A stretch of DNA of 64,000 bases from Pedobacter cryotolerans. GTDB lineage: Bacteria > Bacteroidota > Bacteroidia > Sphingobacteriales > Sphingobacteriaceae. A model generated the notes under the pieces. The model did no database searches. It was not told the origin of the DNA and saw only the letters and a list, made by a program, of their open reading frames with translations. Location: positions 1 through 64,000 of the forward strand of contig NZ_SWBO01000010.1 in the NCBI RefSeq assembly GCF_005116475.1. The letters run 5' to 3'. A program made the position numbers and the translations under genes. This document shows positions 1-64,000 of the stretch, piece after piece (the stretch's first letter is position 1; each line of letters opens with the position of its first letter).

Positions 1-244
1 TGATATTGTACACAGGTACACAAGACCCTATAGGCCACAGACCAATGGAAAGGTAGAGCGGTTCTGGAGAACACTGAAGGAAGATCTGATAGAAGAAACG
101 GACTTCGATACAATAGAAGAACTAAAAGATGAACTGATGCAATACATGCTATACTATAATCAGCAAAGACCGCATCAGGGCATCAATGGCAAAACTCCAG
201 CAGAGATGGCAAAACTAAGCGGGAATAACGAAAATAACAACTAA
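1..244 (+). CDS. IS transposase, C-terminal fragment (DDE integrase core), partial at window edge
   Basis: The frame enters from outside the window at base 2 and runs 80 codons to a TAA at 242-244. The block RPQTNGKVERFWRTLKEDL contains the third catalytic acidic residue (Glu of VERF) of a DDE integrase core. It is followed by the YYNQQRPHQG and KTPAEM tail usual in IS3/IS481-type transposases. Only the end is visible, so subfamily and intactness cannot be judged. No convincing right inverted repeat was found in the 60 bases after the stop. Confidence 0.85.
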   Translation, partial: DIVHRYTRPYRPQTNGKVERFWRTLKEDLIEETDFDTIEELKDELMQYMLYYNQQRPHQGINGKTPAEMAKLSGNNENNN

Positions 245-298
245 ATTAATGCTACTCAAAAACCCAAAATCTGTTACCGAATTATTAAACCTTTACAA

Positions 299-387
299 TC
301 CTGAGCTTGTCGAAGGAAATTGTATGGTCTTCGACAAGCTCAGACTGAGAAAACTAATACTAAATCTTTCTCTCGGGCAAAGGCATA
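299..387 (-). pseudogene. Relic of a pirin 3' end plus trailing repeat, direct duplicate of 802-890
   Basis: Bases 299-387 match 802-890 at constant offset 503 with about four mismatches in 89. Read on the minus strand, the right end encodes FMPLPERKI followed by a stop, against FVPLPERRI followed by a stop at the end of the intact pirin gene. Homology stops within a few codons upstream, at a TAA. It is therefore a broken end of a second pirin-type gene, or a duplication left by recombination next to the mobile element. The shared non-coding part is the dispersed GAGCTTGTCGAAGG palindrome. Confidence 0.6.
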
Positions 388-403
388 AATTATACTATAG
401 GTT

Positions 404-766
404 GGTGAGACACCATTAGTGTTCGGAAGATTAAAAATTAAACACATAAGCACATAGTTAATAGAGGAAAAAATGCGCTAGCCTATGTTTTCAATGTCTA
501 TTTATGGTTAGAAAATTAAACGGAGGATTAAATTATCCCAGCGGGATAATATCTGTATAGCAATTGCAAGGCATACATTCGACCCCAGCTGGGGTCGCAC
601 ACCATAATTGCACATTAGCTATAGATATAAGACCTCTCTGAGGTCTAAAAGTAACTTCTAATAAATCTTAATTGCACTCGTAGTCCGTGTTTTTATCAAT
701 TTTTCTAAATCTCTATGTGATAAATAATCATTAAAAATTTGTTCCGAAAAGTTATGGTGTCTCACC
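404..766. mobile_element. MITE-like element, 363 bp, with imperfect terminal inverted repeats
   Basis: The ends are GGTGAGACACCAT (404-416) and its exact complement ATGGTGTCTCACC (754-766). A second matching block, TTCGGAA, lies five bases further in on both sides (422-428 and 742-748). The interior has no ORF but carries three small palindromes: ATTATCCC/GGGATAAT around 532-550, CGACCCCAGCTGGGGTCG at 580-597, and GACCT/AGGTC near 631-645. That is the build of a non-autonomous element. No target duplication was recognised. Confidence 0.55.
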
Positions 767-862
767 CCCGAAATTTGGCTATTGAATGAACAATGGTGTC
801 ATCCTGAGCTTGTCGAAGGAAATTGTATGGTCTTCGACAAGCTCAGACTGACAAAACTAATA

Positions 863-1741
863 CTAAATCCTTCTCTCAGGCAAAGGCACAAAGTCGGTTT
901 CTCCTGGCACGGGTTCAAATTCTTGCTTTAACCATCTTTCTTTCGCTTCTTCAATTAACTCTTTGCTGCTGGCTACAAAATTCCAGTAAATGAAACGCTC
1001 TTCCGGAAAAGGCTCACCACCAAAAATATAGATTGTAGTATTGGCTTGCATGGTAAACTCACAAAGTGAACTATCTTTTGCAACCAATAGTTGTTTAGGT
1101 TCGAATGTATTTCCATCGTTTTCAATTGCGCCTTCCAAAATATAAATGCCACTTTCACCAAAAAGATGTTCACCAATTTTTACACTTGCTTGCGCTGTAC
1201 TTTTTAGTTCCAATAAATACATCGGGCTGTAAACCGGAATTGGAGATTTCTTTCCAAAAGCTTCGCCAGCTATCAATTTAAATTGAATACCGTTTTCTTC
1301 CCAGCTTGGTAAATCATCCGCATCTGCGTGATAAAATTCTGGTGCCATTTGCTCAAAATGTTTTGGCAAGGCCACCCAAATTTGTAATCCATGCAGCATT
1401 TTATTCGATTGCCTTAAATATTTTGGTGTACGTTCAGAATGTACTATTCCATTTCCAGCGGTCATCCAGTTTACTTGTCCGGGTTTAATTTCTATTTCAG
1501 TTCCCAAACTATCTTTGTGCATAATACTGCCTTCAAAAAGATAAGTTAAAGTAGATAAACCTATGTGCGGATGTGGAGGAACATCTAAATTCTCATGATC
1601 GCTCAATAAAGCTGGTCCCATGTGATCGATAAAGGAAAACGGACCGACCATTCGTTTTTCGCGGAAAGGCAATAATCTGCCAACCATAAAATTGCCAATA
1701 TTGCTTGGCCTTTCTTCAATAATGAGCTTGATATTTGACAT
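863..1741 (-). CDS. Pirin family protein
   Basis: A 292-residue bicupin of the bacterial pirin family, close to the usual length. The N-terminal cupin holds the metal-site pattern PHPHIGLSTLTYLFEG (about residues 56-71) and GNGIVHSER (about 96-104), giving the expected three His and one Glu. The C-terminal pirin half follows. Pirins are cytoplasmic iron-binding proteins; some act as quercetin 2,3-dioxygenases and the role of most is unknown. It is divergent from arsR with 77 bases between the starts, so it may share the arsR operator region. The start is an ATG at 1739-1741. Confidence 0.93.
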   Translation of the reverse strand: MSNIKLIIEERPSNIGNFMVGRLLPFREKRMVGPFSFIDHMGPALLSDHENLDVPPHPHIGLSTLTYLFEGSIMHKDSLGTEIEIKPGQVNWMTAGNGIVHSERTPKYLRQSNKMLHGLQIWVALPKHFEQMAPEFYHADADDLPSWEENGIQFKLIAGEAFGKKSPIPVYSPMYLLELKSTAQASVKIGEHLFGESGIYILEGAIENDGNTFEPKQLLVAKDSSLCEFTMQANTTIYIFGGEPFPEERFIYWNFVASSKELIEEAKERWLKQEFEPVPGETDFVPLPERRI

Positions 1742-1790
1742 GGGAATTTTCTTTTAAAGGTAATAATTTGGTTGGTAAATATCTTTATCG

Positions 1791-1806
1791 TAATATTGCA
1801 ATATTA
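1791..1806. promoter_or_regulatory. Palindromic operator, probable ArsR site
   Basis: TAATATTGCAATATTA is a perfect 16-bp palindrome, 12 bases before the arsR ATG and between the divergent pirin and arsR genes. ArsR/SmtB repressors bind AT-rich dyads of this size that overlap their own promoter. The assignment rests on position and symmetry only. Confidence 0.55.
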
Positions 1807-1818
1807 AAATATAAAATC

Positions 1819-2151
1819 ATGGGAGCTTCCAAAACAGAACATTTTACAGATAAACAGAATGAAATTGCTGCAATTATGAAAGCACTCGGTCATCCCGCTA
1901 GGATAGCCATAATTGATTACTTATTAAAAGTAGATACCTGCATTTGTGGCGACATAGTAAACGAATTGCCTTTGGCTCAACCTACTGTTTCGCAACATTT
2001 AAAAGAACTAAAAAACGCAGGATTGATAAAAGGAAATATTGGAGGAAATGCCATTTGCTATTGTATTGATGAGGCAACCTTCAACAAATTTCAAAATTTC
2101 TTATCGGAAGTATTCGGAAAAATAACCGCTCAAAAAAAAAATTGTTGTTAA
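1819..2151 (+). CDS. arsR: ArsR-family metalloid-responsive transcriptional repressor
   Basis: A 110-residue winged-helix protein. The frame is open further upstream, but the ATG at 1819 gives the normal ArsR length and leaves the palindrome outside the gene. The recognition region reads HPARIAIIDYLL, then VDTCICGDIV with the Cys-x-Cys pair expected of an As(III) sensor on the DNA-binding helix, then LAQPTVSQHLKELKNAGLI. Further cysteines end the protein (KKNCC). It should repress its own operon until arsenite or antimonite binds. First gene of an arsR-DUF6428-arsC-acr3 run. Confidence 0.93.
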   Translation: MGASKTEHFTDKQNEIAAIMKALGHPARIAIIDYLLKVDTCICGDIVNELPLAQPTVSQHLKELKNAGLIKGNIGGNAICYCIDEATFNKFQNFLSEVFGKITAQKKNCC

Positions 2152-2168
2152 TTTTTAACCATAAAAAA

Positions 2169-2636
2169 ATGAAATTATCAGAAGTAAAAAACATCTTAAA
2201 TACAGTTGAAGCTGTAAATTTTAAATTGGAAGATGGTACTATGGTGCCAGAGCATTTTCATGTAACCGAAGTTGGTGCCGTAAGCAAACATTTTATAGAT
2301 TGTGGTGGTGTGGTGAGGAAAGAAAATAAGGCAAATTTTCAATTGTGGGATGCCAACGATTTTGAACATCGTTTAAAACCTGGTAAACTGTTAAGCATTA
2401 TTGCATTATCTGAGAAAATCTTATGTTTAGAAGATCTAGAAATTGAAGTTGAATATCAAAGTAAAACAATTGGCAAATACAGTTTAAGTTTTGATGGTAA
2501 AGATTTCGTTTTAGTTAATATGCAAACCGCTTGTTTAGCAACGGATGCGTGTGGAATACCTGCTGAAAAACAAAAAGTTAAGTTAGGTCAATTGCCAATG
2601 GCAAACTCTTGTGTGCCAGGTGGAGGCTGTTGTTAA
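2169..2636 (+). CDS. DUF6428 family protein in the arsenic operon
   Basis: 155 residues starting at the ATG at 2169, 17 bases after arsR; an upstream in-frame ATG at 2142 would overlap arsR. The N-terminal VPEHFHVTEVG and CGGVVRKE pattern matches the small DUF6428 proteins that recur beside arsR in Bacteroidota. The C-terminus is cysteine-rich (CVPGGGCC), as is a Cys further up (ACLATDACG), which suggests metalloid or metal binding. The molecular role is not established. Co-directional with arsR and arsC and probably co-transcribed. Confidence 0.8.
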   Translation: MKLSEVKNILNTVEAVNFKLEDGTMVPEHFHVTEVGAVSKHFIDCGGVVRKENKANFQLWDANDFEHRLKPGKLLSIIALSEKILCLEDLEIEVEYQSKTIGKYSLSFDGKDFVLVNMQTACLATDACGIPAEKQKVKLGQLPMANSCVPGGGCC

Positions 2637-2758
2637 AATAGCCTCTCCCTATTAATGGTTTGTGGATGGGCCAATTGCAATGTCCCTCTCCAGAAGAGAG
2701 GGAATTAAAGACAGTGGTTTAAAATCAAGTAGTAAAAAATTGAAAATTAAACATAACA

Positions 2759-3178
2759 ATGAAAAAAGTATTGGTATTATGTACAGGCAACAGTTGCCGT
2801 AGTCAAATTGCACATGGTTATTTAAATCATTTTGCTAACGGAAAAGCAGAAATTTACAGTGCTGGAATTGAAACGCATGGCGTAAATCCGAAAGCAATAG
2901 CAACCATGGCTGCTGATGGAATTGACATCTCAAATCACACCTCAAACAATGTAAATGAATACACTAACATCGATTTTGATTATGTAATTACCGTATGCGA
3001 TAATGCCAAAGAAAGTTGCCCATATTTCCCTACCAAGGCAGTTAAGTTACATTATAATTTCCCCGATCCGGCAAAAGCTACCGGAACAGAAGAAGAAGTT
3101 AAAGCAGAATTTGCAGAAGTAAGAGAAATGATAAAATCTTATTGTGAGAATTTTGTGAAGGAATATTTAAGTAAATAA
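2759..3178 (+). CDS. arsC: Arsenate reductase, low-molecular-weight phosphatase type (thioredoxin-coupled)
   Basis: 139 residues, full length for the family. The phosphate-binding loop [13 protein letters not shown] near residue 8 carries the nucleophilic Cys and the Arg of the CX5R motif. A second redox pair lies in [13 protein letters not shown] (about residues 80-92), as in the Staphylococcus pI258 type that relays electrons through three cysteines to thioredoxin. [13 protein letters not shown] supplies the general-acid Asp. It reduces arsenate to arsenite for export by the next gene, which starts one base after its stop. Confidence 0.93.
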
Positions 3179-3179
3179 A

Positions 3180-4250
3180 ATGTCTGCAAATAATTGTGCC
3201 CCAATTGCCGAGCGTAAAAAATTGGGTTTTTTAGATCGTTTTTTAACCCTACGGATATTTTTAGCCATGGCAATTGGTGTTAGTATTGGTTTCTTTTTTC
3301 CGTCATCGGCTACGTTTATTAATTCTTTTTCTAGTGGAACAACAAATATTCCCTTAGCTATCGGATTAATTTTAATGATGTATCCGCCTTTGGCAAAAGT
3401 AAAGTACGAAAACTTGGGGCAAGTGTTTAAAGACACTAAAGTATTAACCACATCATTAGTTTTAAACTGGGTAATAGGCCCAATTTTGATGTTCTTTTTG
3501 GCTATTTTTTTCTTAAAAGATTATCCCGAATATATGGTTGGCTTAATTTTAATCGGTTTAGCTAGATGCATTGCCATGGTAGTAGTTTGGAATGAGCTAG
3601 CAGAAGGAAATAGAGAATATGCAGCAGGATTAATTGCTTTGAATAGTATCTTTCAGGTTTTGTTTTATAGTGTTTTTGCCTACGTTTTTATTACAATTTT
3701 ACCTCCATTCTTTGGGCTAAAAGGATTAGCTGTTGATATTTCGATTTGGCAAATTGCAGAAAGCGTAGGTATTTATTTAGGTATTCCATTTGCCATGGGT
3801 ATTATTAGTCGTGTGGTTTTAATTAAACTAAAAGGAGAAGAATGGTTTAACACTAAATTTGTACCATTTATTTCGCCAATTACATTAATCGCATTGCTTT
3901 TTACTATCGTGATTATGTTTAGTTTAAAAGGAGAGTTGATTGTTCAAATTCCGATGGATGTGGTGCGAATTACCATCCCCTTGGTTATTTATTTTGCGGT
4001 AATGTTTGTGTTAAGTTTTTTCGCAGGGCGATATTTTGGTGCAGACTATTCAAAAAGTACAGCGATTGCCTTTACGGCAACCGGTAATAATTTCGAGTTG
4101 GCGATAGCAGTTGCCATAGGTGTTTTTGGCATTAATTCCGGACAAGCTTTTGCCGGTGTAATTGGCCCCTTGGTAGAAGTGCCCGCTCTAATTGCATTGG
4201 TTAACGTTGCTTTTTGGTTTAGGAAAAGATATTTTGAACCGAAAAGTTAG
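3180..4250 (+). CDS. acr3: ACR3-family arsenite efflux transporter
   Basis: 356 residues with about ten hydrophobic helices. The diagnostic ACR3 helix [19 protein letters not shown], with its essential Cys, is near residues 127-145. The second conserved block [19 protein letters not shown] is in the C-terminal half. It exports As(III) across the inner membrane using the proton motive force. Separated from arsC by one base, so the two are translationally linked. It completes a standard arsenate-resistance operon. Confidence 0.95.
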
Positions 4251-4273
4251 TCGCTCTCGCTGATATTTTTTTG

Positions 4274-4281
4274 TACTTTTG
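4274..4281 (+). promoter_or_regulatory. Probable -7 promoter box for the leader-sulP transcript
   Basis: TACTTTTG matches the Bacteroidota TAnnTTTG -7 consensus. The leader ATG lies seven bases downstream, so the transcript would begin at or next to the start codon. No clear TTG was seen at the -33 position. Confidence 0.5.
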
Positions 4282-4288
4282 CTATATA

Positions 4289-4333
4289 ATGCAAATCATC
4301 AATTGTTCATCTTCTCCGGTTACACCACCTTGA
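4289..4333 (+). CDS. Putative 14-residue leader peptide upstream of sulP
   Basis: The ORF reads MQIINCSSSPVTPP and then TGA. It starts seven bases after a TAnnTTTG box and ends 96 bases before the SulP ATG. Features that suggest a regulatory leader are the Cys followed by three Ser codons, and the C-terminal Pro-Pro directly before the stop, a context known to slow both elongation and release. Two hairpins follow before sulP. Inference: ribosome stalling here, perhaps dependent on sulfur amino-acid supply, could set which hairpin forms. No homologous leader could be searched for. Confidence 0.45.
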   Translation: MQIINCSSSPVTPP

Positions 4334-4355
4334 TTAAATTTTAAGGTCATTTAAA

Positions 4356-4403
4356 AACCAAATTATTTTGGTTAATTCTTCGTACAGCGATTTTTCGTGT
4401 ACT
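4356..4403 (+). promoter_or_regulatory. Two hairpins in the sulP 5' leader
   Basis: Hairpin one pairs AACCAAA with TTTGGTT around a TTAT loop (4356-4373). Hairpin two pairs GTACA with TGTAC, with an inner CGA/TCG extension, around 4383-4403. Both lie between the leader stop and the sulP start, where attenuator or anti-attenuator structures would sit. Confidence 0.4.
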
Positions 4404-4429
4404 ATTCCTTAATTTTTAATACATAAAAG

Positions 4430-5962
4430 ATGAAATTAACTTTCAACTTATTCGATTTTACACAAAAAGTAGATTATAAAAAAGAGGTTTTGGCAGGTTT
4501 AACCGTAGCCATGACTATGATTCCAGAATCACTATCCTTCGCGATTTTAGCTGGATTTTCTCCATTAACTGGTTTGTATGCCGCCTTTATTATGGGTTTG
4601 GTTACGGCCATTTTTGGTGGCAGACCAGGCTTGGTTTCTGGTGGGGCAGGAGCAACAGTTGTGGTTTTAATAGCCCTAATGCAGTCAAACGGTATCGAAT
4701 ATGTTTTTGCTGCGGTTGCCTTGGCAGGATTAATTCAAATATTAGTTGGGGTTTTTAAGTTCGGAAAATTTATCCGGCTGGTGCCGCAACCCGTAATGTT
4801 TGGCTTTGTAAACGGTCTGGCGGTTATCATCTTCATGTCGCAGTTAACACAGTTTAAAGTTCAAGGAACTGAAACTTGGCTTTCAGGTTCGCCATTATAC
4901 ATTATGGCGGGTTTGGTGGTGCTAACCATTTTAATCGTGATTGGCTTCCCAAAAATTACAAAAGCTATTCCTGCATCTTTGGTCGCCATAATTGTAGTAT
5001 TTGCAATAGTTGCAGGTTTTGGTATCAATACTAAAACCGTAAGTGATATTGCTTCAGTTGCTGGCGGATTTCCTCCTTTTCATGTTCCAGATATACCCTT
5101 CACTTTTGATGCTTTAAAAATAATTTTACCCTATTCTTTAATTATGGCTTGTGTAGGTTTAACCGAAGGTTTGCTCACATTAAACTTGGTTGATGAAATA
5201 ACCGCAACGAAAGGCAATGGCAATAGAGAGTGTATTGCACAAGGTGGAGCTAATATTTTAAACGGTTTCTTTTTCGGTATGGGTGGTTGCCCAATGATTG
5301 CCCAAACTTTAGTTAACCTTTCTGCTGGCTCTAGAGCTCGTTTATCGGGCATTATTGCAGCATTAACCATCTTACTCATTATTTTATATGGGGCACCGAT
5401 TATTGGTAAATTGCCTATGGCGGCATTGGTTGGTGTAATGATGATGGTTGCTATCGGTACTTTTGAGTGGGCTAGTTTTAAAGTCATCAATAAAATGCCA
5501 AAGCACGATATTTTCGTTGGGATTTTAGTTGCCGTAATTACCGTTTTACTTCATAATTTGGCTTTAGCGGTTTTAATTGGCGTAATTATTTCGGCTTTGG
5601 TTTTTGCTTGGGAAAGTGCTAAACGCATTCGTGCAAAAAAATATATTGATGAAAACGGCGTAAAACATTACGAAATTTTTGGTCCGCTATTTTTTGGTTC
5701 TACAACTGCTTTTTCAGAAAAGTTTGATGTGCAAAATGACCCTTCAGAAATTGTTATTGATTTTAAGGAAAGTAGAATTAACGACATGAGTGCCATTGAT
5801 GCTGTACATAAAATTACCGAGCGATATGCTAAAGTTGGTAAAACTATTCATCTTCGACATTTAAGTGAAGATTGTAGAACACTTTTAGCAAATGCAAATT
5901 CAGTTATTGAGGTAAATATTTTGGAGGACCCGACTTACAGAGTAGCATCCTCAGCCCGTTAA
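4430..5962 (+). CDS. SulP family inorganic anion transporter
   Basis: 510 residues: a membrane domain of about 400 residues beginning with AGLTVAMTMIPESLSFAILAG, the conserved first-helix motif of SulP/SLC26 proteins, followed by a cytoplasmic STAS domain from about residue 420 (VIDFKESRINDMSAIDAVHK). Family members move sulfate, bicarbonate or other anions, often with sodium or protons; the substrate cannot be read from sequence. The C-terminus is shorter than in SulP-carbonic anhydrase fusions. It probably has its own promoter and leader (see 4274-4403) rather than read-through from acr3. Confidence 0.9.
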   Translation: MKLTFNLFDFTQKVDYKKEVLAGLTVAMTMIPESLSFAILAGFSPLTGLYAAFIMGLVTAIFGGRPGLVSGGAGATVVVLIALMQSNGIEYVFAAVALAGLIQILVGVFKFGKFIRLVPQPVMFGFVNGLAVIIFMSQLTQFKVQGTETWLSGSPLYIMAGLVVLTILIVIGFPKITKAIPASLVAIIVVFAIVAGFGINTKTVSDIASVAGGFPPFHVPDIPFTFDALKIILPYSLIMACVGLTEGLLTLNLVDEITATKGNGNRECIAQGGANILNGFFFGMGGCPMIAQTLVNLSAGSRARLSGIIAALTILLIILYGAPIIGKLPMAALVGVMMMVAIGTFEWASFKVINKMPKHDIFVGILVAVITVLLHNLALAVLIGVIISALVFAWESAKRIRAKKYIDENGVKHYEIFGPLFFGSTTAFSEKFDVQNDPSEIVIDFKESRINDMSAIDAVHKITERYAKVGKTIHLRHLSEDCRTLLANANSVIEVNILEDPTYRVASSAR

Positions 5963-5971
5963 TATAACCTT

Positions 5972-6049
5972 CATTTCGAACGAGGTACGAGGAGAAATCT
6001 GTAGCAATTTACGTACAGGTTTCTCCTCATGAAGAACTCGTTCGAAATG
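5972..6049. repeat. Long three-tier palindromic repeat
   Basis: CATTTCGAACGAG (5972-5984) pairs with CTCGTTCGAAATG (6037-6049). Inside it GGAGAAA pairs with TTTCTCC, and CTGTA with TACAG. The outer TTCGAAATGACGG wording recurs at 58808-58822 inside element copy B, so this is one of several dispersed palindrome families. It lies between the convergent sulP and fabV genes. Confidence 0.75.
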
Positions 6050-6080
6050 ACGGAAAGAATGAGTATAATGCAAAATAAAA

Positions 6081-6106
6081 AAAACGCCCAAGTTATTGAG
6101 CGTTTT
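6081..6106. terminator. Bidirectional hairpin terminator between sulP and fabV
   Basis: AAAACGC (6081-6087) pairs with GCGTTTT (6100-6106), with an A-run before and T-run after, in the gap between two convergent genes. It could end transcription in both directions. Confidence 0.6.
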
Positions 6107-6146
6107 AATAGGCGATTTTGTTTTCCCATCTCCTTGGGAGAGGGGC

Positions 6147-7346
6147 TTAGGGGGTGAGAACCAAACCAGGCACCTCTACCATTTCGTTTACATCTGCTTG
6201 GTAATCTACACCATCAACATCAAAACCAAATAAGTTTAAGAAATCTTTTTTGTAGCCAGCTAAATCTCCAGTTTCTGGTAAAGTTTCAGTTGTAGCGTTT
6301 TTCCAAAGTTCAGCAACTTTAGCCTGTACATCAGGTTTCATTTCCCAATCATCAATTCTAATTCTGCCTTTTTCATCAACAGGTACAACATCACTTACAT
6401 ACAATCTATCGGCAAATAAACGCTGAATTTGCTCAATGCAACCTTCGTGTATGCCATCTTCTTTCATAATTTTGTATAAGAAAGAAATGTATAACGGAAT
6501 AACCGGAATGGCCGAACTCGCTTGTGTAACCAATGCTTTATTTACCGAAACATAAGCTTTGCCATTTACTTCGGTTAATTTATCGGTAATGGTAAAAGCA
6601 GTAGCTTCTAAATGATCTTTTGCTCTACCAATTGTACCTTTACGGTAAACCGCTTCGGTAACAGCAGGGCCAATGTAAGAGTAAGCAACTGTGGTAAAAC
6701 CATCAGCTAACAAGTTTTCAGATTTTAAAGCATCAATCCACATTTCCCAATCTTCGCCACCCATAACGGCAACTGTATTCTCTATTTCTTCTTCGTTAGC
6801 TGGTTCAATAGACACTTCAGAAACAATTCCAGTGTGGAAATCTACCGTTTTATCGCTAAAAGAACCACCAATAGGTTTTAAAACAGAACGATGTGTTACA
6901 CCAGTTTTAGGATTTGTTCTTACTGGCGAAGCTAAACTGTAAATTACCAAGTCAATCTGACCTAAATCAGCTTTAATTAAATCGATAGTTTGTTGTTTTA
7001 CTTCATTAGAAAATGCGTCGCCGTTAATGCTCTTTGCATATAAACCAGCTTTTGTAGCTTCAGTTTCAAATGCTGCGGTATTATACCAGCCTGGTGATGC
7101 AGTTTTGCCATCTTTTGGTGGTTTTTCGAAATATACACCAATTGTAGCAGCATCATAACCAAACGCACTTGTAATTCTCGATGCCAAACCAAAACCAGTT
7201 GATGCACCTATTACTAAAACTTTTTTAGGGCCATCAATTGGTCCTTTTGCCTGTATATAGTTAATTTGATTAATTATGTTTTGCTCACAACCTTTCGGAT
7301 GCGCCGTTAAACATATAAATCCTCTCATTCTAGGTTCAATAATCAT
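6147..7346 (-). CDS. fabV: Trans-2-enoyl-CoA/ACP reductase FabV
   Basis: 399 residues, the normal length. The N-terminus MIIEPRMRGFICLTAHPKGC, the NAD(H)-binding loop GASTGFGLASRI (about residues 48-59) and the catalytic VYRKGTIGRAK with the Tyr-x8-Lys pair (about 233-243) identify FabV/Ter, which reduces the trans-2 double bond in the last step of fatty-acid elongation. FabV differs from FabI in size and motif spacing and is usually insensitive to triclosan. Monocistronic as far as seen. Confidence 0.95.
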   Translation of the reverse strand: MIIEPRMRGFICLTAHPKGCEQNIINQINYIQAKGPIDGPKKVLVIGASTGFGLASRITSAFGYDAATIGVYFEKPPKDGKTASPGWYNTAAFETEATKAGLYAKSINGDAFSNEVKQQTIDLIKADLGQIDLVIYSLASPVRTNPKTGVTHRSVLKPIGGSFSDKTVDFHTGIVSEVSIEPANEEEIENTVAVMGGEDWEMWIDALKSENLLADGFTTVAYSYIGPAVTEAVYRKGTIGRAKDHLEATAFTITDKLTEVNGKAYVSVNKALVTQASSAIPVIPLYISFLYKIMKEDGIHEGCIEQIQRLFADRLYVSDVVPVDEKGRIRIDDWEMKPDVQAKVAELWKNATTETLPETGDLAGYKKDFLNLFGFDVDGVDYQADVNEMVEVPGLVLTP

Positions 7347-7525
7347 AATACGCTTGCTAGTAATTAATTTTCAAGCTCAAAACTATTCTTAATTTCCTTG
7401 CATTCCAAATTTTGTTGGTTTATTGGTTTAATTGGTTTCCCGATAAATCGGGATTTGGCTTCGCTCAACATTGGTTAAATTTATCCTATCGGTTGGTGTC
7501 TTAGCGACCGAAATTTTTTGGATTA

Positions 7526-7670
7526 GAAAAGCAAAATTCGTTTCCATAGCAAATGGTAGTCCCGCCCTCGCTACAATCTTTTTGTTTAATCAAACTTACG
7601 AAGTCTATTGCCAGTGCTTTAGAAGACTTCGTAAGTTTAAAACAAAAAGTATTTTCGCTAAGTCGGGTTT
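7526..7670 (-). repeat. Structured dispersed element, copy G
   Basis: Read on the minus strand: AAACCCG, a conserved internal-loop strand (ACTTAGCGAAAATA), inner hairpin, second loop strand (ATTGTAGCGAGGG), then CGGG closing the outer stem (plus-strand 7664-7667 with 7561-7564), and a 3' tail ending in TTTTGCTTTTC. The inner hairpin is CTTTTTGTTT/AAACAAAAAG, continued by a perfect 15-bp AAACTTACGAAGTCT palindrome (7592-7606 with 7624-7638). Same architecture as seven other copies in the window. Confidence 0.75.
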
Positions 7671-7834
7671 AGCTAACAGCGGCTTTTGCAATTATTGAGG
7701 GTTGCATAGCGCATCAAAATATCTCCTATTTCCGTCAGCTGAAGCAGACGGCAATGAATATCAGAAAGCTAATTGGGGATTCAGAATCCAGATTCTCGAT
7801 TGCAAATTTCGAATAGCAAAATAGCAATTCATTG

Positions 7835-7854
7835 CCGTTGGCTTTAGCCAACGG
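7835..7854. repeat. Short perfect palindrome, CCGTTGGCT type
   Basis: CCGTTGGCT pairs with AGCCAACGG around a two-base loop. The GGCTTTAGCC core recurs inside the inner hairpin of structured element copy D at about 43936-43946, so it is a small dispersed repeat. Confidence 0.65.
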
Positions 7855-7934
7855 ATTTTATGAAAAATATCAATCGGCTTTAGCCAAATAGCTTGTTGAA
7901 AGGTTTTTCCCAATTTGAACTGGCTTCGTTTATA

Positions 7935-8084
7935 AACCGGATGGAAGCGGAAATACTTTTAATTTATTTTTGAGCTTTGACAAAGTTCTAGACAGTTGTA
8001 CAGAACTTTGTCAAAGCTATAAATTAAAAGATTGGAGCAAACAGCCGGGCTGTATTTGCCGAAAAGCACTGCAGCACCTTTTCA
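7935..8084 (+). repeat. Structured dispersed element, copy A
   Basis: AACCGG, loop strand ATGGAAGCGGAAATA, inner hairpin, loop strand ATTGGAGCAAACAG, then CCGG (8045-8048) closing the outer stem with 7937-7940. The inner hairpin is CTTTTAATTTAT/ATAAATTAAAAG (12 bp, 7956-7967 with 8019-8030) enclosing a perfect 17-bp AGCTTTGACAAAGTTCT palindrome (7973-7989 with 8002-8018). The 3' tail ends GCACCTTTTC. It is about 200 bases upstream of uvrA, on the same strand. Confidence 0.8.
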
Positions 8085-8105
8085 AATAAAAAATAACACT
8101 ACTCA

Positions 8106-8151
8106 AGCTTTGACAAAATTTTGGCAGATGGGATAGAATTTTGTCAAAGCT
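8106..8151. repeat. Free-standing AGCTTTGACAAAATT palindrome
   Basis: AGCTTTGACAAAATT (8106-8120) pairs with AATTTTGTCAAAGCT (8137-8151). It is a near relative of the palindrome sitting inside the inner hairpin of element copy A 130 bases upstream, showing that the nested palindrome also exists outside the element. Confidence 0.7.
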
Positions 8152-8238
8152 CAAAACCAGTTTTTAGCTTCTTTAAGAATGACAAGAAAACAACATTTTA
8201 ACTATTGTAAATCAATAGCTTTTCTGCTTTAAAATCGT

Positions 8239-8246
8239 TATTTTTG
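8239..8246 (+). promoter_or_regulatory. Probable -7 promoter box for uvrA
   Basis: TATTTTTG matches TAnnTTTG and lies 35 bases before the uvrA ATG. No clear -33 TTG was seen. No LexA-type site was recognised. Confidence 0.4.
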
Positions 8247-8281
8247 CAGGCTGTTTTTTAACACCGAGAACTGATAAATTT

Positions 8282-11128
8282 ATGAGCGAAAAGAACATTG
8301 ACCTAGGCGAACAAAAAGATGTAGAAGTGTATGGTGCCAGGGTGCATAATCTTAAAAATATTGATGTTAGTTTCCCTCGAAACAAGCTTGTTGTAATTAC
8401 TGGTTTAAGTGGTAGTGGCAAATCATCTTTGGCTTTTGATACCATTTATGCCGAAGGACAACGCCGTTACATGGAAACATTTAGCGCTTATTCTCGCCAG
8501 TTTATGGGCGGCATGGAGCGTCCTGATGTAGATAAAGTTTCGGGGCTAAGTCCGGTTATTGCCATTGAGCAAAAAACTACCAGTAAAAACCCACGCTCTA
8601 CGGTTGGTACCATTACCGAAATTTACGATTTTATGCGTTTGCTTTACGCACGTACTGCCGATGCTTTCTCTTACAATACTGGAGAGAAAATGGAGCGAAT
8701 GAGCGAAGACCAAATCCTTAAAAATATTTACAATAAATTTAACACTATGCCAGTGAATATTTTGGCGCCAGTTGTTAAAGGTAGAAAAGGACATTACCGC
8801 GAGTTGTTTGAGCAGATACGCAAGCAAGGTTATGTTAAAGTTCGTATTGATGGAGAGATAAAAGACATTACTGCGAAAATGCAGGTAGATCGTTATAAAA
8901 TACACGATATAGAAATTGTGGTTGACCGTTTAATTGTGGACGAAAAAGATCATAAACGTTTACTAGATAGCATACAAACTGCCATGCGTTTAGGCAAAGG
9001 AATTATTAAAATTAGCGATAAAGATAATAACGTAGCGCATTTTAGTAAGTTTTTAATGTGCCCAACAACTGGTATCTCTTATGATGAACCACAGCCAAAC
9101 AGTTTCTCGTTTAACTCGCCTTATGGTGCTTGTGAGCGTTGCGATGGTTTGGGTTACATTTTTGTGGTAGATAAGGAATCGGTAATGCCAAACATGAAGT
9201 TGAGCATTATTAACGGTGGTTTGGCTCCTTTGGGCGAATACCGTGATGTTTGGATGTTCCAAGTTTTAAAAGCCTTAGCTAAAAAATATAACTTCTCGCT
9301 TTCTACACCTTTGGAGAAATTGGGAGAGGATAACATTAACATCATTTTAAACGGAACACACGAATTGTTAAGTGTTGCGGTTGAATACAATAAATGGAAT
9401 GTTCAGAACTATCAAATTACTTTTGATGGGATTATTAAACTGTTAGAAGAGCAACAAGATAAGAGAAGCGATACGGAAAATGCCAATGATATGGATAGTT
9501 TCCGCAAGCTAAAAACTTGCCCTGACTGCCATGGTGCACGTTTGAAAAAGGAAAGTCTGCATTTCAAAGTTGATGGGAAAAACATCTCTGAATTGGCAAT
9601 GCTGGATATTTTATCGCTACAAACTTGGTTTACCGATGTTGAAGAGCGTTTAAATGAAAGACAAAATACCATTGCAAAAGAAATTTTAAAAGAGATTAGG
9701 GCTCGTTTAGGTTTTTTAACCGATGTTGGTTTAACTTATTTGGCTTTAGATCGTACTGCTCGTACGCTTTCTGGTGGCGAGGCACAACGTATTCGTTTGG
9801 CAACACAAATTGGTTCTCAACTAATGAATGTAATGTACATTTTAGATGAGCCGAGTATCGGTTTGCACCAAAGGGATAATGAGCGTTTAATTGGCGCTTT
9901 AAAAAACCTCCGCGATTTAGGCAATACTGTTTTAGTGGTAGAACACGATAAAGACATGATTTTAGAGGCCGACCATGTGATAGATGTGGGGCCGGCGGCG
10001 GGTGTACATGGCGGACAAATTGTTGCGCAAGGCACACCAGCAGAGATTTTAAAATCGGGAACGCTTACCGCGTCTTACTTAAATGGCGTAAAAGGGATTG
10101 AAGTTCCTAAAAAACGAAGAAAAGGAAACGGGCATAAATTATCTATAATTAAAGCAACAGGGCACAATTTAAAAGAAGTTTCGGTTGATTTTCCTTTGGG
10201 TAAATTTATTGCCGTAACTGGGGTTTCTGGTAGTGGTAAATCGAGTTTAATTACTGAGACTTTATATCCAATATTAAATCATCATTTTTTCAGAGCTAAA
10301 AAACATCCACTTCCTTATGAAAAAATTAATGGCTTAAAAGAAATTGATAAGGTAATTGAAATTGATCAAGCACCAATTGGTCGTACGCCAAGGTCAAATC
10401 CATCTACTTATACGGGTGTTTTCTCAGACATTAGAAATTTGTTTGTAATGTTGCCAGAGGCGAAGATTAGAGGTTACAAACCTGGTCGTTTTTCGTTTAA
10501 CGTAAAAGGCGGTAGATGTGAGACTTGTCAAGGTGCAGGAATGAAAGTAATTGAGATGAATTTCTTGCCAGATGTTGCTGTTCCTTGCGAAGAATGTGGT
10601 GGTAGAAGATATAATCGTGAAACTTTAGAGGTGCGTTACCGAGGCAAATCAATTAGTGATGTGTTGGATATGAGCATCGAAGAAGCTTGTGCTTTTTTCG
10701 ATCAGATGCCGGCAATTTATCGTAAAATTAAAACTTTGGCTGATGTTGGTTTAGGTTATATCCGTTTAGGGCAATCGTCTACCACTTTATCTGGCGGTGA
10801 AGCACAACGTGTAAAATTGGCAACCGAACTTAGTAAAAAAGATACTGGCAAAACTTTCTATATTTTAGATGAACCAACTACTGGTTTGCATTTTGAAGAT
10901 ATCAATGTGTTGTTGGGTGTACTGAATGAATTGGTAGAAAAAGGAAATACGGTTTTGGTGATCGAGCATAATTTAGATGTGGTAAAAGTGGCCGATTGGG
11001 TAATTGATTTAGGTACAGAAGGTGGCGCTGGTGGTGGAAGAATTATTTTTGAAGGTACACCAGAGGGATTGATCCAAAATCCAATCAGCTTAACAGGTAA
11101 GTTTTTGAAGAAGGAGATGGAAGGGTAG
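8282..11128 (+). CDS. uvrA: Excinuclease ABC subunit A
   Basis: 948 residues, full length. It has two ABC modules: Walker [20 protein letters not shown] near residue 40 and GVSGSGKSS near residue 646, with [12 protein letters not shown] and [12 protein letters not shown] signatures. The zinc-binding insertions are visible as [18 protein letters not shown] and the C-terminal CETCQGAG...CEECGGRRY finger, and the UvrB-binding stretch [17 protein letters not shown] is intact. It recognises bulky DNA lesions and loads UvrB in nucleotide excision repair. Stands alone, with palindromic repeats on both sides. Confidence 0.97.
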
Positions 11129-11182
11129 TTGTTCCGCTTCATGCTGAATTTATTTCAGCATCTGGTATACAGAAATAAATCC

Positions 11183-11430
11183 GCTCTTCGAGATGTTCTG
11201 TAAGGCATCTGGAAGAATTGATAAAGTGGATTTGAAAATCCACCAATATTTTAAGTTCGAGATGCGCTTCGCTTAACATCTCGAACAGCATTGGTCTGGA
11301 TTACAAAGTGTGCTGAACTTCGCTCTTCGAGATGTTCTGAAAGGCATCTCGAAGATTTAATATGGTGGATTTGAAATCCACTATTATTTTCAGTTCGAGA
11401 TGCGCTTCGCTTAACATCTCGAACAGCATT
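11183..11430. repeat. Tandem duplication of a nested-hairpin repeat (two units of about 110 bp)
   Basis: Units 11183-11292 and 11322-11430 share GCTCTTCGAGATGTTCTG at one end and CATCTCGAACAGCATT at the other. Each contains a CTTCGAGATG/CATCTCGAAG-type pair, a GTGGATTT/AAATCCAC hairpin and a GTTCGAGATG/CATCTCGAAC hairpin. A partial copy of the last hairpin recurs at 37307-37345. Apart from this, the 325-bp gap between uvrA and the next gene holds nothing recognisable. Confidence 0.75.
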
Positions 11431-11453
11431 AAGTAGACAATTGCAGTTTCTAC

Positions 11454-12008
11454 TTAAACTGGTTCAAACTGGCTTGGATGAACAATTGAAACATATCTTC
11501 CGTGGTGGCTTACAGATGCTGGGCCATATTCTTCAGTTAATATATCTTGTATAGTTGGAAGATTGGCTTCATTTTTTACTAATCTAAATTGAAAAGAGTT
11601 TTTATTAAAATCTTCGATATAAGTATTTGGATTATTAAGAAGATAATGTTCAAGTTTGCGATTTTGCTCAGATGTAGCAGTTGTATTAGCGAAGTTTTCA
11701 TTCAATTCACTAACTGTATCCAATTCAAGATCCTCGTAAGTAGCTTTTCCTTTTATAAGGTGCTCAGAAAAATTTGGAATACACTCGAAACTTTTAGGGC
11801 GATAAAATCGTTCTCCAATTTCGATGTTCACAATCTTATAAGCCGCCTCTTTCATGCTCCATAACAACCAAACCATTTGATCTTGGTTTTCAGCATCAGC
11901 TATTAAATCTTGCTCTTGTTCGGTAAATATTTTCTGCAAATAACCTTTTCTACGCCAGTTACTTTGTTTGGCCGCTAATTGTAAATCAACAATGTCATTA
12001 CCCAGCAT
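11454..12008 (-). CDS. 4'-phosphopantetheinyl transferase superfamily protein
   Basis: 184 residues. GNDIVD at residues 3-8 and WSMKEAAYK near 49-57 are the two magnesium/CoA-binding motifs of the Sfp/AcpS superfamily. It should transfer phosphopantetheine from CoA to the serine of a carrier protein, most simply the ACP encoded just upstream, with which it overlaps by 11 bases. Last gene of the type III PKS operon. A dedicated transferase implies that the cluster's ACP is not served, or not only served, by the housekeeping AcpS. Confidence 0.87.
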   Translation of the reverse strand: MLGNDIVDLQLAAKQSNWRRKGYLQKIFTEQEQDLIADAENQDQMVWLLWSMKEAAYKIVNIEIGERFYRPKSFECIPNFSEHLIKGKATYEDLELDTVSELNENFANTTATSEQNRKLEHYLLNNPNTYIEDFNKNSFQFRLVKNEANLPTIQDILTEEYGPASVSHHGRYVSIVHPSQFEPV

Positions 12009-12258
12009 TGGCGGCTAACTTTTCTTGGATAATAGCAATAGTAGCTTTAACGTTGAGCATTTTAGCCATCGAATCATTATCAATTTCAATGTTAAACTTT
12101 TCTTCAATATCTAAAATAATATCAACCAAATTGGCAGAATTAATTTTCAGATCCACTAAAAAATCGGTTTGCTCTGTAATGCTATTTAAAGCTTCCTTAT
12201 TCTCGGTATATGGCGTAATGATTTCTTTCAAATCATTGATCATTTTTTCGTTATTCAT
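11998..12258 (-). CDS. Acyl carrier protein
   Basis: 86 residues, ACP-like throughout: an acidic first helix, then LKINSANLVDIILDIEEKFNIEID, where the Ser of NSANLVD is the phosphopantetheine site (Asn replaces the usual Asp before Ser). It carries acyl intermediates for the neighbouring ketosynthase and dehydratase. It overlaps the ketosynthase by eight bases and the transferase by eleven. This is a pathway-specific ACP rather than housekeeping AcpP, judged by context. Confidence 0.87.
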   Translation of the reverse strand: MNNEKMINDLKEIITPYTENKEALNSITEQTDFLVDLKINSANLVDIILDIEEKFNIEIDNDSMAKMLNVKATIAIIQEKLAANAG

Positions 12259-13528
12259 TATCGTATCTTTTTAAAATCACACAGGCATTTACATCGCCAA
12301 AACCAAAATTAGCTTTCGCTACAACAGAAATACGTTGATTAATCAATTGAGTTGGCACACAACTTTTATCAATAAGCTTCTCAATATCAGGATTTAAATC
12401 TTCACAATTTACATTCGGCATGATAAAATTTTTATGTAATTGCATCACAGCAGCTACACACTCAATACTTCCGGCAGCACTTAAAGTATGTCCAATCATT
12501 CCTTTTATGCCATTGATGTACGGAAAATCTTTACCTGATCGATTTAATGCTTTCACCCAATTTTCAATCTCTAAAGCATCTTTAGCGGTTGCTGTTAAAT
12601 GTCCGCTCACTAAATCAATATCTTTAGCATCAATTTGAGCATTTTTTATAGCGTTTTTGATGCAATGTTGTACGGCAGTTGGGTTTGGAGCAGTCATAGT
12701 GCCTAAACCACGTTGACCGCCAGAATTTACGTTGCCGCCTAAAACTTCAGCATAAATTTTAGCACCTCTTTGCAAAGCATGGCTTAATGATTCTACAACT
12801 AAAGCACCAGCACCACTGCTTGGTACAAAGCCACTAGCGCTTGTACTCATTGGTCGGCTGCCTTTTTCGGGTTCGTGGTTGTGTTTGTAAGTACAAACTT
12901 TCATGGCATCAAAACCACCCCAAATGTAAGGGCCGCTATCGCTTGTACTACCAGCAATCATGCAAGTTGCTTGTCCCGCTTTTATTCTCTCGTAAGCCAT
13001 TAACAAACTTTCAGTTCCAGTGGCACAGGCCGATGAATTAGTGGTAACTTGATTACCTAAACCTATTTTACCACTTAAATAGGCCGTAATTCCGCTAGCC
13101 ATAGTTTGCGAAACTACTGTGCTGCCTAATCTTTTTACTTGCAATTCATCAATTTTATAAATTGCTTTCCTAAATTTGTCTATGCCCGATGTTCCCGTGC
13201 CAAAAATGGCACCATAATCGTAAAAAGGTTCGTCACTTTCATTTAAAGCTAATCCAGCATCCTGCCAAGCATCCATACCAGCAATTACGCCATACAAAAT
13301 GCCGGTGCTATCTAAATTTTTAAGCTCGAGTTCGGTAAAATAGTTTTGAATTCGCTCTGCAGAAAGCATTGGTTTTCCAGAAATCTGGCAAGAAAAATTC
13401 AGCGCTGCTAACTCTTCATCAAATTTAATCCCTGAAACACCATTTTTAATAGCATGTGTAAATTCGGCAAGATTATTCCCATTGGGGGCAACTACACCTA
13501 ATCCAGTAATTACAACTCTATTATCCAT
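12251..13528 (-). CDS. Beta-ketoacyl-ACP synthase, FabF-like
   Basis: 425 residues, thiolase fold, FabF size. The nucleophile lies in NSSACATGTESLLMAYERI (about residues 160-180) and the second catalytic His in MIGHTLSAAGSIE. The first catalytic His motif reads GHLTATAKDALE in place of the usual HGTSTxxGD, one residue shorter, a variant I associate with secondary-metabolite ketosynthases. It probably extends an ACP-bound acyl chain that becomes the starter for the type III PKS. It overlaps the dehydratase gene by eight bases. Confidence 0.88.
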   Translation of the reverse strand: MDNRVVITGLGVVAPNGNNLAEFTHAIKNGVSGIKFDEELAALNFSCQISGKPMLSAERIQNYFTELELKNLDSTGILYGVIAGMDAWQDAGLALNESDEPFYDYGAIFGTGTSGIDKFRKAIYKIDELQVKRLGSTVVSQTMASGITAYLSGKIGLGNQVTTNSSACATGTESLLMAYERIKAGQATCMIAGSTSDSGPYIWGGFDAMKVCTYKHNHEPEKGSRPMSTSASGFVPSSGAGALVVESLSHALQRGAKIYAEVLGGNVNSGGQRGLGTMTAPNPTAVQHCIKNAIKNAQIDAKDIDLVSGHLTATAKDALEIENWVKALNRSGKDFPYINGIKGMIGHTLSAAGSIECVAAVMQLHKNFIMPNVNCEDLNPDIEKLIDKSCVPTQLINQRISVVAKANFGFGDVNACVILKRYDNE

Positions 13529-13967
13529 TGTTTTTCACGATTAGCATTCCGGCAATTTCGCCTTTGCATACAATTTCTCCAGCTTCGTTTTCCATCCTCA
13601 CTTCACATTTTAATTTATTGAACCTGAAATATTTTTTCTCACTTATCACCACAACCTTTTCAGCAGGATAAACTGGTTTTAAAAACTCAATATTAGTAGA
13701 AGTCATGGCGATGGTTAAATTTTCGACCTCATCTCCTAAAAGAAAAATACCCAAACAAGCCAAACCAATTTGGGCCATGGTTTCGGTTAAAATCACCCCT
13801 GGTGTAACTGGAAAATCCTTAAAATGTCCTTTGTAAAAGTCTAAATCTTCATGAAATGTAAAACTTCCTTTAACACCATTTTCATCAATTTCAATAATCT
13901 CATCTACAAAGAGAAATGGCTTTGTGTAGGGTAGGAGCGCTAATATTTCTTGATGACTTTTTACCAT
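13521..13967 (-). CDS. Hotdog-fold 3-hydroxyacyl-ACP dehydratase-like protein (FabZ/FabA-like)
   Basis: 148 residues with the FabZ layout: LLPYTKPFLFVDEIIEID at the N-terminus, then HFKDFPVTPGVILTETMAQIG containing the catalytic His and the PGV-E/Q block, then IEFLKPVYPAEKVVVISEKKYF. It should dehydrate 3-hydroxyacyl-ACP or act as an ACP-linked hotdog partner. No ketoreductase or enoyl reductase lies in the operon, so full reductive cycles would need housekeeping FabG and FabV. It overlaps its neighbours by seven or eight bases. Confidence 0.85.
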   Translation of the reverse strand: MVKSHQEILALLPYTKPFLFVDEIIEIDENGVKGSFTFHEDLDFYKGHFKDFPVTPGVILTETMAQIGLACLGIFLLGDEVENLTIAMTSTNIEFLKPVYPAEKVVVISEKKYFRFNKLKCEVRMENEAGEIVCKGEIAGMLIVKNNG

Positions 13968-15013
13968 TTCAATAACACACGTTGTGCAGAAAATCCTGGT
14001 CCGAAACTCAACATTAAACCATGTTCGCCTTCCGGAATTGCTGTTTCCATAAATCTTTCTAAAACATAAAGGACAGTTGCACTAGACATATTGCCATATA
14101 ACCTTAAAATTTCTTTGGTATCATTAATGTTTTTGCCTAAATCACTAAAAAGGCTTTCTACCAATTGTACAATCTTTTTTCCTCCTGGATGGAAAATAAG
14201 ATGACTAATATCTGCAATAGTTAACGAGTTTTTTGCCAAAAAAGGATGAATGATTGCTGGGAAATTTTCTGCAATTGTTTCTGGAACTGCCACATCTAAC
14301 ACCATTTGCAAACCTGTATTGGTCATTTTAAAACCCATCATCTGCTCTGCATCGTAAAAGTGATACATTTCTTCGGCTACAATTTCTGGTCCTTGTTCAT
14401 CTTCGTAAGAACTTAGTAATACACAGGCGGCACCATCGCCAAAAATGGCAGCACTCACAATGTTTGCCATGCTAAAATCATTCAATTGAAAAGTTGCCGT
14501 TGGCGATTCTACCGCAATTACAGCCGCTCTTTTATTGGGGTTTGCTTTCAAAAAATTCTTAGCATAAATAATTCCAGAAATACCTGCTGCACAGCCCATT
14601 TCGGTTACTGGAAGGCGAACAATATCTTGTTTTAACTTAAGTTTATTAATCAAATATGCATCCAAAGAAGGTATCATAATTCCTGTACAGCTTACCGTGA
14701 TGATGTAATCTAAATCAGTAGGCTGCCAATTTGCTTTTTCCAATGATGAACGTAGTGCGGCTTCACCTAATTTTATGCCTTCCCTAATGTAAATCTCATT
14801 TCGTTCTTCAAAACTTAAATCGCTAAAAACTTCTTCTGGCGACATGAACGAGTAACGCCGATCTACCGAAGCACCTTCGAAAATTTTCTTTACTTTTTTA
14901 ACGAAACGCTCGTCTTGATCCTTTAACCAAATAGCTAAAAACGGCATAATTTCGGCAGTTGATCTAGAGTATTGTGGTAAGGCTTTGCCCACTGCTTTTA
15001 TTTTTACACTCAT
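13961..15013 (-). CDS. Type III polyketide synthase (chalcone/stilbene synthase family)
   Basis: 350 residues. The Cys-His-Asn triad is intact: Cys in VTEMGCAAGISG (about residue 148), His in LIFHPGGKKIVQ (about 278), Asn in LYGNMSSATVLYVLE (about 311). These enzymes extend an acyl starter with malonyl-CoA and cyclise the product to resorcinols, pyrones or phloroglucinols. With an adjacent methyltransferase and FAD oxidoreductase the set resembles SrsABC-type phenolic lipid clusters; here it is joined to ACP/KAS/dehydratase genes that could make the starter chain. It overlaps the methyltransferase by an ATGA. Confidence 0.93.
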   Translation of the reverse strand: MSVKIKAVGKALPQYSRSTAEIMPFLAIWLKDQDERFVKKVKKIFEGASVDRRYSFMSPEEVFSDLSFEERNEIYIREGIKLGEAALRSSLEKANWQPTDLDYIITVSCTGIMIPSLDAYLINKLKLKQDIVRLPVTEMGCAAGISGIIYAKNFLKANPNKRAAVIAVESPTATFQLNDFSMANIVSAAIFGDGAACVLLSSYEDEQGPEIVAEEMYHFYDAEQMMGFKMTNTGLQMVLDVAVPETIAENFPAIIHPFLAKNSLTIADISHLIFHPGGKKIVQLVESLFSDLGKNINDTKEILRLYGNMSSATVLYVLERFMETAIPEGEHGLMLSFGPGFSAQRVLLKW

Positions 15014-15717
15014 GCGGTTTTAATTATCCATTGGTAACGAAATGCCCATTTCCATTTAATAGAACAGTTTTTTAGCTGGCTTTGTTTACCATATAATTGT
15101 AAATCGGCTTTTTTAAATCCTCTTAATATCGACACTAAACCATCTTCTTTAGACATGTGGTTTAACCCAAAAACAAAACACAATCCGATAAATAAGTAAT
15201 AAGCTAAAGCGCTTCTTTGCAAATCGTTAATTACCATACCTAGGCTTGCCGCTTTTTTAAATCGAGTAAGCAAATCTATAATTTCTTGATCTTTAAAGTG
15301 ATGTAATGTTAAGGTACATAAAATGATGTCACAATCTGTAATTTGATCCTTAAAAATATCTTCACATTTGTAGGTAATGTTTGTGTATTTTACCGAAAGT
15401 TGCGTTGCATGGTTAATGGTAAATTGATTGGCATCAATACCTATTAATTCAAAATTTAATTGTTTTTGTTCAGCATAATTAGCTAACGTTCTTAGCATAT
15501 CGCCATTGCCACAACCAATGTCTAAAATACGGATTGTTTTATTTTGGCTTGTATTTTTTAACAATTTTTTTACCCCATCTAGTGTAACCGCGTTGCCACC
15601 TAATAGTTTATTGATGCTTGCAATTTTATCCAAAGCATCTCTTAAAATTTCACCTTCCATGGCAAAATCATCCATCATTTCTGGTGCTTCGCTTCTTTTA
15701 TTGGTATTTATCGGCAT
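15010..15717 (-). CDS. Class I SAM-dependent methyltransferase
   Basis: 235 residues. Motif I is ILDIGCGNGDMLRTLA (about residues 69-84), followed by ELIGIDANQFTINHA and the post-II stretch DIILCTLTLHHFKD. The shape suggests a small-molecule methyltransferase. Context points to O- or C-methylation of the type III PKS product. Its ATG follows the upstream gene's TAA directly (TAAATG), and its own stop overlaps the PKS start, so the three genes are tightly coupled in translation. Confidence 0.88.
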   Translation of the reverse strand: MPINTNKRSEAPEMMDDFAMEGEILRDALDKIASINKLLGGNAVTLDGVKKLLKNTSQNKTIRILDIGCGNGDMLRTLANYAEQKQLNFELIGIDANQFTINHATQLSVKYTNITYKCEDIFKDQITDCDIILCTLTLHHFKDQEIIDLLTRFKKAASLGMVINDLQRSALAYYLFIGLCFVFGLNHMSKEDGLVSILRGFKKADLQLYGKQSQLKNCSIKWKWAFRYQWIIKTA

Positions 15718-16848
15718 TTAATTATGGATTGAAATTTTATTTCCGTGTGTTTTTTTAATAATTTGATTGAGCAAAAATGGAGATTTTGTTACCGCAGAAA
15801 TTAAGAAATTGGTTGTTTTTTGGTTTCTAAACAGTGTTGATAAAAGACTGCCCATTTTCAATCGGCCATTAAAATTTTGTTGCCACGATTTTTCGTAGTT
15901 AGTTTCCATTTCGGCTCTATTTATCTCGCCGTTGGCAAATTGAAACATTAATTCTGAAGCAATTTTTGCGGCATGTATAGCCATTGCCATCCCGTTGCCA
16001 CAAAGTGGATGAATTAAACCCGCACTATCGCCAATCATTAACATGTGATTTTCGATTTTACTTTTTTTAGCAAAAGAAACCTGACTAATGGTTAAAGGCG
16101 CTTCGAATAAAATTTCACTTTGCTCAAAAATCTGTTTTAGATTTTGATTTTTATAAAGCACTTCTTTCTGATAGGTATCAATATTTTTATAGGCTTTAAA
16201 AGAATTATAATCTGCCAAATAACAGATATTTAAATTTTGATTTTCTACCATAGAAACACCGCAATATCCACCATTAAAGTGATGTAAGGCCACCAAATCT
16301 TTCGGGAAGTTCCCCTTGTAATGTGATTTTACAGCTAAATAATGTGATTTTTGCTGAATAAACGGCCGATTAAATTTTATATCTAATGATGATCGTTTGC
16401 CATAAGCACCAATAACTTGTTTAGCAGTAAATAGCTTACCTAATGATGTAGAAACTTCAAATATTTCATTTTTAAAAAAAACATCAACAACAGTATCAAT
16501 GATAACTCTTACACCGTTTTTAAGGAGTTGCTGGTAAAGAAAATAATCTAACTCATACCTGCTGATACCAAAACCGCCCAAGGGCAATTTGGTAAAAGTA
16601 CTTTTGCCATAAACTGTACTTAATTGCAATTTATTGATAGCTGTGGCAGATAAACTTTTCATATCCAAGCCTAACCAATTTAAATAAGGCAACACTTCGT
16701 TAGAAATATATTCGCCACAAACTTTATGTTGCGGATATGATTGTTTTTCTACAAGTGTTACATTTAGACCTACTTTATTTAAGTGCAAAGCTGCGGTTAA
16801 TCCAGCTAATCCACCTCCAATAATTATAACATCTAAATCATCAAGCAT
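15718..16848 (-). CDS. FAD-dependent oxidoreductase (geranylgeranyl reductase-like/flavin hydroxylase)
   Basis: 376 residues. The N-terminal Rossmann motif IIIGGGLAGLTAALHL and KVCGEYIS (about residue 42), and the second FAD block GDSAGLIHPLCGNGMAMAIHAA (about 271-292), place it in the flavin-dependent monooxygenase/geranylgeranyl-reductase superfamily. In the context of a type III PKS and a methyltransferase it is a candidate ring hydroxylase (phenol to quinol or quinone), but reduction of the chain is also possible. First gene of the seven-gene operon; a near-consensus -7 box (TACATTTA, 16855-16862, minus) sits just upstream. Confidence 0.87.
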   Translation of the reverse strand: MLDDLDVIIIGGGLAGLTAALHLNKVGLNVTLVEKQSYPQHKVCGEYISNEVLPYLNWLGLDMKSLSATAINKLQLSTVYGKSTFTKLPLGGFGISRYELDYFLYQQLLKNGVRVIIDTVVDVFFKNEIFEVSTSLGKLFTAKQVIGAYGKRSSLDIKFNRPFIQQKSHYLAVKSHYKGNFPKDLVALHHFNGGYCGVSMVENQNLNICYLADYNSFKAYKNIDTYQKEVLYKNQNLKQIFEQSEILFEAPLTISQVSFAKKSKIENHMLMIGDSAGLIHPLCGNGMAMAIHAAKIASELMFQFANGEINRAEMETNYEKSWQQNFNGRLKMGSLLSTLFRNQKTTNFLISAVTKSPFLLNQIIKKTHGNKISIHN

Positions 16849-16920
16849 AATTATTAAATGTAAATTAAATTAATTGTAAGGTGATAATGTTTTAATCACA
16901 TTGCAAATGTTTTACAATTA

Positions 16921-16952
16921 AAAAGCCACCCCGATTTTTATCAGAATGGCTT
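16921..16952 (-). terminator. Rho-independent terminator of the YiaA-like gene
   Basis: On the minus strand AAGCCA pairs with TGGCTT, followed by a T-run. It lies directly after the 16969-17370 gene and before the PKS operon promoter, so the operon is insulated from upstream transcription. Confidence 0.7.
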
Positions 16953-16968
16953 CCTTAATTTAAAGTGT

Positions 16969-17370
16969 TTAATTTAAGTTGTTAGTGGCTAATTTGCTGT
17001 CGCGGGTATTTTTCTGCACCGTTATAGCCCCGAAAAGTGCGAGTAAAAAAGCGAAGGCATAGAAACCTTTCTCACTGGGCAAAAGTTCTGCATTCCATAA
17101 GCCAATTACCAATAAAGTAATGGTTAAAAGTGTGCTAAACCAACTAATGCCGTAGTAAATTTCGGTTACGGGTATACCTTCTAATTTATCTCTTACTGCT
17201 TTTTGTAAAGATATTACGGCAAAAAGCCCAAACATCAATACCGTAAAATAATAACCTTTTTCGTTCAGTTCCATATCAGAGCGCCAAAGCCCAATAATAT
17301 AGCCAATCATGCCAATTCCTAATGCTATCCATGCGGCTGCTATGAATGCGTTTGATGGTTTTTGAATCAT
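16969..17370 (-). CDS. YiaA/YiaB two-helix domain inner membrane protein
   Basis: 133 residues with four membrane segments arranged as two similar halves: IALGIGMIGYIIGLWRSD...LNEKGYYFTVLMFGLFAVISLQK and FSTLLTITLLVIGLWNAE...PSEKGFYAFAFLLALFGAITVQK. The repeated IGLW(R/N)xxxxLxEKGxY pattern is the YiaAB signature. Function unknown. Monocistronic, with its own terminator. Confidence 0.85.
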   Translation of the reverse strand: MIQKPSNAFIAAAWIALGIGMIGYIIGLWRSDMELNEKGYYFTVLMFGLFAVISLQKAVRDKLEGIPVTEIYYGISWFSTLLTITLLVIGLWNAELLPSEKGFYAFAFLLALFGAITVQKNTRDSKLATNNLN

Positions 17371-17517
17371 CGTTTTAAAATTTGGTTTTAGATCTATTAA
17401 TTAAAAATGAGACTTAAAGCCTGCCCAATTGTTACGTTTATATCAAATAACTAAGCCTAATCGAAACAAAAATTAGCTTGTATATATTTAATTAAGAGTT
17501 TAACCTAACTTAGCTTT

Positions 17518-19008
17518 ATGCAAAATTTACTAACTGCTGCGCAAATGCAAAATATTGATGCTTATACAATTAAGCATACAAAAATTAAATCGGTTGATTT
17601 AATGGAGCAAGCTGCAAATGCATTTGTAAGCGCTTTTGCACAAGAATATGATAACAAAAATACAGGGATAGTTATTTTTTGCGGTTTAGGTAACAACGGT
17701 GGAGATGGTTTAGCCATAGCCAGATTATTATTGGCTAAAAACTATACAAATATTTCGATTTTTTTAACTCGTTTTGGTAGTAAGCAAAGCGATGATAATA
17801 AAGAAAACCTGAAACGTTTGCAAGAGATGAATTTCCAAGTTGAAGAAATAAACGATGTAAATGAAATAGAAATTATCAAACCAGATCTTATTATTGATGC
17901 TATTTTAGGTTCTGGATTAAACAAACCTTTAACAGATCAATACGCTGCTTTAGCAAAGCTGATTAATGATTTGGCGGTTAAAATTATTGCTGTTGATGTA
18001 CCAACTGGTTTTAAAACTGAAGGCGAAATCTTAGTAGATTATAATGGCGTAAAAGCCGATTTAGTAATCTGCTTTCAAAGGCCAAAAATTAACTTTTTCT
18101 TTCCAGAATCTTCAATAGCCATCAAACGATTTAAAGTGGTTGATATTGGTTTGGATGAAGCTTATATCAATACTCAACCTACAGATTATAAATTAATAAC
18201 AAGTGAGGATATTACAAAACTCATTAAACCACGAGTTCATTTTACCCACAAAGGCACTTATGGTCACGCATTATTAATTGCAGGCAATACCAATACTATG
18301 GGTGCAGCTTTGCTGTCTGCAAACGCATGTTTACGTGCGGGTGCTGGTTTAACAACAGTATGTTTGCCACAAAGTGGATTAACTGCCTTAAATATCACGA
18401 TGCCAGAGGCGATGGCTTTGCCACGTGAGCATGTTGATTTTAAAAGTCTCCATAAATACAATGCAATTGCAATTGGTCCAGGTTTAGGATTTGACGATGA
18501 TAATTTGATCATGCTTAAAAAAGTTATTGAGTTGCAAAAACCTTTGGTTGTAGATGCCGATGCAATTACCACGCTGAGTAATAACAAAAACTTGTTGAAA
18601 AACCTTTCACCTCAAACCATTTTAACACCACATGTAAAAGAGTTTGATCGGTTATTTGGTGACCATGAAAATTGGTGGCAAAGAGTACAAACTGCACAAA
18701 CAAAAGCTAAAGAATTAGGTATTGTTATTATTTTGAAAAACCAATATACTTTTATTTGTATGCCAACTGGCGAAATATGCATTAACCAAACAGGCAACCC
18801 TGCAATGGCTAGTGGCGGAATGGGAGATGTGTTGACTGGGATATTAGTTTCTTTACTTGCGCAAGGCCATGCAGCAAAAGAAGCAGCTATTTTAGGTGTT
18901 TATTTACATGGCAAAGCTGGCGATGAACTGGCAAAAGATAGTTTCTGCGTGTCGGCATCGCAAGTGGTCTTACAATTGCCTAAAACAATGAAAATGTCAA
19001 TGGACTAA
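17518..19008 (+). CDS. nnr: Bifunctional NAD(P)H-hydrate epimerase / ADP-dependent NAD(P)H-hydrate dehydratase
   Basis: 496 residues, two domains. The N-terminal YjeF_N epimerase (about 1-215) has CGLGNNGGDGLAIARLL. The C-terminal ribokinase-like dehydratase (about 235-490) has GTYGHALLIAGNTNTMGAALL and the nucleotide loop NPAMASGGMGDVLTGIL. It repairs hydrated NADH/NADPH: the epimerase interconverts R and S forms and the dehydratase restores the cofactor using ADP. Followed by element copy E, then a convergent anti-sigma gene. Confidence 0.95.
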   Translation: MQNLLTAAQMQNIDAYTIKHTKIKSVDLMEQAANAFVSAFAQEYDNKNTGIVIFCGLGNNGGDGLAIARLLLAKNYTNISIFLTRFGSKQSDDNKENLKRLQEMNFQVEEINDVNEIEIIKPDLIIDAILGSGLNKPLTDQYAALAKLINDLAVKIIAVDVPTGFKTEGEILVDYNGVKADLVICFQRPKINFFFPESSIAIKRFKVVDIGLDEAYINTQPTDYKLITSEDITKLIKPRVHFTHKGTYGHALLIAGNTNTMGAALLSANACLRAGAGLTTVCLPQSGLTALNITMPEAMALPREHVDFKSLHKYNAIAIGPGLGFDDDNLIMLKKVIELQKPLVVDADAITTLSNNKNLLKNLSPQTILTPHVKEFDRLFGDHENWWQRVQTAQTKAKELGIVIILKNQYTFICMPTGEICINQTGNPAMASGGMGDVLTGILVSLLAQGHAAKEAAILGVYLHGKAGDELAKDSFCVSASQVVLQLPKTMKMSMD

Positions 19009-19060
19009 TTTTTTGCACCTGCACAGCAAATTTTGTGATTTGCAATGTTTTAAGTTAAAT

Positions 19061-19174
19061 AGACCTCATAGAAGCGATATCTTTTTTTGCTGTCATCCTG
19101 AGCTTGTCGAAGGAAGCAAAAAAAATATAGCGAATAGCAGGACTACCATAAATAGTAGCAGCAATTTGCTCTTC
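19061..19174 (+). repeat. Structured dispersed element, copy E
   Basis: AGACCTC, loop strand ATAGAAGCGATATC, inner stem TTTTTTTGCT/AGCAAAAAAA (19082-19091 with 19115-19124), loop strand ATATAGCGAATAG, then CAGG (19138-19141); CCT/AGG of the outer stem pairs with one C-C mismatch. The 3' tail ends GCAGCAATTTGCTCTTC. The apex of the inner stem is exactly one copy of the dispersed ATCCTGAGCTTGTCGAAGGA repeat. It lies between nnr and the anti-sigma gene. Confidence 0.75.
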
Positions 19175-19193
19175 GAAAAAATCTGTAAAGCCC

Positions 19194-19236
19194 TTCGACT
19201 ACGCTCAGGATGACTCTGAATACGCTCAGGATGATG
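19194..19236. repeat. Dispersed CTTCGACTACGCTCAGGATGA repeat, one and a half copies
   Basis: CCCTTCGACTACGCTCAGGA followed by a shortened second copy (TACGCTCAGGATGATGA). This is the complement of the CCTGAGC(TTGT/GTAGT)CGAAGG family found at about ten places in the window. Confidence 0.7.
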
Positions 19237-19239
19237 AGA

Positions 19240-20064
19240 CTATATTGAAACGCCGCCCATTACCACCATTTTTTCCATGGTTGGGTTTACGCTACCGCCA
19301 ACAGGTTCAATAGTTACGGCAAAAGCTTGTGCTTTTTGAATGGTAACCATTTGTTGTACAGCTTCTTTAGTATTTTCTCCAAAAACACCTAAGCTTACTG
19401 GTTTACCGTCAACCAAAGCCCATAATTGGTATTCATGAGTTTTGTCAGTTTTTGGCAAATCCATTGCTGCGTGGTTAATTAAGATGTTTTTGTTCGTTTT
19501 ATTCCAATAAACAAGCATTTTAGCATCTGGCGAAGCAGCTACTCCAGCTAATTTAACTGTAGTCCACTCGTCTGTTTCGGTCATGTCTACTCTGTTTTGT
19601 AAACCAGAATTATCGAATTCTAATTTATTAACAGTTCTTGCAAATTGTTCATTATTGCTACTTAGCGTTGTAATTTGATCATTAGCAATAGTTAATTTAT
19701 TGTAAACAGAATATAATGCTGCTACACTAACAACCAATAACGCAACACAAGCAACTAATGCAAAGCGCAACGCTCTAATTTTGCTATCATTAGCTTGTTG
19801 GTAAAGTGGAACAATTTTAGGATCATTATCTTGTTGTTCTACACCAATTTCAGCCAAAATCTTCGCCTCTATATTTGCAGATGGCTTAATGGCATTTTCA
19901 AAAGCATAAGCCTCCATAGCAAGTTCAATTGCAGTAATCTCTGCCTTAACTTCTGGATGCTTTGCTGCCATAGCTTCAACTTCATTACATTCTGTTGCAG
20001 ATAACTGCCCTAAAACGTAAAGTTCAAGTATGCCTGATTCGATATATGCTTTTACTTCTTCCAC
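19240..20064 (-). CDS. Anti-sigma factor, RskA type
   Basis: 274 residues. The N-terminal cytoplasmic part (SGILELYVLGQLSATECNEVEAMA) is the anti-sigma helix bundle without a zinc motif. One membrane helix, FALVACVALLVVSVAALYSVY, lies near residues 101-121, followed by a short coiled stretch and the extracytoplasmic RskA domain (EYQLWALVDGKPVSLGVF). It should hold the ECF sigma factor encoded one base upstream until a signal in the periplasm releases it. Confidence 0.9.
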   Translation of the reverse strand: MEEVKAYIESGILELYVLGQLSATECNEVEAMAAKHPEVKAEITAIELAMEAYAFENAIKPSANIEAKILAEIGVEQQDNDPKIVPLYQQANDSKIRALRFALVACVALLVVSVAALYSVYNKLTIANDQITTLSSNNEQFARTVNKLEFDNSGLQNRVDMTETDEWTTVKLAGVAASPDAKMLVYWNKTNKNILINHAAMDLPKTDKTHEYQLWALVDGKPVSLGVFGENTKEAVQQMVTIQKAQAFAVTIEPVGGSVNPTMEKMVVMGGVSI

Positions 20065-20065
20065 C

Positions 20066-20617
20066 TCAATTAAATTTTTTCCTTAACTCTAAAATCGCCA
20101 TTCTTACGCGAGTTTTTACCGTGCCTAATGGTAAGTTTAATTCTTCTGCAGCTTCTACATGCGTATATCCTTTAAAATATACCATATCTAAAACATCTTT
20201 AAAGTCTGGTTTAAGTTTGGTAACCAGTTCTTTTAAGCCTAAAGTATCCGCATTAAAACTCACCTTCTTTTGCTCGTCAATGAAACTTACGTTATTTTCT
20301 ATATCTTGGTTTTTGTTAGCGTTTTTAAAATCTTTCGACCTCAATTTATCTATAGACAGATTTCGGGCAATGTTCATCATCCATGTAAATAACCTACCTT
20401 TCGATGGATCATAACTACCTGCAGAATTCCAAATTTTTAAAAAAGTTTCTTGCAAAAGATCTTCTGCAACTTCGGTTTGAAGCACTATACGAGAAATAAC
20501 GCCAAGTAAAGCTCCAGAATACATATCGTATAATGCTTTAATTGCTACGGTATCCTGGCTTTTTAGGGCGTTAACCAGTTCGTCTTCAGATAAGGATATT
20601 TTTTTTGTTGTTGCCAA
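20066..20617 (-). CDS. ECF RNA polymerase sigma factor (SigK-like)
   Basis: About 183 residues. Region 2 holds AEDLLQETFLKIWNSAGSYD and GRLFTWMMNIARNLSIDKLRS; region 4 holds YTHVEAAEELNLPLGTVKTRV. No ATG precedes region 2. The preferred start is the TTG at 20617 (MATTKKISLSED); an upstream TTG at 20635 would add six residues but overlaps a TATATTCG -7-like box. Paired with the RskA-type anti-sigma factor one base downstream; such pairs are normally autoregulated. Confidence 0.9.
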   Translation of the reverse strand: MATTKKISLSEDELVNALKSQDTVAIKALYDMYSGALLGVISRIVLQTEVAEDLLQETFLKIWNSAGSYDPSKGRLFTWMMNIARNLSIDKLRSKDFKNANKNQDIENNVSFIDEQKKVSFNADTLGLKELVTKLKPDFKDVLDMVYFKGYTHVEAAEELNLPLGTVKTRVRMAILELRKKFN

Positions 20618-20679
20618 GTTTACGAATATACACAACTAAAACACGTAATTACAAATTTTGTTTGTTACAACGCTAAGTT

Positions 20680-21561
20680 TTAAAAATCAAATAAATGTTT
20701 TTCTGCATGGTATGATGATCTCACCAAAGGACCACTCTCTACATAGCGTAAACCTTTTGCTAAACCAATTTCCTTGTATTTTGCAAATTGGTCTGGGTGT
20801 ATCCAATCTACCACAGGGTGATGGTTTCTTGTAGGTTGTAAATATTGTCCTAAAGTTAATATATGAACACCATTAGTTACCAAATCATCCATAGCTTCCA
20901 GCACATCATCTTCGGTTTCGCCTAAGCCTAACATAATGCCTGTTTTGGTGCGCAAACCAAATTCAGAAATACGTTTTAAAGCCTCTAAACTTCTGTCGTA
21001 TTTTGCTTGTATACGAACTTGTTTAGTTAAACGCCTAACGGTTTCAACATTATGACTCATTACTTCTGGGCGTTCTTCTAAAACACGGTATAAATTATCC
21101 CACTGCCCTTTAAAGTCTGGGATCAACGTTTCTAAAGTTGTAGTTGGACTTTCGCGTCTTATAGCTTGTAAAGTTTCTGCCCAAATAATAGAGCCACCGT
21201 CTTTTAAATCATCGCGATCTACCGAAGTAATCACACAATGTTTTACATTCATCAGTTTTACTGAATTGGCAATTCTGTTTGGTTCATCTGTATCCACAGC
21301 CAAAGGGCGGCCAGTTGCTACAGCACAAAAAGAGCAAGAACGCGTGCAAATATTACCTAAAATCATGAATGTAGCCGTACCTGCACCCCAACATTCGCCC
21401 ATATTTGGGCAATTACCACTTTCGCAAATGGTGTGTAATTTATGGGTGTCAACCAGACTTCGCACTTGGGCATATTCTTTACCAACGGGTAATTTAACCC
21501 TTAACCAATCTGGTTTACGAGGTTTGTCTGTAACAGCAGCTACTACAGGAAGTTCAATCAT
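20680..21561 (-). CDS. lipA: Lipoyl synthase
   Basis: 293 residues. The auxiliary cluster motif [13 protein letters not shown] near residue 45 and the radical-SAM motif [10 protein letters not shown] near residue 72 are both present, as is the C-terminal [14 protein letters not shown] serine block that ligates the auxiliary cluster. It inserts two sulfurs into octanoyl groups on lipoyl-dependent enzymes. Here it may support the H protein of the glycine cleavage system that works with GcvP, encoded elsewhere in the window. Confidence 0.96.
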
Positions 21562-21645
21562 GTTGCAAAGTTACATATTAGGATTGAAATGTTGCAACCT
21601 TGAAATGTTTGAAGGTTGTAATGTTTTACGCCAAAATAATTATTA

Positions 21646-21742
21646 GAAAAGCAATTGCTGTACAATTTTTAATGTCAGTCCTTCTTTTCGTTACAATTTT
21701 TTGAAGCTTCGCAACAAAAAGATTTCCACTTCAATAAGGTTT
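21646..21742 (-). repeat. Structured dispersed element, copy F
   Basis: Minus strand: AAACCTT, loop strand ATTGAAGTGGAAATC, short inner hairpin (TTTTTG/CAAAAA), loop strand TTGTAACGAAAAG, AAGG, and 3' tail ending CAGCAATTGCTTTTC. The outer stem is CCTT/AAGG (plus-strand 21736-21739 with 21680-21683), a fourth pairing combination that changes the terminal pair to T-A while staying complementary. It lies between the divergent lipA and DUF389 genes. Confidence 0.75.
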
Positions 21743-21843
21743 AGGTGGATAATATTTTGCAGATAATGAGAAATTGTAGAACCGCAATAAATTTCAAAAA
21801 TTTAATTGTTGGTGCTCAAAACTTCATTTTGTATGTTTACCTT

Positions 21844-23145
21844 ATGATCAGATACATAAACTACCTATTTAACCTTCACAGAGGAGAAGATAGTAAAGAG
21901 AAAACCTTGCAGAATGTAAGAAACAATATCTCTTTTGCTGGCGCTAATCTTTGGATTTTGGCTTGTGCTATCTTAATTGCATCAGTAGGTTTAAACGTTA
22001 ATTCTACAGCAGTAATTATTGGGGCCATGTTAATCTCTCCGTTAATGGGCCCAATTGTAGGTTCTGGTTTTGCTTTGGGCACCTTCGATTTTGATTTGTT
22101 AAAAAAAGCCTTAAAAAATTTACTTATCGCTACAGTTGCAAGTTTGGTAGTATCTACTGTGTACTTTTATGTTAGTCCGTTTAAAGATGTACAATCTGAA
22201 TTATTAGCCAGAACATCGCCTAACATTTACGATATTTTAATTGCTTTTTTTGGTGGTTTAGTTGGTGTTATTGCAGTTACACGAGTTGAAAAAGGAAATC
22301 CAATACCAGGTGTTGCAATTGCTACTGCTTTAATGCCTCCGCTTTGTACTGCAGGCTATGGTTTGGCAACTGGTCAGCTTAACTTTTTTTTAGGTGCTTT
22401 CTTTCTATATAGTATCAACTGCGTTTTTATCTGTATTGCAACTTATGTAATTGTTAAGTTTTTAAAATATCCGCCCAAAAAACAGGTTGATAGAAGACAT
22501 CAACGTCAGGTAAAATATGCCATTACCATTTTAACAATTATAATGCTGGTACCGAGTACTTATTTTGCTTATTCGCTATACAAAGAACAAAAGTATATAC
22601 AAGCGGTAAATAATTTTATAAATGATGAATTGGTAGCAACCGGCAATACCATTGTTTACAAAAAAACAGATTATAAAAGCAAGGTACTTGAATTAGCTTT
22701 TTTAGATCATCGTTTTACAGCTGCAGAAATAAAAGAGCTGAATCAGAAAATGAAATTTTACGGTTTAAATCAAACTAAAATAATCATAAAGCAAGATTCT
22801 ACAGATAATATTCAGGTTTTAAGAAATAGCATTTTAAATGAAATTAAAGGCAAAGATGAAATGCTTGATGTGAACGAATCAAGAATTAAGTTATTGGAAG
22901 CAGAATTGGCAAAAAATAATTATAACAATGCTCAAATGTTAAACGAAGCCAAAATTATATTTCCGAGTATTTCGTCAATTTCGATAGCAAATCATACCTT
23001 TAATTACACAAAAGACAGTTCCTCGACTTTTCCAATTGCTGTTTACAAATCTAAAACCTCATTAAAAAGCCCCGATAAGGATAAATTTGAAAGCTGGTTA
23101 AAAGAGCGATTGGGAGTGCCAAAAGTGTTGGTGCTTAGCGAGTAG
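21844..23145 (+). CDS. DUF389 family membrane protein
   Basis: About 433 residues from the ATG at 21844. The open frame extends upstream to a GTG at 21745, but that overlaps element copy F and adds residues unlike the family. The DUF389 core is VGLNVNSTAVIIGAMLISPLMGPIVGSGFALG followed by further helices (GVAIATALMPPLCTAGYGLATG). The C-terminal third is soluble, with a possible coiled stretch. Function unknown; homologues are often called TIGR00341. A TATGTTTA box lies just before the chosen start. Confidence 0.82.
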   Translation: MIRYINYLFNLHRGEDSKEKTLQNVRNNISFAGANLWILACAILIASVGLNVNSTAVIIGAMLISPLMGPIVGSGFALGTFDFDLLKKALKNLLIATVASLVVSTVYFYVSPFKDVQSELLARTSPNIYDILIAFFGGLVGVIAVTRVEKGNPIPGVAIATALMPPLCTAGYGLATGQLNFFLGAFFLYSINCVFICIATYVIVKFLKYPPKKQVDRRHQRQVKYAITILTIIMLVPSTYFAYSLYKEQKYIQAVNNFINDELVATGNTIVYKKTDYKSKVLELAFLDHRFTAAEIKELNQKMKFYGLNQTKIIIKQDSTDNIQVLRNSILNEIKGKDEMLDVNESRIKLLEAELAKNNYNNAQMLNEAKIIFPSISSISIANHTFNYTKDSSSTFPIAVYKSKTSLKSPDKDKFESWLKERLGVPKVLVLSE

Positions 23146-23187
23146 AATGATTTAATTTTATCGGCAGTAGTTTTCAAACCAATTAAT

Positions 23188-23195
23188 TATATTTG
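23188..23195 (+). promoter_or_regulatory. Probable -7 promoter box for mqo
   Basis: TATATTTG fits TAnnTTTG, 77 bases before the mqo ATG. No clear -33 element was seen. Confidence 0.4.
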
Positions 23196-23272
23196 TACCA
23201 TCTCCCCAAATATTAAATTTGTAGCTCGGAATTAAGAAACAAACCCTTTAAATAAAGGCTTAGCAATGTTTT

Positions 23273-24790
23273 ATGAGCAAAAATAAAAAGACGGTTGTAG
23301 AAACCGACGCTGATGTAATTTTAATAGGTGCAGGTATCATGAGCGCCACACTTGGTTTAATTTTAAAAGAGTTAGAACCAAATTTAAGCATCGAAATTTA
23401 CGAACGTTTAGATATTGCTGCCGCAGAAAGTTCTGATGCATGGAATAATGCTGGCACAGGGCATTCGGCTTTTTGCGAGCTAAACTATACTCCTCAAAAA
23501 AAAGACGGTTCTGTTGATATCAATAAAGCGGTACAAATTGCGGAAGCTTTTGAAGTTTCTAAACAATTTTGGGCTTATATGGTTCAAAAACAGATGGTTT
23601 CTGATCCGAATTTGTTCATCAAAAATATTCCACATTTAAGTTTTGTTTGGGGTAAAAAAAATGTAGAGTTTTTAAAAACTAGATATAATTCGCTAACAAC
23701 TTGTAATCTATTTGCAGATATGGAGTATACTGAAGATCCGGGGGTAATTAACCAATGGGCACCTTTAGTTATGGATGGTAGATCTAAAAAAGAAAAAGTT
23801 GCAGCAACCAAAATGGAGATAGGTACCGATGTAAACTTTGGCTCGCTTACTAGAGAAATGTTTAGCTATTTAAGTAAACAAGATAATGTAAGCTTAAATT
23901 TTCACCACGAAATTCGTGAACTCGATAAATTACCAAGTGGCAATTGGAGCATAAAAGTTAAAAACTTAGAAACTGGTAAAAAAACTAAACGTAGTGCCAA
24001 ATTTGTATTTATTGGTGCTGGAGGTGGTTCATTACCGCTGCTAGAAAAATCTGATATCCCAGAAGGAAAAGGTTTTGGAGGTTTCCCTGTTAGCGGCCAA
24101 TGGTTAAAATGTACCAATGAAGAGGTAATCGCAAAACACCATTCAAAAGTTTATGGTAAAGCTGCAGTTGGCGCACCGCCTATGTCTGTACCTCATTTAG
24201 ATACACGAATTATCAATGGAAAACAAGCTTTGCTTTTTGGTCCGTATGCAGGTTTTTCTACCAAATTCTTAAAAAATGGTTCGTTTTTAGATTTGCCGCT
24301 ATCAATTAAGTTCAACAATATCCGGCCTATGATTTCTGCAGGATTAAAAAACATAGATTTAACAAAATACTTAATCGAACAAGTTCGCCAATCTCCAGAA
24401 GATCGGTTTAAAGCTTTAAAAGAGTATCTGCCAGATGCAAAATTTGAAGATTGGGAGTTGGAATATGCCGGACAGCGTGTACAAGTAATTAAAAAGAAAG
24501 CTAGCGGAGGAGGTATTTTAGAATTTGGTACCGAAGTGGTAAGCGCTGCAGATGGCTCTATTGCAGCATTATTGGGCGCTTCGCCAGGCGCTTCAACTGC
24601 AGTATCAATTATGTTAGATTTACTGGATCGTTGCTTTAAAACTAAATTGCAAACTGCAGAATGGCAAACTAAAATTAGAACAATGATACCAACTTACGGA
24701 GAAAATTTAGCAGATAACGATGTGCTTTGCAAAGAAACTAGAGCAAAAACATCAGCTGTGCTAAAATTAAATAGCGTGGTAGAGGGTTAA
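23273..24790 (+). CDS. mqo: Malate:quinone oxidoreductase
   Basis: 505 residues, full length. FAD-binding LIGAGIMSATLGLIL (about residues 16-30) and the family-typical SSDAWNNAGTGHSAFCELNYT (about 52-72) are present, as is the C-terminal ALLGASPGASTAVSIMLDLL. It is a peripheral membrane flavoenzyme that oxidises malate to oxaloacetate and reduces menaquinone, replacing or complementing soluble malate dehydrogenase. Monocistronic; followed by a palindromic repeat. Confidence 0.96.
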   Translation: MSKNKKTVVETDADVILIGAGIMSATLGLILKELEPNLSIEIYERLDIAAAESSDAWNNAGTGHSAFCELNYTPQKKDGSVDINKAVQIAEAFEVSKQFWAYMVQKQMVSDPNLFIKNIPHLSFVWGKKNVEFLKTRYNSLTTCNLFADMEYTEDPGVINQWAPLVMDGRSKKEKVAATKMEIGTDVNFGSLTREMFSYLSKQDNVSLNFHHEIRELDKLPSGNWSIKVKNLETGKKTKRSAKFVFIGAGGGSLPLLEKSDIPEGKGFGGFPVSGQWLKCTNEEVIAKHHSKVYGKAAVGAPPMSVPHLDTRIINGKQALLFGPYAGFSTKFLKNGSFLDLPLSIKFNNIRPMISAGLKNIDLTKYLIEQVRQSPEDRFKALKEYLPDAKFEDWELEYAGQRVQVIKKKASGGGILEFGTEVVSAADGSIAALLGASPGASTAVSIMLDLLDRCFKTKLQTAEWQTKIRTMIPTYGENLADNDVLCKETRAKTSAVLKLNSVVEG

Positions 24791-24800
24791 TCTTGTAAGT

Positions 24801-24870
24801 TGTCAGTCTGAGCATAGTCGAAGACTTCTTAAATAAATCAAAAAATCCTTCGACTACGCTCAGGATGACA
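24801..24870. repeat. Facing pair of the CCTGAGC...CGAAGG repeat forming a long hairpin
   Basis: GTCTGAGCATAGTCGAAG and CTTCGACTACGCTCAGGATG face each other across about 25 AT-rich bases, between the convergent mqo and ytxJ genes. The pair could act as a bidirectional terminator; a T-run follows on the plus strand. Confidence 0.7.
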
Positions 24871-24888
24871 TTTTTGATTTATGAAGAA

Positions 24889-25221
24889 TTACGCTACAAT
24901 GCTTTCTGCAATTTCATCAGCAGAAATATCACTGTGTGAAGCATCGAAAATGCATTCGCCATCTTTAATTAAAAGCACTTGTGGTGATTCATGATGAACC
25001 TGGAAAAGTTCAGCAATTTGCGCAGAAATATCGCGGTGCGCAATTAAATCTAAAAAGTACAATGCTGTATTTTCAGGGATCACATCCCAATCTGATTCGA
25101 AACCTCTTTTAGCCATTAAACTAACCGAGCAACGTGTGCTGTGTTTAAAAATAACACTATATCCACTTTGTTTTTTTATTTCATCTAACTGAGCTGTATC
25201 AGTAAGGCTTGTCCATTGCAT
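24889..25221 (-). CDS. ytxJ: Bacilliredoxin-like protein YtxJ
   Basis: 110 residues, thioredoxin-like. A single Cys lies in FKHSTRCSVSLMAKRGFESDW (about residue 31), and HHESPQVLLIKDG is the usual cis-Pro region. YtxJ (BrxC) proteins reduce or carry bacillithiol mixed disulfides. YpdA, the candidate reductase of this system, is encoded at 36237. The start overlaps an excellent GGAG site that lies inside the end of the small lipoprotein gene just upstream. Confidence 0.85.
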   Translation of the reverse strand: MQWTSLTDTAQLDEIKKQSGYSVIFKHSTRCSVSLMAKRGFESDWDVIPENTALYFLDLIAHRDISAQIAELFQVHHESPQVLLIKDGECIFDASHSDISADEIAESIVA

Positions 25222-25224
25222 ATA

Positions 25225-25344
25225 TTATCTCCTTCTTTTTCCCTCTGGGTAAGAGCTATAAGCAGGGCAAAGGCGAGATGAGCATGATTCTAGTACTGCG
25301 ATAGCGCAGAAAACAAATAACAATAGAATAGCTACTTTTTTCAT
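25225..25344 (-). CDS. Small cysteine-containing lipoprotein-like peptide (39 residues)
   Basis: The ORF runs from ATG at 25344 to TAA at 25225: MKKVAILLLFVFCAIAVLES, then CSSRLCPAYSSYP and a basic tail. A short positively charged and hydrophobic signal is followed by a Cys at residue 21 in a lipobox-like setting (Glu at -2 is atypical), so a tiny outer-layer lipoprotein is likely. I believe similar CPAY peptides recur in Sphingobacteriaceae but could not check. Its last codons contain the GGAG ribosome site of ytxJ, implying translational coupling. Confidence 0.65.
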   Translation of the reverse strand: MKKVAILLLFVFCAIAVLESCSSRLCPAYSSYPEGKRRR

Positions 25345-25401
25345 CGATTTTGAGTTGGTTTATAGCTCTAAATTACAAATTTTATTGAATAACAAGCAAG
25401 C

Positions 25402-25896
25402 TTATGAAATTGTTGCAGAAAAATCTGCCATTTTTAAGGCAGTTATAGCTGCTTCATCTCCTTTATTGCCGTGTTTGCCTCCAGCTCTGTCTAACGCTTG
25501 TTGCTCATCGTTGGTGGTTAAAACGCCAAAAATTACTGGTTTGCTATATTTAATGCCAACATTGGTAATGCCATTAGCTACCGCTTCGCAAATAAAATCG
25601 AAATGTTTAGTATCTCCTTGGATTACGCAACCCAAACAAATCACCGCATCAACGTTTGTTTTTTTGTGTAAAATAATTTCTGCGGCTCCTGGCAATTCAA
25701 AACTTCCTGGTACCGGAAAAGAGCTAATATTTTCTTCCTTTACACCATGTTGAATTAAAGTATCATAAGCGCCTTGGTAAAGTGCTCCGGTTATATTTGC
25801 ATTCCATTCTGCCACAGCTATTGCAAATTTATAATTCTCGCCATTCGGGATAGTTGTATGCGAAAAATCGGATAGGTTTTTAAGATGTGAAGCCAT
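25402..25896 (-). CDS. ribH: 6,7-dimethyl-8-ribityllumazine synthase
   Basis: 164 residues. The AEWNANITGALYQGA segment, VPGSFELPGAAEIIL (about residues 61-75), and CLGCVIQGDTKHFDFICEAVA with the catalytic His in the DTKHFDF motif (about 96-103) identify RibH. It condenses ribitylaminouracil with dihydroxybutanone phosphate in the penultimate step of riboflavin synthesis. It lies downstream of the TPR gene on the same strand, but a terminator separates them. Confidence 0.96.
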   Translation of the reverse strand: MASHLKNLSDFSHTTIPNGENYKFAIAVAEWNANITGALYQGAYDTLIQHGVKEENISSFPVPGSFELPGAAEIILHKKTNVDAVICLGCVIQGDTKHFDFICEAVANGITNVGIKYSKPVIFGVLTTNDEQQALDRAGGKHGNKGDEAAITALKMADFSATIS

Positions 25897-25961
25897 TCTA
25901 CAAAAGTAAACTATATGTTGTAAAGTTGAGTTGTTGGAAAGTTGAAATGTTAATTTGGCGC

Positions 25962-25992
25962 AAAAAAAAGACTCTGCGATAACAGAGTCTTT
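25962..25992 (-). terminator. Rho-independent terminator of the TPR gene
   Basis: On the minus strand AAAGACTCTG pairs with CAGAGTCTTT around a six-base loop, followed by a T-run (plus-strand A-run at 25962-25967), directly downstream of the 26012-26680 gene. Confidence 0.85.
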
Positions 25993-26011
25993 AAATCCGC
26001 AATGCGGAAAA

Positions 26012-26680
26012 TTATTTTACCTGAGCTTGTGCTCTTGCAATATACTCATCAATCATTGCAGCTTCTTGGCTTTCAGGATATTGAGTTTTGATTTTTGTAT
26101 AAGCTTCTTCTGCAGATTTAAAATCTTTTTGAGTTTCGTAAACCAAACCTAATTTTTTAAGAAACATTGGCGAAGTAAATTTATTGCTCGCTTTATCTGC
26201 TGCTTTTTTATAGTAAGTTGCTGCTTGGTTAAAGTCTTTCAGTTCGCTGTAAGCATCACCTAATAAACCTAAAGCCAAAGGATCAGCTACCGGACTGCCA
26301 GTTGCCGAATATTTTCCTAAAGCTTCTGTAGCTTTTTTGTATTCTCCTTTGCGTAAATAAATACCGCCTAAGTAAAGGTTTGCTAGGTTAGCAGATTTTG
26401 TATTTTCATACTCATCAGCAATTTTTTCTAATCCAGGGTAGTTTGCTTCGCCATTAATTGCTTTGTTGGCTAAAGAATCTACACCTACATATTGCTCTGC
26501 TTTAAACATTGCAGCCGCAGCCTCATTTGCACGATTTGGAAGATAAGAGTAAAAATAATAAACCGCAATAGCTGCTAATGCAAGTATCGCAACGCCTATA
26601 AATAATAAGCTTTTGCCATTTTCTTCTAAAAAACCACCTTTTCTAACTGGTTGCGTTACTGTTTTATCTGTTGTAGACAT
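26012..26680 (-). CDS. Membrane-anchored tetratricopeptide repeat protein
   Basis: 222 residues. One N-terminal membrane helix (LLFIGVAILALAAIAVYYFYSYL, about 26-48), then about four TPR units visible as ANLYLGGIYLRKGEYKKATE, LGLLGDAYSELKDFNQAATY and LKKLGLVYETQKDFKSAEEA. The layout resembles YfgM-type proteins (N-terminal anchor with exported TPRs). Likely a scaffold for envelope proteins; no partner is obvious from the neighbourhood. Confidence 0.85.
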   Translation of the reverse strand: MSTTDKTVTQPVRKGGFLEENGKSLLFIGVAILALAAIAVYYFYSYLPNRANEAAAAMFKAEQYVGVDSLANKAINGEANYPGLEKIADEYENTKSANLANLYLGGIYLRKGEYKKATEALGKYSATGSPVADPLALGLLGDAYSELKDFNQAATYYKKAADKASNKFTSPMFLKKLGLVYETQKDFKSAEEAYTKIKTQYPESQEAAMIDEYIARAQAQVK

Positions 26681-26815
26681 TTATTTAATCTATTTGTTTA
26701 ATTATTTTCAATTGTTAGGTTAAACTTTAATAGGCTCGGTTTAAAAATTGAGAATGCAAAAATACGTTTTTCATTCAAAGTATCAACTCTTTTTTAAGTA
26801 TTTAATCAGCAGGGC

Positions 26816-26872
26816 GTTTCGGCTACAGCAATAGATGTTTTATGTAGCCGAAAACCATTCGCCAAACCCATA
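26816..26872. repeat. Palindrome in the recF upstream region
   Basis: TCGGCTACA pairs with TGTAGCCGA around a 15-base loop, flanked by GGCG and CGCC. It lies between the divergent TPR and recF genes, just before the recF -7 box, and could be regulatory. Confidence 0.5.
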
Positions 26873-26879
26873 TATTCTG

Positions 26880-26887
26880 TATATTTG
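26880..26887 (+). promoter_or_regulatory. Probable -7 promoter box for recF
   Basis: TATATTTG fits TAnnTTTG and lies ten bases before the recF ATG, giving a very short or absent 5' UTR. Confidence 0.5.
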
Positions 26888-26897
26888 AAATTCAATT

Positions 26898-28001
26898 ATG
26901 TGGTTAAAAAACATCACCCTTTTAAACTTTAAAAACTATTCATCTGCCGAACTTCGCTTTGCTAAAACTGTGAATGCTTTTGTGGGCAATAATGGCGCTG
27001 GTAAAACCAATTTGCTAGATGCTATACATTATTTATGTTTATGTAAAAGCTATTTTAATCCGATAGATAGTCAGCAAATAAAAGCTGATGAAGACCTTTT
27101 TTTAATACAGGGTGATTTTGATCGACAAGAAAAAAACGAGAAAATAACCTGTGGCTTAAAACGTAACCAGAAAAAGCAATTTAAGCGAAACAAGAAAGAA
27201 TACGATAAACTGGCTCATCATATAGGTCTTTTCCCTTTGGTAATGATCTCCCCTTATGATGTAAACTTGATAATGGATGGGAGTGAGGAACGCCGAAAAT
27301 TTATTGATAACGTAATTTCACAAACCGATTCTAATTATTTAGATGAACTTATTATTTATAACAAACATTTACTCAATAGAAATTCGCTGTTAAAGCAGGT
27401 GGCAGTAACAAGAAAACTTGATGTTACGCTATTGCAAATATTGGATGAGCAATTGATTGTTTCTGGAAATAAGATTTTCGAAAAGCGTAAACAGTTTTTG
27501 TTGGATTTTATTCCATTATTTAATCAGCATTATAGTTTTATTACTGAGGATGCAGAGCAGGTGTCTTTAAACTATCAATCGCAGTTAAACGAACAAAAGT
27601 TTGAGGATTTATTGAATCAATCTATTGAAAAAGATAGAATTTTAGAACGTACTACCACAGGTATTCACAAAGATGAATTGCTTTTTGCCATTGGCGATAT
27701 GCCGTTAAAAAAGTTTGGATCACAAGGGCAACAAAAATCTTTTTTGATTGCGTTGAAGTTAGCGCAATATAGTTACCTGCAAAAGTTTAGAGCGTTTAAA
27801 CCGTTATTGTTATTAGATGATATTTTTGATAAATTAGATGATCATCGCGTTCGTAAATTAATGGAAATGGTTTCTCATCATGATTTTGGGCAAATTTTTA
27901 TTACAGATACTGGAAGAGAAAGGGTACTTTCTGTTTTTAAAGAAATAAACGTGGAAGTAACTTTGTTTGAGGTAGAAAATGGAATGATTAAACATGCGTA
28001 A
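26898..28001 (+). CDS. recF: DNA replication and repair protein RecF
   Basis: 367 residues. Walker A GNNGAGKTNLLDAIHYL (about residues 29-45), the LFIGDMPLKKFGSQGQQKS signature region and Walker B LLLLDDIFDKLDD (about 300-312) match RecF, an SMC-like ATPase that helps load RecA at gapped DNA. The next gene (DUF721) overlaps its end by eight bases. This recF-DUF721 pairing is common in bacteria and, outside the dnaA locus, in Bacteroidota. Confidence 0.96.
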   Translation: MWLKNITLLNFKNYSSAELRFAKTVNAFVGNNGAGKTNLLDAIHYLCLCKSYFNPIDSQQIKADEDLFLIQGDFDRQEKNEKITCGLKRNQKKQFKRNKKEYDKLAHHIGLFPLVMISPYDVNLIMDGSEERRKFIDNVISQTDSNYLDELIIYNKHLLNRNSLLKQVAVTRKLDVTLLQILDEQLIVSGNKIFEKRKQFLLDFIPLFNQHYSFITEDAEQVSLNYQSQLNEQKFEDLLNQSIEKDRILERTTTGIHKDELLFAIGDMPLKKFGSQGQQKSFLIALKLAQYSYLQKFRAFKPLLLLDDIFDKLDDHRVRKLMEMVSHHDFGQIFITDTGRERVLSVFKEINVEVTLFEVENGMIKHA

Positions 28002-28284
28002 ACCGAATGATGTTACACTAAAAGAAGCAATAACAAAAATGCTGTCTGTTTATCGTTTGCGTGGCAAATATGATGAAACCGGTGTTGTTGTGCATTGGCC
28101 AGAATTAATGGGTACAGCTGTTGCCAACCGTACAACTCAAATTTATGTAAGTAATAGCAAGTTGTTTGTCAGGATAGAATCTTCAGTTATAAAAAACGAG
28201 CTTTTAATGGTAAGAACCGGTATCATCGACAAATTGAATGAGCGAGCAGGTGCTAAAGTAATTACCGAAATTGTCTTTTTGTAA
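27994..28284 (+). CDS. DUF721 domain protein (DciA-like)
   Basis: 96 residues. VVVHWPELMGTAVANRTTQIYVSNSKLFVRIESS is the DUF721 core. DciA proteins recruit or load the replicative helicase in bacteria lacking DnaC/DnaI. The overlap with recF supports a DNA-replication role. Assignment as a working DciA is inference from family and neighbour. Confidence 0.85.
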   Translation: MRKPNDVTLKEAITKMLSVYRLRGKYDETGVVVHWPELMGTAVANRTTQIYVSNSKLFVRIESSVIKNELLMVRTGIIDKLNERAGAKVITEIVFL

Positions 28285-28305
28285 TTAAGAAATAGTTTAA
28301 GTTTT

Positions 28306-28331
28306 TGATGTTGGCTGTTACACCAACATCA
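28306..28331. terminator. Hairpin between DUF721 and the small lipoprotein gene
   Basis: TGATGTTGG (28306-28314) pairs with CCAACATCA (28323-28331) between two convergent genes. There is no strong T-run on either side, so termination is possible but not certain. Confidence 0.45.
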
Positions 28332-28340
28332 GCCACAAAT

Positions 28341-28514
28341 TTATCCTTTACCACCAAATACTTTTGAGATTAACCAAATAACTAAGGCTAATACAAGTAC
28401 CACTACAATTGCACCAGCCCAAACGCCAGCTTCAAAAATTCCGGTTATTAAATCACAGCTAGTTAATGTAGTACAAAATAAGGCGATTGCCGCCAATGGG
28501 ATATATTTTTTCAT
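28341..28514 (-). CDS. Small lipoprotein with one membrane helix (57 residues)
   Basis: The ORF runs from ATG at 28514 to TAA at 28341. A signal MKKYIPLAAIALFCTTLTSC ends in a lipobox-like LTSC with Cys at residue 20, followed by DLITGIFEAGVWAGAIVVV and a hydrophobic segment up to WLISKVFGGKG. Such peptides are frequent in Bacteroidota, where I recall them being labelled phosphatidate cytidylyltransferase; nothing in this 57-residue sequence supports that enzyme. Role unknown. Confidence 0.7.
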   Translation of the reverse strand: MKKYIPLAAIALFCTTLTSCDLITGIFEAGVWAGAIVVVLVLALVIWLISKVFGGKG

Positions 28515-28566
28515 AATATTTCTGTTTAATTTTAAAATAAACAGCCTAAATCACGAATAGTTTGAA

Positions 28567-28600
28567 ATAAAAAAAAAGTCCATTCAGCATTGAACGGACT
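28567..28600 (-). terminator. Rho-independent terminator of the FKBP gene
   Basis: On the minus strand AGTCC and TTCA pair with TGAA and GGACT, followed by a run of nine T, directly after the FKBP gene at 28626-29399. Confidence 0.85.
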
Positions 28601-28625
28601 CACATTAGATAATAATTATCCAGCT

Positions 28626-29399
28626 TTAATTCACTTTAATCAATTCAACTTCAAAAATCAAGGTGCTATAAGGTGGTATATCTTGCATTTGTCTTGAGCC
28701 GTATGCTAAACTGTAAGGAACAAAAAAGCGATATTTAGATCCTTCGTTCATTAGTTGTAAACCTTCTGTCCAGCCGCTAATCACTTGGCTTAAACCAAAA
28801 GAAGTTGGCTCGCTTCTTTTATAAGAACTGTCAAACTCAAAACCACTCAATAAGGTTCCTTTATAATGTACAGTTACATTAGCTGCAGCTGATGCTGGTT
28901 TTGCTCCAGTACCTTGCTTTAAAATTTCATACTGTAAGCCACTTGCAGTAGTTTTTATGCCTGGTTTAACTTTGTTAGCGGCCAAAAAATCTTTTCCAAT
29001 TTTAATACTTGGTTCAAATTTTTTCATTTCTTCCGCTTCGCGTACTTTGCTAAAACTAGCAAACAAACTATTTACTGCTTGTTGGCATTGTGCTTCGGTT
29101 AACAACGGATTTGCTTTCGCAAAAACATCCTTTAAACCTTTGTTAAATAACTCGTAGTTTAAAGTGTTCATTCCGCCAGATTTAAAACTACTGGCTACAT
29201 TTATGCCTAAAGCATAACTTGCAGAATCGAGATTGCTATTAAATAATTTAGCTTTAACAGCAGGCTTTGTAGCTGGTTTAGCAACAGATTTAGTAGTAGT
29301 AATCGGTTTTTTAACAGTTGTAGTTTTTTTTGCGGGAGTTTGCGCAGTGGCATTAATTGCAAATAATGTAACTACAGCTGCAGTAATAACTTTTTTCAT
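28626..29399 (-). CDS. FKBP-type peptidyl-prolyl isomerase, exported
   Basis: 257 residues. A signal peptide (MKKVITAAVVTLFAINATAQ) is followed by a Thr/Lys/Pro-rich linker. Then comes an N-terminal dimerisation domain of the Mip/FkpA type (SYALGINVASSFKSGG...), and a C-terminal FKBP domain from about residue 160 (NVTVHYKGTLLSGFEFDSSYKR, VISGWTEGLQLMNEGSKYRF, PPYSTLIFEVELI). It probably folds proteins in the periplasm. Single gene with its own terminator. Confidence 0.92.
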   Translation of the reverse strand: MKKVITAAVVTLFAINATAQTPAKKTTTVKKPITTTKSVAKPATKPAVKAKLFNSNLDSASYALGINVASSFKSGGMNTLNYELFNKGLKDVFAKANPLLTEAQCQQAVNSLFASFSKVREAEEMKKFEPSIKIGKDFLAANKVKPGIKTTASGLQYEILKQGTGAKPASAAANVTVHYKGTLLSGFEFDSSYKRSEPTSFGLSQVISGWTEGLQLMNEGSKYRFFVPYSLAYGSRQMQDIPPYSTLIFEVELIKVN

Positions 29400-29423
29400 C
29401 TTAAAATTTAAAGTCGAAATATA

Positions 29424-29462
29424 AATAAAAAAATAAGCACCTTAAATAAATGAGGTGCTTAT
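29424..29462 (-). terminator. Rho-independent terminator of ndk
   Basis: ATAAGCACCT (29433-29442) pairs with AGGTGCTTAT (29453-29462). On the minus strand the hairpin is followed by a T-rich run, just after ndk. Confidence 0.85.
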
Positions 29463-29485
29463 CAATAATTTTATTACAGGTTTAC

Positions 29486-29905
29486 TTAAAAACGCTCATC
29501 AGCTTTAAAGAAGAAATCTCCTTCAATTTGAGCATTCTCATCAGAATCAGACCCGTGAACAGCATTTGCATCGATAGATTTTGCGTATTTCTGGCGGATT
29601 GTACCTTCAGCAGCCTCAGCCGGGTTGGTAGCACCAATTAAGTTTCTGAAATCTTCAATCGCGTTATCTTTTTCTAAGATAGCGGCAACGATTGGTCCAG
29701 AAGACATAAAGCTCACTAAATCACCATAAAACGGGCGAGATTTATGTACTTCATAAAACTTTCCAGCAGTTTCTTCTGTTAGTTTGGTGTATTTTAAAGC
29801 AATGATTTTAAAACCTGCGTTTGTAATGTCATTTATAATTGCGCCAATGTGCCCGTTTGCTACAGCATCAGGCTTAATCATGGTAAATGTTCTATTTGTA
29901 CTCAT
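29486..29905 (-). CDS. ndk: Nucleoside-diphosphate kinase
   Basis: 139 residues, normal length. [17 protein letters not shown] opens the protein and the catalytic His lies in [14 protein letters not shown] (about residue 116). It transfers the gamma phosphate between nucleoside triphosphates and diphosphates. Divergent from nrnA. Confidence 0.97.
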
Positions 29906-29997
29906 TTGTATTTAATTGAATTTTTTGCAAAAATACAATACTTTAACTTAATATTAAAGCTAATCCAATAAAAGCTATCTATTATACCTAAAATTAT

Positions 29998-30005
29998 TAG
30001 CTTTG
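29998..30005 (+). promoter_or_regulatory. Probable -7 promoter box for the DHH phosphoesterase
   Basis: TAGCTTTG fits TAnnTTTG and lies 14 bases before the ATG at 30020. Confidence 0.45.
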
Positions 30006-30019
30006 CAGGCGAAAAAATT

Positions 30020-31030
30020 ATGATATCACTTTCAGAATTAAAAACTTTACTGGCAACACCTCAAAAAATTGTCATTACAACTCACCATAAACCAGATGGC
30101 GATGCGATGGGTTCTTCTTTGGGTTTGTACGCTTTTTTAATACAAAAAGGGCATCATGTTACAGTTATTACCCCAACAGATTACCCAGATTTTTTACATT
30201 GGTTACCCAATAATAGCAATGTTGTTATTTATACCGAGGCGGTAGAGAAATCTATCCAACTTGTTAGTGAAGCGAGTTTAATTTTCTGCTGTGATTTTAA
30301 TACCTTAAGTAGAATTAATGATTTAGGTGAGCACATTCGCAATGCGGAAGGTTTAAAAGTGATGATTGACCATCACTTAGATCCAGAAGATTTTGATGAT
30401 TATCGCCATTGGAATATCAATGCCTGTGCTGCTGCTCAGTTAGTTTACGATTTTATTGTAAATGAATTGGGTGAAGCCGAGTTGATCAATAAAGATGTTG
30501 CCTCATGTTTGTATACGGGTATCATGACAGATTCTGGTTCATTCCGTTTCCCATCTGCAACATCAAATGTATATCGCATTGCGGCAGATTTGATTGATTT
30601 AGGTGCCGAACATTGGAGAATTCACCAGTTGGTGTACGATAATGCTTCGGAAAATCGTTTACGTTTCTTAGGCCATTGTTTATCTAATAAGTTAGAAATA
30701 CTAAGAGATGTAAATGTAGCAATCATCAATGTAAATGCAGAAGAGTTAAAACAGTACGATATAGCTACAGGTGATACCGAAGGAATAGTAAATTATGCAT
30801 TGTCGATTAATGGAATTAAATTGGCTGCTTTTATTATAGAAAGAACTGATAAAGTTAAATTATCTTTGCGCTCAACAGGAGATTTTCCCGCTAATGAAAT
30901 ATGTAAAAAGTATTTTAATGGAGGTGGGCATAGAAACGCTGCAGGCGGTGTGTCTGAAAAGAATTTACCCGACACTATCGCAGAATTTAAATCAATTTTA
31001 CCAGAGTATAAAACACAATTATTACAATAA
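30020..31030 (+). CDS. DHH family phosphoesterase, NrnA-like (oligoribonuclease / pAp phosphatase)
   Basis: 336 residues. DHH-domain motifs HHKPDGDAMGSSLG (about 22-35) and MIDHHLDPED (about 115-124), and the DHHA1 motif GGGHRNAAGG near residue 300, are in place. NrnA-type enzymes degrade nanoRNA to mononucleotides and dephosphorylate 3'-phosphoadenosine-5'-phosphate. Followed 43 bases later by an FKBP lipoprotein on the same strand. Confidence 0.9.
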   Translation: MISLSELKTLLATPQKIVITTHHKPDGDAMGSSLGLYAFLIQKGHHVTVITPTDYPDFLHWLPNNSNVVIYTEAVEKSIQLVSEASLIFCCDFNTLSRINDLGEHIRNAEGLKVMIDHHLDPEDFDDYRHWNINACAAAQLVYDFIVNELGEAELINKDVASCLYTGIMTDSGSFRFPSATSNVYRIAADLIDLGAEHWRIHQLVYDNASENRLRFLGHCLSNKLEILRDVNVAIINVNAEELKQYDIATGDTEGIVNYALSINGIKLAAFIIERTDKVKLSLRSTGDFPANEICKKYFNGGGHRNAAGGVSEKNLPDTIAEFKSILPEYKTQLLQ

Positions 31031-31073
31031 AAATTAAAAGAGAGATAACTCTCAATCAACCAAAAAATAGAAA

Positions 31074-32054
31074 ATGAAAAAAAGTTTAGTAATTCTTTTA
31101 GCAGCTACCTTAGGTTTAGCAGCTTGTAATCAAGAGAAAAAAGGTGCTGGGGGTTTATTATATACCATCCACAAATCTGAAAACAAAGAGAAAATTAAAG
31201 AAGGTGATATCATTAAAATGAACCTTATCGTTAAAAATGATAAAGACTCTGTTTTCTTTAGTTCTTATGATAATGAAATGCCACAAGTATTTATGGCACA
31301 GAAAAAAATGTATGCTGGCGACCAAAATGATGCTTTGGCATTGTTAGGTGAAGGCGATAGCGCTACTTTTAAAATTAATTTAGATACGCTTGAGAAATAC
31401 ACTAAGCAACCAAAAGGCGAGCAATTTAAAAATGATAAATTTCAAACTTTTGTAGTTAAAATAGAAAAAGTATTCAAAAAGAATGCTGGCGAAGTAGATT
31501 CAGCTTTCCAAAAAAGAGCTAATGATTTTTTCCAAGCTGATTTTAAAGCAACAATGGATAAAGTTAAAAATAGTGAAGATGCTAAGCTTAAAAAATATAT
31601 CGATGATAAAGATTTAAAAACTAAAGTATCAGCTAGTGGTTTGCATTACATCATTACAACTCCAGGTTCTGCAGAAAGACCAGCTTTAGGCGATACGGTT
31701 GAAATTAACTATACTGGTAGCTTAACTAAAAAAGGTCAAGATGGAAAGTATAAAGTATTTGATACCAGTGATGCTAAAGTTTCAAAAGAAAGCGGTTTAG
31801 ATAAAATGCAAATGGGCAGAACTTACGGTCCAACTAAAATGGTTTACGGACAAACCGTACCTGGTTTTACAGAAGCTATTTCATTAGTTGGCGTAGGTGG
31901 TAAAGCTACCGTTGTTATGCCTTCTAAATTAGGTTATGGCGAACAAGGTAATCCTCAAGCAGGTATTGGTCCATTTGCTCCAATAGCATTTGATATCGAG
32001 ATTGTTAAAATTATTAAAGGAACAACTCCTCCACCAGCACCAGTGCAACCATAA
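31074..32054 (+). CDS. FKBP-type peptidyl-prolyl isomerase lipoprotein
   Basis: 326 residues. Lipoprotein signal with LGLAAC lipobox (Cys about residue 18). The N-terminal half is a degenerate FKBP-like region (GDIIKMNLIVKNDKDSVF, LLGEGDSATFKI). The C-terminal half is a full FKBP domain (LGDTVEINYTGSLTKKG, VPGFTEAISLVGVGGKATVV, APIAFDIEIVKI). Two FKBP-fold units in tandem are typical of gliding-associated relatives in Bacteroidota. It ends in a Pro-rich tail and a strong terminator. Confidence 0.9.
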   Translation: MKKSLVILLAATLGLAACNQEKKGAGGLLYTIHKSENKEKIKEGDIIKMNLIVKNDKDSVFFSSYDNEMPQVFMAQKKMYAGDQNDALALLGEGDSATFKINLDTLEKYTKQPKGEQFKNDKFQTFVVKIEKVFKKNAGEVDSAFQKRANDFFQADFKATMDKVKNSEDAKLKKYIDDKDLKTKVSASGLHYIITTPGSAERPALGDTVEINYTGSLTKKGQDGKYKVFDTSDAKVSKESGLDKMQMGRTYGPTKMVYGQTVPGFTEAISLVGVGGKATVVMPSKLGYGEQGNPQAGIGPFAPIAFDIEIVKIIKGTTPPPAPVQP

Positions 32055-32071
32055 AATATTATAATTCATAG

Positions 32072-32103
32072 AAACCCTGTTTGGCAACAAGCAGGGTTTT
32101 TTT
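32072..32103 (+). terminator. Rho-independent terminator of the FKBP lipoprotein gene
   Basis: AAACCCTG (32072-32079) pairs with CAGGGTTT (32092-32099), followed by a T-run. Confidence 0.9.
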
Positions 32104-32139
32104 GTGCAATAAGATTTACCAAATAAAAGCAAATTAAAA

Positions 32140-32147
32140 TACCTTTG
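32140..32147 (+). promoter_or_regulatory. -7-like box directly before tatD
   Basis: TACCTTTG fits TAnnTTTG and ends three bases before the ATG at 32151. A transcript from here would be leaderless or start inside the gene, so either the mRNA is leaderless or the true start is downstream. Confidence 0.4.
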
Positions 32148-32150
32148 TAA

Positions 32151-32918
32151 ATGTTGTTAACAGATACCCATACGCACCTATATTACGAAACTGACCAAGA
32201 AAAGCAAGATTTATTAATGCAGCGTTGTTTCGCTCTTGATGTAAAACGACTTTTTTTGCCAAATGTAGATGTAAAGTCTATTGCTATGATTGATCAGTTG
32301 GTGCTAAAATATCCTGAAAACTGTTTTGCAATGGCTGGTTTGCATCCATGTGATGTGAAAGAGGGTTACGAAGAACAATTATCAATCATTTACAACAGCA
32401 TAGCTGATAGAAATATTTTTGCCATAGGCGAAATTGGGATTGATTTATATTGGGATAAAACAACTTTAACTATTCAGCAAGATGCTTTTAAAAAACAAAT
32501 AGCTTGGGCAAAAGAGTTAAACTTGCCAATTGTAATTCACTGTCGTGAAGCTTTTGATGAAGTTTTTGAGGTTTTGGATTCAGAAAAGGATGAAAAGTTA
32601 AGAGGTATATTCCATTGCTTTACTGGAGATTTAGAACAAGCAAAAAGAGCAATTGATTTAAATTTCTATTTGGGAATTGGTGGTGTGGTAACTTATAAAA
32701 AAGCTGGTTTGGATTTGGTGTTAGCCGATATACCTTTGAACAAGATTGTTTTAGAAACTGATTCTCCTTATTTAGCACCCGTTCCTTATCGGGGTAAACC
32801 TAATGAAAGTAGTTACCTTATCCATATTGCACAAAAAGTGGCGGAGATTTATGGTTTAAGTTTAGAAGAAGTTGCTGAAGTAACAACAGAGAATTCTAGG
32901 AAGGTTTTTGGGGTTTAA
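32151..32918 (+). CDS. tatD: TatD family metal-dependent hydrolase
   Basis: 255 residues. The metal ligands are visible as DTHTHLYY (residues 4-11), IGEIGIDLYW (about 96-105), PIVIHCREAFDE (about 128-139), GIFHCFTGD and LETDSPYLAP. TatD-type enzymes act as 3'-5' exonucleases or related phosphohydrolases in DNA repair and turnover. The start may be later than the first ATG given the promoter box. Confidence 0.93.
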   Translation: MLLTDTHTHLYYETDQEKQDLLMQRCFALDVKRLFLPNVDVKSIAMIDQLVLKYPENCFAMAGLHPCDVKEGYEEQLSIIYNSIADRNIFAIGEIGIDLYWDKTTLTIQQDAFKKQIAWAKELNLPIVIHCREAFDEVFEVLDSEKDEKLRGIFHCFTGDLEQAKRAIDLNFYLGIGGVVTYKKAGLDLVLADIPLNKIVLETDSPYLAPVPYRGKPNESSYLIHIAQKVAEIYGLSLEEVAEVTTENSRKVFGV

Positions 32919-32938
32919 TAAACAGAACACTGAGTTTG

Positions 32939-32956
32939 CACAGAGAGAAAGAGTTA
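32939..32956. repeat. Left flanking inverted repeat of the GxxExxY gene
   Basis: CACAGAGAGAAAGAGTTA, facing ACTCTTTCTCTGTG at 33480-33493 on the other side of the GxxExxY gene. Confidence 0.55.
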
Positions 32957-33024
32957 CAATTATTAACTAATAGTTAATTAAGTATTTGTTTTTCAAATTG
33001 TTAAGTATAATTGTACATTGCATA

Positions 33025-33402
33025 ATGTCGGAAGATTTTTTAACAAAAGGAATTATCGGCGTTGCAATTGAAGTTCATACAACATTAGGGCCCGGTCTTC
33101 TTGAAAATGCCTATAAAGAATGCCTCTATTATAAACTGTGTAAAGAAGGTTTTCATGTTGAGAAAGAAAAGATTATGCCACTTGTATTTGAAGAGGTCAA
33201 GTTAGATTGTGGCTACAGGATTGATTTGTTAGTTGAAGATAGAATTGTCATCGAATTAAAAAGTGTTGTAGCTTTAAATGATGTTCATCTTGCTCAAACT
33301 TTGACTTACATGAAACTGGGTAATTATAAACATGGATTATTAATGAATTTTAATGTTTTTAGATTAAAAGAAGGAATTAGACGAATAGTGAATGGTTACT
33401 GA
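33025..33402 (+). CDS. GxxExxY family protein (PD-(D/E)XK-like)
   Basis: 125 residues from the ATG at 33025 (MSEDFLTKGIIGVAIEVH); an upstream ATG at 32986 adds a non-family segment. The family signature GPGLLENAYKECLYY (G-x-x-E-x-x-Y) is at about residues 22-36. The nuclease-like core is CGYRIDLLVEDRIVIELKSV (about 68-87), with D and E-x-K spaced as in PD-(D/E)XK folds. Function unknown. Many Bacteroidota genomes carry scattered copies between housekeeping genes. Here it is framed by CTCTGTG-type inverted repeats. Confidence 0.85.
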   Translation: MSEDFLTKGIIGVAIEVHTTLGPGLLENAYKECLYYKLCKEGFHVEKEKIMPLVFEEVKLDCGYRIDLLVEDRIVIELKSVVALNDVHLAQTLTYMKLGNYKHGLLMNFNVFRLKEGIRRIVNGY

Positions 33403-33478
33403 TTTCTCCATTTCTCTGTGTTTTCTCTTCTTCTCGGTGCTAAAATGCATCATAGAATGATATTGAATTACTCTTCTT

Positions 33479-33493
33479 CACTCTTTCTCTGTG
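33479..33493. repeat. Right flanking inverted repeat of the GxxExxY gene
   Basis: CACTCTTTCTCTGTG, complement of the left repeat at 32939-32956 with one base missing. A related TTTCTCTGTG word also sits at about 33410-33420. Confidence 0.55.
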
Positions 33494-33503
33494 TTAAAAA
33501 ACT

Positions 33504-33511
33504 TATCTTTG
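33504..33511 (+). promoter_or_regulatory. Probable -7 promoter box for asparaginase
   Basis: TATCTTTG fits TAnnTTTG and ends six bases before the ATG at 33518, predicting a leaderless transcript. Confidence 0.45.
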
Positions 33512-33517
33512 TAACGT

Positions 33518-34534
33518 ATGACAAAAATTCTAATCATCTATACCGGCGGTACAATCGGGATGGTAAATGACGCCAAAACTGGTACACTTATCCCTTTTGA
33601 TTTTGAACAAATTCAAGAAAACGTACCCGAATTAGCTCGATTAGATTATCAATTATCCGTTCATTCTTTTGATCCTATTTTAGATTCTTCTAACATGAAT
33701 CCAGAAATCTGGGCAGCATTAGCAGAGCTGATTAAAGAAAAATATGATGAATTTGATGGTTTTGTAATTTTACATGGTTCAGACACCATGTCGTTTACCG
33801 CTGCTGCATTAAGTTTTATGCTGCAAAATTTATCAAAAACAGTAGTTTTAACAGGTTCTCAATTGCCAATAGGCGAGATCAGAACAGATGCCAAAGAGAA
33901 TCTAATTACAGCCTTAGAGATTGCTGCTACCAAGAAAGACGGAAAAGCCATGGTGCCCGAAGTTTGTGTGTATTTCGATTATCAACTCTTCAGAGGTAAT
34001 CGTTCCATTAAAAACAACTCTGAAAAGTTTGAAGCATTCTCATCGCCAAATTATCCCATTTTAGCCGAAGCTGGAGTTAATCTAGATTTTTTTCCAAACT
34101 ATATTCTACCAAATCCAACTCAGCCATTTCAAATCCATACACAGTTTAAATCCAATATTGGCGTGTTAAAAATATATCCTGGTATTACAGAAAACGCGGT
34201 AAAAGCAATTACCGAATCTGCTGTAAGCGCTATAGTTTTAGAAGCATTTGGTTCTGGAAATACTACTACGGCAGAATGGTTCATCAATTGTTTACAAGCT
34301 GCAATAACGCAAGGTAAAATCATTGTAGATATTTCACAGTGTAAAGGTGGCTCTGTACAATTAGGTATGTATGAAACCAGTAGAAAATTACAGCAAATGG
34401 GCGTTTTAAGTGGTTATGATATGACTTTCGAGGCTACAGTAACTAAATTGATGTTTTTGATGGGCTTAGGTATTTCAAACGAAGAAATATGCAGACAAAT
34501 GGAAATTTCTATTGCCGGAGAGTTAACAAATTAG
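33518..34534 (+). CDS. ansA: L-asparaginase, type I
   Basis: 338 residues without a signal peptide, hence cytoplasmic. The first catalytic Thr lies in ILIIYTGGTIGMV (about residue 11) and the second in VILHGSDTMSFTAAAL (about residue 87 region), with the Lys in LTGSQLPIGEIRTDAKEN. It hydrolyses asparagine to aspartate and ammonia. Monocistronic. Confidence 0.93.
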   Translation: MTKILIIYTGGTIGMVNDAKTGTLIPFDFEQIQENVPELARLDYQLSVHSFDPILDSSNMNPEIWAALAELIKEKYDEFDGFVILHGSDTMSFTAAALSFMLQNLSKTVVLTGSQLPIGEIRTDAKENLITALEIAATKKDGKAMVPEVCVYFDYQLFRGNRSIKNNSEKFEAFSSPNYPILAEAGVNLDFFPNYILPNPTQPFQIHTQFKSNIGVLKIYPGITENAVKAITESAVSAIVLEAFGSGNTTTAEWFINCLQAAITQGKIIVDISQCKGGSVQLGMYETSRKLQQMGVLSGYDMTFEATVTKLMFLMGLGISNEEICRQMEISIAGELTN

Positions 34535-34559
34535 GTTCTTGGTTCAATTGTTCATTAGT

Positions 34560-34603
34560 TCTCACATCTCACATCTCAAACCTCAATCTCACATCTCAAT
34601 AAA
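34560..34603. repeat. Low-complexity CTCACATCTCA tandem tract
   Basis: Imperfect repeats of CTCACATCTCA(A) follow the asparaginase gene. A degenerate continuation (CTCATATCGCAAATCTCAA) appears at about 34686-34705. No gene content. Confidence 0.6.
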
Positions 34604-34722
34604 GTAAAATTGCTGCAATTATGACTACAATCATTCTGCTATAAAAATTTATAATCTTATTTTTGGAACTTTGATTAGTCGTTTGCCTCATATCGCAAAT
34701 CTCAATACTCAAATATACAGAA

Positions 34723-36138
34723 ATGAAAATAGAACAAATATATACAGGTTGCCTTGCCGAAGCCGCATATTACATAGAAAGTAATGGCGAAGCCGCAATT
34801 ATAGATCCGCTTAGAGAAGTTGGTCCATATTTAAAAAAAGCCGAGCAAAGCAGGGCGAAAATCAAATATATCTTCGAAACTCATTTTCATGCCGATTTTG
34901 TATCTGGTCACGTAGATTTAGCCGAAAAATCTGGTGCTACTATTGTTTATGGTCCAACTGCTCAAACTACATTTAAATCGCATATTGCAAAAGATGGAGA
35001 GGAGTTTAAAATTGGTAATCTTACCATAAAAACCCTACATACACCTGGGCACACATTAGAATCAACTACCTATTTATTACTCGATGAAAATAATAAACCA
35101 CATTGCATTTTTAGTGGCGATACCCTTTTTATTGGAGATGTAGGTCGACCAGATTTAGCCCAAAAAGGCGAATTAACAATGAACGATTTGGCAGGAATAC
35201 TTTATGATTCATTGCACAGTAAAATCATGATTTTGCCAGATGATGTGATTGTTTATCCTGGTCATGGTGCAGGTTCGGCCTGTGGTAAAAGCATGAGTAA
35301 AGAAACCTTCGATACTTTAGGGCATCAAAAAGAAGTGAATTATGCGCTAAAAGCTACATCAAAAGAGCAATTTATAGCAGAAGTTACCGATGGCATTTTG
35401 CCGCCGCCACAATATTTCGCCAAAAATGCAGCATTAAATAAGGGCGGTTACACCAATATGGATGATGTTTACAAGCAAGGTTTACAAGCGCTTTCGCCTC
35501 AAGCCTTTGAAGATATTGTAAACCAAACCGGTGCTTTAGTTTTAGATACCAGAGATCCGCAAGAATTTGCAAAGGCATTCGTGCCAAACTCAATTAATAT
35601 TGGCTTAAACGGACAGTTTGCCCCATGGGTTGGTGCGCTTATTACCGATTTAAAGCAAGAGATTTTACTGGTAACCAACGAAGGAAAGGCTGAAGAAACC
35701 ATTACGCGTTTGGCTCGTGTAGGTTACGATAATACAATTGGTTATTTAGCTGGCGGAATAGAGGCTTGGCAAAATGCAGGTAAAGAAATCGATAATATCA
35801 CTTCTATAACAGCAAGTGAATTTGAGCAAGCAGTAATTGATCAGCCAACAATCAATGCCTTAGATGTTCGCAAACCTGGAGAATACGAAGCTGAGCATTT
35901 AGAAAACACGCTAACCCGTCCATTAGATTACATTAACGATTGGACACCTGAGTTAAATCCTCAAGAAACCTATTACATCCATTGTGCTGGCGGTTACCGC
36001 TCAATGATTGCCGCTTCGATACTAAAAGCTCGTGGCGTAGCAAATGTAATTGATATTGCAGGTGGTTATGGCGCAATTAAAGAAACAAATTTAAAACGTA
36101 CCGATTTCGCTTGTCCGAGCAAGGCAATGAAGGTATAA
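34723..36138 (+). CDS. CstB-like persulfide dioxygenase-rhodanese (MBL fold + two rhodanese domains)
   Basis: 471 residues. N-terminal metallo-beta-lactamase domain (about 1-240) with ETHFHADFVSGH, HTPGHTLES, SGDTLFIGDVGRPDL and YPGHGAGSACG. Then a rhodanese-fold domain (about 260-355) whose active loop reads LLVTNEGK and lacks Cys. Then a second rhodanese (about 370-471) with an intact active loop HCAGGYRS. This order, with a dead central domain, matches CstB, which oxidises low-molecular-weight persulfides and moves the sulfur to sulfite. Followed on the same strand by YpdA. Confidence 0.85.
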   Translation: MKIEQIYTGCLAEAAYYIESNGEAAIIDPLREVGPYLKKAEQSRAKIKYIFETHFHADFVSGHVDLAEKSGATIVYGPTAQTTFKSHIAKDGEEFKIGNLTIKTLHTPGHTLESTTYLLLDENNKPHCIFSGDTLFIGDVGRPDLAQKGELTMNDLAGILYDSLHSKIMILPDDVIVYPGHGAGSACGKSMSKETFDTLGHQKEVNYALKATSKEQFIAEVTDGILPPPQYFAKNAALNKGGYTNMDDVYKQGLQALSPQAFEDIVNQTGALVLDTRDPQEFAKAFVPNSINIGLNGQFAPWVGALITDLKQEILLVTNEGKAEETITRLARVGYDNTIGYLAGGIEAWQNAGKEIDNITSITASEFEQAVIDQPTINALDVRKPGEYEAEHLENTLTRPLDYINDWTPELNPQETYYIHCAGGYRSMIAASILKARGVANVIDIAGGYGAIKETNLKRTDFACPSKAMKV

Positions 36139-36150
36139 TTAATAGTAAAT

Positions 36151-36223
36151 GTCACACTGAGCTTGTCGAAGTGCTTTCAATAAATATTTAATCATTTCGT
36201 CCTTCGACAAGCTCAGGATGACA
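36151..36223. repeat. Facing pair of CTGAGCTTGTCGAAG repeats
   Basis: CACTGAGCTTGTCGAAG and CCTTCGACAAGCTCAGGATG face each other across about 30 AT-rich bases between the persulfide dioxygenase and ypdA, forming a long potential hairpin. It ends just before the ypdA start. Confidence 0.75.
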
Positions 36224-36236
36224 AAGTTTTAATAAA

Positions 36237-37217
36237 TTGGCAAAAATCATCCCCTCAAATTCGCAATATGATGTATTAATTATTGGTGCTGGTCCAATTG
36301 GTTTGGCCTGTGCCATCGAAGCACAAAATGTTGGATTAAGTTATTTAATTGTAGAGAAAGGTCCTTTGGTAAACAGTTTGTACCACTACCCGGTATTTAT
36401 GACTTTTTTTTCTACCTCACAAAAACTAGAAATTGGCGGTGTTCCTTTTGTGAGCATTAGTAATAAACCTAACAGAAACGAAGCCTTAGAATATTATCGC
36501 CGAGTGGCAGAAAAATTTCAATTGAATATCAATTTATTTGAAGAGGTTAGGCAGGTTACACAGTTAGCAGCGAATAATTTCGAAATTGAAACTGATAAAA
36601 CAACTTATCATGCAAAAAATGTAATTATTGCAACTGGTTTTTATGATGTGCCAGTAATGATGAATGTATTAGGCGAAAAGCTGCCAAAAGTGAGACATTA
36701 TTACCAAGATCCGCATTTGTATGCTTTTAGTAAAGTGCTGGTTATCGGGGCAAATAATTCGGCAATTGATGTGGCTTTAGAAACTTATAGAAAAGGTGCC
36801 GATGTTACTTTGGTTATTCGTGGTAGCGAAATTGGCTCTTACGTTAAATATTGGGTGAGGCCAGATATAGAGAACAGAATAAAAGAAGGCGAGATCAAAG
36901 CTTATTTCAATAGCGAAGTGATTTCAATTGCCGAAGATACTGTTCAAATTAAAACCCCTGAAGGAGAATTAGCCATCGAAAACGATTTCGTCTTAGCAAT
37001 GACGGGTTATCAACCTAATTTCGCTCTGCTTAAAAAGTTGAGAGTAGAGTTAGATGAAAATCACTCGCCAAAACATAATCCCGAAACCATGGAAACCAAT
37101 AAAAAAGGTTTGTACTTAGCTGGGGTTGTTTGTGGTGGCATGGATACACACAAATGGTTTATCGAAAACTCAAGGGTGCATGCAGAACAGATTGTGAAAC
37201 ATATTGTGGAGAGTTAA
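36237..37217 (+). CDS. ypdA: YpdA family bacillithiol disulfide reductase (putative)
   Basis: 326 residues. FAD-binding LIIGAGPIGLACAIEA near residue 14 and NADPH-binding VLVIGANNSAIDVALE near residue 165 are present, without the CxxC of thioredoxin reductase; the MTFFSTSQKLEIGG region is family-typical. YpdA reduces bacillithiol disulfide with NADPH. No ATG precedes the Rossmann motif, so the start is the TTG at 36237. Together with YtxJ this points to a bacillithiol-using cell. Confidence 0.88.
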   Translation: MAKIIPSNSQYDVLIIGAGPIGLACAIEAQNVGLSYLIVEKGPLVNSLYHYPVFMTFFSTSQKLEIGGVPFVSISNKPNRNEALEYYRRVAEKFQLNINLFEEVRQVTQLAANNFEIETDKTTYHAKNVIIATGFYDVPVMMNVLGEKLPKVRHYYQDPHLYAFSKVLVIGANNSAIDVALETYRKGADVTLVIRGSEIGSYVKYWVRPDIENRIKEGEIKAYFNSEVISIAEDTVQIKTPEGELAIENDFVLAMTGYQPNFALLKKLRVELDENHSPKHNPETMETNKKGLYLAGVVCGGMDTHKWFIENSRVHAEQIVKHIVES

Positions 37218-37306
37218 ATTCTTTACTTTGTCAATCATTTGCAGATTAAAAAAGTTTAATACCTATCCAATGTAAAGCTTCGGGATTGCAAATCCCTAAT
37301 ATTTGT

Positions 37307-37345
37307 AAGTTCGAGATGCGCTGAAAAGCTAACATCTCGAACAGC
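37307..37345. repeat. GTTCGAGATG/CATCTCGAAC hairpin
   Basis: Same family as the nested repeats at 11183-11430. In the 254-bp gap between ypdA and the PH-domain gene, with a further pair of CTGAGC...CGAAGG-type repeats at 37381-37402 and 37439-37460. Confidence 0.65.
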
Positions 37346-37380
37346 TAGTTTTTTATTATTCTTCTTATTCTGTCGGTATG

Positions 37381-37460
37381 TCATCCTGAGCGTAGTCGAA
37401 GGATAATATATCAAAACATACAATAGAATTATACTGGTCTCCGACTAAGCTCATACTGAC
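37381..37460. repeat. Two CCTGAGCGTAGTCGAAGG-type repeats
   Basis: TCATCCTGAGCGTAGTCGAAGG (key core CCTGAGC...CGAAGG) and a degenerate CCGACTAAGCTCATACTGAC face each other downstream of ypdA and of the convergent PH-domain gene. Confidence 0.65.
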
Positions 37461-37471
37461 AAGAATGGCAT

Positions 37472-37852
37472 TTACCCCAAAACATGATGCGCTAACACAT
37501 TTTGTACCTCATAAACATTAACAGATTTATTAAATTTCTTTTTAATACTCGGCATAGTTTCACTCGAAATCCAGATTTTAAGTTCAGCTTCTAAATCAAA
37601 AGTGCCTGCTGTTTCTACGCTAAATTTCGAAATACTTTTGTAAGCAACTGAAAGATATTCAGTTTTACTGCCTGTTAACCCCTGCACATCAATTAAAATT
37701 AAACGCTTGTTGGTAAAGATGAAAGTATCTCTAATCAGCTTGAACCCTAATTCAATTTCTTCGCCAGCAATTAATAGCTGACCATAATTTTTCTTTAATT
37801 CTTCTGGGCTAACTGCACCTGCGTTACCCATTAACGATGAAAATAATCCCAT
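37472..37852 (-). CDS. PH-domain protein (bacterial PH, YvbH-like)
   Basis: 126 residues. LLIAGEEIELGFKLIRDTFIFTNKRLILID followed by SVAYKSISKFSVETAGTFDLEAELKIWIS is the bacterial pleckstrin-homology pattern. Probably oligomeric and membrane- or protein-binding; no enzymatic role is implied. Confidence 0.85.
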   Translation of the reverse strand: MGLFSSLMGNAGAVSPEELKKNYGQLLIAGEEIELGFKLIRDTFIFTNKRLILIDVQGLTGSKTEYLSVAYKSISKFSVETAGTFDLEAELKIWISSETMPSIKKKFNKSVNVYEVQNVLAHHVLG

Positions 37853-38157
37853 TTTTTGATCTTTTTAAACCACTAAGGTACAATTACGCAAAGGGTTGAT
37901 TTTCTATTTAAATTTTGTTTTTTGCACTTGCTTTGTAATATAAACCCGACAGTAACGAAAATCTTTTTTGTCATCCTGAGCTTATCGAAGGACAAAAAAA
38001 ATGTAGTGTATGGCGGAACTGATTTTGCCAAGAACTTCTGACTCTATTTTTCTAATCATTTATTTTTAAACCGCAAAGACACAAAGTACGCAAAGTGACA
38101 CTATTATCGCTTCGGTCTTTAGCCTTTCCTCTTTCAAACCTTCCGCCTTCCAACCTT
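37853..38157. other. 305-bp gap with structured element copy H
   Basis: No gene. Contains element copy H (37942-38039), a GCAAAGACACAAAG-type simple repeat near 38075-38095, and Pro/Ser-free pyrimidine-rich sequence at 38105-38157. A matching ACTAAGGTACAATTACGCAAAG word lies near 37872-37894. Confidence 0.65.
37942..38039 (+). repeat. Structured dispersed element, copy H
   Basis: AAACCCG, loop strand ACAGTAACGAAAATC, inner stem TTTTTTGTC/GACAAAAAA (37964-37972 with 37991-37999), loop strand ATGTAGTGTATGG, then CGG (38014-38016) closing three of four outer pairs, and a degenerate tail ending AACTTCTG. The apex of the inner stem is a single ATCCTGAGCTTATCGAAG repeat, as in copy E. Confidence 0.65.
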
Positions 38158-39144
38158 CTACCTCTTTAGCCTTTCAGCAATAAACCCATCCATTACTTTT
38201 TGTACACCGGGTATATCTTTTGATGTGATAGCTGAACCGAGTACATGGTTACCTGCATTTGGTAGCGCTATTTTTTGCTTTTCATCAGTTGATGTACCTA
38301 ATTCATCAAACATTTTTAGCATTGCATCTACACGTACCACAGGATCTTGTTCTTTTTCATGTTTGTAATAATACAACATTAACACTGGCTGTTTAACTTG
38401 GGCGAACAATTCTGATGTCATTGCAGTTTCTAACAATTCCTCAAGTTCTACAAGCGACTCTAACCTATAATTGGTGTACCAATATTTTTTATAAGCTTCA
38501 GTTTTTCCATCTACTTTACGCTCTTCACCATCCACCACTTTACGGGCAATTTGCAATCCCCATGGATCATTTAACATCCAGGCATTTTTATCATTAATGG
38601 CAATATTTGGCGATAATAATACTAAACTGTTAATTTCTGGATAAGCAGCAGCCAGTTGTAAAGCCAAAGTGCCACCAGTAGAAGTACCCATGATAATTAC
38701 TTTTTTGCCCAGTTTTTTGCCAATGGCATAAGCTTCCTTTGCTGATTGCCAAAGCCGATCTGCGGTGAAATATTGCATTGGCACTATGGTATCGATACCA
38801 TGATCTGCCAATCGGGCTAAATATAAATTTGCGTTTAATGCTTTTGCCAGGTAGTGGTGAGCCGGATTTCCTTCTTCTTTTGATGCTGAAAAACCGTGTA
38901 AATACACAATTGCGTATTCAGTTTGTATTTGGTTTATGCTGTCTGCCCACACAATTTCGGCTTCATTGCTAGGTTTTACTTTATGCTTTGCTTCCTGTTT
39001 AGAAATGTATGATGACAAGGCTGCCATTTCTGGAACTTTGGGCAACGTTTTTTCGTAAATAGGAGCCTTAGGTTTTGGTCCACTGAAATAGGCAATTGCC
39101 AGCAAACAGGCTATTGTAATTAAAATGTATAAGAATTTTTTCAC
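38158..39144 (-). CDS. Alpha/beta hydrolase, membrane-anchored
   Basis: About 328 residues from a GTG at 39144 (signal-anchor KKFLYILITIACLLAIAYFSG). An ATG at 39195 would add 17 residues but places the start only 13 bases from the divergent polyprenyl synthase gene. Alpha/beta-hydrolase elements: YAIVYLHGFSASKEEGNP (oxyanion HG), IIMGTSTGGTLALQLAAAY with the nucleophilic Ser (G-T-S-T-G), and a late His in PNAGNHVLGS. The substrate is unknown; the anchor suggests action on the periplasmic side. Confidence 0.82.
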   Translation of the reverse strand: MKKFLYILITIACLLAIAYFSGPKPKAPIYEKTLPKVPEMAALSSYISKQEAKHKVKPSNEAEIVWADSINQIQTEYAIVYLHGFSASKEEGNPAHHYLAKALNANLYLARLADHGIDTIVPMQYFTADRLWQSAKEAYAIGKKLGKKVIIMGTSTGGTLALQLAAAYPEINSLVLLSPNIAINDKNAWMLNDPWGLQIARKVVDGEERKVDGKTEAYKKYWYTNYRLESLVELEELLETAMTSELFAQVKQPVLMLYYYKHEKEQDPVVRVDAMLKMFDELGTSTDEKQKIALPNAGNHVLGSAITSKDIPGVQKVMDGFIAERLKR

Positions 39145-39180
39145 GTTAATTAATTTGATTAAAAATACGCTTTTAATAAG

Positions 39181-39188
39181 TAAGTTTG
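39181..39188 (+). promoter_or_regulatory. Probable -7 promoter box for the polyprenyl synthase operon
   Basis: TAAGTTTG is a perfect TAnnTTTG match 20 bases before the ATG, with a TTTG 23 bases further upstream (39154-39157) as a candidate -33 element. Confidence 0.55.
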
Positions 39189-39208
39189 CAAACACATTTT
39201 TTAGCTGA

Positions 39209-40180
39209 ATGCCCGGAATAAATCAGATTAAACAACCCATTGCTGCAGAAATAGATGCTTTTGAATTAAAATTCAAGGATTCTATGCATAGCGATGCGCC
39301 ATTGTTGAATCGAATAACTCATTACATTGTAAAAAGAAAAGGTAAACAAATGCGACCAATGTTCGTGTTTTTTGCTGCAAAGCTGTGTGGTGGAATTATT
39401 GAATCGACACATCGTGGGGCTGCTTTAGTAGAGTTACTGCACACAGCAACTTTGGTTCACGATGACGTGGTAGACAATGCTTACGAAAGACGAGGTTTTT
39501 TTAGTATAAATGCCTTGTGGAAAAATAAAATCGCGGTTTTAGTGGGCGATTATTTGCTGGCTAAAGGCTTGTTGTTATCGGTAAACAATAGCGAGTTTGC
39601 TTTGTTAAAGATTGTGTCTACAGCGGTGCAGCAAATGAGCGAAGGCGAACTTTTGCAAATTGAAAAAGTACGCCGAATGGATATTAGTGAGGAGCTATAT
39701 TTTGAAGTAATTCGCCAAAAAACTGCTTCCTTAATTGCTTCGTGCTGTGCTTGTGGAGCTGCATCGGCAGGTGCTGATGAAGAGACAATTGAAAAAATGC
39801 GTTTATTTGGTGAAAAAGTAGGGATCGCTTTTCAGATTAAAGATGATACTTTTGATTTCGGGACAGATGATGTTGGTAAACCTTTGGGGATTGATATCAA
39901 AGAAAAAAAGGTTACCCTTCCGTTAATTTATGCTTTAAATAAAGCAGAAAAACCAGAACGTAAAAGAATCATCAATTTGGTTAAAAATCATAATGACGAC
40001 CCAAAAAAAATACAAGAGGTTATTGATTTTGTAAATAGTAAAAACGGCGTTCATTATGCCAATCAAAAGATGCTCGAATACCAGCAAGAAGCTTTTGATA
40101 TACTGTATCAGTTTGAAGAAAGCGATGCTAGAACTGGGTTAGAACAATTAGTTAGATATACAACAGAACGTAAAAAATAA
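39209..40180 (+). CDS. Polyprenyl diphosphate synthase (trans, long-chain type)
   Basis: 323 residues. First Asp-rich motif LVHDDVVDNAYERRG (about residues 84-98) and second IKDDTFDFGTDDVGKPLG (about 210-227). Trans-polyprenyl synthases of this length usually make the side chain of menaquinone. The next gene (TerC) starts within its stop codon (TAATG). Chain length cannot be read reliably by eye. Confidence 0.92.
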   Translation: MPGINQIKQPIAAEIDAFELKFKDSMHSDAPLLNRITHYIVKRKGKQMRPMFVFFAAKLCGGIIESTHRGAALVELLHTATLVHDDVVDNAYERRGFFSINALWKNKIAVLVGDYLLAKGLLLSVNNSEFALLKIVSTAVQQMSEGELLQIEKVRRMDISEELYFEVIRQKTASLIASCCACGAASAGADEETIEKMRLFGEKVGIAFQIKDDTFDFGTDDVGKPLGIDIKEKKVTLPLIYALNKAEKPERKRIINLVKNHNDDPKKIQEVIDFVNSKNGVHYANQKMLEYQQEAFDILYQFEESDARTGLEQLVRYTTERKK

Positions 40181-41232
40181 TGTCGAGCGAAATTTTATTT
40201 ATTGGTGGATTTTTAGTGTTTATAGTGCTTATTTTGGCTTTAGATTTAGGTTTATTTAGCAAAAAAGACCACGTAATTAGTTTAAAACAAGCTGGTATCA
40301 TGAGTTTTATCATGGTTACTTTAGCGCTTGGGTTTTATTTTTTACTGATTACCGAGGGGCAAAAACTGCATGGAATAGATAGTTTTGAGCGGTTACAAGA
40401 AGTAGTTAAGGCGCATAAACATGCTATAACCTTAATACCTGGAGATTTTGAAGCAAGTTTAAGAATATATAACCAAAATTTAGGGATTGAGTTTTTAACG
40501 GGCTATGTAATTGAATATGCACTCTCGGTCGATAATATTTTTGTAATTGTATTGATATTTTCGGCTTTTGCTGTTCCAGAAAAGTATTATCACAGGGTAT
40601 TGTTTTGGGGTATTTTGGGAGCAATTATCATGCGCTTTATCTTCATATTTGCGGGTGCTGCATTAATTAATCAGTTCTCGTGGATACTATATATATTTGG
40701 TGCATTTTTGATTTTTACAGGTGTAAAAATGTTTTTCTCTAATGATGAAGATGATAAAATAGACACTGAGAAACATCCTGTAGTTAAATTCGCCTCCAAG
40801 TTTTTTGCAATTCACCCTAAATACGAAGGCAATAATTTTTTCCATAAAATAAATGGAAAGCGATTTATAACACCTTTGTTTTTGGTATTGCTTATTGTAG
40901 AGTTTACCGACTTAATTTTTGCAGTAGATTCAATTCCAGCAATTTTTGCGGTAACCAAAGATGCTTACATCGTTTTCTTCTCTAATATTTTTGCCATTAT
41001 GGGTTTAAGATCGATGTTCTTTTTACTCATCAACATCATCCATAAATTCCACTACCTTAAAACTGGATTGGCATTTTTATTAACCTTTATTGGGGTTAAA
41101 ATGTTAGCACACCATTACTTAAAAGAATGGGGATTTACTACGGAGCATTCGCTGTTTATTATTCTTTTTATCTTAACAGCAAGTGTGGTAGCATCGTTGG
41201 TGTTTCCTAAAAAGAAGTTACACAAAGACTAA
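40180..41232 (+). CDS. TerC/Alx family integral membrane protein
   Basis: 350 residues, about nine membrane helices. The conserved acidic helices EYALSVDNIFVIVLIF (about residues 110-125) and EFTDLIFAVDSIPAIFAVT (about 246-264) are in place. TerC/Alx proteins export manganese or other divalent metals, in some cases loading exported enzymes, or take part in tellurite resistance. Start overlaps the previous stop. Confidence 0.92.
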   Translation: MSSEILFIGGFLVFIVLILALDLGLFSKKDHVISLKQAGIMSFIMVTLALGFYFLLITEGQKLHGIDSFERLQEVVKAHKHAITLIPGDFEASLRIYNQNLGIEFLTGYVIEYALSVDNIFVIVLIFSAFAVPEKYYHRVLFWGILGAIIMRFIFIFAGAALINQFSWILYIFGAFLIFTGVKMFFSNDEDDKIDTEKHPVVKFASKFFAIHPKYEGNNFFHKINGKRFITPLFLVLLIVEFTDLIFAVDSIPAIFAVTKDAYIVFFSNIFAIMGLRSMFFLLINIIHKFHYLKTGLAFLLTFIGVKMLAHHYLKEWGFTTEHSLFIILFILTASVVASLVFPKKKLHKD

Positions 41233-41240
41233 TAATTCAT

Positions 41241-41248
41241 TATATTTG
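41241..41248 (+). promoter_or_regulatory. -7-like box directly before the antitoxin gene
   Basis: TATATTTG fits TAnnTTTG and ends three bases before the ATG at 41252, again implying a leaderless transcript. Confidence 0.4.
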
Positions 41249-41251
41249 AGT

Positions 41252-41482
41252 ATGGAAACACTTGTTATACATACAAAAAACTCATCCCAAACTCAAGAAG
41301 TTAAAGATCTCTTGCAAAAGATGAATGTAAAGATTGAAGTTTTTTCTCAAAATTCTATGTTGCAAGAGGAGCTCCCTCAATATGTCACTAAATTAATGGC
41401 AAAAGCAATTGATGAAGCGGACAATAATAAATTGACCCCAAACGAAACATTTTTATCAGAAACAAAAGAAAAATATAAATAG
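41252..41482 (+). CDS. Putative antitoxin (DUF2683-like) of a RelE/ParE-type pair
   Basis: 76 residues from the ATG at 41252; a TTG two codons upstream is less likely. The N-terminus METLVIHTKNSSQTQEVKDLLQKMNVKIEV matches the short beta-strand plus helix start of the antitoxin at 62609-62821, and the tail is disordered-looking and charged. The stop is one base before the toxin start. Assignment rests on the toxin next door and on the second, related pair in the window. Confidence 0.72.
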   Translation: METLVIHTKNSSQTQEVKDLLQKMNVKIEVFSQNSMLQEELPQYVTKLMAKAIDEADNNKLTPNETFLSETKEKYK

Positions 41483-41483
41483 C

Positions 41484-41771
41484 ATGTCCCTTAATATTTT
41501 ATGGACAGACACAGCAAAAGAGACATTTAATTATATTCTAAAATATTTAGATGAAAATTGGGGCAAAAAGTATGTACATCGTTTTATCAATAAGACAGAA
41601 AGTACACTAAAAATATTGTCGAACAGCCCATTTATTTTTAAGACCGTATTAGAAAATCCTAAAGTCAGAAAAGGAATACTTCACAAAAACAGTTCATTTC
41701 TCTATCGTATAATTGATGACAGGATTGAATTGTTAGTGTTTTGGGATACAAGGCAAGAGCCATTTATGTAA
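41484..41771 (+). CDS. RelE/ParE-family toxin
   Basis: 95 residues: LNILWTDTAKETFNYILKYLDENWGKKYVHRF, then KTVLENPKVRKGILHKNSSFLYRI and the closing LVFWDTRQEP. The ParE/RelE fold is expected. The IFK...P-K-V-R-x-G-I and W-D-x-R-Q-(E/D)-P signatures are shared with the toxin at 62337-62618. Whether it targets ribosomes or gyrase is not evident from sequence. Confidence 0.83.
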   Translation: MSLNILWTDTAKETFNYILKYLDENWGKKYVHRFINKTESTLKILSNSPFIFKTVLENPKVRKGILHKNSSFLYRIIDDRIELLVFWDTRQEPFM

Positions 41772-41830
41772 AAATTCAATTAACTAACTGTTAACTTATT
41801 TAAAAACCTTATTTTTCATCAAAATTAATA

Positions 41831-43285
41831 ATGATGAAGAATTTTCTATTTCTGGCATTTGTCAGTCTGTCTATATCTGCTGCGGCCCAAGATAATTTCG
41901 CTCCTGTTTTTAAACAAATTAATACAGAAGTACAAACTAATTCTAAAGCATACAGTACTTTAAAAAACGCGACAGAAACTATTGGTCATAGATTAACGGG
42001 TTCTGCCAATGGTGCAAAAGCAGAAGAATATGCTTTTAATTTACTAAAATCTTACGGTTGCGAAGTCAAGTACCAACCCTTTGAGGTAGAGAGTTGGGAT
42101 AGAAAAACTATTTCGGTAAAAATTGGCAATAATGCGAATGATTTAGCTGCTGTTAAGGCGGTTACTTTGGCACATTCGCCAGTTAAAGCTAATGTTACTG
42201 CTACAATAATTGATGCCGGTAACGGATTAGAAGCCGATTATTTGGCTTTGGGCGATAATGTTAAAGGTAAAATTGCCTTAATTTATTTGGGTGTTTTACC
42301 TGGTTCTCCAAAAGGCACAAGTTCTCTTCATCGTTCAGAAAAAACAGCCATTGCTACTAAATACGGAGCAGTTGGTGTAATCATTATCAATACCGTAAAA
42401 AATGGAGTATTACTTACAGGTACTGCTTCAGTTACTGGAAAGTTAATTCCAATTCCTGCAATTTGTATTGGTTTAGAAAACGGAATGGCGCTAAAAGAAA
42501 AATTAAAAGTAGCTAGCCAAGTTGCAACAATTGATATGACTAATTTTTCTGGTTTAATTAAAGCTAGAAACGTAATTGCAACTTTTAAGGGCACACAATT
42601 TCCGAAAGAGAAAGTTGTGGTTGGCGGGCATTTAGATAGCTGGGATTTAGCTACTGGTGCAATTGACAACGGCATAGGATCTTTTGCGGTTATTGATATG
42701 GCTCGTACTTTTAAAAAGTTAGGGGTTAAACCAAAACGCACTATAGAGTTTGTGTTGTTTATGGGCGAGGAACAAGGATTATTAGGCTCTAAAGCTTACG
42801 TAGATCAGGCTAAGAAGAACGGTACGCTAGATCAGGTTAGTTTTATGCTTAATTACGATATGACTAACGACCCGAAAGGTTTTAACACTTCAAGAGAAGA
42901 GTTAGAGGAACTGTTTACAAGTTGGGGAGCAGAAGTAGCCAAGTTGGATAGCAACTTTACCAATTTATTTTTGGCTGGAGCAAGTTTGCATAGCGATCAT
43001 CAACCGTTTTTGTTAGAAGGCATACCAACTGGTGGCGGTGCAGGTGGCAAATTACCAAACAATTCTGGACCATATTATCACTCTGATGGCGATGTATTTA
43101 AATTGGTAGATGAGCAAGGTTTAAAGAACACCGTTAGAAATGGGGCAATTTTAGCCTATGCGTTAGCCAATACAGCAAAAATTCCGGTTACTAAACAAAC
43201 CGAAGAAAAATTAGAAGCTTTTTTAATTGAACAAAGATTAAAAGAACCGCTAAAAATTGCTGGCGAATGGAGGTGGAAGGATTAG
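41831..43285 (+). CDS. M28 family metallopeptidase, exported
   Basis: 484 residues. Signal peptide MMKNFLFLAFVSLSISAAAQ. A protease-associated insert (about 130-240) precedes the catalytic domain with zinc ligands in GGHLDSWDLATGAIDNGIG (His, Asp), FMGEEQGLLGSKAY (Glu-Glu), NYDMTND (Asp) and SLHSDHQPF (His). The layout resembles carboxypeptidase Q/aminopeptidase S types of M28. Likely peptide scavenging in the periplasm. Confidence 0.93.
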   Translation: MMKNFLFLAFVSLSISAAAQDNFAPVFKQINTEVQTNSKAYSTLKNATETIGHRLTGSANGAKAEEYAFNLLKSYGCEVKYQPFEVESWDRKTISVKIGNNANDLAAVKAVTLAHSPVKANVTATIIDAGNGLEADYLALGDNVKGKIALIYLGVLPGSPKGTSSLHRSEKTAIATKYGAVGVIIINTVKNGVLLTGTASVTGKLIPIPAICIGLENGMALKEKLKVASQVATIDMTNFSGLIKARNVIATFKGTQFPKEKVVVGGHLDSWDLATGAIDNGIGSFAVIDMARTFKKLGVKPKRTIEFVLFMGEEQGLLGSKAYVDQAKKNGTLDQVSFMLNYDMTNDPKGFNTSREELEELFTSWGAEVAKLDSNFTNLFLAGASLHSDHQPFLLEGIPTGGGAGGKLPNNSGPYYHSDGDVFKLVDEQGLKNTVRNGAILAYALANTAKIPVTKQTEEKLEAFLIEQRLKEPLKIAGEWRWKD

Positions 43286-43357
43286 AATGTTGTAAGGTTG
43301 TAAAGTTGAAATGTTGCTAGATTAATATTCCAACATTTGAACTTTTAACATTCCAAC

Positions 43358-43786
43358 TTAACTATTAATATAACTTTCTAACTGCGATATGGTCTGTTTT
43401 TGGTCGGCGATGATGAATTTCACCACATCTCCAATAGAAACCATGCCAACAGCTTTATTTTCAGCTACAACAGGTAAATGTCTGATGTGTTTGTCTGTCA
43501 TAATTTGCATGCAGAGCTCAATGCTGTCTTTAGGGTTAACAGTAATTGGATTAGCCGTCATAGCCTCGCTAATTGGCGTTTCCATTGAGGTTTTGCCTTG
43601 TAAAACTATTTTTCTGGCATAATCACGTTCGGTAAAAATGCCCAATAATTGTTCATTTTCCATAATTAGCAAAGCACTGATGTTTTTTTCGGTCATTAAT
43701 TTAAGCGCATTTAAAACAGATGTGCTTTCGCTTACGCTAAAAATTTGAATTGGTTTGGTGTTTAAAATTTGTTGAACTGTTTTCAT
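43358..43786 (-). CDS. CBS domain pair protein
   Basis: 142 residues, two CBS domains and nothing else: ESTSVLNALKLMTEKNISALLIME...LLGIFTERDYARKI and KDSIELCMQIMTDKHIRHLPVV...AVGMVSIGDVVKFII. Such proteins bind adenine nucleotides and act as energy sensors for partner enzymes; the partner here is unknown. Confidence 0.92.
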   Translation of the reverse strand: MKTVQQILNTKPIQIFSVSESTSVLNALKLMTEKNISALLIMENEQLLGIFTERDYARKIVLQGKTSMETPISEAMTANPITVNPKDSIELCMQIMTDKHIRHLPVVAENKAVGMVSIGDVVKFIIADQKQTISQLESYINS

Positions 43787-43877
43787 AGTAGTTTGTTTAT
43801 TAGCTACTTAAATCTAGTTAAAAATTACTTAAATACAAATAGTTGTTTTGTGATGATAATAGAAATGCCATTTTTTT

Positions 43878-43974
43878 GAAAATGAACTTACAGCTTTTTA
43901 TAGGTTCTGTAGTCCTGCTTTCGCCTGTAGCCCTCAGGCTAAAGCCGTTCGGGGCTGCCGGCTTAATCAGGTTT
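43878..43974 (-). repeat. Structured dispersed element, copy D
   Basis: Minus strand: AAACCTG, ATTAAGCCGGC, inner hairpin (AGCCC/GGGCT with a nested GGCTTTAGCC palindrome), GGCGAAAG, CAGG, then a tail ending CATTTTC. The outer stem is CCTG/CAGG (plus-strand 43968-43971 with 43914-43917). The internal loop is more diverged than in the other copies. Confidence 0.6.
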
Positions 43975-44066
43975 AGATAGGAAAGGTTTGTACACAAAAG
44001 CAATAACAAAATTGCTGTGTTATGAAACTATGCAGCTTTAAATAGCAGTACAAGCAGAACTGATCT

Positions 44067-44178
44067 AAACCCGATTGAAGTGAATGCCGATTTTTTTCCG
44101 AAGAAGTCGGGACTAAAAAAATCGGCAGTAACGCAAAGCGGGACAGCCTTTTCCGAAGAAATACTGCCATTGCTTTTC
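44067..44178 (+). repeat. Structured dispersed element, copy C
   Basis: AAACCCG, loop strand ATTGAAGTGAA, a perfect 13-bp inner stem TGCCGATTTTTTT/AAAAAAATCGGCA (44085-44097 with 44115-44127), loop strand GTAACGCAAAG, CGGG (44139-44142), and a tail ending CCATTGCTTTTC. The outer stem is CCCG/CGGG. Confidence 0.75.
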
Positions 44179-44195
44179 ATAAAAAAATAATTAGC

Positions 44196-44603
44196 TTAAA
44201 TATGGATGATTTTCTTCTGCTGATCTTTCCAATCTTGATATCTTTCTAATTCTTTAGCTACTTTTTTGTACACCATGCCTAAAATAAAGGCATCATCTAA
44301 AAAGCCTAAGCCCACAATAAAATCTGGAATAATATCTAATGGAGAAATGAAATATAGCAATGCAGCAACAACAGCAACGATTGAACTTTTTGGTATATCG
44401 GTATAAGTTCCGTTTACATAATCTTTTGCTAAGGCAAAAAACAATTGTATTTGATCCCAAACATTACTTAAGGCACCTTTATTTTCGGTAGCTTTTTTAA
44501 TGGCTTCCTGTATTTTGGTTGATGTTTTACCTTTGTCGTTAAGTAAGGTGCTTGCCTTTTTTGTAAAAGCTTCAAAGCTTGATTTTAATTGGTCGAAATT
44601 CAT
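44196..44603 (-). CDS. YkvA family (DUF1232) protein
   Basis: 135 residues from the ATG at 44603; the longer frame would begin with TTG at 44630. The DUF1232 core AALLYFISPLDIIPDFIVGLGFLDDAFILG (about residues 85-114) includes the characteristic SP-x-D-x-x-PD. The N-terminal half is a charged helical region. Small membrane-associated protein of unknown function. Confidence 0.88.
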   Translation of the reverse strand: MNFDQLKSSFEAFTKKASTLLNDKGKTSTKIQEAIKKATENKGALSNVWDQIQLFFALAKDYVNGTYTDIPKSSIVAVVAALLYFISPLDIIPDFIVGLGFLDDAFILGMVYKKVAKELERYQDWKDQQKKIIHI

Positions 44604-44644
44604 AGTGGTAGGTTTAATATTTAATAACAATAAGTATACCTAAA

Positions 44645-46153
44645 CTACAATAATTCTAAAATTTCATCAACATATTGCCTGTCGTTAGCCAAACGAGGCA
44701 CTTTATGCTGTCCGCCTAATTTGCCGCGGCTTTTTAACCAATTGTAAAAAGTATCTGCTGGCGCATTATGTACTTTAGGTCTGCGTAAGGCCATGTCTTT
44801 AAAACGCTTGGCATCATAATCAGAGTTAATTTCACGCAAAGTTTGATCCATTACATCAATAAACTGCTCAAAATTATTGGGCTGCTGCTCAAATTCGATA
44901 ATCCATTCGTGCCCACCCGCTTCTTCGCCTTTAAAATAAATTGGGCAAGCAGTGTAATCTTTTATTTTGGCTTCGGTAATTGCACAAGCTTTAATTAAAG
45001 CGTTTTCTGCATTGTCAATAATCAATTCTTCGCCAAAAGCATTAATGAAATGTTTAGTTCTGCCCGTAATTTTAATCCTAAATGGAGATAAGGAGGTAAA
45101 TTGAATGGTATCGCCAATCATATATCGCCATAAACCAGCATTGGTAGAAATAATAATTGCATAGTTTTTATGCAATTGAACTTGCTCTAATGTTAAAGTT
45201 TGCGGATTTTCATCATCCAGATTCTCTATTGGTAAAAATTCGTAAAAAATACCGTAATCTAACATCAGCAAAAGCTCTTCTGAGTTGTCTTGATCTTGGA
45301 TGCCAAAAAAGCCTTCAGATGCATTGTATGTTTCCAAATAATACATATCTGGCGAAGGGATCAACTCTTTAAATTGCTCACGATAAGGGGCGAAATTTAC
45401 TGCACCATGAAAATACAATTCTAAATTTGGCCAAACTTCTAGTAAATTCTTTTTGCCGGTTATTTCCAAAACTTTTTTAGCCAAAACAATTGTCCAAGTT
45501 GGTACGCCAGAAATATTAGTTACGTTTTCTTTGATGGTAGCTTCAGCCATTCTATCCATTTTTTCTTCGTAATTATCCATTAAGGCAATAGAAATATCTG
45601 GAGTACGGTAATATTCGGCCCACATGGGTAAATTTTTAATCAGCACCGCTGATAAATCGCCACAGTGAATATCTTGACAGAGCTGATTAATCTGATGGCT
45701 GCCACCTAAAACCAAGCCTTTGCCGGTAAACATTTGGGTTTGTGGCTGGTTATTGCAGTAAATGGAAATCATGTCTTTCCCACCTTTAAAATGGCATTCT
45801 TCTAAAGCCTCTGCAGAAACTGGAATAAACTTACTTCGATCGCTCGTAGTGCCCGATGATTTGGCAAACCATTTAATATCTGAAGGCCATAAAATATTTT
45901 GCTCGCCTTTAAGCATCCGCTCGATGTAAGGCTTAAGCGTGTCGTAATTTTGAATGGGAACTCGTTCTTTAAACTGACTAATTGTTAAGATCGATCGATA
46001 ATCGTATTTTTTGCCCCATTCTGTATTAGCTGCGCTAGAAATTAAGCTATGCAACCATTCTTCTTGAACATCTAACGGGTATTTTATAAAAAGCTCAATC
46101 TGATGAATGCGCTTTTTCATGTACCAAGTAAAAATTGAATTTACAATTGCCAT
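44645..46153 (-). CDS. GH3 family protein (acyl-adenylate ligase superfamily)
   Basis: 502 residues, full GH3 domain: FAKSSGTTSDRSKFIPVS (about residues 88-105) is the ATP-binding loop, with YNASEGFFGIQ and GLWRYMIGDTIQFTSL further on. Plant GH3 proteins conjugate amino acids to hormones; bacterial members are common in Bacteroidota and their substrates are unknown. It sits downstream of lptB on the same strand with 15 bases between, so the two are probably co-transcribed. Confidence 0.9.
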   Translation of the reverse strand: MAIVNSIFTWYMKKRIHQIELFIKYPLDVQEEWLHSLISSAANTEWGKKYDYRSILTISQFKERVPIQNYDTLKPYIERMLKGEQNILWPSDIKWFAKSSGTTSDRSKFIPVSAEALEECHFKGGKDMISIYCNNQPQTQMFTGKGLVLGGSHQINQLCQDIHCGDLSAVLIKNLPMWAEYYRTPDISIALMDNYEEKMDRMAEATIKENVTNISGVPTWTIVLAKKVLEITGKKNLLEVWPNLELYFHGAVNFAPYREQFKELIPSPDMYYLETYNASEGFFGIQDQDNSEELLLMLDYGIFYEFLPIENLDDENPQTLTLEQVQLHKNYAIIISTNAGLWRYMIGDTIQFTSLSPFRIKITGRTKHFINAFGEELIIDNAENALIKACAITEAKIKDYTACPIYFKGEEAGGHEWIIEFEQQPNNFEQFIDVMDQTLREINSDYDAKRFKDMALRRPKVHNAPADTFYNWLKSRGKLGGQHKVPRLANDRQYVDEILELL

Positions 46154-46168
46154 TTAGGTGTGATGAGG

Positions 46169-46903
46169 TTATAAATTTTTTCTACGCAGTACGAAGTTTG
46201 CGCCCAAATATACTTTACGAACCATTTCATTGGCGGCAAGCACTTCTGGAGTTCCCGATTCTAATATTTTACCTTCGAACAATAAATAAGCCCTATCGGT
46301 AATTGATAAAGTTTCTTGAACATTATGGTCGGTAATTAGGATACCAATATTTTTCTTTTTGAGTTTGGCTACAATGGTTTGTATTTCTTCTACCGCTATC
46401 GGATCTACACCAGCAAAAGGCTCGTCTAACAAGATAAAATTAGGGTTTGCCGCTAATGCACGAGCAATTTCTGTTCTACGGCGCTCGCCACCAGAAAGTA
46501 AATCGCCACGATTTTTTCTTACTTTGTGTAAACTAAATTCGTTGATTAGCTCTTCTAGTTTTTCATGACGTTCTTCTTTGGTTAGTTTTGTCATTTCTAA
46601 AATTGCCATAATGTTGTCTTCAACAGTTAGCTTTCTAAAAACGCTTGCTTCTTGCGCCAAATAGCCAATTCCTTTTTGTGCCCTGCGAAACATCGGGTCT
46701 TTGGTGATATCAACCCCGTCTAACAAAATAGTACCTTCATTGGGTTTAATTAAACCAACAATCATATAAAATGAAGTTGTTTTACCAGCGCCATTTGGGC
46801 CAAGTAAGCCAACAATTTCACCCTGACTAACCTCAAAAGATACATCGTTTACAACAACCCGTTGTTTATATTTTTTAACCAGATTTTCGGCCTTTAATAT
46901 CAT
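46169..46903 (-). CDS. lptB: LPS export ABC transporter ATP-binding protein LptB
   Basis: 244 residues. Walker [21 protein letters not shown] (about residues 33-52), signature [17 protein letters not shown] (about 137-153) and Walker [14 protein letters not shown] (about 157-169) match LptB, the ATPase that drives lipopolysaccharide extraction with LptFG. The start is preceded by a 7-bp tandem repeat where the ribosome site would be. Confidence 0.93.
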
Positions 46904-46906
46904 TCA

Positions 46907-46939
46907 GATTTATGATTTATGATTTATGATTTATGATTT
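46907..46939. repeat. 7-bp tandem repeat (GATTTAT x4.7) just upstream of lptB
   Basis: Four exact GATTTAT units and a fifth partial one occupy the bases immediately before the lptB ATG on its 5' side, between recJ and lptB. Slippage here would change the leader length without touching the coding sequence. Confidence 0.8.
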
Positions 46940-46951
46940 GCATCATGATCT

Positions 46952-48652
46952 TCAATCTATTTTTATTCCTTTTATATTTAGCTGCAAACGTCTTTTTTCT
47001 TTCCATACATTTTCTTCTATCGTATAACAAACAGCAAATTTTTGGTTTGGTTCTAATATACTTTCAAATTCGCTTAGGCCAAATGCAATGCATTCAAAAA
47101 TAGCTGAATTTTGTTGTTTTATGCTCAATTTTAAATGTTTTGCGCCAACAGTTTGAGCAGGGCCTACCAAAGTTACACCTTTACTTACAAAAACAGGTGC
47201 CATATTTTGTGGTCCGAAGGGTGCCATTTGTAATAAAATTCTGTAAAATTTAGCGTCAATTTGCGCCAAGTTTAGCTCGCAGTCAATTTTTATTTCAGGT
47301 ATTAAAAGATTAGGGCTAATGGTAGAAGAAACTACTTGCTCAAATTTATCTGAAAATAGAGTTAAATTTTCTGGTTTAATAGTTAAGCCAGCAGCATACT
47401 TATGTCCTCCAAATTGCATCAGCAAATCACTACAAGAAAGTAAAGCTTCATACAAATCGTAACCTGCAACAGAGCGAGCTGAGCCTGTATAAGTGCCATT
47501 AGATTCTGTTAGCACAATAGTTGGGCGATAATAGGTTTCGGTTAGGCGAGAAGCTACAATGCCAATTACACCTTTATTCCAATCATCCTGATAAACTACG
47601 GTAGTTTTACGGTTTATTAAAACTTCGCTTTGCTCAATTATAGCCAAAGCCTCAGCAGTAATATTTTGGTCAAATGATCGGCGTTCGGTATTTTGTCCGT
47701 TAATAAAAGTGCTTTGTTCATCAGCCAAAATCACTTCATTACTCAATAACATTTTTACAGCATCTTTGGCATCACCCATCCGCCCTGCGGCATTAATACG
47801 CGGCGCTAATAAAAAAACTACATCTGTAATACTGTAATTTTCGGTTTTACCAGAAATTTGCATCAAAGCTTTTAAGCCACAGCAAGGGTTTGTATTCAAC
47901 TTTGTTAAGCCAAAATGTGCCATTACCCTGTTTTCATCAACAATGGGTACAATATCTGCGGCAATACTTACCATGCATAAATCTAAATATTGCTCGTACA
48001 ATTCATCTGGCAAATTATTGGCTTGGCAATAAGCTTGCGCCAACTTAAAACCAATACCGCAACCAGAAAGTTCTTTAAAGGGATATTCGCAATCGGCTCT
48101 TTTTGGGTCTAAAACTGCAATTGCAGCTGGCAAAGTTTCTCCAGGTAAATGGTGATCACAGATGATAAAATCGACCCCTAAACTATTTGCATATTCAATT
48201 TTATCAACAGATCTAATACCGCAATCTAATGCAATAATTAAGGTAAAACCATTTTCGGCGGCAAAATCAATTCCGGCAGTAGAAATGCCATAACCTTCTT
48301 TATGTCTATCTGGTATGTAGTAAGCAATCTCGCTAGTAAACTGGCTAAAAAAGCTATAAGTTAAAGCAACAGCTGTAGTTCCATCCACATCATAATCGCC
48401 ATAAACCATAATTCTTTCGCCATTTTGTAGGGCAAGTGTAATTCTGGCAATGGCCTGTTCCATATCCTTCATTAAAAAAGGATCATGTAATTGCGTTAAA
48501 GTTGGTCTAAAAAAGTAGCGGGCATCTTCAAAATTAGTAATACCACGTTGTACCAATACCTGTGCTAAACAGGCGTCAATATTTAGTTCATTGGCTAAAT
48601 TTTCACTAATTTCTTTTGCACCTTGCTCCAATAGAGCCCATCTTTTTTCCAT
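46952..48652 (-). CDS. recJ: Single-stranded-DNA-specific exonuclease RecJ
   Basis: 566 residues. DHH-type motifs VYGDYDVDGTTAVALTY (about residues 80-96) and FIICDHHLPGETLP (about 157-170), the DHHA1 motif FGGHKYAAGLTI near 420, and a C-terminal OB-like domain. RecJ degrades single-stranded DNA 5'-3' in recombination and repair. Upstream of lptB on the same strand. Confidence 0.95.
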   Translation of the reverse strand: MEKRWALLEQGAKEISENLANELNIDACLAQVLVQRGITNFEDARYFFRPTLTQLHDPFLMKDMEQAIARITLALQNGERIMVYGDYDVDGTTAVALTYSFFSQFTSEIAYYIPDRHKEGYGISTAGIDFAAENGFTLIIALDCGIRSVDKIEYANSLGVDFIICDHHLPGETLPAAIAVLDPKRADCEYPFKELSGCGIGFKLAQAYCQANNLPDELYEQYLDLCMVSIAADIVPIVDENRVMAHFGLTKLNTNPCCGLKALMQISGKTENYSITDVVFLLAPRINAAGRMGDAKDAVKMLLSNEVILADEQSTFINGQNTERRSFDQNITAEALAIIEQSEVLINRKTTVVYQDDWNKGVIGIVASRLTETYYRPTIVLTESNGTYTGSARSVAGYDLYEALLSCSDLLMQFGGHKYAAGLTIKPENLTLFSDKFEQVVSSTISPNLLIPEIKIDCELNLAQIDAKFYRILLQMAPFGPQNMAPVFVSKGVTLVGPAQTVGAKHLKLSIKQQNSAIFECIAFGLSEFESILEPNQKFAVCYTIEENVWKEKRRLQLNIKGIKID

Positions 48653-48716
48653 TTAGCTTTATTCTCTTTATTTGGTTTGGTAAATGCCTGATACCCATAT
48701 TTTAAATCAGGATAGC

Positions 48717-48724
48717 TATATTTG
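48717..48724 (+). promoter_or_regulatory. Probable -7 promoter box for the MBL hydrolase
   Basis: TATATTTG fits TAnnTTTG, 50 bases before the ATG at 48775. Confidence 0.45.
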
Positions 48725-48774
48725 CAGTACCGTTCGTAAATATATCATTTAATTTCTTTTCAAAAAAATAGCCC

Positions 48775-49545
48775 ATGTCTTTGCAAGTTTACACATTACA
48801 CGAAGGTTCATACTCGGTAGATGCTACTAAAAAATTCATTCCATTTGATCCATCAATTCACAACGCTAAAGACAGGCCAGCATCACTATTTATACACGTA
48901 CAACCATTTTTAATTAAGCTAAACGATAGTTTAATTTTATTAGATACAGGTTTGGGTTACAGCAATGCAGAAGGGAAATTACATTTGCATGAAAACATTA
49001 AAAATGCAGGTTTCGATCCTGCCGATGTAGAATTGGTATTAATGTCTCACTTGCATTTTGATCATTCTGGCGGAATGGTGCACAATGTAGATGGTAAAAT
49101 GGAATTGAGTTTTCCAAATGCTACCTGTGTGATACAAAGAGGAGAATGGGAGACAGCATTTTCAAGCACATCATCATCTTACCATACAGACATTTTTGAT
49201 TATGTACAACGCAATGCACAAATTAAACTGATAGAAGGCAATGGAAATTTGACGCCAGAAATTGGTTACGAGTTAACTGGAGCGCATTGTCCGTACCATC
49301 AAGTGTTTTTAATAAGTGATGGAGAAAAAAAAGTGTTTTTTGGCGGGGATGTTTTACCAGAACCAGAAGAACTGATTAGAAAGTTTATTGCCAAATACGA
49401 TTTTGATGGACGTAAAGCAATGGAATTGAGAGAAGAGTTTGGGTTAAAGGCAGCAGAAGAAAAATGGAATTGTTTATTCTATCATTCTAAATCTAAATCG
49501 CAAGCATTTATTGAATTGGATGATGATCGATTTAAAATTGTTTAA
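48775..49545 (+). CDS. MBL-fold metallo-hydrolase (lactonase-like branch)
   Basis: 256 residues. LILLDTGLGYSN is followed by MSHLHFDHSGGMV (H-x-H-x-D-H, about residues 87-99), GAHCPYHQVFLIS and FFGGDVLPEPEE. The N-terminal layout resembles the AHL lactonase/metallo-hydrolase branch, but the substrate is not determinable. Its 3' end overlaps the convergent response-regulator gene by 14 bases. Confidence 0.85.
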   Translation: MSLQVYTLHEGSYSVDATKKFIPFDPSIHNAKDRPASLFIHVQPFLIKLNDSLILLDTGLGYSNAEGKLHLHENIKNAGFDPADVELVLMSHLHFDHSGGMVHNVDGKMELSFPNATCVIQRGEWETAFSSTSSSYHTDIFDYVQRNAQIKLIEGNGNLTPEIGYELTGAHCPYHQVFLISDGEKKVFFGGDVLPEPEELIRKFIAKYDFDGRKAMELREEFGLKAAEEKWNCLFYHSKSKSQAFIELDDDRFKIV

Positions 49546-49942
49546 TCTCAACTTCTTTCAACAATTCTGTTAATCTATCTAACGATAAAGGTTTAGAAAT
49601 GAAGCCTTTAACATTGTTGTAGCTTTTAGTTTTTTCGATATCATTTTCGTAAACTGATGATGATAAAATGTATAGATTTATATCTTCAGTAACATTAAGG
49701 CCAGTATAAGCTTCAACAAATTCCCAACCATTCATCACTGGCATATTAATATCTATTAAAATGAGTTGTGGTAGTATTTGGTTGTTTTCTAGTGTTTCTT
49801 TAATGTAATCAATAGCTAGCTGGCCATTGCTTTTAGCTGTCATACTAATTTTATAACCAGTTTTTTCAACTATTTTTTTGATAATGAAAATGTTGATGTC
49901 ATCATCGTCTATAACCAATAAATTGATTGTTTTGTCTAGCAT
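49532..49942 (-). CDS. Stand-alone response regulator receiver protein
   Basis: 136 residues, a single REC domain: acidic pair in LLVIDDDDINIFI, phospho-acceptor Asp in LILIDINMPVMNGWEF (about residue 60), Ser in LYILSSSVYENDI and Lys in GFISKPLS. No output domain, so it signals by protein contact, as CheY/Spo0F types do. No histidine kinase is adjacent. Confidence 0.92.
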   Translation of the reverse strand: MLDKTINLLVIDDDDINIFIIKKIVEKTGYKISMTAKSNGQLAIDYIKETLENNQILPQLILIDINMPVMNGWEFVEAYTGLNVTEDINLYILSSSVYENDIEKTKSYNNVKGFISKPLSLDRLTELLKEVEIKQF

Positions 49943-50024
49943 TTGTTTGTGTGTGTACGAAAGAAATATTTTTCTGACGCGTTAAAGGTAGATATTGGGA
50001 TTCAAAATATCAACATGTATTTAA

Positions 50025-50060
50025 AAACAAAAACCCCGTTCAGTAATAAACCAAACGGGG
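50025..50060 (-). terminator. Rho-independent terminator of yceI
   Basis: CCCCGTT (50034-50040) pairs with AACGGGG (50054-50060). On the minus strand a T-rich run follows. Directly downstream of the yceI-like gene. Confidence 0.85.
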
Positions 50061-50086
50061 CATAGTTCATTGCGCTAAAGCAGAAC

Positions 50087-50686
50087 CTATTTTTTAGCTA
50101 CTAACTTTACACCAATGGTAAATTCATCATAAATAAAATTATCACCTAAATCAGCAAATAACGATTTCGACTTATATTTCACACCAAACTTGGTTCTATC
50201 AATTGTAATTTTTTCTGCAGTTGCAGTTACTGTATTGTCGGCACCCCAAACTACACTAGCCGGAAAAGTAACTGATTGCGTAACCCCTTTAATGGTTAAA
50301 TCTCCTGTAACATTTACGTTAGCACCATTTCCGCTTACTTTTTTAATTACAAAGTTAGCAGCAGGAAACTTTTCAACGCCAAAAAAATCATCAGCTTTTA
50401 AGTGTTTATCTAAGCCTGCATTTGGTTTTGTACCGCCATCCATAGTTTTAATGGTTGTCATGTTTGCAATAAATCCACCTTGTGTTAATTTTTTACCATT
50501 AAAACCTAAAGTACCAGAAGTTAAGTTTACAAAACCAGCGTGCGACCCAGAAAATTTCTTCCCTTCCCAAGTAATCGTAGATTTTGTTACATCTACAGTG
50601 TATACATCGGCTTTAGGTGCAAAAGCAAAAAAAGCGAAACTAGCTACAACAGCTAATAAAAACGTTAAAGAGAATTTCAATTTCAT
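50087..50686 (-). CDS. YceI family lipid-binding protein, exported
   Basis: 199 residues. Signal peptide MKLKFSLTFLLAVVASFAFF. The YceI barrel shows in VDVTKSTITWEGKKFSGSHAGFV, GLDKHLKADDFFGVEKFPAANFVIKKV and KGVTQSVTFPASV. YceI proteins bind isoprenoid-like molecules in the periplasm. Monocistronic with a clear terminator. Confidence 0.93.
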   Translation of the reverse strand: MKLKFSLTFLLAVVASFAFFAFAPKADVYTVDVTKSTITWEGKKFSGSHAGFVNLTSGTLGFNGKKLTQGGFIANMTTIKTMDGGTKPNAGLDKHLKADDFFGVEKFPAANFVIKKVSGNGANVNVTGDLTIKGVTQSVTFPASVVWGADNTVTATAEKITIDRTKFGVKYKSKSLFADLGDNFIYDEFTIGVKLVAKK

Positions 50687-50974
50687 TTTAATATTAATTT
50701 AATTTTTTGATAAAGGTATTTATTTTTTGTGGATGGTATCTTATCCTATGTTAAGATTTTAAAAAGGGCAAAAGGTTTAGTTGTAAAATATAAATTTTTA
50801 CAAATAGTTTTTTAGTAGCAAATATTGAGGGACGAATTGTAGAAAAGTGATACATCATTAAACTAATTTCGAATGGCTGAACATTAGTGATGAGGCATTT
50901 ATATAAAAGGAGAGGTGTTTCATTAACGCACAGGCTAAAAAGCCTGAATGTATTTGAGGTGAGACTATATTTAT
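50687..50974. other. Gap without recognised gene
   Basis: The 288 bases between yceI and the PLD-like gene hold one minus-strand ORF (50751-50981) with no family features; its composition is like the surrounding non-coding sequence. Nothing else was recognised. Confidence 0.5.
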
Positions 50975-51412
50975 TTAGCAAATGTGAGTTTCGTAACTTA
51001 AGTTAATTAGGCGTTGTACTTCTTCAACTGCAGATTCAAATAAGCTTTTATCTTTGTCTTTAGTGATGTAAATGCCCATATCAGAATTATTTTGTTTAGA
51101 AAAATTTAATAAACCAATAGAAGTAACTATTGCTTCATTTTCATTCATGTAACACATCGATTGCAATTCTTTGCAGAAACTAGTTTTAATTCCACTTAGG
51201 CCTCTTAACCAATTATTTTCTTCAGCGTTTAGAGTATTTTCTTCCAATACAAGTGTTACATTAAGCTTTTTGCTGCTTAAGTCACAAAGATGAGCTCTCA
51301 TGTTCTCGGTTAATTGAAAACTTGGGCTAATTAATGTTAAATTATCTTTTGTTCCTTTTATCAGTTCTTCTAAATGATTAGACGATCCTAATTTGCTTAA
51401 AAATTTCACCAT
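50975..51412 (-). CDS. Small phospholipase D-like domain protein (putative)
   Basis: 145 residues from the ATG at 51412; ATG 51499 would add a lysine/isoleucine-rich stretch that looks non-coding. HLEELIKGTKDNLTLISPSFQLTENMRAHLCDLSSKKLNVTLVLEEN resembles the first half of PLD-like domains, which open with a strand-helix pair followed by a VTLVL strand. No HxK catalytic motif is visible, so it is probably non-catalytic. Role unknown. Confidence 0.55.
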   Translation of the reverse strand: MVKFLSKLGSSNHLEELIKGTKDNLTLISPSFQLTENMRAHLCDLSSKKLNVTLVLEENTLNAEENNWLRGLSGIKTSFCKELQSMCYMNENEAIVTSIGLLNFSKQNNSDMGIYITKDKDKSLFESAVEEVQRLINLSYETHIC

Positions 51413-51951
51413 GGGGAAGATACAATATTTATTATATTTTGCAATTATGATTTTAAAAAATCGAATTATTTTTTTTAAAATCTTTTGTTGTTTAAACATA
51501 TTCAATATATCTGCCAAGTTTAATAAATGTTAAAACACATTAATTGAAGCGTTTAAAACGCTATTTTTGCATATTGCTATTAATTTATAGTTAAATAATT
51601 GGGGATATTTTTTCTTTTAATTCTACAACTAGAGGTGTTTTGAAAATACTTATTCCACACAATTACACAAACTTGAATAATATGATGAATGCACATCTTT
51701 AATTTTATTAGATGATCGAATCTCTATTATTTGAGATTTATTGAAGTCGGATCCGATAGCTATCGGATGACAAGATTGGGAGTTTATGATTTTATAAAAT
51801 TGTGATTTACAGAAGTTAATAGATTTGATTACTGATAGCATGAAGATGTAGAGTGTAAAAATAAGATTAAAAAATATTCAAAATTCTCTTAATCTTACCA
51901 AAATGTAAAAATAAGCATTAAAAAATAGGCTTATTTTTACATTTTATTATG
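51413..51951. other. 539-bp AT-rich gap with repeats
   Basis: No credible gene. Contains a CCGATAGCTATCGG palindrome near 51750-51763, an AGATTAA/TTAATCT hairpin (51865-51895), one TGTAAAAATAAG word (51854-51865) and the 17-bp inverted repeat at 51900-51945 that ends seven bases from the UPF0158 stop. Confidence 0.6.
51900..51945. repeat. 17-bp inverted repeat AAAATGTAAAAATAAGC, downstream flank of the ATPase/UPF0158 module
   Basis: AAAATGTAAAAATAAGC (51900-51916) pairs perfectly with GCTTATTTTTACATTTT (51929-51945) around a 12-base loop. The same TGTAAAAATAAG word in both orientations flanks the other end of the module (53913-53982). Confidence 0.75.
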
Positions 51952-52377
51952 CTATTGCTGTTTCACTTTAGGGATTTGATTTAAAATATAAACTTGCAAT
52001 TTCATTAACTTAAAATCGAACCATTGTTGACGGTAATCGCTTGCATCTTCTATAATTGCCTTAAAATGTGCAAAAGGCCTTTTTTTCTCTAAGGCATCAA
52101 GAAGCTTTTTTTGCAACATTTCATCTGTAAGTTGCTGGGCAAAATCTTCCATTATTTCAAAACCTTCTCTTGAGCTTGGCTTGGTAATGATCACAAAGTT
52201 TTTCTTGTCTTTTTTAATCTTTGCCAAATCCTCACCATAAAATTCGGCTATGTCGTCAATTGTGTCTTCAAAATCTGGAATAGAGACTACTTCTCCACTT
52301 ATTTTATTATAGTAACAGCAAAAACCGCAATCTAATTGTTCGGTTATTTCTTTAATTTGAGATGGGGTTGGCTGCAT
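51952..52377 (-). CDS. UPF0158 family protein
   Basis: 141 residues. CCYYNKISGEVVSIPDFED, the central EIMEDFAQQLTDEMLQKKLLDALEKKRPFAHFKAIIED and DYRQQWFDFKLMKLQ match UPF0158, a family of unknown function. Downstream of the DUF4143 ATPase on the same strand (70 bases) and inside the same pair of inverted repeats, so it may travel with it. Confidence 0.8.
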   Translation of the reverse strand: MQPTPSQIKEITEQLDCGFCCYYNKISGEVVSIPDFEDTIDDIAEFYGEDLAKIKKDKKNFVIITKPSSREGFEIMEDFAQQLTDEMLQKKLLDALEKKRPFAHFKAIIEDASDYRQQWFDFKLMKLQVYILNQIPKVKQQ

Positions 52378-52447
52378 TTTCTGTGTTTCTTATGATTTCT
52401 AAATTAAGAGATTTGCTTTAAACATTCAAAATTAACTAAAGATTATA

Positions 52448-53905
52448 TCAATCATTTAACCACATTGATTTCTTAACCAAAGTTACTACGCCAATATTGT
52501 AGGCGTAAATTGCTGCAGGCACAAAGGTAATATTTACATTGTCTATTGTTTTATTACCAGCTACATCTATAGTGGTTACCAAGGTAGCCTTAAATTTATT
52601 TTGATTACAGAAATGCAATAAACTGTTTAACTCTTGCGGCTTTTCGAAATACCGATTACTCCATTTAACTTCTACACACCATTGCGGCTTAAATAATTTG
52701 TTATCTATCAATACAATATCCACTTCTCCCTCTGCACGGCCCATTTTCCATCTGGCGTATTTCAGGTCAAGATTTTCACGATGCATCCATTGCGAAAAGA
52801 TGGCAGTTTCTACCATATTACCAGTTTCACTGTCTGTTTCTTGAATAGGAGAGAACAAAGCTGTGCGTAATGAGGGATTGGTTAGGTAAACTTTGAAATT
52901 GGTAATGCGTTTAAATTTTTTAGCATTGCTATCTATTTTATGAATAACCTTGATTAAAAATGCAGCTTCTAAATACTCCAAATACCTTTTAATAACCTCT
53001 TTTTGAATTCCGCTATCTTTTGCTAAACGCTCAAACGAAAATTCATTACCTGTGTTGTAAGCTAAATAACTAAAAAAACTATTCAGTTCTTGCACATCTT
53101 TAATGCCGTACAAACTTGGTAAATCTCTTAACAACACCTTATCAACAATGTCATTTTTAACATAACGCCCCATGTCGCTCTGTATTTTTTCTGATAATAC
53201 AACTTCTGGGTAACCACCAAAATTTAAGTAATGGAAAAATTCTTTGTTTAGTGCTTTATTGTCGTGAGTAGTAAAAAATGGTATTTCCTTTTCATCATAA
53301 ATTATAGATTTAGCCTGTACCAAATGATCCAATCCTTTTAGATGTATGTATTCGTGGAAAGTAAGCGGAGGCAACATAAAATCAGTAAATCTGCCTGCGC
53401 CACTTTCAGAACTTTGCAAACGTAAAGCAGCAGCAGCCGAACCAGAAACAATAAATTTGGTTTTTGGGTACAAATCTACCAACACTTTAAGGTGTCTTTC
53501 CCAATCTTTTAGGTATTGAATTTCGTCGAAAAACACAAAACAACCCTCTAAATTAGCCAAATCTACAGCTTCCTTTGCTAGCAATAGAATCTCTTCTAAG
53601 CCTAAATGCATGTAAATAGGGTTATCGATACCAATAAAAAAGATTTTTTTTGGAGCAACCTTTTCGGCCAATAGTTCTTGTATGGAATGAAACATCATTA
53701 CTGTTTTGCCCACACGCCTTGGCCCCATTAAAACTAGAGCTCGTTTAATTTCTGTTTCCTTAACAAATGGATAAAATAGCTTAAAATATAGGCGTTTAGA
53801 CATATCCGTATACACTTGCTGCACTTGCCCATTAAGCCACCACGGGTTTTCATACTGTAAACGTTCTAATCTTTTAGCTGTCGGAATAGATGTGTTAAAA
53901 TCCAT
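52448..53905 (-). CDS. Solitary AAA+ ATPase with C-terminal DUF4143 domain
   Basis: 485 residues. Walker A LVLMGPRRVGKTVMMFHS (about residues 57-74), Walker B VFFDEIQYLKDWERHL (about 121-136), sensor FIVSGSAAAALRLQSSESGAGR, then a winged-helix-like region and DUF4143 with METAIFSQWMHRENLDLKYARW and EVDIVLID...CVEVKWSN, a PD-(D/E)XK-like remnant. Such ATPases occur in many scattered copies in Bacteroidota, with unknown function. An AAGGAG ribosome site lies seven bases before the ATG, next to the hairpin at 53913-53940. Confidence 0.88.
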   Translation of the reverse strand: MDFNTSIPTAKRLERLQYENPWWLNGQVQQVYTDMSKRLYFKLFYPFVKETEIKRALVLMGPRRVGKTVMMFHSIQELLAEKVAPKKIFFIGIDNPIYMHLGLEEILLLAKEAVDLANLEGCFVFFDEIQYLKDWERHLKVLVDLYPKTKFIVSGSAAAALRLQSSESGAGRFTDFMLPPLTFHEYIHLKGLDHLVQAKSIIYDEKEIPFFTTHDNKALNKEFFHYLNFGGYPEVVLSEKIQSDMGRYVKNDIVDKVLLRDLPSLYGIKDVQELNSFFSYLAYNTGNEFSFERLAKDSGIQKEVIKRYLEYLEAAFLIKVIHKIDSNAKKFKRITNFKVYLTNPSLRTALFSPIQETDSETGNMVETAIFSQWMHRENLDLKYARWKMGRAEGEVDIVLIDNKLFKPQWCVEVKWSNRYFEKPQELNSLLHFCNQNKFKATLVTTIDVAGNKTIDNVNITFVPAAIYAYNIGVVTLVKKSMWLND

Positions 53906-53912
53906 AAAACTC

Positions 53913-53982
53913 CTTATTTTTACGTAAATGTAAAAATAAGTATGTAAAAAAAAGCTTATTTTTACAAAAATGTAATAATAAG
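53913..53982 (-). promoter_or_regulatory. Array of four TGTAAAAATAAG arms in the ATPase leader
   Basis: On the minus strand the arms run CTTATTATTACA, TGTAAAAATAAG, CTTATTTTTACA, GTAAAAATAAG, then GAG and the start. Arms 1-2 and 3-4 can form hairpins; arms 2-3 are equally complementary (12 bp). The last arm abuts the AAGGAG ribosome site, so 3-4 pairing would mask it and 2-3 pairing would free it. The layout is that of a switchable leader or of tandem operator dyads. Confidence 0.5.
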
Positions 53983-54175
53983 GGAAAAATTGAATTATTT
54001 ATGGTTTAATTTGACAGGAGTATTTAGATGGAATTTGATTGATTAAGACTATGGGAACTTCAGAAATCTATTCCTTAATTTTCACTGTCATCAATTCTGT
54101 TAATGTGGCCGTAAAAGGGAATGAAGATGCTCTATCTGAAGAATAATTTTTAATCTAGTAAAAAGCCAAAGCCTT

Positions 54176-54235
54176 GGTTCGTGTCTCCACGAACCAGAGT
54201 GTTGAGAATTTAAAAGGTTCGTGAGGACACGAACC
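54176..54235. repeat. Two facing GGTTCGTG/CACGAACC hairpins
   Basis: GGTTCGTG-TCTC-CACGAACC (54176-54195) and GGTTCGTG-AGGA-CACGAACC (54216-54235) are each hairpins and are near complements of each other, 20 bases apart. No function can be read from them. Confidence 0.7.
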
Positions 54236-54263
54236 TAGGCGGAAAATTTTTATTGTTTAAGGC

Positions 54264-54341
54264 TTAATTTAACTTTCCAATTCTCAATTTTTCGGCGTCT
54301 TTCCAAATATAGTTGGGTAAGGGTTTGTTTAATTCCCATTT
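54264..54341 (-). pseudogene. Relic of a DUF3427-helicase C-terminus
   Basis: Bases 54276-54341 are 60/66 identical to 55099-55164, the end of the large helicase gene. Translated in that frame the relic gives KWELNKPLPNYIWKDAEKLRIG, against KWELQEPLPNYLWKDAAKLRIG in the intact gene, then KLN and a stop. Homology ends abruptly upstream. The conservative changes suggest the remains of a second, once functional, helicase gene rather than a recent slip duplication. Together with 55096-58236 it brackets the small gene at 54550-54828. Confidence 0.65.
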
Positions 54342-54549
54342 AATAATTCTGTAAAATCTGCATAATATCTTTAATTAAAAAATATTCTATTTACTTATTG
54401 TGATATTGGAATTTGTCCGTGTCCGTAAAAATGTCCGCAATATGAATGTAAAATTTTATTTAGATAAAGCTTATAAGTATAAGGTTCTAACCAATCATTT
54501 CGCTTTGAGCCAATCTTAACTTACATATAGAAGAGTGGCGAATTCGTCC

Positions 54550-54828
54550 TCATATCCCCCAAAGTTGAACTCCATAGAAAAACAAAGCGGACTTTTCAAT
54601 AGCTTCTGGTATCAATGTTTTAAAATGCAATTGTTTTTCGCTTAAGCCACTTTGCAAAGTTTCATCAATTTCATTATAAACTTCAAACCTCTTTGATTTG
54701 TTGTCAAAATGAATTTGCTTTCCGCTTCTACATAAGCCGCCAGCAATAAGTATATAAAACTCTGCACGACCATTAATGTCGCAAAGTTCTTTCAAATGCT
54801 CGATTGAAGTAACAAGTAACCAATCCAT
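54550..54828 (-). CDS. Small protein of unknown function downstream of the helicase operon
   Basis: 92 residues from the ATG at 54828 (MDWLLVTSIEHLKELCDING...); the open frame continues upstream to 55014 but the added part does not look like protein. Visible pattern: a predicted helix, then RAEFYILIAGGLCRSGKQIHFD and a charged middle, ending FFYGVQLWGI. I do not recognise the family with confidence. It lies between an intact helicase and a helicase relic, so it may be cargo of the same accessory region. Confidence 0.5.
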   Translation of the reverse strand: MDWLLVTSIEHLKELCDINGRAEFYILIAGGLCRSGKQIHFDNKSKRFEVYNEIDETLQSGLSEKQLHFKTLIPEAIEKSALFFYGVQLWGI

Positions 54829-55095
54829 ATTTAAAAATTTGTATTTTATCAGCAACCAGGAAGATAAACAAAGACGACATAAATACCAAGAACAGATTTT
54901 TTTTAAGCCAGTATTACAAGCTTTAATTGAATAAGCAGACTCAGGGACTAATGATGAAATAAATAACAAAGTCAGTTCATTAATGAATATTCGCCTATTG
55001 GCTGGTGTCATCACCAGCCGAAACCTTGCTGTAAACTAAAGTAAATGTTCTGTGGCTACAGATAAATGATTGCGAGTTGTATTGGGCTTATTTGT

Positions 55096-58000
55096 CTATC
55101 CAATTCTCAATTTTGCGGCGTCTTTCCAAAGATAGTTAGGTAAGGGTTCTTGTAATTCCCATTTTATGTTCATTGGTTTAGCGCCATAATGTTCTTTTAA
55201 TTTTGCTTCACCAACAAAGACATAACCCATTGTATTTCCATACTCGTCCTCATTTTTCTCTCTTACAAATAAAAGAATTTTCTTGCTATTAACTTGATGG
55301 TTGATGTAAGAAATCCCTTTACTGGTATGAGGCGCTGCAGAGTTTTGACTTTGCCAATGGAATAGCTTTTCATCAATTGCATAGTCATCATACATGGTTG
55401 TAGGTGAAAAATTTTCTTCGGATTTGATTAGATTAATGAAAAGCAATTCTGTGTTTAATGATTTGTTTTCTGCAACACCTTCCAAAATAGTTGCTTTTTT
55501 TTCAAAAGTACTTTTATCAAATGCAGCAAATATTTGATCTCTCGTGTATCTAGAGTGTACTTTTAATGGTTGATTGTAAGGTAAATCAATATGTATTTCT
55601 TTGAAATCAATTCTATCAATGAGTAATTCTAAAACTTCAATGATTTCTTCAACTAATACTTTATTGGAACCTATTGCTTTGATACTACTTTCTAAAGATG
55701 TAAATCCACCAGCTTTATACCATATATCATAATGTAGCATCAAAAGCATTTTAGTTTCTATTTCATTTAAATCTTTAATGGAGAATTGGAAATTTCTCTC
55801 TGCTAATCTTAAAATGAATTGAAAATAGCTAATTGAGGCTGACGAAAACCACTTATTTCCAATAGCACTAATAATTTGTTTTTCATTAATCTGTTCAAAG
55901 TTTTCAATTTTACCAGCTTCTTCACAAAGTCTTTTCCATCCACCTCGTTTATAAATTGTCTGTAGTGGTATATTATGAAATTCTACAAAATTCTTTAAAT
56001 TAAGGTCTAATGTTGTCTGATGCTGAAAATTCTGAATTTTCTTTATCAGTTGATTTCGATTTAGAGAGGTTGCAACAGTGATGTTTTCTAGTATTATTTG
56101 CTTTGCCTTTTTTTCTAAAATAATTGAACAACCTAAAGGTAAATGTGGAAAGTTGTCTTCGATTTCTTTCTTAACCGTTGTAGCGGTTTTACCGATCAAA
56201 GCCCTAAACTTATTTTCAAAGTTATATTCTGGTCTCGAATTACCTACAAAATCTAAAACAGTTAAGCATTCTTTGTTATCTGCTAGACGCAAGCCACGAC
56301 CAAGTTGTTGGAGGAAAATTGTTAAACTTTCAGTAGGGCGAAGAAATAAAACAGTATCTATTTCAGGTATATCTACACCCTCATTAAAAATATCAACGAC
56401 GAATAAATAATTGATTTCTTTTTTTAATAATTTGCTTCTTACTTCATTTCTATTTTCATTATTGGCGCTTGTTAAGTAATCAGCTTTTAATCCTGCTAAA
56501 CTAAATTTTTCAGCCATAAACTTGGCATGTTCCATAGTTACGCAAAAACCTAGAGCACATACATAATTAATATCTTTTGTATATTTATCTAACGCATCTA
56601 TAATTTCTCTAACTCTTCTATTGTTTGCTGTATAAAGCGAGGTCAATTCACTAGCAACATATCTGCCTTTATCCCAACTTACTTTTGACAAATCAATACT
56701 ATCTGTAATGCCGAAATATTGAAAAGGAGAAAGCAGTTTTCTATTCAGTGCTTCCGGCAATCTAATTTCAGCAGCAATTCTGTTGTGAAAATCTTCTTGA
56801 ATGTCACCACCATCCATTCTTTCTGGCGTTGCTGTTAGCCCAAGTAAAACTTTAGGTTTAAAATAGTTGATAATGTTTCGATAGCTACCAGCCGTCAAAT
56901 GATGACACTCATCAATAACAATATAGTCGTAAAATTCGGGCGATTGATTTAATTCTTGAAGGCGGTTGTTTAGGGTTTGAACAGATGCGAAAACATATTC
57001 AAAATTGTCTGGAATTATACCATCAACCCATAATTCCCCAAAATTATTATCCCTCAAAATCCCTCTAAAAGCTATTATTGATTGAATCAAGATTTCCTTT
57101 CTATGTGCTAAGAAAAGAAGTTTAGCATTTTTGTTTTGGCTTTTAAATCTTTTGTAATCGAAGGCAGAAATAATAGTTTTTCCAGTTCCTGTTGCAGCTA
57201 CAATTAAATTTCTATGACGGTTATGCAAAGTACGCTCTACATCTAATTTTTCTAATATTTCAGATTGGAAGGGAAAAGGCTTGATCTCGAAAAAAGAAAC
57301 GTTTAAATTGCCTATTTTATTGGTCCGCCCTTGATTTAAAGAAGTAATTAATTTGTCTTTGTGTAAATTATCATCAAAAAGTTCAAAGTCATCGCTTTGC
57401 CAATATGAATCGAATGTTTTTTGAAACTTATCTATGATGTGGCTAACTTCTTTAGTTGTTATTTTTAAATTCCATTCCAAGCCATCAGTTAGTGCAGAAC
57501 GAGAAAAGTTAGAAGAACCAATATATCCTGTGTGAAAACCAGTTTTTCGCTTAAACAAATAGGCTTTAGCATGAAGTCTTTCGTTACCTGAATTGTAAGA
57601 TATTTTAACTTGAGTATTATCTAATTTTGAAAGGAGTTGAATAGCCTTATAATCTGAGGCTCCCATGTAAGTAGTAGTGATTACCCTTAACTGTCCACCT
57701 CTTTTTGTAAATTCTTTTAGTTCTCTCTCTAGAATAATTATGCCTTTGAATTTTATAAAAGAAACTAGTAAATCTATTTGGTTAGATGATAAAATCTCTT
57801 TTTTAAGTTCACTTTCTAGTGATAATCCAGCATTTCCACCAGTAAAAAGTTCACTATGAGTTAATCTTGTATATGGAGTTATTTCTTTTAAATGAAGATT
57901 AAAATCTGAAAAATGAGCGTCTACTTTCGAAAAAACAGCCTTTAAAATTTCGCCTTCAATTTCAATTAGGTCATTCGTAAAATCTTCTTTGTTTAATTCT

Positions 58001-58236
58001 TGCTTTAGAAATAAGATGATTTTATTAGCTATTTCAATCTGAACTTCAATCTGGTTGTCTCCACTAACAGTTTTTAGAGCTGTTTTGATAGTTTGTCCAA
58101 GATGTTTAGAAAGGATGGTCGCGGCTTCTTCTTTGTCTATGGTAGCCTTGTTAACATAAAACGTATTTAGATTAACTTCATCAAGTTTTAAGGAAACAAG
58201 TTTGGTAACTAGTTCTTCGTAAATTCCTTCGTTCAT
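55096..58236 (-). CDS. PLD-DEAD/DEAH helicase-DUF3427 protein
   Basis: 1046 residues. An N-terminal phospholipase D-like domain (about 130-290) has one HKD motif, RLHAKAYLF...GSSNFSRSALTDGLEWN. A superfamily 2 helicase core (about 320-680) has VAATGTGKTIISAFDYKRF, VIDECHHLTAGSY, GLTATPERMDGG and QQLGRGLRLADNKE. The C-terminus is DUF3427 (to PNYLWKDAAKLRIG). PLD plus helicase suggests a nuclease-helicase acting on nucleic acid. Encoded in one operon with a Nudix hydrolase (ATGA overlap); a defence role is plausible but inferred. Confidence 0.9.
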   Translation of the reverse strand: MNEGIYEELVTKLVSLKLDEVNLNTFYVNKATIDKEEAATILSKHLGQTIKTALKTVSGDNQIEVQIEIANKIILFLKQELNKEDFTNDLIEIEGEILKAVFSKVDAHFSDFNLHLKEITPYTRLTHSELFTGGNAGLSLESELKKEILSSNQIDLLVSFIKFKGIIILERELKEFTKRGGQLRVITTTYMGASDYKAIQLLSKLDNTQVKISYNSGNERLHAKAYLFKRKTGFHTGYIGSSNFSRSALTDGLEWNLKITTKEVSHIIDKFQKTFDSYWQSDDFELFDDNLHKDKLITSLNQGRTNKIGNLNVSFFEIKPFPFQSEILEKLDVERTLHNRHRNLIVAATGTGKTIISAFDYKRFKSQNKNAKLLFLAHRKEILIQSIIAFRGILRDNNFGELWVDGIIPDNFEYVFASVQTLNNRLQELNQSPEFYDYIVIDECHHLTAGSYRNIINYFKPKVLLGLTATPERMDGGDIQEDFHNRIAAEIRLPEALNRKLLSPFQYFGITDSIDLSKVSWDKGRYVASELTSLYTANNRRVREIIDALDKYTKDINYVCALGFCVTMEHAKFMAEKFSLAGLKADYLTSANNENRNEVRSKLLKKEINYLFVVDIFNEGVDIPEIDTVLFLRPTESLTIFLQQLGRGLRLADNKECLTVLDFVGNSRPEYNFENKFRALIGKTATTVKKEIEDNFPHLPLGCSIILEKKAKQIILENITVATSLNRNQLIKKIQNFQHQTTLDLNLKNFVEFHNIPLQTIYKRGGWKRLCEEAGKIENFEQINEKQIISAIGNKWFSSASISYFQFILRLAERNFQFSIKDLNEIETKMLLMLHYDIWYKAGGFTSLESSIKAIGSNKVLVEEIIEVLELLIDRIDFKEIHIDLPYNQPLKVHSRYTRDQIFAAFDKSTFEKKATILEGVAENKSLNTELLFINLIKSEENFSPTTMYDDYAIDEKLFHWQSQNSAAPHTSKGISYINHQVNSKKILLFVREKNEDEYGNTMGYVFVGEAKLKEHYGAKPMNIKWELQEPLPNYLWKDAAKLRIG

Positions 58237-58625
58237 ACGGTCAAGTATTCTTTTAAAATTGGCAAATCAGCTTCTGCCCAATCTAAATCAATTAGTTCTT
58301 CTTTTTTTAGCCAAAGATGCCTTTTATGCTCAGCTAAATTTATGTCTCCGCTTTTAAATTGAGCAATAAAAGGTATAAGCTCAATAGAGAGATTTGGATA
58401 TTGAAATTGTGATGGTGTCAATCGCGAAACTAAATCAATCTCTAAATCTAACTCCTCTTTAATTTCTCTTAATATACATTTTTCTTCAGTTTCTCCCAGC
58501 TCAATTTTCCCTCCAGGAAATTCCCATTTTAGAGGAAGTTTCATTTTTTGGCTTCTTTGTACTGCAAGTGTTTTATTGTTACGGATAATAATAGCACAAG
58601 TTACACGAATAGGATTGTTAGGCAT
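58233..58625 (-). CDS. Nudix (deoxy)nucleoside triphosphate pyrophosphohydrolase, MutT-like
   Basis: 130 residues. The Nudix box GGKIELGETEEKCILREIKEEL (positions about 37-58) has all key residues: G-x5-E-x7-R-E-x-x-E-E. N-terminal VTCAIIIRNNKTLAVQRSQKMKLPLKWEFPGG is MutT-like. It hydrolyses nucleoside triphosphates or related compounds. Its stop overlaps the helicase start by ATGA, so it is the first gene of a two-gene operon. Pairing of a Nudix enzyme with a PLD-helicase suggests work on modified nucleotides or a nucleotide signal. Confidence 0.9.
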   Translation of the reverse strand: MPNNPIRVTCAIIIRNNKTLAVQRSQKMKLPLKWEFPGGKIELGETEEKCILREIKEELDLEIDLVSRLTPSQFQYPNLSIELIPFIAQFKSGDINLAEHKRHLWLKKEELIDLDWAEADLPILKEYLTV

Positions 58626-58730
58626 AGATTTTAAGTGTTATAGGCTAAGATAGTTATTTTCCTTCATCATAATTACGGTTTCCCATAAAGCGTTTTTGTT
58701 TCTAAATTTCAGCACATTTTTTTCTTCCCT

Positions 58731-58890
58731 AAACCTGATGGCAGCGGATATACTTTTTGTAGCATTATTGTTTGAAAATGCGTTTAACTCTGAGATTTCT
58801 CACATGCGTTCGAAATGACGGAGAAATTGCCAAAAAGATAGTAGCGTACAGCAGGGCGAACATTAAAATGAAATGCTGCAATTGCTTTTC
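58731..58890 (+). repeat. Structured dispersed element, copy B
   Basis: AAACCTG, loop strand ATGGCAGCGGATATA, inner stem CTTTTTG/CAAAAAG (58753-58759 with 58831-58837), loop strand ATAGTAGCGTACAG, CAGG (58852-58855), and a tail ending GCAATTGCTTTTC. The outer stem is CCTG/CAGG. The inner region carries a TTTCTCAC...GTTCGAAATGACGG fragment of the palindrome family seen at 5972-6049. Confidence 0.75.
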
Positions 58891-59100
58891 TGAAAAAGTG
58901 AGAAATTCATTAATAGAGATTCTTCGCTTTGCTACCATTGACGTTATTTATTAAGTATCTATAAATCAAAATTTTATAAAAATTATAAACTCCTAGTTTT
59001 GTCATTCCGACTTCGGAGGAATCTCAAATAATAAATATTATATAGAGATTCTTCGCTTTGCTAAGAATTACAAAGATTATAAGGATGACAAAGTATGTGA

Positions 59101-59127
59101 GATCCTTCGACTACGCTCAGGATGACA
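59101..59127. repeat. CCTTCGACTACGCTCAGGATG repeat copy
   Basis: One copy of the dispersed CCTGAGC...CGAAGG family (complement orientation), just before the gcvP terminator. A second, CTTCGACAAGCTCAAGATGAC, lies at 59189-59210 on the gcvP side. Confidence 0.7.
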
Positions 59128-59135
59128 AGCAAGCG

Positions 59136-59170
59136 CAAAAAAATAGCCCGAACATTTGGTTCGAGCTATT
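59136..59170 (-). terminator. Rho-independent terminator of gcvP
   Basis: On the minus strand AATAGCTCGAAC pairs with GTTCGGGCTATT around a five-base loop, followed by a run of seven T. Confidence 0.85.
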
Positions 59171-59218
59171 GGTGTTTTATGATGCGGCCCTTCGACAAGC
59201 TCAAGATGACAATACTTG

Positions 59219-62098
59219 TTAAGCCATTGCTTCTTCTTCCATGTAACTTTCGATAGGAGGGCAAGCGCAAATTAATGCTCTATCGCCATGGCTATCGTTT
59301 ACTCTACCTACCGATGGCCAAAATTTATAGTCGGCTACATAAGGTAATGGGAAAGCTGCTGTTTGGCGGCTGTAACCATGTGCCCACTCATTAGCGGTAA
59401 CTACTGCCGATGTATGTGGTGCATTTTTTAAAGGATTATCAACCTTGTCTAAACTACCATTTTCAACCTCAGTAATTTCATGTCTTATAGCAATTAAAGC
59501 ATCGCAGAAACGGTCTAACTCATGTTTAGGCTCACTTTCTGTAGGCTCTACCATTAAGGTTCCAGCAACTGGAAAAGAAACCGTTGGTGCGTGGAAACCA
59601 TAATCCATTAAACGTTTCGCAATATCAACCACCTCGATACCGAAGTTTTTAAAGCTACGGCAATCTAAAATCATTTCGTGTGCACAACGACCTTGAGCGC
59701 CAGAGTACAACACAGGATAGTGCTGCTCTAAGCGAGCTTTCATGTAGTTGGCGTTTAAAATGGCGTATTTGGTAGCATCTGTTAAGCCTTCGCCGCCCAT
59801 CATAGCGATATAAGCGTGAGAGATAATTAAAATTGAAGCTGAACCCCAAGGTGCAGAAGAAACCGCAGGAATTGATTTTTCGTTGTTGATATCTACAACT
59901 GCATGACCTGGTAAATATTTAACCAAGTGTGCACCAACACCGATTGGGCCCATACCAGGACCACCTCCACCATGTGGTATACAGAAGGTTTTATGTAAGT
60001 TTAAGTGACAAACATCGGCACCAATATTAGCCGGACTAGTTAAACCAACTTGTGCGTTCATGTTAGCGCCATCCATGTAAACTTGTCCTCCGTGTTGGTG
60101 TATAGTTTCACAAATTTCGATGATACTTTCTTCGAAAACACCATGTGTAGATGGATAAGTAACCATTAAACAAGAAAGATTTGCCGAATGTTCTGCAGCT
60201 TTAGCTTTTAAATCTTCTACATCAATGTTTCCATTTTCTAATGATTTTACGACCACAATTTTCATTCCGGCCATTGCCGCCGAAGCAGGGTTTGTACCAT
60301 GTGCCGAAGCTGGAATTAAAGCAATGTTACGATGATGATCGCCTCTATCTTGGTGGTAAGCACGGATAACCATTAAGCCTGCATATTCGCCTTGTGCACC
60401 AGCATTTGGCTGTAAACTCATAGCTGCAAAACCTGTAATTTCGCTTAACCATTTATCTAATTCATCAAAAACAGTATAATAACCTAAAACTTGGTCGGCT
60501 GGTGCAAAAGGATGCACTTTACCAAATTCTGGCCAAGTAACAGGGATCATTTCGCTAGTTGCATTTAACTTCATGGTACAAGAACCTAAAGCAATCATCG
60601 AATGACAAAGTGAAAGATCTTTTGTTTCTAAAGATTTAATGTAACGCAACATTTCGTGCTCACTGTGGTGCGAGGTAAATACGGGATGCGTTAAATAGCT
60701 AGAAGTACGTTGTAAATCGGCAGGAATAGTAGTTTGTACATTTTTAATATCTGTTAAGCTATCTGCAGAAACACCTTTTACTTTAGAGAAAATGCGGACC
60801 AATAATTTAACATCTTCGTAAGTAGTGGTCTCATCAAATGAGATACTTGCTAAATTACCGTTATAATTAAGGTTGATGTTATTGTCTAAACATTCTTTAT
60901 GGATAGAACCTGTTAAATCGCCTAAATCTACTTGAATGGTATCGAAATAAGCCTTGCTCAATACATTATAACCAGCTTCTTTTAATGAGCTAGCTAAACT
61001 AACCGCTAATCCGTGGGTACGTTCTGCAATTAATTTTAAGCCTGTTGGACCATGGTAAGCGGCATAAAAACCTGCCATAATAGCCAACAATGCTTGTGCA
61101 GTACAAATGTTAGATGTTGCTTTATCTCTACGGATGTGTTGCTCGCGAGTTTGCAAAGCCATGCGTAAAGCGTAGTTGTTGTTGCTGTCGATAGTTACCC
61201 CAATAATACGACCTGGGATAGAGCGTTTGTACTCGTCTTTTGTAGCAAAATAGGCTGCATGTGGACCACCAAAACCCATTGGCACGCCAAAACGTTGGGT
61301 TGTACCAACTACTACATCCGCTCCCCATTCGCCCGGAGGGGTTAATAGGGTTAAGCTCAGTAAATCGGCAATTACCGTTAATTTAATGTTTTGGGTATGC
61401 AAAGCCGATGCGAAAGCTGTATAGTTATGTACTTCGCCATTACCTGCCGGATATTGAACAATTGCACCGAAAAATTCATCGGTTGCCGTAAAAGTTTCGT
61501 GGTTACCAATTACCAATTCTATACCGAATGGATTGGCACGAGTTTTTAAAATATCTATAGTTTGTGCAAAAATTAATTCAGACACAAAATATTTAGTTGC
61601 TTTTTGATTTTTACGCAAGCTGTATTGCATAAACATGGCTTCGGCAGCTGCGGTACCTTCATCTAATAGAGAAGCATTGGCAATTTCCATTCCGGTTAAA
61701 TCGATAACCATAGTTTGGAAGTTTAACAAAGCTTGCAAACGACCCTGCGCAATTTCTGCTTGATAAGGCGTGTATTGTGTGTACCAACCTGGGTTTTCCA
61801 TTACGTTACGTAAAATTACACCCGGTGTTAAGGTATCGTAATAACCTTGACCTATGTAAGATTTGTAAACTTTATTTAACGAAGCCGTTTGTTTTAAGTT
61901 TGTTAAATATTCAATTTCCGACTTCGCCTTTGGTAAGTTTAAAGGTTGTTTTAGTCTGATAGAAGCCGGAAAGGTTTGTTCAATCAGTTGATCAATAGAA
62001 TTTACGCCAATGGTTTGTAGCATAGCCGCTGTATCTTCGCTATTTAGCGCAATGTGGCGGTCTTGAAAATCTTCTTGGTAATGGATATTTAAACTCAT
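59219..62098 (-). CDS. gcvP: Glycine dehydrogenase (decarboxylating), P protein
   Basis: 959 residues from the ATG at 62098 ([18 protein letters not shown]); the open frame starts earlier only at a TTG. Single-chain P protein: N-terminal half with [14 protein letters not shown] and [20 protein letters not shown]-terminal half with the PLP lysine in [23 protein letters not shown] (about residue 704). It decarboxylates glycine and passes the aminomethyl group to lipoylated H protein. No other gcv gene is adjacent. Confidence 0.96.
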
Positions 62099-62336
62099 GA
62101 AGTTGATAAAAATAAGTTGCCGCAAAGGTAAGAAATCTGCAACTATTTTTTGCTATGGAAATGATGAGCAAATCGTCATATTTTGGTGGCAAAAGGAGGG
62201 GGTTAAAGTATTGTTGAAATGTTGGGAGGTTTGAAAGTTGGAATGTTTTAAAGTTGGAAGCTTGCAGTCAACGAACGACGAAAAAATTAACAACAAAGAA
62301 AAAAAAGGAACAAAGTGTATTTTTCCTAAAGCCCAG

Positions 62337-62618
62337 TTAAAGAATAGGGTCTTGTCTATTATCCCACAAAAATAGAATTACAATTTCTTTTTCTCTTATT
62401 TCATAAAAGAAAGAACATTGTTTAGCGATTATCCCGATTCTAATTTTTGGGTCTAAAGTAGATGCCTTAAAGATATGGGGATGTTCTAGTAATAAGTCGA
62501 AAGTTTGATATGCTTTTAAAAGAAATTTTTCAGCCTCTTTTAAATTCCATTTTTCTTCAATAAATAAAGCCACGGAAACAAGCATTTCGGTTGCTTTATC
62601 TGTAAAAACTAGCTCCAT
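62337..62618 (-). CDS. RelE/ParE-family toxin
   Basis: 93 residues. ELVFTDKATEMLVSVALFIEEKWNLKEAEKF, then HIFKASTLDPKIRIGIIAKQCSFFYEI and the closing FLWDNRQDP. It shares the IFK...P-K-(V/I)-R-x-G-I and W-D-x-R-Q-(E/D)-P pattern with the toxin at 41484-41771, so the two pairs are homologous. The gene overlaps its antitoxin by ten bases. Confidence 0.82.
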   Translation of the reverse strand: MELVFTDKATEMLVSVALFIEEKWNLKEAEKFLLKAYQTFDLLLEHPHIFKASTLDPKIRIGIIAKQCSFFYEIREKEIVILFLWDNRQDPIL

Positions 62619-62821
62619 CTATTTGCTAGCAGCTCTTTCACTTCAGCGTAAGTTTTGGTTTCTCCATTATTAGCTTGAAGAATTCCTTTTTCAAGGCCTG
62701 CTAAAACCTGTTGTGCATAAGTTTCTTCTGATTGCTCAAAGTTGATTTCTAAAGCCTCTAGAACTGCTTTAATAGCTTTTTCTTTTGCCTCTGTTTCAGG
62801 ATGTATAATAATTGTACTCAT
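62609..62821 (-). CDS. Putative antitoxin (DUF2683-like) of a RelE/ParE-type pair
   Basis: 70 residues. MSTIIIHPETEAKEKAIKAVLEALEINFEQ opens with the same strand-helix pattern (x-I-I-H-P/T... K-x-x-L) as the antitoxin at 41252-41482, followed by a charged C-terminal stretch (ETKTYAEVKELLANRWS) likely to bind the toxin. Antitoxin precedes toxin, as usual. Confidence 0.75.
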   Translation of the reverse strand: MSTIIIHPETEAKEKAIKAVLEALEINFEQSEETYAQQVLAGLEKGILQANNGETKTYAEVKELLANRWS

Positions 62822-62927
62822 AAACTTCTCTCTTTAAAATCAACTAGCATAAAAATAATGAAATTTAATTAAGTTTTTAGGAAATATTAGTGCTCAGCCT
62901 CAGCCTCAACCTTGTATCTTTAAAACT

Positions 62928-63491
62928 TTATTTATTCACTTTCCAGCCTTCTTCTTTATCCAATTTTAAGCGATAAGTTTTGGTGATGAAATCGCTATTG
63001 TCTTTGCTGTTGTTTTGGAAAGGTGCAAAAACAGTGTTTACTTTTTTAAGTGAAACCGTAACTTTTGCATTATTATCGTTTACGCGAGAGAAATTGACGG
63101 GTTTTTCGCTGGCTAATTCATAGTTTACAACCTTAACCGTGGCTTTATCATTGTCTTGCTTAAATACTAAATCGCTCGCTTTATCGGTCAATTTAACAAA
63201 ATATACAAAGCTACTATCTTTTGATAAAAACTTCTTTTTACTTTCTTGTAGGGTTAGGGTGATAAAACCTTCGTTGGCTAAAGTTTTGTATTTCTCTAAC
63301 TCTCCCATTTCTTTTCTACTATTAAAAGTAATTTCCCCAAATTCAAATTTATCAGTTTTATATTCTGGGTTTCCTTTTAGATAAGTAACAATTACATCAG
63401 AAGCTTCTGATTCGCTAATAGTTGCTACGTTTTTGCAAGCACTAAAGGCGATGGTAATTAAAGTTATTAATAGTAATGTGTATTTTTTCAT
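62928..63491 (-). CDS. Lipoprotein of unknown function
   Basis: 187 residues. Lipoprotein signal MKKYTLLLITLITIAFSAC with Cys at residue 19. The rest is soluble, beta-rich looking, with VIVTYLKGNPEYKTDKFEFGEITF near the N-terminus and a lysine-rich end (YRLKLDKEEGWKVNK). No domain recognised. Stands alone between a toxin-antitoxin pair and an EamA transporter. Confidence 0.75.
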   Translation of the reverse strand: MKKYTLLLITLITIAFSACKNVATISESEASDVIVTYLKGNPEYKTDKFEFGEITFNSRKEMGELEKYKTLANEGFITLTLQESKKKFLSKDSSFVYFVKLTDKASDLVFKQDNDKATVKVVNYELASEKPVNFSRVNDNNAKVTVSLKKVNTVFAPFQNNSKDNSDFITKTYRLKLDKEEGWKVNK

Positions 63492-63522
63492 GTTTAATTT
63501 TTATGTTTTTAGTAAGGATTTT

Positions 63523-64000
63523 TTAATCCTTAACTTTCTTAAAGATATTCCCCTTTTTTATATTTTCCAAATTTGGGAGGATGAGGGCACTAAGTATAAT
63601 AATAACACCTAACCAACGTAATAAGTTTACCTCTTCATGTAAAATTAAACTGCTCATTAGTACAGCAACAGGTAATTCGGCACTGCTTAAAATAGAACTT
63701 AAAGTTAATCCAATTTTTGGTATGCCCGCTGCAAAACACAATGGAGGAATGAAAGTGCCAAATACCGCTAGTATAATTCCCCATTTTAGTAAGCTACCAC
63801 CCAAAGCACCATTAAATAAAAAAGTAGGAGGCAGACAGATGAATATTAAAATGCAAGCTCCTGTAATCATCAAAGCACTCTTTTTAAGTGGCGGATAATC
63901 ATTGCCTAACTTACCATTTAACATTAAAAATATAGCGTAACAAAGTGCGGCTAACATGCCGAAAATAATACCTTCGATATTGATTTCGCTAGCTTTAGTT
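63523..64000 (-). CDS. EamA/DMT family transporter, C-terminal part (cut by window edge)
   Basis: The frame is open to the right edge of the window (upstream codons TKASEINIEGIIFG precede the first internal ATG at 63957), so the gene continues beyond 64000. About 159 residues are visible, with five hydrophobic helices including LCYAIFLMLNGKLG, ALMITGACILIFICLPPTFLF and the EamA repeat end LSSAELPVAVLMSSLILHEEVNLLRWLGVIIILSALI. Drug/metabolite transporter superfamily; substrate unknown. Confidence 0.85.
   Translation of the reverse strand, partial: TKASEINIEGIIFGMLAALCYAIFLMLNGKLGNDYPPLKKSALMITGACILIFICLPPTFLFNGALGGSLLKWGIILAVFGTFIPPLCFAAGIPKIGLTLSSILSSAELPVAVLMSSLILHEEVNLLRWLGVIIILSALILPNLENIKKGNIFKKVKD

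Follow-up and report, generated by a model that had tools for sequence, protein, structure and literature searches.

The combination of a type III polyketide synthase (PKS), a methyltransferase (MT) and a FAD-dependent oxidoreductase is a recognised resorcinol/quinone operon type, of which hidABC and pkqABC are examples. In the Planctomycetota, 58 of 96 type III PKS genes are reported to lie in MT-FAD-type III PKS operons, and expressed planctomycetal PKSs made pentadecyl- and heptadecylresorcinols; in that study, the MT of G. maris probably methylates carbon rather than oxygen, and the role of the FAD enzyme is left unresolved (PMC10896814). The starter of hierridin is given as a C14 acyl-ACP (PMC8086630). 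The product of pkqABC in Mycobacterium and Streptomyces is reported to be an alkyl benzoquinone that acts as an electron carrier (PMC9927152).

In Azotobacter vinelandii, ArsABCD is reported to pass a fatty chain borne on an acyl carrier protein (ACP) to a type III PKS, which yields alkylresorcinols or alkylpyrones; an ACP domain forms part of the fatty acid synthase ArsA (PMC6274091). Type III PKSs described as accepting acyl-ACP include ArsB/ArsC, GCS and SCO7671. The open-access literature searched yielded no product or gene-level description of the Bacteroidota-type operon; type III PKS clusters are put at 10.74% of the biosynthetic clusters in a survey of 2,680 Flavobacteriaceae genomes (PMC10734526). 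The Pedobacter cryotolerans operon described here is reasonably likely to encode a complete pathway of its own to a ring-headed lipid, in which acyl-ACP would feed a type III PKS.

Organization of the operon

The window, by which is meant the whole 64,000-nt stretch of DNA analysed, contains in its ORF list seven ORFs on the minus strand between 11454 and 16848, each with an ATG start. In the order 5' to 3' they encode a FAD oxidoreductase, an MT and a type III PKS (here termed the trio), followed by a dehydratase (DH), a ketosynthase (KS), an ACP and a 4'-phosphopantetheinyl transferase (PPTase), termed the cassette. The first junction abuts, with a gap of 0 bp, and the other five overlap by 4, 7, 8, 8 and 11 bp, which bears out the operon of seven overlapping or abutting genes proposed in the sequence-only reading. 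All seven proteins exceed the Pfam gathering score, for PF01494/PF01266, class I SAM methyltransferase, PF00195+PF02797, PF07977, PF00109+PF02801, PF00550 and PF01648, respectively, and the catalytic residues that were inspected are all in place.

The limits of the operon look natural, with hairpins and a convergent UvrA gene downstream and a hairpin upstream of the FAD gene. The downstream terminator-like hairpins (11226..11384, no strand assigned) lie between UvrA and the end of the operon; they were recognised by pattern only and have T-rich tails on the plus strand at 11226, 11324 and 11362; the upstream one, seen by eye, has a T-run and lies between YiaA and the FAD gene. The hairpin scan gave a total of 6 against a close 5.0 in shuffled sequence, and the promoter scan gave 15 sites, fewer than the 25 in shuffles. 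YiaA, separated by a 120 bp gap, was rejected as an eighth member, being close to the PKS gene in the window only (1/115 loci of the PKS clade; counts of about 115 pool genome and named-record sets, and some species may be counted twice). YceI, at most 6 kb away in only 6 of 115 clade loci, and UbiA, within 6 kb in none of the 115, were also rejected. Foreign origin by base composition was discarded, the operon windows having a GC content of 0.32-0.37, as elsewhere.

FAD oxidoreductase and methyltransferase

The first gene (15718..16848, minus strand; PF01494, PF01266) encodes a geranylgeranyl reductase/UbiH-like flavoprotein, probably a ring hydroxylase. Among the best 25 of its 112 NCBIfam matches, the top ones, GG-red-SF (108 bits) and QhpG (87 bits), are both below cut-off, and its weak matches in the PDB (best 42 bits) include halogenases, VisC and FixC. 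The glycines of the FAD motif are kept in 119 of 120 aligned rows, the other row being gapped, and a G-D pair in all 120. Plasmid carriage was considered and rejected: eight plasmid records match this protein, all below 60% identity (best 39%).

The second gene (15010..15717, minus strand; PF13649/PF13847) encodes a class I SAM-dependent MT. It scores 129.7 bits against NF004851, below the cut-off of 243, and its SAM-motif glycines are present in 124/125 rows, with one row gapped. SrsB and BpsB are ICMT-type enzymes. SrsABC, which the trio had been proposed to resemble, was rejected as a direct model, as the window MT falls in class I SAM families, with no ICMT among its Pfam matches. A PKS gene followed by an ICMT gene occurs in six other loci (group g14; Pfam assignment made on the L038 copy only, the gene falling in the same cluster in all six).

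The MT, FAD oxidoreductase and type III PKS genes of the window are adjacent, with junctions of 0 and -4 bp, as are their counterparts in hidABC and the planctomycetal operons. Compared by description, those operons differ in gene order, and the available accounts describe no dedicated ACP, KS, DH or PPTase. The pkqABC cluster differs in being described with three genes, and a respiratory role is reported for it (PMC9927152).

The ACP/KS cassette

The DH (13521..13967, minus strand; PF07977) is a FabZ-type hot-dog 3-hydroxyacyl-ACP dehydratase, scoring 67.8 bits against the NCBIfam FabZ model, below cut-off; His48 and Glu62 are each present in 123/123 aligned relatives. The FabF-like beta-ketoacyl-ACP synthase (12251..13528, minus strand; PF00109+PF02801) has Cys168, His310, Lys342 and His347, all four in 123/123. 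It scores 271 bits against the FabF model (cut-off 494) and shares 32% identity with the genome's other stand-alone FabF-like protein.

The usual modification site of an ACP is D-S-L. The discrete ACP of the operon (11998..12258, minus strand; PF00550, 24.9 bits, cut-off 20.8) has an unusual N-S-A site around Ser41, found in 102 of 104 clade loci, with N-S-S in two; the serine itself is present in all 117 relatives aligned. The PPTase (11454..12008, minus strand; PF01648, 49.9 bits) belongs to the AcpS/Sfp superfamily; the genome has five PF01648 matches in all, this one included. Its Asp5, Lys53, Glu54 and Lys58 are found in 106/106 relatives, and Asp8 differs in three of the 106.

The type III PKS and its possible products

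The third gene (13961..15013, minus strand) encodes a protein of 350 aa matching PF00195 (72.6 bits) and PF02797 (66.9 bits; cut-off 27). Its Cys141-His275-Asn308 triad is present in 131/131 aligned relatives, and triad, profile and fold identify it as a type III PKS of the chalcone synthase superfamily, the only one in the genome. The structure model (pLDDT 87.9) is nearest to Pks11 of M. tuberculosis (Z 47.5, 344 residues aligned, 1.7 A) and second nearest to CylI of cylindrocyclophane biosynthesis (Z 45.2, rmsd 1.9, 346 aligned, 26% identity); ArsB, whose Trp281 serves as a rule for telling resorcinol from pyrone formation, and ArsC are absent among the PDB matches listed. According to its PDB title Pks11 makes methyl-branched alkylpyrones, while the CylI titles name acyl- and ketoacyl-SNAC substrates and a resorcinol product. 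CylI receives its chain from a modular type I PKS line, in contrast to the KS-DH-ACP cassette here.

The same hand-over from ACP could lead to a different ring, the PKS forming a methylated alkyl alpha-pyrone that the FAD enzyme would modify at another place. This would agree with the title of Pks11, with the pyrones that GCS and SCO7671 form from hexanoyl-ACP, and with the residue three before the catalytic His, which is Leu, Phe or Met in 99, 7 and 9 of 115 clade PKSs where Pks11, Pks18 and CylI have Trp. However, hidABC/pkq operons are described with partners of this kind, a FAD enzyme and an MT, and CylI, the second nearest fold, is shown with a resorcinol. An alkylpyrone formed in this way is unlikely, although worth consideration; a resorcinol or quinone rather than a pyrone is about evenly balanced.

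At the place of Cys205 of Pks18, Pro (Pro171) is found in 115/115 clade PKSs and Cys in 16/16 other, cassette-free PKSs; the clade PKSs also carry Ile114, a position taken by Thr or Ala in the others. The Pks18-type long-chain tunnel may therefore be altered in the clade. It could be that no long acyl chain enters, and the order of steps could be reversed: a DpgA-like PKS would make an aryl acetyl thioester from malonyl-CoA alone, the ACP would receive it, and KS and DH would lengthen it to an aryl-alkenyl or aryl-polyene acid. DpgA is a dihydroxyphenylacetyl-CoA synthase, making an aryl acetyl-CoA, and the biosynthesis of aryl polyenes likewise begins with an aryl starter. The DpgA model NF042429 is the best NCBIfam match of the PKS, and unsaturated chains would be in keeping with a DH that has no enoyl reductase (ER) beside it in the window operon. 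The match, at 176.8 bits, is nevertheless far below the cut-off of 425, and a chain made in this order would have no evident loading or exit, since Pfam assigns no protein of the operon to a ligase or acyltransferase family. In addition, the FabL-like reductase of many relatives (see below) would saturate it, and the titles of the nearest folds describe alkylpyrone and resorcinol formers with acyl substrates. The reversed order is considered improbable, and the direction from acyl-ACP to the type III PKS probable.

Proposed pathway

In the preferred reading, the PPTase would activate the dedicated ACP, on which KS and DH would build or finish an acyl chain. The operon contains no ketoreductase gene; this activity, and in P. 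cryotolerans also an ER, would be supplied by general metabolism. The PKS would off-load the chain, add malonyl units (three, by analogy), and release and cyclise the product as a resorcinol (or pyrone). Pfam assigns none of the seven gene products to a thioesterase, acyl-CoA ligase or acyltransferase family, which leaves the PKS as the chain's only evident exit. Ring hydroxylation by the FAD enzyme and ring methylation by the MT would then give a methylated alkyl or alkenyl resorcinol, or a hydroquinone/quinone.

The transfer of a fatty chain from ACP to type III PKS, as proposed, is shared with ArsABCD, and acyl-ACP-accepting type III PKSs are known. The parallel drawn earlier is otherwise loose: ArsA is a type I megasynthase that includes an ACP domain, whereas the operon encodes no multidomain fatty acid synthase; its KS, DH and ACP are individual type II proteins, accompanied by a dedicated PPTase. 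As ACP, KS and DH are private and co-inherited, acyl-ACP feeding can be tested directly with discrete proteins, which is simpler than working with a megasynthase. Should the product be a quinone, the pathway would be relevant to alternative respiratory carriers across a large group of environmental bacteria.

Conservation and co-inheritance

The operon is common among Pedobacter, Flavobacterium and their bacterial relatives from soil and water. In one-genome-per-species data, at least 564 of at least 590 pattern-matching stretches, among which a locus may count twice, encode a relative of the PKS, and the best 80 loci were examined. The pathway is dispensable: among the same-genus genomes listed, 14 lack any match. 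KS follows PKS on the same strand in 76 of the 80 closest named loci; two Dyadobacter loci have a divergent KS adjoining the PKS, and the other two loci end at a contig edge. Among the ORFs listed for the two Dyadobacter loci (3-19 kb) there is no FAD homologue. The gene order recurs in 29/29 other same-genus 4-kb loci as far as these extend, from FAD to KS, and 4/4 loci of g16, a member of the same family as Pedobacter, contain all seven genes.

Adjacent genes can be co-inherited or co-transferred even if neither feeds the other. Across 395 Bacteroidota genomes, PKS (at least 65% identity) and KS (at least 57%) occur in the identical 33, and none of these holds one alone. Quick trees of the concatenated trio and cassette for 35 loci (L229 without a FAD row, L247 without a PPTase row) share 21 of 32 splits, against a mean of 0.22 and a maximum of 2 with shuffled leaf names, and their starred (strongly supported) splits are without conflict. 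A refutation on phylogenetic grounds, through independent histories of the trio and the ACP/KS genes, therefore fails within the clade. In both trees g16 groups with three Flavobacterium-group loci (99 and 100, both starred; the label Flavo for g29 is inferred from near-identity to named Flavobacterium loci) and Dyadobacter with Pedobacter (99 and 98, both starred). As both trees place them alike, the two halves moved together.

The halves are also separable, since some cassettes have no type III PKS next to them, and two of these stand beside DarB. Loci L125, L126, L127, L128, L157, L158 and L170 carry the cassette but no type III PKS within the 14-17 kb examined (L163, L164 and L167 are too short for judging context). 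Trio-like operons without a cassette are found at 10 loci, and trio chemistry in general thus needs no cassette; trio PKSs of the same family that lack a cassette share only 28-33% identity with the window PKS, and their FAD proteins 38-46% with the window FAD protein.

Such loci would fit two independent pathways, in which the PKS draws on cellular acyl-CoA or housekeeping acyl-ACP while the cassette makes a separate lipid and is merely co-expressed. In the PKS clade, however, neither half stands alone (33/33 genomes of the phylum sample), trio and cassette have been transferred jointly, and in Dyadobacter linkage is kept despite rearrangement; nor does the operon contain an evident acceptor for another lipid. 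Two pathways thus appear distinctly unlikely, and trio and cassette very probably serve one. In the PKS clade, ACP, KS, DH and PPTase form one co-inherited unit with the trio, in partial support of the earlier suggestion that they look like a dedicated starter-chain module.

An additional reductase and the DarB-linked cassettes

Many relatives carry an eighth gene, absent from the window, which encodes a reductase with a Y-x6-K motif. The best of four copies scanned against the NCBIfam FabL model reaches 153.5 bits, below the cut-off of 328, so the protein is termed FabL-like and not FabL. The motif spacing, together with alignment of the L113 copy with FabL (PDB 3oic), favours, on sequence grounds, a putative enoyl-ACP reductase, and a ketoreductase role for this SDR is considered less likely.

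In two genomes (G014 and G631), a related ER-DH-KS-ACP-PPTase cassette is divergent to and adjoins DarB and DarH genes, with KSs 54% and 51% identical to that of the window. DarB is a resorcinol-forming enzyme of another kind than the type III PKS, and in P. cryotolerans no protein reaches the NF053539 (DarB) cut-off of 550 bits, the best scoring 32.2. In Bacteroidota the cassette might be an exchangeable acyl-ACP supply for two ring-forming enzymes that are unrelated, the type III PKS and DarB, and loss of the FabL-like gene in Pedobacter might leave an unsaturated chain and a ring-conjugated alkenyl resorcinol, oxidised to a membrane quinone. This scheme is speculative and rather doubtful; if true, the presence or absence of one gene would set saturated or conjugated products across the phylum.

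On the trees, a locus is labelled ER if any part of it gives a BLAST match of 100 bits or more. The map of L253 has ER, DH and KS, with ACP and PPTase not seen. The Y-x6-K spacing is present in 35/35 cassette reductase copies, 27 found by pattern and eight by eye; a 36th match, in L036, lies outside the cassette and was left out of the count.

Gene content and organization

Seven ORFs fill positions 11454–16848 of the minus strand and encode, in order, an FAD oxidoreductase, a class I methyltransferase (MT), a type III PKS, a FabZ-like dehydratase (DH), a FabF-like ketosynthase (KS), an ACP and a PPTase. The sequence-only reading held that all seven genes overlap or abut, and this is correct; the first junction abuts and the remaining five are overlaps of 4, 7, 8, 8 and 11 bp. 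The observation of a seven-gene operon is likewise confirmed, and the arrangement is widely conserved. All seven proteins pass the Pfam gathering score. None reaches the cut-off of any of the NCBIfam models listed (for the FAD protein, among the best 25 of 112 matches), and thus none is a textbook FabF, FabZ, AcpP or AcpS. A hairpin followed by a T-run was seen by eye between YiaA and the FAD gene (16915–16955, minus strand); it is absent from the terminator-hairpin scan, perhaps owing to loop size.

The operon is a resorcinol/quinone-type type III PKS trio (FAD oxidoreductase, MT and PKS) joined to its own dedicated type II acyl-ACP cassette (DH, KS, ACP and PPTase); the sequence does not decide between a resorcinol, a pyrone and a quinone. 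The trio is of a known type (compare PMC8086630, PMC9927152). No published description of this operon was found among the matches listed in searches of open-access literature. Type III PKS clusters are frequent in Flavobacteriaceae, accounting for 10.74% of clusters in one survey (PMC10734526) and 9% in another (see also PMC9248904, PMC7440613), and the available portions of the survey text contain no gene-level description of them.

Distribution and co-inheritance of the two halves

Among the best 80 named matches the closest PKSs are from Pedobacter, and the remainder include Flavobacterium, Chitinophaga, Dyadobacter, Kaistella, Jejuia, Winogradskyella and Flavihumibacter. In a sample of 251 genomes of the family, a PKS of this type is present in 38 genomes of the operon's own genus (14 others of that genus are listed without a match) and, at 68–73% identity, in eight genomes of a second genus, g16. 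FAD-MT-PKS-DH, with a PKS of 76% identity, is also present on a short contig assigned to Candidatus Nitrotoga, which probably comes from Bacteroidota and was misbinned.

Within the clade of relatives with this type of PKS, the earlier proposal that trio and cassette form one unit is borne out. Amongst 395 Bacteroidota, the PKS (≥65% identity) and KS (≥57%) share the same 33 genomes, the next-best matches being ≤38 and ≤54%, respectively. The seven-gene order is found in 67 of the best 80 named loci and an order with an inserted reductase in seven, one of which has no PPTase match; four are truncated by contig ends (two at the front, two at the back), and two, from Dyadobacter, have MT-PKS with a divergent reductase-DH-KS set alongside, which in one locus continues into ACP and PPTase. 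For 35 loci, one tree was built from the concatenated trio and one from the concatenated cassette. They have 21 of 32 splits in common (0.22 on average with shuffled names); 15 of 18 starred splits of the trio tree recur in the cassette tree and 17 of 19 in the reverse direction, with no conflict between starred splits. In both trees g16, a genus of the Pedobacter family, clusters with loci of the Flavobacterium group, and Dyadobacter clusters with Pedobacter. Hence the two halves moved jointly. Their physical linkage could be enough to explain this, yet that linkage has itself been retained throughout.

Active sites and putative biosynthetic route

Catalytic residues are intact in the operon and conserved in aligned relatives: the PKS triad in 131/131, KS Cys/His/Lys/His in 123/123, DH His and Glu in 123/123 and the ACP Ser in 117/117. 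PPTase residues are kept in 106/106 at four of five positions and in 103/106 at the fifth. The ACP site, usually D-S-L, is N-S-A in 102 of 104 clade loci. PKS positions were mapped from the alignment with Pks18 in a PDB search. Pro171, invariant in the clade (115/115), occupies the place of Pks18 Cys205, where 16/16 other PKSs have Cys; Cys205 is listed among small Pks18 residues in PMC6274091. Ile114 (115/115) replaces the Thr or Ala of other PKSs. Both residues argue against the PKS being a simple enzyme for long-chain acyl-CoA.

For locus L061 (G332:C2:180178–181440), an in-frame TAA within the aligned stretch was counted in one KS search and none with another query; it may be no more than the natural stop codon of the gene, where the alignment ends.

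The operon comprises one half for building the acyl chain and another for forming and decorating the ring. Pfam matches of the seven proteins include no thioesterase, ligase or acyltransferase family, leaving the type III PKS as the evident chain exit. This, the predicted PKS fold, which is closest to the solved structures of Pks11 and CylI, and the use of acyl-ACP by other type III PKSs (documented in PMC6274091) favour a hand-over route. The acyl chain would pass from the ACP to the PKS, which by analogy would add malonyl three times and cyclise the chain, with ring hydroxylation and methylation to follow. The FAD step is the weakest part of this scheme, since in a planctomycete MT-FAD-type III PKS operon the role of the FAD enzyme was left unresolved, and one MT seemingly methylates carbon (PMC10896814).

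A FabL-like reductase in related loci

The initial interpretation stands in part: co-inheritance is upheld, but the halves are separable and an additional gene was missed. In many relatives an SDR of approximately 265 aa lies between PKS and DH. Both its best-scoring model, which stays below cut-off, and its closest solved structure (3oic) are those of the enoyl reductase FabL, and the catalytic spacing Y-x6-K is present in 35/35 cassette copies (27 by pattern, eight by eye). It occurs in 26 of 46 clade rows of the PKS tree, but in only nine of the best 80 named loci. The operon studied here lacks it, and the best match in its own genome is an SDR of 26% identity. Presence switches at least seven times on the PKS tree, four of these forced by starred branches. 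As most cassettes outside the clade also have the SDR (L128 and L170 are exceptions), repeated loss seems likelier than gain.

Trio and cassette found apart

In ten loci from this family, PKS (28–33% identity), FAD (38–46%) and MT genes occur without the cassette; a UbiA prenyltransferase lies within 6 kb in eight (L042, L044–L047, L049–L051) and a YceI gene in five. This setting may resemble that of prenylated agq-type hydroquinone clusters. In six g14 loci (L036–L041) a PKS of 33–41% identity precedes a gene that falls into the same cluster in all six, an ICMT in the scanned L038 copy; presumably these pairs resemble bpsAB-like alkylpyrone pairs.

Conversely, cassettes with no type III PKS within the sequence read lie beside DarB/DarH genes in two genomes, G014 and G631 (DarB 634.8 and 614.7 bits; cut-off 550). 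There, ER-DH-KS-ACP-PPTase, ER being the FabL-like SDR, is divergent to the DarB/DarH operon (L125:6776–14544, L126:6155–13792). A 300-aa protein occupies the place of DarA in both; the L125 copy has no Pfam match, and neither copy has an NCBIfam match at the limits used. Two f60 loci also hold a cassette but no type III PKS over the length read, as do three f24 loci (L127, L128 and L170), in which DH-KS-ACP is accompanied by a family 2 glycosyltransferase and a GNAT-like protein, with the FabL-like SDR in L127 only. Elsewhere in the P. cryotolerans genome, a KS match (G000:C29:151858–152661) probably belongs to a multidomain synthase, because it sits within a 2221-codon open frame; a PF01648 protein lies approximately 8 kb away.
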